Under the pieces are notes generated by a model, which saw only the letters and a program-made list of their open reading frames with translations, did not search any database and had not been told where the DNA came from. A stretch of DNA of 20,197 nt from the IMG/VR virus record IMGVR_UViG_3300033143_000513, positions 1 to 20,197 of that record, one strand, 5' to 3'. Numbering within the stretch: the stretch's first letter is position 1; each line of letters opens with the position of its first letter. Both the position numbers and the translations under genes were made by a program. Shown here piece after piece: positions 1-20,197 of this stretch. This stretch comes from a virus.

Positions 1-773
1 AACCATTTAACTTGTTCTACTTCAGTCATGTTACTGAAAGCTTCAGCTGTTAAGTGGTCTTTGACTTTATATTCAAGTAGTGACCAGTCAATCTTAGGCA
101 TGTATTGTTCTGACAACTTTCTCATTGTCTCGTCAGTAATACTGTGACGACAAGATACATCATCCATAACTTCCGCTACCTTCATAGCCATGCGTTTACG
201 TATAGTGACACGATGACTAGGATGAGCAGTAAGTCCTGCCATGATTCTGCGTACTTCATCACCAGATGCTTTAATAGCATCATTACAGACAGGCATGGAT
301 ATGAACCGTCTACTCTTTAAGTCTCTCTCAGCTCTGTCATGTAGTACTCTATCGTTAATGATAGTTAGTACAGAGGACTCGACAAGCCAGTTAAGTTCAT
401 CAAGGGTGATGACAGCTCTCTTAAAAGGTTTAGAGACATGAGCATCACGCTCTTCCCTGTTGGTAGGGTTCATATCATTTTGTTGCCACTGCTCGAAGGT
501 CTTGATAGTGAGCAAGTACGAGTCAGGACATTGCCAGTCCATGATTTGACATGTTTCATACAATACACCATTCATTAGTGCTTGTGCTCGTGTGCCTTTC
601 AACTTACAGAAGTCACCATGATAGGCTGTTTCTCTAAGGGCTTTAACAAAGTCATCATTAGGCATGTGCCTTAATACATTACCAACATGACGTTGCAGAC
701 CGTAGCCTGGCTTAGCCATTTCATGTGACATCACACGAAGGAATGCTATATAACTTCCGGTACTATCTAACAT
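1..773 (-). CDS. Unrecognised phage protein, 3' end outside the window
   Basis: An open frame starts at ATG 773 and runs to the window edge without a stop, giving 257 codons. The start is supported by an AGGAG site six bases upstream. I do not recognise a family. The visible protein begins MLDSTGSYIAFLRVMSHEMA, is mixed-charge and probably mostly helical, and has no signal peptide, membrane segment or clear catalytic motif. It lies 12 bases after the stop of the 104-aa gene and shares its operon. I considered an RNA polymerase N-terminal domain, because the phage polymerase in this window lacks one, but saw no matching motif. The gene call is solid; the function is unknown. Confidence 0.8.
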   Translation of the reverse strand, partial: MLDSTGSYIAFLRVMSHEMAKPGYGLQRHVGNVLRHMPNDDFVKALRETAYHGDFCKLKGTRAQALMNGVLYETCQIMDWQCPDSYLLTIKTFEQWQQNDMNPTNREERDAHVSKPFKRAVITLDELNWLVESSVLTIINDRVLHDRAERDLKSRRFISMPVCNDAIKASGDEVRRIMAGLTAHPSHRVTIRKRMAMKVAEVMDDVSCRHSITDETMRKLSEQYMPKIDWSLLEYKVKDHLTAEAFSNMTEVEQVKW

Positions 774-785
774 AGGATTCTCCTG

Positions 786-1100
786 TTACTTGTAGGCTAT
801 TGTCATTGAACCTGTTCTGCTACCTAAGTAGTCTTTAACCCAAGCGTAGGCACCACCAAGTACTTGAACGTCTTTACCGTCAATACATAGGTAGCAACAG
901 ATGCCACCTTGATGACCAGCACATTTTACTTCATGTTCAAGACTATCATTGTTACTAAGTAGTATGATGATGTCCTGTCTAGGTTGTACCGGACCGTCTA
1001 TGAAGCTTACTGTGACAGCACCACATAGTTCGATACCATGCTTTTCATTGCGGTAGTCCTGACTGGTTGGTGTTCTGGGTGTTACTATAACTTCTTTCAT
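786..1100 (-). CDS. Unrecognised 104-aa protein
   Basis: I start the gene at ATG 1100 because a GGAGA site sits about six bases upstream; an in-frame TTG 12 bases earlier lies before that site and is unlikely. The protein begins MKEVIVTPRTP. It is probably a small beta-rich soluble protein, with a Cys cluster (GGICCYLC) in the second half followed by a G/Y/W-rich tail. The cysteines could bind a metal, but there is no recognisable finger spacing. It lies between the 136-aa gene and the truncated gene at the left edge. Function unknown. Confidence 0.75.
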   Translation of the reverse strand: MKEVIVTPRTPTSQDYRNEKHGIELCGAVTVSFIDGPVQPRQDIIILLSNNDSLEHEVKCAGHQGGICCYLCIDGKDVQVLGGAYAWVKDYLGSRTGSMTIAYK

Positions 1101-1118
1101 TGGTTTCTCCAATTAATG

Positions 1119-1529
1119 TTATGCCCAGTATATGCCCCAGCCATTCTGCATAGCTAGGTTAATGAGCTTCTTAGTTTCTGTTATTCCATAATAGCAATTA
1201 TTAGTGGAGTGTAGCATACAACTAGCGCGAGCAAGAGGCAAATCTTCCAGTACACCACCGTAATCTTGAGTATCAAGTCCGAGTATCTCATTTAAGACAT
1301 ACCTCATGTTAGAGTTAGACATGTTGACGGTTGGTACGGTTGACTCAGTTTGGCACCAGCCCTTATCATGCGTGAAGAAGTGTCCTGACTGTGTATGTTC
1401 AGTGTCTGACATGTCCTCGAAGTAGTCACCCAGGTTAGGATACATTTCATCAAGACTTATGTCCACATCAGGGTAACGTGTTTTTAGCTCATTTTCATCA
1501 GAGCTCATTAGGTAGAAATTCATACTCAT
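1119..1529 (-). CDS. Conserved-type hypothetical protein, 136 aa
   Basis: The first ATG (1529) has a GGAGA site eight bases upstream, and it overlaps the stop of the 28-aa ORF as TAATG, which suggests translational coupling. The acidic N-terminal half contains DMSDTEHTQSGHFFTHDKGW. The middle reads VNMSNSNMRYVLNEILGLD and the C-terminus GWGIYWA. The 'NMSNSN...LG' stretch resembles small hypothetical proteins I have seen in phages and bacteria, but I cannot assign a family with certainty. There is no membrane segment. The gene is well supported; the role is unknown. Confidence 0.8.
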   Translation of the reverse strand: MSMNFYLMSSDENELKTRYPDVDISLDEMYPNLGDYFEDMSDTEHTQSGHFFTHDKGWCQTESTVPTVNMSNSNMRYVLNEILGLDTQDYGGVLEDLPLARASCMLHSTNNCYYGITETKKLINLAMQNGWGIYWA

Positions 1530-1615
1530 TAGTTTATCTCCAGCCTTACCTTATCCATACTAAATGTACAGATGTGGTTGTCGGCACGAATTATTACGTA
1601 GGCATTTTCAGCCAT
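1529..1615 (-). CDS. Possible 28-aa micro-gene between two overlapping genes
   Basis: The frame reads MAENAYVIIRADNHICTFSM and ends in KVRLEIN. It starts inside the last codons of the 85-aa gene (8-base overlap), and its stop overlaps the next ATG as TAATG. Without it there would be a 78-base hole in an otherwise gapless operon, and the frame fits the hole exactly at both ends. The Shine-Dalgarno match (AGGA about eight bases upstream) is modest. It may be a coupled leader that carries ribosomes to the 136-aa gene rather than a functional peptide. No family is recognised. Confidence 0.45.
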   Translation of the reverse strand: MAENAYVIIRADNHICTFSMDKVRLEIN

Positions 1616-1865
1616 GTATTTGTCCTGGCCTGTTCTTGTTTGTGATAGTAGCATCAGGTACTCCAGTGATAGTTACATGTTCAGCACGAGACTCGAACAA
1701 GTTAAGGGCGCACCAGACATGATGATGACTGGCTATGTTACCACAGAGTTTATCTTTAGGCATATCACCTTCATAACAACCTTCTGGTCCGTATGTTTGT
1801 ATCCAGCTAATCAAGTCAGCATCACTGATAGTGCCTTGGTGGATGGTAGACATTAAATGACTCAT
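1608..1865 (-). CDS. Unrecognised 85-aa Cys/His-containing protein
   Basis: The start at ATG 1865 overlaps the stop of the ClpX-finger gene as ATGA, so the two are probably co-translated. A GAGG site lies about ten bases upstream. The protein begins MSHLMSTIHQG and contains GPEGCYEGD, KLCGNIASHHHVWCAL and a basic C-terminus. Three cysteines and a triple His suggest possible metal binding, but the spacing fits no finger I know. The strict coupling suggests it may work with the ClpX-like domain; that is inference from context only. Confidence 0.7.
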   Translation of the reverse strand: MSHLMSTIHQGTISDADLISWIQTYGPEGCYEGDMPKDKLCGNIASHHHVWCALNLFESRAEHVTITGVPDATITNKNRPGQIHG

Positions 1866-2035
1866 GCTACCACATCCTCTGTAATCAACTTCTTACAGGT
1901 TATGATACACTTGTCACATATAAATTTGTTGGAGCCATTACTCATCAATTTCTTGACTTTGCTCTCAGGTGTTGAACAGAAAGAACACTTGTTTTCTACA
2001 GGTGCCTTCTTGTGGAACTGTATAATAGTACTCAT
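1862..2035 (-). CDS. Stand-alone ClpX-type zinc-binding domain protein, 57 aa
   Basis: The frame starts at ATG 2035 with a GGAGAG site five bases upstream. Residues 17-20 (CSFC) and 40-43 (CDKC) give C-x2-C-x19-C-x2-C. The linker reads STPESKVKKLMSNGSNKFI and the tail IITCKKLI. E. coli ClpX has CSFCGKSQHEVRKLI...YICDECVDLCNDII, so both the metal ligands and the flanking 'V(R/K)KL' and 'hydrophobic-I-C' pattern match. The AAA+ ATPase part is absent: the protein ends 14 residues after the last ligand. In ClpX this domain forms dimers and docks adaptors and some substrates. A free copy could compete for adaptors, mix into ClpX hexamers or bridge new substrates to ClpXP. Family membership is strong; the anti-ClpX or redirecting role is inference. 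Confidence 0.88.
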   Translation of the reverse strand: MSTIIQFHKKAPVENKCSFCSTPESKVKKLMSNGSNKFICDKCIITCKKLITEDVVA

Positions 2036-2467
2036 GGTTCTCTCCGGTTAATAAATGGGGTCAAGCTGGGAGTTGCACCCATAGCCTACCATCATTACCC
2101 AGATGGAAGAGGCTAACTTCTACCTTACCCAATGAACAGACGGCAAACCCTTGTGGGTCACTCGCTCAGTCATTCCAGCTTCGGCTCAGGTCCTCTCGAA
2201 AGCAAGGCTGGCTCTGCCGTTATGGTCAGATAGTACTCGACATAAATTGAACAGGGTTATGCTCCCTGATTAGTTACAGTTTATATAGCGCGATTACTAA
2301 CACTTGTCTAGTTAACTACAGCTCTGGATTTAGCATAACGAGTTAACGAACCACCGTACGGTTCAGTAGACAGCAGAGTAAGGATTTGAACCTCGTTACC
2401 CACCTTGCCTTCTCAGCTTGGGACTCTACCAAGAAAGCCCAACCTCATAACGAGGAAGGGCTCAGTC
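2036..2467 (-). other. Structured, apparently untranslated region (candidate ncRNA or leader)
   Basis: About 430 bases without a convincing gene, rich in inverted repeats. Read on the minus strand they are: 2455-2443 (CCTC/GAGG); 2364-2348 (GAACC/GGTTC around the palindrome ACCGTACGGT); 2318-2309 (TAGTTAACTA, a perfect palindrome); 2268-2252 (CAGGG/CCCTG, 7-base loop); and a multi-helix block 2220-2140. That block is closed by ACGGCA/TGCCGT and contains CCAGC/GCTGG and ACCC-ACAA-GGGT. Another hairpin, 2114-2071, pairs AGCCT/AGGCT and CCATC/GATGG. The sequence GGTTCAAATCC at 2392-2382 equals a tRNA T-arm consensus, but no full cloverleaf forms. A promoter candidate at 2282-2310 could drive it. 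It may be an independent RNA or the leader of the ClpX-finger gene. No Rfam family is recognised. Confidence 0.45.
2282..2310 (-). promoter_or_regulatory. Candidate sigma70-type promoter inside the structured region
   Basis: On the minus strand TAGACA (2310-2305) is followed by a 17-base spacer and TATATA (2287-2282). The -35 box is 5/6 and the -10 box 4/6 to consensus. The palindrome TAGTTAACTA (2309-2318) abuts and overlaps the -35 box, as an operator would. The predicted start near 2275 would transcribe the multi-helix block and then the ClpX-finger gene. The match is moderate and AT-rich chance hits are possible. Confidence 0.35.
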
Positions 2468-2578
2468 TTAGCTTAATGTAATAATTAGCAGTATGCCTAC
2501 TGGCACACCAAGCAGCATAAACCACTTAGTACACCAGCAGAACCTGTCCAGAATAGTAAACATCTGTTCAGAACTCAT
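2468..2578 (-). CDS. Possible 36-aa single-helix membrane protein
   Basis: The frame begins two bases after the stop of the 148-aa gene, which suggests re-initiation rather than a strong site of its own. It encodes an N-terminus MSSEQMFTILDRFCWCTKW and a hydrophobic segment FMLLGVPVGILLIITL of about 16 residues at the C-terminus. There is no cleavable signal pattern. Small one-helix proteins are common in phage early regions. No family is recognised, and a chance ORF cannot be excluded. Confidence 0.42.
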   Translation of the reverse strand: MSSEQMFTILDRFCWCTKWFMLLGVPVGILLIITLS

Positions 2579-2580
2579 AC

Positions 2581-3027
2581 TTAGAATGCAGGAATTTCTT
2601 CGCTTGCACCTGTATTAGCATGTTGTACTGTACCGCCTTCAGCAAGAGCAATAATCTCTTGGTTACGGTCATCAGCTAACCATGCTATGAACTCTTCGTG
2701 ACCTTCAACAACAGCTGGGTCAAACTCGCCAGCTAATGCTTTGTCACCGTAGAGGCCTTTAGAACAAATGGTGCCAACAGCTGAAGCAACATCAACATTA
2801 GTAAAGTAACCATGTTGTGTAAATACAGCTGACTTACCATTACCCTTGCGTGTCTGTACGCGGAAAGGTTTAGCAACGTCGAAACGATTTGGGTATACGT
2901 TCATACGGTTCTGTGCTTTAAGCTTTGTTGAGATTTGCTCAATCTGCTTAGGTGTCATTTCAACTTTAGCAACGTGCTCAGTGGCAGATGCTCGTGTCAT
3001 ACTTGATAAAGATGATAGTAATGTCAT
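2581..3027 (-). CDS. Unrecognised 148-aa phage protein
   Basis: ATG 3027 is preceded by GGAGA nine bases upstream. The protein begins MTLLSSLSSMTRASATEHVA, has a basic central part (NRFDVAKPFRVQTRKGNGK) and an acidic C-terminal half (LAGEFDPAVVEGHEEFIAWL) ending in EEIPAF. It is soluble and probably alpha/beta. The basic patch might contact nucleic acid, but no domain is recognised. It lies 35 bases downstream of the 161-aa gene. The gene is secure; the function is unknown. Confidence 0.85.
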   Translation of the reverse strand: MTLLSSLSSMTRASATEHVAKVEMTPKQIEQISTKLKAQNRMNVYPNRFDVAKPFRVQTRKGNGKSAVFTQHGYFTNVDVASAVGTICSKGLYGDKALAGEFDPAVVEGHEEFIAWLADDRNQEIIALAEGGTVQHANTGASEEIPAF

Positions 3028-3062
3028 AATAATTCTCCAATAGAATAAATAGTTATATATAG

Positions 3063-3548
3063 TTAGTGCTTACAAATGCAAGCAGTAGTTATTCCACGTT
3101 GTAAACAACTGTTCACGAACGCGTCTTGATATGTTACGAACTCACCATTAGCGTGATAGTAACAAGCTTGACCATACATGTCAGCCCAGAATATTTCCTG
3201 TGCCAACCCAGACAGTCCAGCATCTTGTAAGCTACGAATCTGAGCACGTATTACTTGGTACTCTTCTTCTAAGCTGTAGCCCAAACCTAAGTTCAGGTGT
3301 ATAACGTCATGCCAGAACCTTCCCAGCAAGTTAACAGTTGGTGAGTAAATAGTATGCTCACAACCATCGGTAGTTAACGGTATCCGTCTAACAAGAGCAA
3401 GCTCCGGTCTAAACTTCTCCGTAATAGCGCGGTCAGTCTCAATAAACCAAGACCAACCAGCTTGTTCCAAGAGTATGCTAGTGTTAATGATGAACTTAGT
3501 TAGCTCAGCAATAGCGTTGTCTCGGTGCTCATTCAGTATCTTCTGCAT
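3063..3548 (-). CDS. Unrecognised 161-aa protein with HDxxH motif
   Basis: ATG 3548 has a strong GGAGGA site eight bases upstream. Residues 78-84 read FWHDVIH (H80, D81, H84), followed by an acidic run SLEEEY (92-97) and FWADMYGQACYYH (120-132). The set of His, Asp and Glu residues could form a metal site, but I know no family with this order. There is no signal peptide or membrane segment. It lies between the tiny membrane genes and the 148-aa gene in a close operon. Function unknown. Confidence 0.85.
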   Translation of the reverse strand: MQKILNEHRDNAIAELTKFIINTSILLEQAGWSWFIETDRAITEKFRPELALVRRIPLTTDGCEHTIYSPTVNLLGRFWHDVIHLNLGLGYSLEEEYQVIRAQIRSLQDAGLSGLAQEIFWADMYGQACYYHANGEFVTYQDAFVNSCLQRGITTACICKH

Positions 3549-3571
3549 GAGATAGTCCTCCTAGATAGAAA

Positions 3572-3646
3572 TCATAGTAGTTGTAACAGCAACCACAGTA
3601 TAAGAAGACATGCCAAAGATAGTTCTTTGTCCAACTTAGTACTCAT
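3572..3646 (-). CDS. 24-aa hydrophobic peptide (one membrane helix)
   Basis: The sequence is MSTKLDKELSLA followed by CLLILWLLLQLL. It has a strong GGAGG site four bases before the ATG and overlaps the stop of the 78-aa gene as ATGA. The charged head and leucine-rich tail look like a small inserted membrane peptide. It could be a toxin-like, holin-modulating or host membrane-protein-binding peptide. The good ribosome site and exact ATGA overlap argue against chance, but the length is marginal. Confidence 0.5.
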   Translation of the reverse strand: MSTKLDKELSLACLLILWLLLQLL

Positions 3647-3879
3647 ACACCCTCCACAATGTCTTCAGGTACAGGAACAGAGTCTACATGTATTACACAT
3701 GCACACAGTTTAGACTTGGTAGTTGGTTCACGTACCACACCACTGTCTTCCATGCAGATGGCTAAACCAGCCAAGGCACCGAGAAACATAGTGATGATAA
3801 GTATTGCAAACCAACTACGGTCATTTGCGCCCTGATTATAACGCACAGGACTTACCAATGGTAATGTAATCACGCTCAC
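3643..3879 (-). CDS. 78-aa one-helix membrane protein
   Basis: The frame can only start at GTG (3879 or 3873), since the first ATG lies inside the membrane helix. It overlaps the end of the 48-aa gene by 44 bases, so it is probably translated by coupling; no clear ribosome site is seen. Residues 23-42 (WFAILIITMFLGALAGLAIC) form one transmembrane helix, with a short N-terminal tail and a C-terminal half rich in V, P and acidic residues. The family is not recognised. Holin and spanin were considered, but the adjacent genes do not support them. Confidence 0.6.
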   Translation of the reverse strand: MSVITLPLVSPVRYNQGANDRSWFAILIITMFLGALAGLAICMEDSGVVREPTTKSKLCACVIHVDSVPVPEDIVEGV

Positions 3880-3982
3880 TCATTGGTTCAAGTGCTCGTA
3901 CACCACATTGTTGTACATAGAAGGTGTAGGTTTTCTCTTTGTAGAGACAATCCACAGCCAGCATTTTGGTAGTTATTCTCAT
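3836..3982 (-). CDS. Unrecognised 48-aa protein
   Basis: ATG 3982 is preceded by GGAGA at good spacing. The frame reads MRITTKMLAVDCLYKEKTYT, continues FYVQQCGVRALEPMSERDYI and ends TIGKSCAL. It is a small soluble protein with three cysteines, and its 3' end overlaps the 78-aa gene in another frame. It starts 13 bases after the stop of the transglutaminase-like gene. Function unknown; the gene is supported by its ribosome site and by filling the gap. Confidence 0.65.
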   Translation of the reverse strand: MRITTKMLAVDCLYKEKTYTFYVQQCGVRALEPMSERDYITIGKSCAL

Positions 3983-3994
3983 GTTATTCTCCAG

Positions 3995-4462
3995 TTAGTT
4001 AATAGTAGCAGTAATTAATTCTTGCATAGCCGGTAGTTGGCTACGGTCAAATGTTTCGTTCCAAGTAAGTTTATTAGACAAGGCAGTAACCTCATCAATT
4101 GTGAAACTACCTTCAGCAGGTATTCCCCATTTGCTGTACATGTCCTCAGTTGAGTGTACACCTTCAGAGTCAAGGACAAGCCAGTTTCCATCAACAAAGA
4201 TTTCCACCCATACATGGGCAAACTGAATACCATTGTCCCACCATTCTTCTTTGTTGTTGCTGTCACACATGTTAGGTCGAATCTCGTCAATATTATTATC
4301 AGAGTCTGACCAAGCATTACAGCTGGTTATACGCATGACTGGGTAGGTGTCACGTAATTGTTTGGCTAACATGGAAGCAACACATGCACATCCACCATGA
4401 TTTACGAAGTTGAAGCGGTCACCCAGCTCTCTTAAATTGTTGTCTAAAGTTGTTAAGTTCAT
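3995..4462 (-). CDS. Transglutaminase/papain-like protein, 155 aa
   Basis: I start at ATG 4462, where GGAGA lies four to nine bases upstream; the in-frame GTG 12 bases earlier lies before that site. Near the N-terminus NHGGCACVASMLAKQL places Cys25 and Cys27 at the head of a helix. Then FAHVWVEIFVDGNWLVLDSE gives His83 and Asp98 on successive strands. This Cys / His-V-W-V / W-x-x-x-D order is typical of transglutaminase-like and related papain-fold enzymes. Such enzymes cut or cross-link amide bonds in protein or peptidoglycan. No signal peptide is present, so it probably acts in the cytoplasm. It is the first gene after the 741-base non-coding region. The fold is likely; the substrate is unknown. 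Confidence 0.75.
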   Translation of the reverse strand: MNLTTLDNNLRELGDRFNFVNHGGCACVASMLAKQLRDTYPVMRITSCNAWSDSDNNIDEIRPNMCDSNNKEEWWDNGIQFAHVWVEIFVDGNWLVLDSEGVHSTEDMYSKWGIPAEGSFTIDEVTALSNKLTWNETFDRSQLPAMQELITATIN

Positions 4463-4733
4463 GTGATTCTCCACAGGTTATTATTAGTTATTCACTAGGC
4501 TACCTAGCAAATCTTCACAGTTGAAACTGGACTACACAGTACCTCCAAATCAACAGGATAGCACTGAACATACAGCAAGATAGGTACAAGACCACAACCC
4601 TCAACAGGTCGTACACTCGTACCTAAACAGGGTTTTAATAAGCTACACAGGATAGACCTGAACTCACCAGATACCTACATGAAAGCGAAGCATAAAAGGT
4701 AGTTAACAATGTACTCACTAAGCACCACACAGC

Positions 4734-4909
4734 CTGTTAAGAATCTCGACAGACCTACTCAGTACTACCCGTCCTAGTAGTACTCACAATGTCTTGCCTG
4801 TCTGACAAGCCCACGCCCTCGACTAGAACTGTTAAGAATCTCGACAGTTAGATAGACCTGACCAGCTCTTGTCAAGTATTCCGACAAGCCTGTTAAGTAT
4901 CTCGACAGG
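4734..4909 (+). repeat. Cluster of four 17-bp imperfect palindromes
   Basis: On the plus strand the copies are CTGTTAAGAATCTCGACAG at 4734-4752 and again, identical, at 4829-4847; TTGTCAAGTATTCCGACAA at 4869-4887; and CTGTTAAGTATCTCGACAG at 4890-4908. The general form is TGTYRAGA-N-TCTYRACA, with some half-sites imperfect. The outer bases change together (C...G to T...A), keeping the dyad. Three related copies lie at 8153-8233. Dyad symmetry suggests a dimeric DNA-binding protein, though paired changes would also suit an RNA hairpin. Spacing between copies is 95, 40 and 21 bases. Confidence 0.8.
4761..4784. repeat. 8-bp perfect inverted repeat
   Basis: AGTACTAC (4761-4768) and GTAGTACT (4777-4784) are perfect inverted copies with an 8-base spacer. 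It sits between the first two 17-bp palindromes. There is no T-run on either side, so it is not an intrinsic terminator. It may be a protein site or an RNA hairpin. Confidence 0.55.
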
Positions 4910-5020
4910 TCTTATTAGCCTGTTTAGTGCCTGACCTGTCCCTTAAGCTAGTCTCCCTAGGTAGATATGTATAGTGCTTTGCAGGGTTTAGCCAGTATCT
5001 GGGTAGGTCTGTTTTGTTTT

Positions 5021-5075
5021 TGACTTACCTGAGCGTAGCGACTGCTGAGCTTGCGAAGCCTCTCATAGTAAGTCA
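5021..5075. repeat. Long hairpin with 8-bp closing stem
   Basis: TGACTTAC (5021-5028) pairs with GTAAGTCA (5068-5075), enclosing about 39 bases that contain GAGCGTAGCGAC and GAGCTTGCGAAGC, the second forming its own GCTT-GCG-AAGC hairpin. On the transcribed minus strand the stem is followed by A-rich sequence, not T-rich, so it does not look like an intrinsic terminator for the polymerase gene. It could be an RNA processing or stability element in the 3' end of that transcript. Confidence 0.5.
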
Positions 5076-5203
5076 TCAGAGTCAGAGTAGTATACATTTC
5101 CAGGGACGCTACAGACTTCCGGTATGCTTGTTTGGGATGCTATTGGACTTCGTCCTCTTTGGTTTAAGGCCCTCCTTAGCCTAGGATACCTCCCAAGTCC
5201 TAC

Positions 5204-7132
5204 TTACTTATCAAAGTAGTAAGTCTGACCTAATGCACTGATAAGGTGATTAACCTTCTCGCCACGTATCTTCTGAAGCCTACGAGTACCAGAAGCAAAG
5301 AACTGACTAATGTCAATAGCATCATCAAAGTTCTCAGGCTTCAGTTGAGCATTGATTCCATCGAAGTATAAGCCAAGGATGTCTGTACCTTCAGGTAAGT
5401 CAGCACTAGCCTCATTCTTGTAGGAACCAAACAAGTCACGGTATGCACTCTTGATTGCTTGACGTAGTAAGCCCATATCATGAACCGATACCCTGAAACA
5501 GTCATGAACAGCAATTATGTGCTCACAACCAAGTCTCTTCAGGTTAACTACTATCATTCGAGCAACCAGCCCATCAACTCCTTGTACCATATTAACGAAG
5601 CCATTACGTACAAAGTCAGAGGTATTAACGTGTTGAGTGTTCATCTGAAGATTGATAAACTTGTATGACTCTACGTTGTTACGTAAGAACACATCATACT
5701 GAGCTGTATCAAAGTCCATCGCCTCACCCAAGATATTAACCTTCATCTTGTAGTTCATAGCAACCTTAAATCCATCAGGCAGTAGATGACTTACCTTGCC
5801 TTCAATCTTATTAGTATAAGACCTCATTGCATTCCTTACGCTTATCATCTTAGCACCAAAGGATGCTGTTACTGCCTTGTGAAACTCCTTAGCCCTCTTC
5901 TCATTGCCAAGTATCTCATCACCATGTAGGCAATTCCATAACTCAGGTGAGTCCAACTCCTCTGGATTCATGAAAGCCATCCAGCCTTGACCATAGAAGA
6001 TACCCATAAATGGCTTCTTAATGACCTCACGAGTCAGGCCATGAAAGCCAGCTGTATCACAGTAGCCAATACAACGCTGGTATGCATCCTCAAGCTCAAC
6101 GAGTGTGAACCCACAAGCAGCAGCTAACTCACCATCACCAACCATCAAAGCACCCAACTGAGGACCTGAACACTTAGCGTCTAAACCAAATGCCATGCCA
6201 ATGAAGGGCTTAACACCATCCTTGTGTATGTGGTTATGAAGTGCAACCAGTATCTTTGCAGCCTTAACAAATGACCAAGGCTTCTTAACACAGTCACTAT
6301 CCTCATGCTTGATAATGAAGTCAACAGGATGCTGACATGCCTCTTGCACTAATCTACCTCGTGCTTGCTTATCCTTAATGGACACCATATCAGACATCTC
6401 ATGCTTCAACAACTCCATTGCATCCTTTGCATCATAATCCATCTTAACACCATACAAGTCCATCAATGCACGACTACGGTCACTAGCCTGGCCATTCGGA
6501 CCATGACACGATGCTTGATACATCCGACCACGACTGTCACCTTTGAACTCACTTACGTATGCGTCATTGCTATCCATCTTCTCACAACCACGCAATACAT
6601 ATCCCTCTTCATCATCCTTGCCTGACTTACTCAGTACACGTAAGGCAATTGACATCATAGCATCATCAACTGTGTACTTTGTATCCTCCAGAGCATGGAT
6701 AGCCTCTTTGAACAGTTCAGAGTATTTAGTTGGAGCATACCCAAACCTGCGCTCGATGCCATCCATTGCCATTGGTGGAGCATAAGCCTCACTCCGTAGT
6801 TCTAACAACTCAGCCATTCTAGGCCCTACCTTGTCATCCTCTGTGAAGTACTGGGCAGTCTTAAGTGCTACCAGTATCTCTGCTACATCCATTGCATCAT
6901 CAGGCGTATCCTGGCCCTTGATAGACAGCTCGGTTATCTCCAGGCCATCTACGAATGATTCAATGAACATGTCCTCATCATCCATGTACTCCATAGACCC
7001 TACATAGGCTGTAGCCGTGATAAGTGCAATCCTTGGGTTGAGTCCATTGTGGAACAGCTCACTTGCCACTGTAGACAGGATAGCTGATTTGTTAACGTCA
7101 TTTATGTTTACTGCTTCGATTACTGTGTTCAT
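5204..7132 (-). CDS. Compact T7-like single-subunit DNA-dependent RNA polymerase
   Basis: At 642 aa it is much shorter than T7 RNA polymerase (883 aa). The signature motifs are complete. D199-S-R-G-R203-M-Y matches T7 DWRGRVY (421-427). Motif A has D318 in FGLDAKCSGPQ (T7 D537). Motif B has R368, K372 and Y380 with exactly T7 spacing (R627, K631, Y639). Motif C is H543-D544-C-F (T7 HDSF, D812). NMVQGVDG (514-521) aligns with T7 NFVHSQDG, so T7 His784 is replaced by Gln517. Only 198 residues precede the DxRGR motif (420 in T7), so most of the N-terminal promoter-binding domain is missing, and about 40 residues are absent between motifs A and B. It should transcribe phage genes from its own promoters. 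The ribosome site (AAGAG) is weak. Confidence 0.93.
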   Translation of the reverse strand: MNTVIEAVNINDVNKSAILSTVASELFHNGLNPRIALITATAYVGSMEYMDDEDMFIESFVDGLEITELSIKGQDTPDDAMDVAEILVALKTAQYFTEDDKVGPRMAELLELRSEAYAPPMAMDGIERRFGYAPTKYSELFKEAIHALEDTKYTVDDAMMSIALRVLSKSGKDDEEGYVLRGCEKMDSNDAYVSEFKGDSRGRMYQASCHGPNGQASDRSRALMDLYGVKMDYDAKDAMELLKHEMSDMVSIKDKQARGRLVQEACQHPVDFIIKHEDSDCVKKPWSFVKAAKILVALHNHIHKDGVKPFIGMAFGLDAKCSGPQLGALMVGDGELAAACGFTLVELEDAYQRCIGYCDTAGFHGLTREVIKKPFMGIFYGQGWMAFMNPEELDSPELWNCLHGDEILGNEKRAKEFHKAVTASFGAKMISVRNAMRSYTNKIEGKVSHLLPDGFKVAMNYKMKVNILGEAMDFDTAQYDVFLRNNVESYKFINLQMNTQHVNTSDFVRNGFVNMVQGVDGLVARMIVVNLKRLGCEHIIAVHDCFRVSVHDMGLLRQAIKSAYRDLFGSYKNEASADLPEGTDILGLYFDGINAQLKPENFDDAIDISQFFASGTRRLQKIRGEKVNHLISALGQTYYFDK

Positions 7133-7218
7133 AATAGTTACTCTTAGTTATGTATAGTTAATATAGGTTAGCCCTGTTAATTTCATTCAGGCTCCCTGCC
7201 CTCATGTCTTGCACTTGC

Positions 7219-7620
7219 TTAGCTTATGTTGAAGTCATGCACTTCTTGTTGCACAGACTGCTTATCCTTGTTAAACCTTCTCATAGCTAGGTAGCCTCTT
7301 CCAGTCCTTCCAGTGAACATAAGGGCCAATTCAGCAGCACCATAGTTACGTTCAGCTGTCTCCATGTCTGATGCAGCCCACATACCATTGAACTCTGAGG
7401 TGATGATTACATTGAACTCATTGGCACCCAAGCAGTACCGGTCAACAGGCTCTACTGGGAGGCTTATGTTACACCCTTCCTCGAACACTGCACTCATTGA
7501 TACGTCTTCTGCTTTAATGTCTGCAAAAGCTATTCTCATTGCTGATTGCTTATCCTTTGCTTCAACTAAGAACTCAACTGTGTTAAAGTCTGTATCCATT
7601 ATCTGTATTGTGTATTTCAT
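7219..7620 (-). CDS. Unrecognised 133-aa protein upstream of the RNA polymerase
   Basis: ATG 7620 has GGAGAG about seven bases upstream, and that site overlaps the end of the 50-aa gene. The protein begins MKYTIQIMDTDFNTVEFLVE, a beta-strand-rich start, and continues KDKQSAMRIAFADIKAEDVS. The C-terminal part is GRTGRGYLAMRRFNKDKQSV. The small alpha/beta N-terminus resembles compact phage accessory domains, but no family can be named. It is co-transcribed with the polymerase, 86 bases before it, so it could modify transcription; that is inference. Confidence 0.82.
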   Translation of the reverse strand: MKYTIQIMDTDFNTVEFLVEAKDKQSAMRIAFADIKAEDVSMSAVFEEGCNISLPVEPVDRYCLGANEFNVIITSEFNGMWAASDMETAERNYGAAELALMFTGRTGRGYLAMRRFNKDKQSVQQEVHDFNIS

Positions 7621-7622
7621 TG

Positions 7623-7775
7623 TTACTCTCCAAAGTAAAGAACTGTTATGGTTGCAAGTGTTGTCATCAGTATGCTTACTTGAGCTGTAAACGAGCTAAC
7701 ATCTGAGGCTATTAAGCTAGATGCTATTGATGACAATGCAAATCCGAATGTTGTTACTACTGCTAATCTGTACAT
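7623..7775 (-). CDS. 50-aa protein with two membrane helices
   Basis: ATG 7775 has a clear GGAGA site about eight bases upstream, and its stop lies two bases before the next gene's start. The helices are approximately residues 4-22 (LAVVTTFGFALSSIASSLI) and 32-47 (QVSILMTTLATITVLY), separated by a short polar turn (ASDVSSFTA). This two-helix hairpin shape is seen in class II holins, but it heads the RNA polymerase operon rather than a lysis cassette. An early membrane or exclusion function is also possible. Confidence 0.65.
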   Translation of the reverse strand: MYRLAVVTTFGFALSSIASSLIASDVSSFTAQVSILMTTLATITVLYFGE

Positions 7776-8114
7776 GAGCTATTCTCCAGGTTATGTTTAC
7801 GCATCGTTATTGATACGTATAACATTTGTGTATGCAAAAGTAAGGTTAATGGGTCCTACTTATAAGCACTGACACCCTAGCCCCGCAAGCAGATACAGTT
7901 CCTAAATATTATATTTTATATCCTAGCTAGGCCTGACAAGGACATGTTAGCCCGAACTAGGTCAACCGAAGTGTAGTTACACTGGTTATTGCCTTATAAG
8001 TTAATAACAGGCAGGAATGGAGCTAATATTAGCAGGAAAGGCAATTAATAGCCGATTCTGGAGCACTTAAGACAAGGTTGACATCATTAGGTCAGCCCTC
8101 TATTAAGTACTGTA

Positions 8115-8135
8115 CAGGGCCTTGGAGGAGCCCTG
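8115..8135 (-). other. 5'-terminal RNA hairpin in the polymerase-operon leader
   Basis: CAGGGC and GCCCTG form a six-pair, GC-rich stem with a nine-base loop. It would fall within the first one or two bases of the transcript from the promoter at 8143-8171. A stem at the very 5' end can protect an mRNA from decay that begins there. No T-run follows, so it is not a terminator. Confidence 0.45.
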
Positions 8136-8142
8136 AGTATAT

Positions 8143-8171
8143 ATTATATTATTTGTAAGTTATTCCGACAA
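8143..8171 (-). promoter_or_regulatory. Sigma70-type promoter overlapped by a palindrome
   Basis: On the minus strand TTGTCG (8171-8166) is followed by exactly 17 bases and a perfect TATAAT (8148-8143). The -35 box is part of the palindrome at 8153-8171, so a protein bound there would block or contact host RNA polymerase. The predicted start is near 8136. It would drive the 50-aa, 133-aa and RNA polymerase genes, fitting expression by the host enzyme before the phage polymerase exists. Confidence 0.65.
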
Positions 8172-8233
8172 GATATGTCGATATTCTTGACACTATTCGA
8201 CAGGTTCTAGCCTTATGTCGAGATTCTTTACAG
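8153..8233. repeat. Three more copies of the 17-bp palindrome
   Basis: Plus-strand reading: TTGTAAGTTATTCCGACAA at 8153-8171, TGTCGATATTCTTGACA at 8176-8192 and ATGTCGAGATTCTTTACAG at 8215-8233. The last two are in the opposite orientation to the 4.8-kb cluster; the reverse complement of the third, CTGTAAAGAATCTCGACAT, differs from the 4734 copy only at one internal base and the last base. The first copy closely matches the one at 4869-4887. A degenerate fourth half-copy (TATTCGACAGG) lies at 8194-8204. Confidence 0.78.
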
Positions 8234-8240
8234 AAGAAGG

Positions 8241-8281
8241 AAAAAAGGCCCACCAACATACCCGAAGGTAGCCAGTGAGCC
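8241..8281 (-). terminator. Rho-independent terminator of the late operon
   Basis: On the minus strand GGCTCAC (8281-8275) pairs with GTGGGCC (8253-8247), with one wobble, around an inner TACC-TTCG-GGTA stem with a UUCG tetraloop. It is followed directly by six T residues. It lies seven bases after the stop of the phospholipase-like gene and just upstream of the palindromes and promoter of the next operon. This separates late from early transcription. Confidence 0.85.
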
Positions 8282-8287
8282 AATTGT

Positions 8288-8617
8288 TTAACCGAACTTC
8301 CAGAGAAGGCCTATGATAGTACTACCACCGACAAGGGCAGCAGCATTCAGAGGTCCACCAATGGCAGATGCAAGCGTAACCATACTCCAGTAAACCCAAG
8401 CCAGTATAGGATGTCCCTTACTAGCTACGCATTTACGTAGGATACGGTGTGCTTGCCGGTCATCTATGCCTTGCTTGTAATTCATCATTACATCATGACG
8501 TAGACAACACTCTTTGAAGTTAAAGTCAGGTGACATTGTGCAGCCACCATCACTCTTGTATCCAAAGGGACTGTTTACTTTCTCTACAGCCCAGTCGTAT
8601 GCTTCTTTATCGTTCAT
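8288..8617 (-). CDS. Small phospholipase A2-like protein with two membrane segments
   Basis: ATG 8617 has a strong AAGGAGA site. Residues 25-42 contain G-C-T-M-S-P-D-F-N-F-K-E-C-C-L-R-H-D, which matches the phospholipase A2 active-site pattern C-C-x-x-H-D (C37, C38, H41, D42), with a GC upstream as in the calcium-loop region. D52/D53 and C63 follow on a predicted second helix, as in the family. Hydrophobic segments at about 70-88 and 91-106 would anchor it in the membrane. It is the last gene of the late operon, where lysis genes are often found. It may cut phospholipids to aid lysis or entry. The typical length of about 110 aa fits; activity is unproven. Confidence 0.7.
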   Translation of the reverse strand: MNDKEAYDWAVEKVNSPFGYKSDGGCTMSPDFNFKECCLRHDVMMNYKQGIDDRQAHRILRKCVASKGHPILAWVYWSMVTLASAIGGPLNAAALVGGSTIIGLLWKFG

Positions 8618-8627
8618 GTTGTTCTCC

Positions 8628-9431
8628 TTATAGGATTTTCTTGAATCTGGCTACGGTAAGTCGTGTACTACACTGTGTACCACCAGTATTTAGCGGGTTA
8701 ACTTTTACGGACATGGTTCCATTTGCATTTGCATTTGAACAGCGTAGCCAGAAGCCACCCTCCATTCTACCGAAGCCAGAGCCAGCAATATAGTTGGTAT
8801 CTCTAGCACCAGTGAAACCTGTACGACCTAGACTACCAGTTAGGTTTGTAAGTAGTAGGTCTATAGGACCTGCAACACCACTGTTAGCAGACATACTAAC
8901 TATGTAGTTTATAAGGAAGTAGTCACCAACAGCCATCTCACCGATAGTTATGTTCTGTGCAGCATTCCAGGTATTAGCTATCCAGGTTTGACCACTAGCC
9001 AGTTGAGAACTACCTTCTGCACCCATATACACTAAGGGTACGCCATCACATCTGGCATTTACCTCAGAAGCTGTGGCGGATATGTCAGCTATCTTATTAA
9101 GGTCTGCTACGTCACCGAGGAAGCCATCCAGTTTGTTTAGTTCACCTGTGTTGGATGTCATATTCTTCAACTTATTCAACTCAGCTGCACTGGGAGTGAC
9201 AAGGCTACCCTGTTGCCATAACTGAGCACCCTTGTTCTCAAGCGGAGTCATGTACTTGATAGGGTCTGTACCAGCTGTTATTTCAGCAGATGTAGCTATA
9301 CCTACCGAGCCAGGTGTGGTGGCCTTCCAAAGCCCAAGACCAAGGCTTGGCTCGAACCAAGTGTATCTTATGCCTTGATAGTCATAAGTTGTGCCCACTG
9401 AAGGGCTATTGGGAAAGTTAATATCAGCCAT
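8628..9431 (-). CDS. Second tail fibre / receptor-binding adhesin, 267 aa
   Basis: The start at 9431 overlaps the stop of the chaperone gene as TAATG. The N-terminus INFPNSPSVGTTYDYQGIRY and the following YTWFEPSLGLGLWKA are a module often seen near the start of phage fibres ('FPxxPxxGxxY...W'). Residues about 80-130 hold four degenerate repeats of the form ELNKL-x-G / DLNKI / EVNAR-x-DG, typical of fibre shafts. The C-terminal part (about 135-267) is beta-rich with many G and N residues, ending in TRLTVARFKKIL, and probably forms the receptor-binding head. It follows the fibre and chaperone genes. No capsular depolymerase motif is seen. Confidence 0.8.
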   Translation of the reverse strand: MADINFPNSPSVGTTYDYQGIRYTWFEPSLGLGLWKATTPGSVGIATSAEITAGTDPIKYMTPLENKGAQLWQQGSLVTPSAAELNKLKNMTSNTGELNKLDGFLGDVADLNKIADISATASEVNARCDGVPLVYMGAEGSSQLASGQTWIANTWNAAQNITIGEMAVGDYFLINYIVSMSANSGVAGPIDLLLTNLTGSLGRTGFTGARDTNYIAGSGFGRMEGGFWLRCSNANANGTMSVKVNPLNTGGTQCSTRLTVARFKKIL

Positions 9432-9799
9432 TACTTAGGACCTCCTTTATTATCTTTGAAGCTAGGACGATGGATTACATCAGGGAACTGAGGATGGGCT
9501 GGCCAGTCTCTTAAAGAGTTCCTGTAGTCTCTCCAGTCTGAGGTTAGGCCTTTACCGCGCCCATCCTGGACTTTTGAGAGCTCTGTGTCGGCAAGATTTA
9601 ACTCGGTATTTCGCCAGTCTCTTTCCAATCTAGCCGACTCTTCAGCCACATCAAATGGTAGTATGGGGTTTACACCATCTGCATCATCCTTGATAGCTGC
9701 TTGGTAGTCCTTGTTGTCTTCATCATTAGGTATGAATACAAATTCATCACCTTCCGAGGCAACTAAAGAACCATTCTTCATTTCTTTTATTACTTTCAT
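9431..9799 (-). CDS. Tail fibre assembly chaperone-like protein, 122 aa
   Basis: ATG 9799 has a strong AAGGAGG site. The C-terminal half reads ERDWRNTELNLADTELSKVQ followed by WRDYRNSLRDWPAHPQFPD. This is the 'RxxxLxxTDW...W..YR..LR..P....FP' pattern of phage tail assembly chaperone proteins (the Phage_tail_APC type). Here the TDW position reads NTE. Such proteins help a fibre trimerise or attach and are not normally in the virion. Its position directly between two fibre genes fits that role. The N-terminal 60 residues are acidic and variable. Confidence 0.75.
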   Translation of the reverse strand: MKVIKEMKNGSLVASEGDEFVFIPNDEDNKDYQAAIKDDADGVNPILPFDVAEESARLERDWRNTELNLADTELSKVQDGRGKGLTSDWRDYRNSLRDWPAHPQFPDVIHRPSFKDNKGGPK

Positions 9800-9808
9800 T
9801 ATGCCTCC

Positions 9809-11554
9809 TTAGACATCTGCATTAGCTGTTGCTGAAGTGATAGATACTGCGGAAGATGGGGATGTAGGGTCGGCTAACCAACTAAAACTACTATCCCGTA
9901 CATCTGTACCAATAACAGTTGATACGTTGGTAGCAGTAATATTCACTGTAGGTATGTCTATCATCTGTACAGGGAATTGCCAATCCCAAGCTACTAAGTC
10001 TCCAGTATTTACCATAGTTGTAGCATAGGCAACAATACCATCTAGTCTTTGGAAGTACCTCATACATTCCAATCTCTCGGCAGCAACACCAGGAGTCCTG
10101 TATGCAGTTGCAGCTGGACCTCTTTCTGCTTGCATGTCCATGAAGCTTACGTTAGCTGGTACAGACCACTCAATACGTACCCGCAAACCAGAAAGCATGA
10201 GGCTGTCTGGAATAGTAGCAAAAGATACACCAAACCTTTGGTTAACCACGTCACCTGTGCCTACAACTACAGTTTGTGTATCTATTAGCGTAGTGTCATC
10301 AAATAATTTAACTGAGAAGGTTTGGCTTACAGTGGAAGATGCATTGAAGCTAACTGAATAATCCTTGTTCTGTGCATTATAAGCAGTTATAACTTGCTCC
10401 ATAAATGCTGTACCAGAAGTCCAAGTATTGATAGGGAAGTAAGCATGAGAGTCAAGGTTAGAAATTAAACCCAAAGTTACTCTGGCAGCATAAGTACCTA
10501 CGGAGCCAGCAGTCAAACCTACTGCCCAACGGTCACAGAACTTTGCAGTAACACCCGCTGTAAGAAATATCTCATTGCTGGCGATTTCCTGAATAACAAA
10601 CTTGGTATTATCAAACAAGTTAGTCCGGTCAGAAGCCAAGGCATCAATAGCCATTTGTACGTTAGTGAAGCCATGACCAGTGTCTGAAACACCAATCTGT
10701 GCAGCAACCATCTCAGGTATTAAAGGAGGGTTAGCTGGAACCCATTGAGAACTGTCACCGTCATTAATGTCAATGTAGTACTTGCCATCGGCTAAGTTGT
10801 ACCAACCAGTACCTGCACCTACTGAAGGTGGAGGTGGCTCAGAAGAAACAATATTACCTGCAACGACAACCCAAGCACCATCCTTACGTGCATAGATAAT
10901 TCCATCAGTAGGAACTTCTTCAACTGCACCAGATACTTCAGCGACAATAGGTGGATGTCCTTCATGGAATAGTCTGTGTGTAGCAGGGTCTGCTAAGGCG
11001 ATACTTCGGCCATCTGCTATTGAATCTGTGTCTAAGTCAATGGCTACTAGCTCACCTGATACGTTACCAAGTATCCAGTTCTTTGATGCTATGTTAGTAG
11101 TTATCAGTTCAATCAAGGCACTGGCATTCTGTATAGTTTGGTCAGAGCCATCCCAAGTAGTGGCAGATGCTCTCGGATTAATATTCTTTAAATACTGTCC
11201 GAACTCAGCTCTTGCATCAGATAATGATGTGTTGCCTTTTACATCTCCATATATCCAGAAGTTACCAGCAGTATCTGTTAGTGGGTCCTGGCCTATGGTG
11301 TTTGTTCTACAGGTAAATATCCTGTCACCACGTAGTACCTTAGCACCGGATGTGTAAGCTATGTCTATTTGCCAATCGAACTGGCCTGACTCTGCTAATG
11401 CAAGAATATTCTTGGAGTGGTTTTGTAGGACGAAGTTAAAGTTCTGGAAGGTAGGTATCTCACTTACCCAACCAGTACTATATTTCACATCTCCTGGGTC
11501 TGTTACGCCACCTGTTAAGGCCCATATCAGTTCTAAGTTTGTTTGTGCAGTCAT
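9809..11554 (-). CDS. Tail fibre protein, 581 aa
   Basis: ATG 11554 has GAGGT upstream. The N-terminal 100 residues (LIWALTGGVTDPGDVKYSTG, then SEIPTFQNFNFVLQNHSKNI) form a probable baseplate-attachment domain. A proline linker and WYNLADGKYYIDINDGDSSQ (251-270) form a small domain common in fibres. The C-terminal part has a beta-sandwich, then MQAERGPAATAYRTP and AAERLECMRYFQRL (474-503). This matches the classic fibre pattern 'E.G..ATP(Y/F)...EL..C.RYF', followed by a variable tip. It probably binds the host surface. It is next to the baseplate genes and is followed by its chaperone. Confidence 0.85.
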   Translation of the reverse strand: MTAQTNLELIWALTGGVTDPGDVKYSTGWVSEIPTFQNFNFVLQNHSKNILALAESGQFDWQIDIAYTSGAKVLRGDRIFTCRTNTIGQDPLTDTAGNFWIYGDVKGNTSLSDARAEFGQYLKNINPRASATTWDGSDQTIQNASALIELITTNIASKNWILGNVSGELVAIDLDTDSIADGRSIALADPATHRLFHEGHPPIVAEVSGAVEEVPTDGIIYARKDGAWVVVAGNIVSSEPPPPSVGAGTGWYNLADGKYYIDINDGDSSQWVPANPPLIPEMVAAQIGVSDTGHGFTNVQMAIDALASDRTNLFDNTKFVIQEIASNEIFLTAGVTAKFCDRWAVGLTAGSVGTYAARVTLGLISNLDSHAYFPINTWTSGTAFMEQVITAYNAQNKDYSVSFNASSTVSQTFSVKLFDDTTLIDTQTVVVGTGDVVNQRFGVSFATIPDSLMLSGLRVRIEWSVPANVSFMDMQAERGPAATAYRTPGVAAERLECMRYFQRLDGIVAYATTMVNTGDLVAWDWQFPVQMIDIPTVNITATNVSTVIGTDVRDSSFSWLADPTSPSSAVSITSATANADV

Positions 11555-11564
11555 AGTGACCTCA

Positions 11565-12188
11565 TTAAATTAGTGTTGTGTTAAAAGATGTACCAGCGGG
11601 TACTAAGTACTTGTCAGCCATGTAGTGAATTAACTGTCTTTCCCTGACTGTAATATCAATTGCTGATAGGGTTAGTAACAAATCCTGGTTAGCCACAGTA
11701 GTTAAACTTATAGTTCTAGGAACGAAACCTATCAGGATGTTAAGGGCTGAGTACATAGTCTCTATGCCCAAGTCTACACTGTTGAGTATTGAACCTTTAC
11801 ATTGTAGGACTCTTCGGTACTCGTGGTCGCTCAAAGGAGTTACCGAGATACCAGACTGGTCTTCACTTAAGAAGATACCACCAGCAGTAGGGATAGCTTC
11901 ATCAGCCATCTTACCTACACCAGCTGCACCTACGAAACCAAAGTAAATACTTGGGAGTACTACGTCCCTTGACTGGTCAAGTATGTCACCAATAATATTC
12001 AGTTGAGCACCTATTGCATGTTCTAGCATACGTCCGAAGTGGACCTCTTCAATGCTTTGAAAGAGTAAGTCCATCTCATTAATGTAGGCTAGTAGGTATG
12101 CTCTCAGATTTGGGGAATCCTTATACTGACTTAACAGTAGTCCGTCCATAATCTGAGTACCTTTATCCTTCGTGGATACGATAGCCAT
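11565..12188 (-). CDS. Baseplate/tail protein of the DUF2612 type, 207 aa
   Basis: The gene starts one base after the J gene stop, with GGAGACTTAAT before the ATG formed by the end of J. The N-terminus (QYKDSPNLRAYLLAYINEMD, then a helix ending EHAIGAQLNIIGDILDQSR) is typical of the DUF2612 tail proteins found next to baseplate J. These occupy the place of the P2 gpI protein in other myoviruses. It probably links baseplate J to the fibre. The middle carries a glycine-rich loop (GFVGAAGVGKMADEAIPTAG). The assignment rests on N-terminal pattern and gene order. Confidence 0.75.
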   Translation of the reverse strand: MAIVSTKDKGTQIMDGLLLSQYKDSPNLRAYLLAYINEMDLLFQSIEEVHFGRMLEHAIGAQLNIIGDILDQSRDVVLPSIYFGFVGAAGVGKMADEAIPTAGGIFLSEDQSGISVTPLSDHEYRRVLQCKGSILNSVDLGIETMYSALNILIGFVPRTISLTTVANQDLLLTLSAIDITVRERQLIHYMADKYLVPAGTSFNTTLI

Positions 12189-12189
12189 A

Positions 12190-13338
12190 TTAAGTCTCCG
12201 TTATGATTACATTTGCAAGAATAGTACTAGCTGCCTCAACACTTGATATAGGTAAGTTAACAGTACCTGATGGTGATGCGGATAAACCAATAGTTAGTGA
12301 GTTAACCTGAGCTTTACCAAAGGGTGTTATAACAGCAAACAGTCTTGAGTAGATAACATCTTCGTCAACCTGTAGTGCATTGATGTGTGTTATTAAGGCT
12401 TGCTCGATAGATTCCTTGGCACCAGCATTCTCATCATCAAGATAAGTTACGTCAGCACTTATAAATATCGGAACCTCAGTAGCTTCTGTAAAGTTAATGC
12501 TATGTGATACACCTTGGCTATCATCCAGTACAATGTTGGTTGCACCATGTGTAGCACAGGCAGCCGGTTTTGTATTAAGGATTACCCTTGCAATATCTTC
12601 ATCAGTAACAATTCCAAGATGTGCTGCATGTGGTGATGTAGTAACGTGTATTGTATTTGGTGGTACACCATCTACTGTAAGGTTAGTTTCATTACTGTAT
12701 ACAGCTACCTGCTCAAGGCCTAATTCGTACAGGCGAGCTGCCATAGCCTCGTCGGTACTTGTATAGTTCCGTAAGACGGTTCTGTTACGCAAGTTCCGGT
12801 AAGCTGTTTCAGACTGAGCAACGTCACCTTCATTGCCATCAAGGGCTTGGGTCACGCCTGTCCAACCTGATATAACTGTCTTGGCATTTACTAAGGTGCC
12901 AGCAGGTACAGGTATTGCACCGGACACAACAGATACACATAAGACCGATGAAGGTACAGTTGCATCAAATTGTGTTTCAAAGTTGTTACCGGCTCCGTCA
13001 TCGACAAGTGAGCCAGCAGGTACGATAGTATCAGCAACACCATCAAGGGTCACTGTAGCCTGACTACGTGTCGCTGCACCGTATAAGATACCGGTAAGCA
13101 CACCCAGGTTGCGAAGAGCTGCACCAGTTGCCTGACTAGGGTCATAAGCTTTATACACAACAGCCAATTCGTTCCAGGCTTGTGATAGCTCAAGAGACAT
13201 AATCTCAAGCAGTTGACCGTCCGGTGATTCAGGACTGAAGTCAAAGCCTGGGCTTAGTACGTCTAGGTTGTTCTTTATTCTGTCTCGGATGTCATCCAAG
13301 CTCTCTGGGGTAAAACCCTCAGAAGTTAATCCTGCCAT
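12190..13338 (-). CDS. Baseplate wedge protein J
   Basis: I start at ATG 13338, which has GGGGAG at good spacing and overlaps the previous stop as TAATG; an in-frame TTG 15 bases upstream also exists. The protein of 382 aa begins MAGLTSEGFTPESLDDIRDR and contains SPESPDGQLLEIMSLELSQA and YKAYDPSQATGAALRNLGVL, the hallmark N-terminal region of the baseplate J / Mu gp47 family. A central beta domain (IVPAGSLV...) and a C-terminal domain with TYLDDENAGAKESIEQALIT follow, as expected. J forms the wedge core of contractile-tail baseplates together with gp25. Confidence 0.92.
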   Translation of the reverse strand: MAGLTSEGFTPESLDDIRDRIKNNLDVLSPGFDFSPESPDGQLLEIMSLELSQAWNELAVVYKAYDPSQATGAALRNLGVLTGILYGAATRSQATVTLDGVADTIVPAGSLVDDGAGNNFETQFDATVPSSVLCVSVVSGAIPVPAGTLVNAKTVISGWTGVTQALDGNEGDVAQSETAYRNLRNRTVLRNYTSTDEAMAARLYELGLEQVAVYSNETNLTVDGVPPNTIHVTTSPHAAHLGIVTDEDIARVILNTKPAACATHGATNIVLDDSQGVSHSINFTEATEVPIFISADVTYLDDENAGAKESIEQALITHINALQVDEDVIYSRLFAVITPFGKAQVNSLTIGLSASPSGTVNLPISSVEAASTILANVIITET

Positions 13339-13694
13339 TACGTTGCTCCCCAAGGTACACTCAAGTCTATTACTCCAAAGGTTGTTAACGCTGTGAAGGT
13401 AACAGTAAGTATCCTGTTATGTAATACCATATCAAACTCCTCGATGGACTTGACATTGGGTGTGGTTAATATTACCTGCTTGGCCCTCAACTCAATGAGG
13501 AACAGGTCAGGATTCTTTTCATAATCATTTAAGCTTATCCAGCCTAAGCGAGGGTCTAATAACCACTCACCTAAACCTGTAAGGAGCCGAGACTTGACAA
13601 GTTGAACTGTGTATCGTCCGTCTTGTACTCTCTCGACTCCTCCACCGGCAGCTAAGATTAAGTCATGATTGGCTTCATCTAAAGCTAGTTGCAT
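13338..13694 (-). CDS. Baseplate wedge protein, gp25/W-like
   Basis: The protein of 118 aa begins MQLALDEANHDLILAAGGGV. It has LVKSRLLTGLGEWLLDPRLG in the middle and ELRAKQVILTTPNVKSIEEF plus a C-terminal beta-strand pair. The 'L..RL.T..GEW..dP..G' segment and its place just before J identify the gp25-like or DUF2634-like wedge family, which clamps the sheath to the baseplate in contractile tails. AGGAG precedes the ATG. Its length is normal for the family. Confidence 0.85.
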   Translation of the reverse strand: MQLALDEANHDLILAAGGGVERVQDGRYTVQLVKSRLLTGLGEWLLDPRLGWISLNDYEKNPDLFLIELRAKQVILTTPNVKSIEEFDMVLHNRILTVTFTALTTFGVIDLSVPWGAT

Positions 13695-13706
13695 TTATTT
13701 CTCCTG

Positions 13707-14591
13707 TTAAGATGGAGGGCTAGTACTACCAGCACCTGCACCATCAGTCCAAGTATAAGGATGTACATGTGTCTCAAGGTCAATACCATTAACAGACATT
13801 GTACCTGTAGAGGACATAGCACCAGAGCCCATATCAGCAGCTGCACCACCCGCTATAGCAATACCACCAGTAGTAGTAATTGCAGAGGTTGTTACAGTCA
13901 GCAAGTTAGTTACTGCACCGGTAACTGTCAAGGTTCCACCAATAGTCACATCACCAGATATGGCTGTGATTGGTGTAGTTATGTTAGTACCTGAGCTGGC
14001 TGTTATGTTAGCCGTAGCAGTATTAACGTCTGAGTTGTTTGTTGCATTCACAACAGCTTGGTCACAATTGACCTCAACATCAGGTGCGTTAATAGTTAAC
14101 TTGGTAGAACTGGTTATGGTTATGGTCTCATCATCGTTCAATGATATAACTTGCTTCGATGAATCCGGCCCACGCCATTGTGAGTGGGTTGCATGATAAT
14201 CTTTTATGCTTCTCGGTAAGGTGTTTAGTCCTACCAAGGCATAGCCATCATCTTCGCTGAACTGTCTCGACAAGTGAGGCTTAGGTAGACCGGCCAAAGT
14301 GCCAGCTGTATCCAAGTCCTTATACCACCAGTGGTCGTAACCAATCTGACTAAAGAACAACACGCAAGTATCACCAGGCTTTATAGGCATAGTGATAGAC
14401 CAGCCACCACCCGAAGGTGTATGAACTGGCATCTTCTTTATGTTGGTACGTTTAGTAGCTTGGTAGGTCTCATCAGAGTCATGTGTGATTCTCTCAACAC
14501 TAACCAGTACATCAGCAGTTTGGTCTTCAGGATAATAAGCAAGTACTCGGCCAGGTAATATGATGGAGTACTTTTCATTATTAACCATCAT
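13707..14591 (-). CDS. Baseplate spike (gp138-type) with HxH tip
   Basis: The protein of 294 aa starts by ATGA overlap with the gene before. Residues 1-110 (ILPGRVLAYYPEDQTADVLV, then GDTCVLFFSQIGYDHWWY) form the OB-fold N-terminal domain of the gp138 family. A repetitive T/S/A/V-rich part (about 165-265, including many 'ITTP', 'TVTG' steps) should form a triple-stranded beta-helix needle. The end, THVHPYTW, places H275 and H277, like the metal-binding HxH at the apex of P2 and phi92 spikes. Three copies would pierce the outer membrane. This implies a Gram-negative host. Confidence 0.9.
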   Translation of the reverse strand: MMVNNEKYSIILPGRVLAYYPEDQTADVLVSVERITHDSDETYQATKRTNIKKMPVHTPSGGGWSITMPIKPGDTCVLFFSQIGYDHWWYKDLDTAGTLAGLPKPHLSRQFSEDDGYALVGLNTLPRSIKDYHATHSQWRGPDSSKQVISLNDDETITITSSTKLTINAPDVEVNCDQAVVNATNNSDVNTATANITASSGTNITTPITAISGDVTIGGTLTVTGAVTNLLTVTTSAITTTGGIAIAGGAAADMGSGAMSSTGTMSVNGIDLETHVHPYTWTDGAGAGSTSPPS

Positions 14592-15778
14592 AGTAAGTCA
14601 CCTAAGAAGCTGGTGCTACCTGTTGAGCTACCTGATATTTTCGTGATAGTGGTTGGTGAAGACTGAGACAGTGTATCTGTAATAAGACCATCACCATGAC
14701 TGGCAGCACCATCAAGTGCATCATCCACAGTTGGTAAGTCTGTATCAAAGTCTTCCTCAGTTATTGTAGCAAAGCCTGAAGCGTCTGTCTCGTATGCAGC
14801 AGTTGCTCCACAGATAAAACAGTCCAGACCAATACCTAATAACCTTTGACCAAATGACCGGTCTCCGTTAACACCAAGGATTTCGTAAAGGCCACCATAA
14901 ATGTTCTTCTTCAAATCTCCCAGTGCTGTAGTGACAGCTGCATCGACTTCTTCAGTAATTAAGTCAACACCAGACTCAACAAGACAGGCACCTAATACGT
15001 TGGCACCATTTTGTATCCTTGCGTTGAGGTCTCCACCAATCAGAGTAGCTCCGGTCTCGGTATCTGTTATTGTACCGTCCTCACTAATACTACACTCAAA
15101 AGAATGTTCTGAACTACTTGGGTCGAACCCAACAGGGTCATAAGTCATTTTGGCTGGAAGGCCAGCTGGTAACTGAGTATCCAATTGGAATCCAGTAGCC
15201 AGGTCCACTTCAGCTGTTGATAGGCGAGCTTCAGCTGGTACATCATACCCAGCCTGTCTTAACTCCTCAATCTTAGCAGCTCTCTCACTGTCCGGTACAG
15301 GCTCAAAGATAGCAGCTGATATGGATGTCTTATTAACTGTAGAGGCTAACTGAACTTCCTCTCCAGATAATACAAAGGACATCGCATCAGTCATGCCAGC
15401 TTCTTGCTTGGTCTTGAACTTGTTAAATATCACAGGCGCATAGGTATCCAGGTTAGTCACAACAGTACACGATATTGCCTCACGCACTAAAGTTGTTAAC
15501 ATCTCGTGCATAGTACGTGCATTGTTTTGTGAACTATACTCATGGAACTCATTAGATGAAAGCATTTGAGTATTAGTAACCATAGCCGACAAGCTTACCT
15601 TGCGGTTCTCTCGTATAGAGTGGTTGCTGATATTAAACCCTGACTGTACAGGGAACTTAGTTATTTTGTTTGTCACTTCATGGTCTTCAAAGATTACAGA
15701 GTGGAACCGTATTTCAATGAAGTCAGTATCTGCATCATCAAGTTTGAACTTAATGTATGCTTTGTTGGGCGTACTCAT
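14588..15778 (-). CDS. Dit-like / hub-associated baseplate protein, 396 aa
   Basis: ATG 15778 has GAGGT upstream. The N-terminal 100 residues (IEIRFHSVIFEDHEVTNKIT, FPVQSGFNISNHSIRENRKV, SLSAMVTN) match the Dit-like N-terminal domain found in baseplate proteins of several myoviruses. The region 100-150 (LTTLVREAISCTVVTNLDTY, then MSFVLSGEEV) is the usual continuation. The C-terminal half is low in recognisable motif, with four cysteines at about 230-320 (ECS, ACL, CFIC) and a serine- and threonine-rich tail. It lies between the hub and the spike, so it probably surrounds the tail tube end. A LysM domain is not seen. Confidence 0.75.
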   Translation of the reverse strand: MSTPNKAYIKFKLDDADTDFIEIRFHSVIFEDHEVTNKITKFPVQSGFNISNHSIRENRKVSLSAMVTNTQMLSSNEFHEYSSQNNARTMHEMLTTLVREAISCTVVTNLDTYAPVIFNKFKTKQEAGMTDAMSFVLSGEEVQLASTVNKTSISAAIFEPVPDSERAAKIEELRQAGYDVPAEARLSTAEVDLATGFQLDTQLPAGLPAKMTYDPVGFDPSSSEHSFECSISEDGTITDTETGATLIGGDLNARIQNGANVLGACLVESGVDLITEEVDAAVTTALGDLKKNIYGGLYEILGVNGDRSFGQRLLGIGLDCFICGATAAYETDASGFATITEEDFDTDLPTVDDALDGAASHGDGLITDTLSQSSPTTITKISGSSTGSTSFLGDLL

Positions 15779-15786
15779 TAGTTACC

Positions 15787-16749
15787 TCATCTGAACCAGT
15801 TGTAATCGTTATTGGACATTGTGAAACCTTTAGTAGGTGCCACACCAGAAGCAAAGGTAGACCACTCCGCAGTGAAGTTGGAACCCTTGTGTTGTACTTT
15901 ATAGACCTGATACTTACGGAAGCCAGCTACTACGTTCTTGATTAAGTCAGAAGCAACGGTTAAGCTGTCCTCTGAAACTGACGTACTTGCTGTTAACACA
16001 TTAGCTATGTCTATCACAGCCGAAGGTTTTATTTCTGCATCCAGGTTAGAATGTACTTCGATAGTTGAAGGTCCGAGTTTAGGATTGGACCTCATGTTAT
16101 CTGTATTTAAAACTATTGTGCCTTCCTCAGTTTCTAGTGAGGTTGCACTTTGATTCTTGGGATTAACCTGATACATTACTATCAAGTCAAAGCCATCAAT
16201 ATATTGTTGGAACCTATACTGCTTACCAAGTATCTGAATGCAGGACAAGACAGAGCCCTCAAGCTTTGCAGTTACATTGTCTGGGACAGTGTCTACATAG
16301 TTATCTGGGAACTGCTTGTATATTACATTGCCATCATACAACACCTCATGCATTAAGTCGTCCATGCAATTTTTAAGTGATGGTTGTTCTACATTGATAC
16401 TTACCTGCTTCTCAAGAGTGGTTCGCTTTAACGAAGAGTAACAGTACAACTTAGTAATGTTATCCGGTACATTAAACTCATTGGTAGCATTGCTAAGGTA
16501 CAGATGTTTAGCCAAGATAACTTCCTTGCCTCCATGCAGGGAAGTAGTTATGGTAACATAGTTTTCGCCATTCATTAACTTCTTGGTTGTCTCAGTATTC
16601 AGATTATAAATCTCAATCTTAGCACGTTGCCAACCAGCAATGTCTCGTATATCAAAATCAATACGTAGGCTATCCGATTCAAATATAATGGTGTTATCCC
16701 TAGACTCAACCTTCAATCTTACGTACTGACCAAATCTAATCTTTGCCAT
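15787..16749 (-). CDS. Baseplate hub protein, 320 aa
   Basis: The ribosome site AGGAG lies in the last codons of the preceding gene. The protein begins MAKIRFGQYVRLKVESRDNT. It then has IDFDIRDIAGWQRAKIEIYN and LNTETTKKLMNGENYVTITT, the beta-rich start typical of P2 gpD/T4 gp27-like hub proteins in this phage group. The middle includes LSCIQILGKQYRFQQYIDGF, like the second barrel of hub proteins. It forms the base for the spike encoded downstream. No muramidase or peptidase domain is fused to it. Confidence 0.8.
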   Translation of the reverse strand: MAKIRFGQYVRLKVESRDNTIIFESDSLRIDFDIRDIAGWQRAKIEIYNLNTETTKKLMNGENYVTITTSLHGGKEVILAKHLYLSNATNEFNVPDNITKLYCYSSLKRTTLEKQVSINVEQPSLKNCMDDLMHEVLYDGNVIYKQFPDNYVDTVPDNVTAKLEGSVLSCIQILGKQYRFQQYIDGFDLIVMYQVNPKNQSATSLETEEGTIVLNTDNMRSNPKLGPSTIEVHSNLDAEIKPSAVIDIANVLTASTSVSEDSLTVASDLIKNVVAGFRKYQVYKVQHKGSNFTAEWSTFASGVAPTKGFTMSNNDYNWFR

Positions 16750-16751
16750 TA

Positions 16752-19700
16752 TTATTCTCCTGTGTTGGTATCATGAATGTATTCATCATATACCACGTTA
16801 CCATTATCTTGTACTTGTACGCTAGTACCATCTTTGTTTACATCTACCTTGATGTCGAAGTTCTGGACTGTATCCTTATCCTTTACAGCATCCTGTGAAA
16901 CTATAGGGCCAATACCTGTAGATACTAAATCAGAAGTATGTGCTGGTGCTATTGCAGCTCCAGGTAAGCTCCTGTCAATTATACCTTTGGCATTGTTAGT
17001 AATGGCTTGAGCCTTGGTAGGTGTTAGACCTTCAATCTTGTTAGGTGTAACCATCTCACCAACAGTCTCACCGATGAGCTCACCACCAAGTGATAAAGCT
17101 CCACCAATTAACTGACTAGCTCCATCTATAGATAAGAAGTCACCAATAGTCTTAAAGCTTTCACCAATCATACCAGCAGAGCCAGTAGTGGTAGATGCAG
17201 CTTCACCGAGAAGTTGTTTGCCACGTTGAACTTCATACATTCCACCGGCAACTCTACGTCCACCTCGGATGTCAATTTCAGTATCCATGACAGTAGCCAG
17301 GTTTACACCTTTGACTTCATCAGCAGCAAAGGCCATCTCTCTCAAGCCACCTGGAAGTTTATCACCAAGTACTTTACGCATAGCCGGGCTTAAGCCTTGC
17401 ATCATGCTAGAAACTTTCTGTACTACTCCACGATTGTCAAGACCACGCCAGTCTTCCAATGAACCTATATCAACACCGGCCAGTTCTGGATTGTCTCCGA
17501 TAGCAGCCAGTAAAGGTGCATAGGTAGATGTCACAAATGGTTCAACACCCATTGGGGTATTCAAGCCAGATACTAAATCACCAGCACCTGCAACTACAGC
17601 GTCAACTTGCTTGTCAGTAAGCTGAGCACCACGCAGTGCCACACGAGTACCACGAAGTTCTTCAGCCGACATACCAACACGAGCTGCTAACCTTCCCTCA
17701 TCGAGAACGTCTTCAGTCTTGCCAGTCATACCAGAGCCGATACCAGACATAACCTGTGCTGCTTTCCTTGCAGATGCAGCGAAGTGGTTAATCATCTTAG
17801 AAGCTCGGAAAGATGACTCGGCTAATTCCTTATGACCTCGTGCAGTTTCAGCATCCCTCTTCCTGTTTTCAAGGTGAGCTTCATCTTCAACTTCACTAGC
17901 ATCTTTCAACTGATACATTTGTGCAGAGACTTCCTTAGCCATACGCATGTCAGAGACCTTCTTACGTGCAGCTTTATTTACCGCACTCTCTGGTGGCCCT
18001 ATGAAGGCCATGTCCTTAATACTATCCTTGTCCTCACTAAGAACTTTCTCAAGTAAACTTTTACCCAAGGCCTGTTTCTCAGTAGGTGGTCCCATTAAGT
18101 CTTCTTCTTTGAGTGCAGTAATAACCTCTTCTATTACATTACTCTTGTCATTAAATACTTCACCAGCCACGTTAGGTCGGGAGGCAACACGTTTTGCTCT
18201 TTTATTAGCATTGATAGCACCTTGCAATTCTTGTACCTCCTTTCTAGTAGATAGTCCTCCAGCTAAGTCAATAGCAGTTTGACCACTCTCAAGTAATTCA
18301 TCTACTCTTGCTTGGTCGTATTGGACTACGTTGTATTCATAATCACCAGCTTCACCGTATTGGTCACGAGCGAAGAAGTGTACTTGGGTCTCACCGGTAA
18401 CAGCCATCTGCAATTGCATCTGGTCATTGTACTTTTTAGTGGAACCTCGGTATGTTGATTTCTGTAGCGTCTTAAGTTCTAGTAAGCCAGCAGAGGAACC
18501 GTCAGGATTAAACAATCTACCATCAGGGGATGCACCAAAGCCTGGAAGCTTCGGGTTAGTCTCAAAGAAAGCTTCTTCATAAGTCAGTCCTTTGCCTTGT
18601 GTGGCCAGGAAAGCTTGAAGTGTTGCTTGCTCTTGTCTGTTACCTTTACCGGTAGCATCATTGCCTACAAAGCCTTCAGATTGGAATGAGCCTTCTGGCG
18701 TATACTGTGAGTGGTAGCCCATCTGTTCACGCTTTATGTTCAGGGCCATCTTAGAGACACCGTCCTTAGCACCCAGCAGGCTGATAGATGAAGCAGATAG
18801 TAAACCTCTTCGTTCAGCTTTCCATGCAGCAGAGCCCTGTTCAGCTCTTCCTTTAGCTCCAGTTAAGTAGCTTTGCTGTGCAGTAGGTGGCCCGACAAGT
18901 TCATCATCGAAGTCACCCATTACCATGTCGATAGCAGTATCCATAGGAGTGCCTTCAGCCATCAGGTCACTTACCTTCTGCTCAAATTCGGCACTGGATG
19001 ACAGGCCAAAGTTATGTCCAAAGGCCATGTTTTGTGAGCCTTCTAGTCTTTGACCCGCTGGTATAACCTTTGGAACGAAGTCCTCATCAGCACCTACACG
19101 AGCCAGGTTAGCACTAGGTGTGGCACCTGGGTCATCAGGAGAGTCAGCCCAGTCTAAGCCAAGCACACTAATACGTTCACGTATATTCTGCATTGCCTCA
19201 TACTCAGAAGCCACTGCTCGAAAACCTTTACCGGTTCTCTTGTTGCCATAGGCTTCATCGGAACTGTCAACGAACTGCTCTTTCATTATTTGAGTAGCTT
19301 CAAAGTACTGGTCACGGAACTCATTAAACTGTTCACGCTTCCCAAGCTTCTGTGCTTCCCACTCAGCGTCTGTAAAGTCCTTTCTCTTGCCCTGTATAGG
19401 GAAGAAGGTATTAACGCGACTGGGGTCCATGAAGAAAGCCTTATCACCCATCGAGGCTAAGTCACCACGAGCTTCAGCAATAGCAAAGCCCATAGTAGTA
19501 AATGGAGTGCCTTGAGGATTACGACCTTTGCCTATGGTAGGTATTAGTCCGTCTATCCGTAACTCATTAGGTAATGGTACAGCAGCATCCTGGCCTTTGT
19601 AGCCTGTGCCTGTAACCATCTGGTTAATAACAGCCTCTGTGGTGTCCTGAAGGAGGCCTGAGTAACGCGCACCTTCTCTGCTAACCCTTGGGTCGATTAA

Positions 19701-20197
19701 GGTATCAGCGAACTCCTGCGCGAACTGGTAAGCTCCTACGAGGCCTTCGGCTGAAGCACCCACGTTCTGACCATCAACATTACCTGTTAACCGGCCACCG
19801 GCTCCAGAGACTTCATAATTCTCCGCAGTGGTTCCCATCATGCTCAAAATCATATTACGGTCTTTTTGAGAACGGGATGCACCATAGGGAGTTACCCCTT
19901 CAGATACTGGTACTTCATTCTTATAATCGAAGTAGCCAGAGCGTCTTAGTTGACTCTTCATCTTGCCAGCCATAGCAGCAGGTGACTCACCGGTAACATT
20001 GGTGAAGGTCTCAACAGCTGTGTCAGTATCAAAGTCCATGCTCTTATCTTCTAGGATGTTAATCGCTAGGTGAATTTGAGGCTCTGATAAGTTACTGAAC
20101 CTGAACGCTTGTAAGTCACCGGAGGTAATACCACCAGTACCATCAGCAGGAGCATGGCTTGCCTTTAGAGCTTCCATAGTTGCTTCAGTGTCAGCCT
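16752..20197 (-). CDS. Giant virion-type protein with embedded YqaJ-like nuclease domain, 5' end outside window
   Basis: The frame is open to the window edge. ATG 20177 has no ribosome site, so it is probably internal, and I number residues from it (1141 aa visible). Residues 449-640 are a YqaJ / lambda-exonuclease-like domain: W452-KAERR-G (entry motif), SASS (461-464), GNRQE with E515, SPDG with D552, LLELK with E567 and K569, and QMQLQ (586-590). All active-site residues are present. The rest is helical, with coiled-coil-like parts (740-800) and a glycine-rich hydrophobic part (1000-1045) ending in IHDTNTGE. The gene sits directly before the hub gene, where tape measure or ejected proteins are found. 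Three GPP motifs flank the nuclease. It may be ejected into the cell with DNA; that is inference. Confidence 0.8.
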   Translation of the reverse strand, partial: ADTEATMEALKASHAPADGTGGITSGDLQAFRFSNLSEPQIHLAINILEDKSMDFDTDTAVETFTNVTGESPAAMAGKMKSQLRRSGYFDYKNEVPVSEGVTPYGASRSQKDRNMILSMMGTTAENYEVSGAGGRLTGNVDGQNVGASAEGLVGAYQFAQEFADTLIDPRVSREGARYSGLLQDTTEAVINQMVTGTGYKGQDAAVPLPNELRIDGLIPTIGKGRNPQGTPFTTMGFAIAEARGDLASMGDKAFFMDPSRVNTFFPIQGKRKDFTDAEWEAQKLGKREQFNEFRDQYFEATQIMKEQFVDSSDEAYGNKRTGKGFRAVASEYEAMQNIRERISVLGLDWADSPDDPGATPSANLARVGADEDFVPKVIPAGQRLEGSQNMAFGHNFGLSSSAEFEQKVSDLMAEGTPMDTAIDMVMGDFDDELVGPPTAQQSYLTGAKGRAEQGSAAWKAERRGLLSASSISLLGAKDGVSKMALNIKREQMGYHSQYTPEGSFQSEGFVGNDATGKGNRQEQATLQAFLATQGKGLTYEEAFFETNPKLPGFGASPDGRLFNPDGSSAGLLELKTLQKSTYRGSTKKYNDQMQLQMAVTGETQVHFFARDQYGEAGDYEYNVVQYDQARVDELLESGQTAIDLAGGLSTRKEVQELQGAINANKRAKRVASRPNVAGEVFNDKSNVIEEVITALKEEDLMGPPTEKQALGKSLLEKVLSEDKDSIKDMAFIGPPESAVNKAARKKVSDMRMAKEVSAQMYQLKDASEVEDEAHLENRKRDAETARGHKELAESSFRASKMINHFAASARKAAQVMSGIGSGMTGKTEDVLDEGRLAARVGMSAEELRGTRVALRGAQLTDKQVDAVVAGAGDLVSGLNTPMGVEPFVTSTYAPLLAAIGDNPELAGVDIGSLEDWRGLDNRGVVQKVSSMMQGLSPAMRKVLGDKLPGGLREMAFAADEVKGVNLATVMDTEIDIRGGRRVAGGMYEVQRGKQLLGEAASTTTGSAGMIGESFKTIGDFLSIDGASQLIGGALSLGGELIGETVGEMVTPNKIEGLTPTKAQAITNNAKGIIDRSLPGAAIAPAHTSDLVSTGIGPIVSQDAVKDKDTVQNFDIKVDVNKDGTSVQVQDNGNVVYDEYIHDTNTGE

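Follow-up and report, generated by a model that had tools for sequence, protein, structure and literature searches.

A fragment of 20,197 bp from IMG/VR, referred to in the following as the window, encodes at one end a giant protein that, judging by sequence and gene context, serves as the tape measure protein (TMP) in a phage with a contractile tail. Inside this TMP lies a domain that, according to structure prediction, has a lambda-exonuclease fold with a PD-(D/E)XK core, and that by its sequence and model looks like an intact 5'→3', 5'-phosphate-dependent exonuclease. Sequence comparisons indicate that the arrangement is not an oddity of one phage, but is conserved in the Chaseviridae and their relatives.

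The minus-strand reading frame at 16752–20195 is open for 1147 codons up to the window edge, or 1141 codons when counted from the first ATG. The N-terminus is cut by the window end; in the nearest relative, locus L002 (85% identity to the window protein), the protein has 1195 residues and starts upstream of that ATG. The 1147-residue frame is used for numbering below, except where stated. The protein was divided as follows:

16752..20195, minus strand: TMP with an internal lambda-exonuclease domain (ORF, gene order, homologues and the upstream chaperone in relatives)
18843..20195, minus strand: N-terminal part of the TMP, predicted to be mostly helical (full-length AlphaFold model; no Pfam match)
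18276..18842, minus strand: YqaJ/lambda-exonuclease domain, residues 452–640 of the 1147-residue frame (Pfam, alignment to lambda exonuclease, AlphaFold, Foldseek and invariant columns)
16755..18275, minus strand: C-terminal part of the TMP, predicted to be helical, with a three-stranded beta element at its end (AlphaFold, Pfam)

The AlphaFold model of the full-length protein consisted of helices apart from the exonuclease domain and the C-terminal three-stranded element (residues 1113–1141, bases 16773–16859), with a mean pLDDT of 62 and low confidence outside the exonuclease domain. A 19-residue hydropathy scan found no transmembrane segments in the TMPs of the window, L002, L003 or the phage PP101, and borderline ones in those of L098, L099 and L129.

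Residues 458–601 matched the Pfam family PF09588 (YqaJ) with an E-value of 6.9e-10, covering profile positions 2–148 of 150; the score of 39.8 bits lies above the cut-off of 22 and rules out a chance match. A PHROG search of the TMP returned a RecE-like exonuclease (E 7e-11), and phmmer with the window protein alone as the query reached the exonuclease LHK-Exo at 6e-4. A sequence profile of the domain matched LHK-Exo at 1e-74 and lambda exonuclease at 5e-34; these are not the window protein's own values, because the profile also includes standalone exonucleases. When the domain was modeled by AlphaFold from an alignment of 61 domains, the mean pLDDT was 93.9, and the best PDB matches found by Foldseek were LHK-Exo (3sz4, 3syy) and lambda exonuclease (3sm4, 3slp, 1avq), with E-values of about 1e-10 to 1e-7.

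All seven lambda exonuclease residues R28, S35, E85, D119, E129, K131 and Q157 aligned with identical residues in the window TMP (R462, S469, E522, D558, E573, K575 and Q592, respectively). We take E85, D119, E129, K131 and Q157 to be catalytic and R28 and S35 to form the 5'-phosphate pocket; since all seven are kept, the catalytic centre and the pocket both appear intact at the sequence level. Loss of the catalytic residues was ruled out in the same way, all of them being present. The original prediction, made from the DNA letters, had proposed a lambda-exonuclease-like domain with a complete active site, which agrees with the PF09588 match and the seven retained residues. Of the positions it gave, in the 1141-residue numbering, D552, E567 and K569 were correct, whereas the first glutamate is E516, residue 515 being a glutamine. 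It had also named two outcomes that would speak against it: a predicted structure lacking the PD-(D/E)XK core, which AlphaFold and Foldseek did find, and a frameshift placing the domain in a separate gene. The latter reading fails, because the domain is in frame with both flanks and no stop intervenes here or in the full-length relatives. The fusion is continuous in the window contig and in nearly all relatives, which rules out a frameshift artefact. The exception is L108 (L108:2675-6311), where the TMP seemingly occupies two overlapping frames of 432 and 786 residues, split upstream of the exonuclease domain by either a sequencing error or a genuine frameshift.

The original prediction had put the giant ORF in the place of a tape measure or ejected protein. 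Its assignment as the TMP is supported by gene order and by a heptamer for −1 frameshifting that is conserved in the preceding gene. In L002, L003 and L004, the order is sheath, tube, two overlapping chaperone frames, giant gene and hub, followed, where the contig extends that far, by genes for Dit-like, spike, gp25-like, gpJ and gpI proteins. In these loci and across the survey, the giant gene is the largest of the tail cluster and lies between the tube/chaperone and the hub/baseplate genes. A tail-chaperone gene with a −1 frameshift normally precedes the TMP gene. The chaperone region of the window phage lies beyond the window edge, so the frameshift evidence comes from the loci of relatives: the gene before the giant one contained an in-frame TTTTTTC slippery heptamer in 21 of 22 related loci, spread across the Chaseviridae and relatives (for example L002:3125 and L003:6706, plus 19 others). 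Past the heptamer, in these 21 loci, the −1 frame stays open for 78–95 codons and the zero frame stops within 13–36. No recognised slippery heptamer was found in the chaperone gene of L114. In phage Mangalitsa (L011:6696-6927), the annotated start of the TMP appears, judged by its homologues, to be placed about 74 codons too far downstream, and the frame is open upstream of it.

Directly downstream of the TMP gene, the window continues with a series of baseplate genes and, further on, an RNA polymerase gene:

15787..16749, minus strand: baseplate hub protein, directly downstream of the TMP (PHROG 196, E 2e-16)
14588..15778, minus strand: Dit-like tail protein (Pfam Dit_like, E 5.7e-20)
13707..14591, minus strand: baseplate spike/assembly protein (PHROG 3216, E 2.5e-5; Pfam PF18352, E 2.2e-15)
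13338..13694, minus strand: gp25/gpW-like baseplate wedge protein (PHROG 120, E 2.1e-18)
12190..13353, minus strand: gpJ-like baseplate wedge protein (PHROG 6, E 5.8e-48; 33% identity to Chaseviridae)
11565..12188, minus strand: gpI-like baseplate protein (position and similarity; PHROG 587, E 4.4e-22, "structural protein")
5204..7132, minus strand: T7-type single-subunit RNA polymerase (PHROG 414, E 5.8e-32)

A T7-type RNA polymerase is a hallmark of the Chaseviridae (PMC8472413). The window polymerase has only 642 residues, with a weak match to Pfam and a strong one to PHROG, and its gene comes after the tail genes, as on circularised Chaseviridae maps. Two further minus-strand genes were seen. 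That at 8288–8617, adjoining the tail-fibre end of the operon, encodes a small protein that contains the phospholipase-A2-like motif CCLRHD and whose match to the Pfam prokaryotic PLA2 family was weak (E 0.006) and below the cut-off. That at 3063–3548 encodes a conserved phage protein of unknown function (phrog_33646, E 3e-22).

The window gpJ is nearest to that of the Chaseviridae, with which the window also shares the contractile tail module, the T7-type RNA polymerase and the gene order. When the window TMP was used as the query, no match was found among 50,697 phage records, and a search for gpJ in bacterial genomes returned none. Given the lack of a TMP match in those records and a gpJ identity of only about 33%, the window phage probably belongs to a related family-level lineage without isolates, rather than to a known genus.

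Relatives were collected with the gpJ-like protein (12190..13353) as the query. In all 30 gpJ-bearing IMG/VR contigs whose TMP slot is occupied by a large ORF, that ORF contains a YqaJ domain; in four gpJ relatives that are among the most distant, the upstream ORFs have only about 490–590 residues and contain no YqaJ domain. The domain is also present in the TMP-slot proteins of the Chaseviridae (phrog_19855), including AC4HA13_0067 of phage 4HA13, gp67 of PP101 and gp68 of Mangalitsa, as well as gp09 of Shewanella phage SppYZU05 (Nefertitivirinae) and gp34 of Aeromonas phage ZPAH14 (Shantouvirus). The homologues with the same fusion, for which the original prediction had suggested a search, were thus found both in the Chaseviridae and in related IMG/VR contigs. 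The Chaseviridae TMPs have been annotated variously as tail fibre, virion structural protein, endonuclease or tape measure, and some database records carry the automatic labels exonuclease, yqaJ or endonuclease for such proteins. A C-terminal SLT transglycosylase domain was present in the Cleopatravirinae TMPs examined and in 11 of 34 TMPs overall; in three Chaseviridae loci (L010, L011 and L012), it is the SLT lytic transglycosylase at the C-terminus of the same TMP. Pfam found no SLT domain in the window TMP, unlike in the Chaseviridae, which leaves the tail peptidoglycan hydrolase of the window clade unaccounted for.

An alignment of the 34 TMPs (13–86% identity to the window protein), which is unreliable outside the domain for the most distant members, contained twelve invariant columns, all within the exonuclease domain: Q453, W458, R462, S469, G518, E522, D558, E573, K575, Q592, Q594 and M597. 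In every pair compared, the domain was more conserved than the rest of the TMP, for example 71 versus 48% and 40 versus 18%. By these sequence measures, the exonuclease domain is the part of the TMP under the strongest constraint. In a tree of the domain, all TMP domains fell into one well-supported group (100/97), together with one standalone protein on a long branch. Comparison of the flanks of the two TMP groups by hhalign revealed no similarity (probability under 1%). A single origin of the exonuclease–TMP fusion is likely from the tree but unproven.

Twelve long related contigs (eleven of 49–59 kb and one of 30 kb) were searched for other recombination genes. Each of the 12 contained exactly one YqaJ-type domain, always within an ORF of 1148–1313 residues, and neither RecT nor ERF was found in any of them (0/12). 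Without RecT/ERF and without a second YqaJ-type domain in these contigs, an ordinary Red/RecET exonuclease was ruled out. An annealing partner is customary for the YqaJ family but does not define the fold, and the window itself covers only a fragment of its genome. A RecBCD inhibitor of the T7 gp5.9 type is encoded by PP101 and by 5 of the 12 related contigs, and PP101 also encodes an SSB, a ligase and a separate 5'–3' exonuclease (gp43). The genome of 4HA13 has a predicted direct terminal repeat of 3120 bp (PMC9699118).

Published data also bear on the presence of the protein in virions. Mass spectrometry (LC-MS/MS) identified the TMP of 4HA13 in virions; in the legend to the chromatograms of Figure 7, which names the top twelve proteins, only the major capsid protein comes before it (PMC9699118). 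From the order of the accessions, which links the gi number to the locus, we infer that this TMP is AC4HA13_0067 (our locus L016), the protein that carries the YqaJ domain. The tails of Chaseviridae-type phages thus probably contain a DNA exonuclease.

In PP101, the TMP is longer than its ruler function would require. The ruler length per TMP residue is usually about 0.15 nm. At this value, the PP101 tail of about 132 nm (PMC6989608) leaves about 400 of the 1279 residues of the PP101 TMP beyond the ruler, which would roughly correspond to two enzyme domains and their linkers. The bore of the tail tube is about 4 nm (PMC9022992), into which a folded domain hardly fits, so that a step of unfolding and refolding would be needed. 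Probably, the domain is either unfolded in the tube or placed at one end of it. Lambda exonuclease forms a toroid (title of PDB entry 1avq). Cryo-EM of some tails shows three copies of the TMP, and if the TMP of these phages were also trimeric, an exonuclease ring around the DNA would be an attractive, if speculative, idea.

We propose that the TMP-borne exonuclease domain enters the cell with the DNA, resects the incoming 5' ends, aids circularisation and blocks RecBCD, a reading to which we give slightly less than an even chance. The domain would be kept in or at the tail tube in an unfolded or sterically silent form. Upon contraction, the TMP would exit before the DNA and reach the periplasm, inner membrane or cytoplasm, where the refolded domain could load onto the free duplex ends of the entering genome. 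Removal of the 5' strands would expose single-stranded 3' overhangs inside the terminal repeats; such overhangs would be poor substrates for RecBCD and could anneal to give a circular genome. The exonuclease activity, the ejection and the substrate are all proposed steps and represent our best guess. The model is supported by the terminal repeat of 4HA13, by the gp5.9-type RecBCD inhibitors and by the SSB and ligase of PP101. It is weakened by gp43 of PP101, a separate 5'–3' exonuclease that could process the ends, and by the fact that SSB was recognised but no protein for annealing. It is also conceivable that the TMP halts in the periplasm and never meets the DNA ends in the cytoplasm.

The original prediction had offered two roles for the domain, processing of the incoming genome ends and attack on host or rival DNA, of which the former fits better. 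Enzymes of the lambda-exonuclease type require a free 5'-phosphorylated duplex end, and attack on host or rival DNA fits poorly for this reason: such ends are scarce in an intact chromosome and present on incoming phage DNA. Moreover, there are only a few copies of the TMP per virion. There is precedent for the injection of large multi-domain virion proteins that include DNases (polyvalent proteins, PMC5512222), but a delivered domain that degrades the host chromosome or the DNA of competing phages or plasmids nevertheless seems to us improbable. We are even more sceptical of the idea that the fold is a relic that has lost its activity and serves as a spacer in the ruler. The roughly 400 residues of the PP101 TMP that are not ruler do suggest that a globular insert is tolerated, but the catalytic residues are invariant in 34 proteins whose flanks have lost detectable similarity, so we consider this very unlikely.

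The invariance of the 5'-phosphate pocket raises another prospect, that the domain acts mainly as a clamp, its pocket (R462 and S469, as invariant as the catalytic residues) binding the genome end that goes first, either while it is still in the tail or as it is being transferred, and thereby tethering or gating the DNA, with catalysis secondary, for example to free the tether by cutting. The location of the TMP between head and baseplate, beside the DNA path (PMC9022992), is in keeping with this, but invariance extends to the lysine and to the D/E residues that bind metal, which would not be needed for DNA binding alone; we regard the clamp as unlikely, if worth keeping in mind. A role before assembly appears somewhat less probable still. 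In that case, the free TMP would be the phage's only lambda-type exonuclease in the producing cell, acting in late recombination, concatemer processing or breakdown of host DNA, and its presence in the tail would be incidental. This would match the finding that the 12 related contigs contain no YqaJ-type domain elsewhere, but those contigs have no RecT/ERF partner, and PP101 has another 5'–3' exonuclease. Furthermore, the gene is in a structural operon and is likely to be expressed late, and the fusion to the TMP, for which a cytosolic role has no need, is kept in all close relatives that have the slot.

To return to end resection, a DNA exonuclease within the ruler, whose active-site residues belong to the only twelve that never vary among these TMPs, would imply that some of the DNA-processing machinery enters together with the genome. 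It could be that a whole family of contractile phages carries its recombination-type 5'→3' exonuclease in the ruler, delivers it along with the DNA and resects incoming ends before any phage gene is expressed, as a virion-borne end-processing or anti-RecBCD machine; we entertain this broader view tentatively and would lean somewhat against it. It opens two questions to experiment: by what means the ends of an incoming phage genome escape RecBCD until the early genes are expressed, and whether TMPs gain access to the cytoplasm. The cultured E. coli phages 4HA13, Mangalitsa and flopper (K-12 MG1655) make the idea of an exonuclease-bearing TMP directly testable.

To our knowledge, the enzyme-bearing TMPs described so far act on the cell wall, and we know of none that acts on DNA. 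A search, mostly outside subscription journals, found no publication on an exonuclease domain in a TMP; an enzyme in a TMP is thus already known, and a DNA exonuclease there looks new. The closest counterparts are the TMPs of the Chaseviridae, which occupy the same slot, have about 1200–1290 residues and contain a central YqaJ domain with the same catalytic residues. They have no detectable similarity to the window TMP beyond that domain, and those of the Cleopatravirinae end in an SLT domain that the window clade lacks. With lambda exonuclease, LHK-Exo and RecE (PF09588), the window domain has in common the fold, the catalytic residues and the 5'-phosphate pocket, but the known YqaJ enzymes are free and cytoplasmic, usually with a RecT/Bet partner, whereas the window domain is part of a virion protein and has no such partner. 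Polyvalent and other ejected proteins (Iyer 2017, PMC5512222), such as P1 DarB/DdrB and T4 Alt, are likewise virion enzymes that act early on DNA or the host; most of these are packaged in the head, unlike the tail TMP described here, and the text of PMC5512222 mentions neither YqaJ, lambda exonuclease nor tape measure. The TMP of mycobacteriophage TM4, with its embedded peptidoglycan hydrolase motif (PMC1796659), resembles the window protein in having a catalytic domain within the TMP, but unlike the cell-wall enzymes of other TMPs, the window domain should act on DNA.
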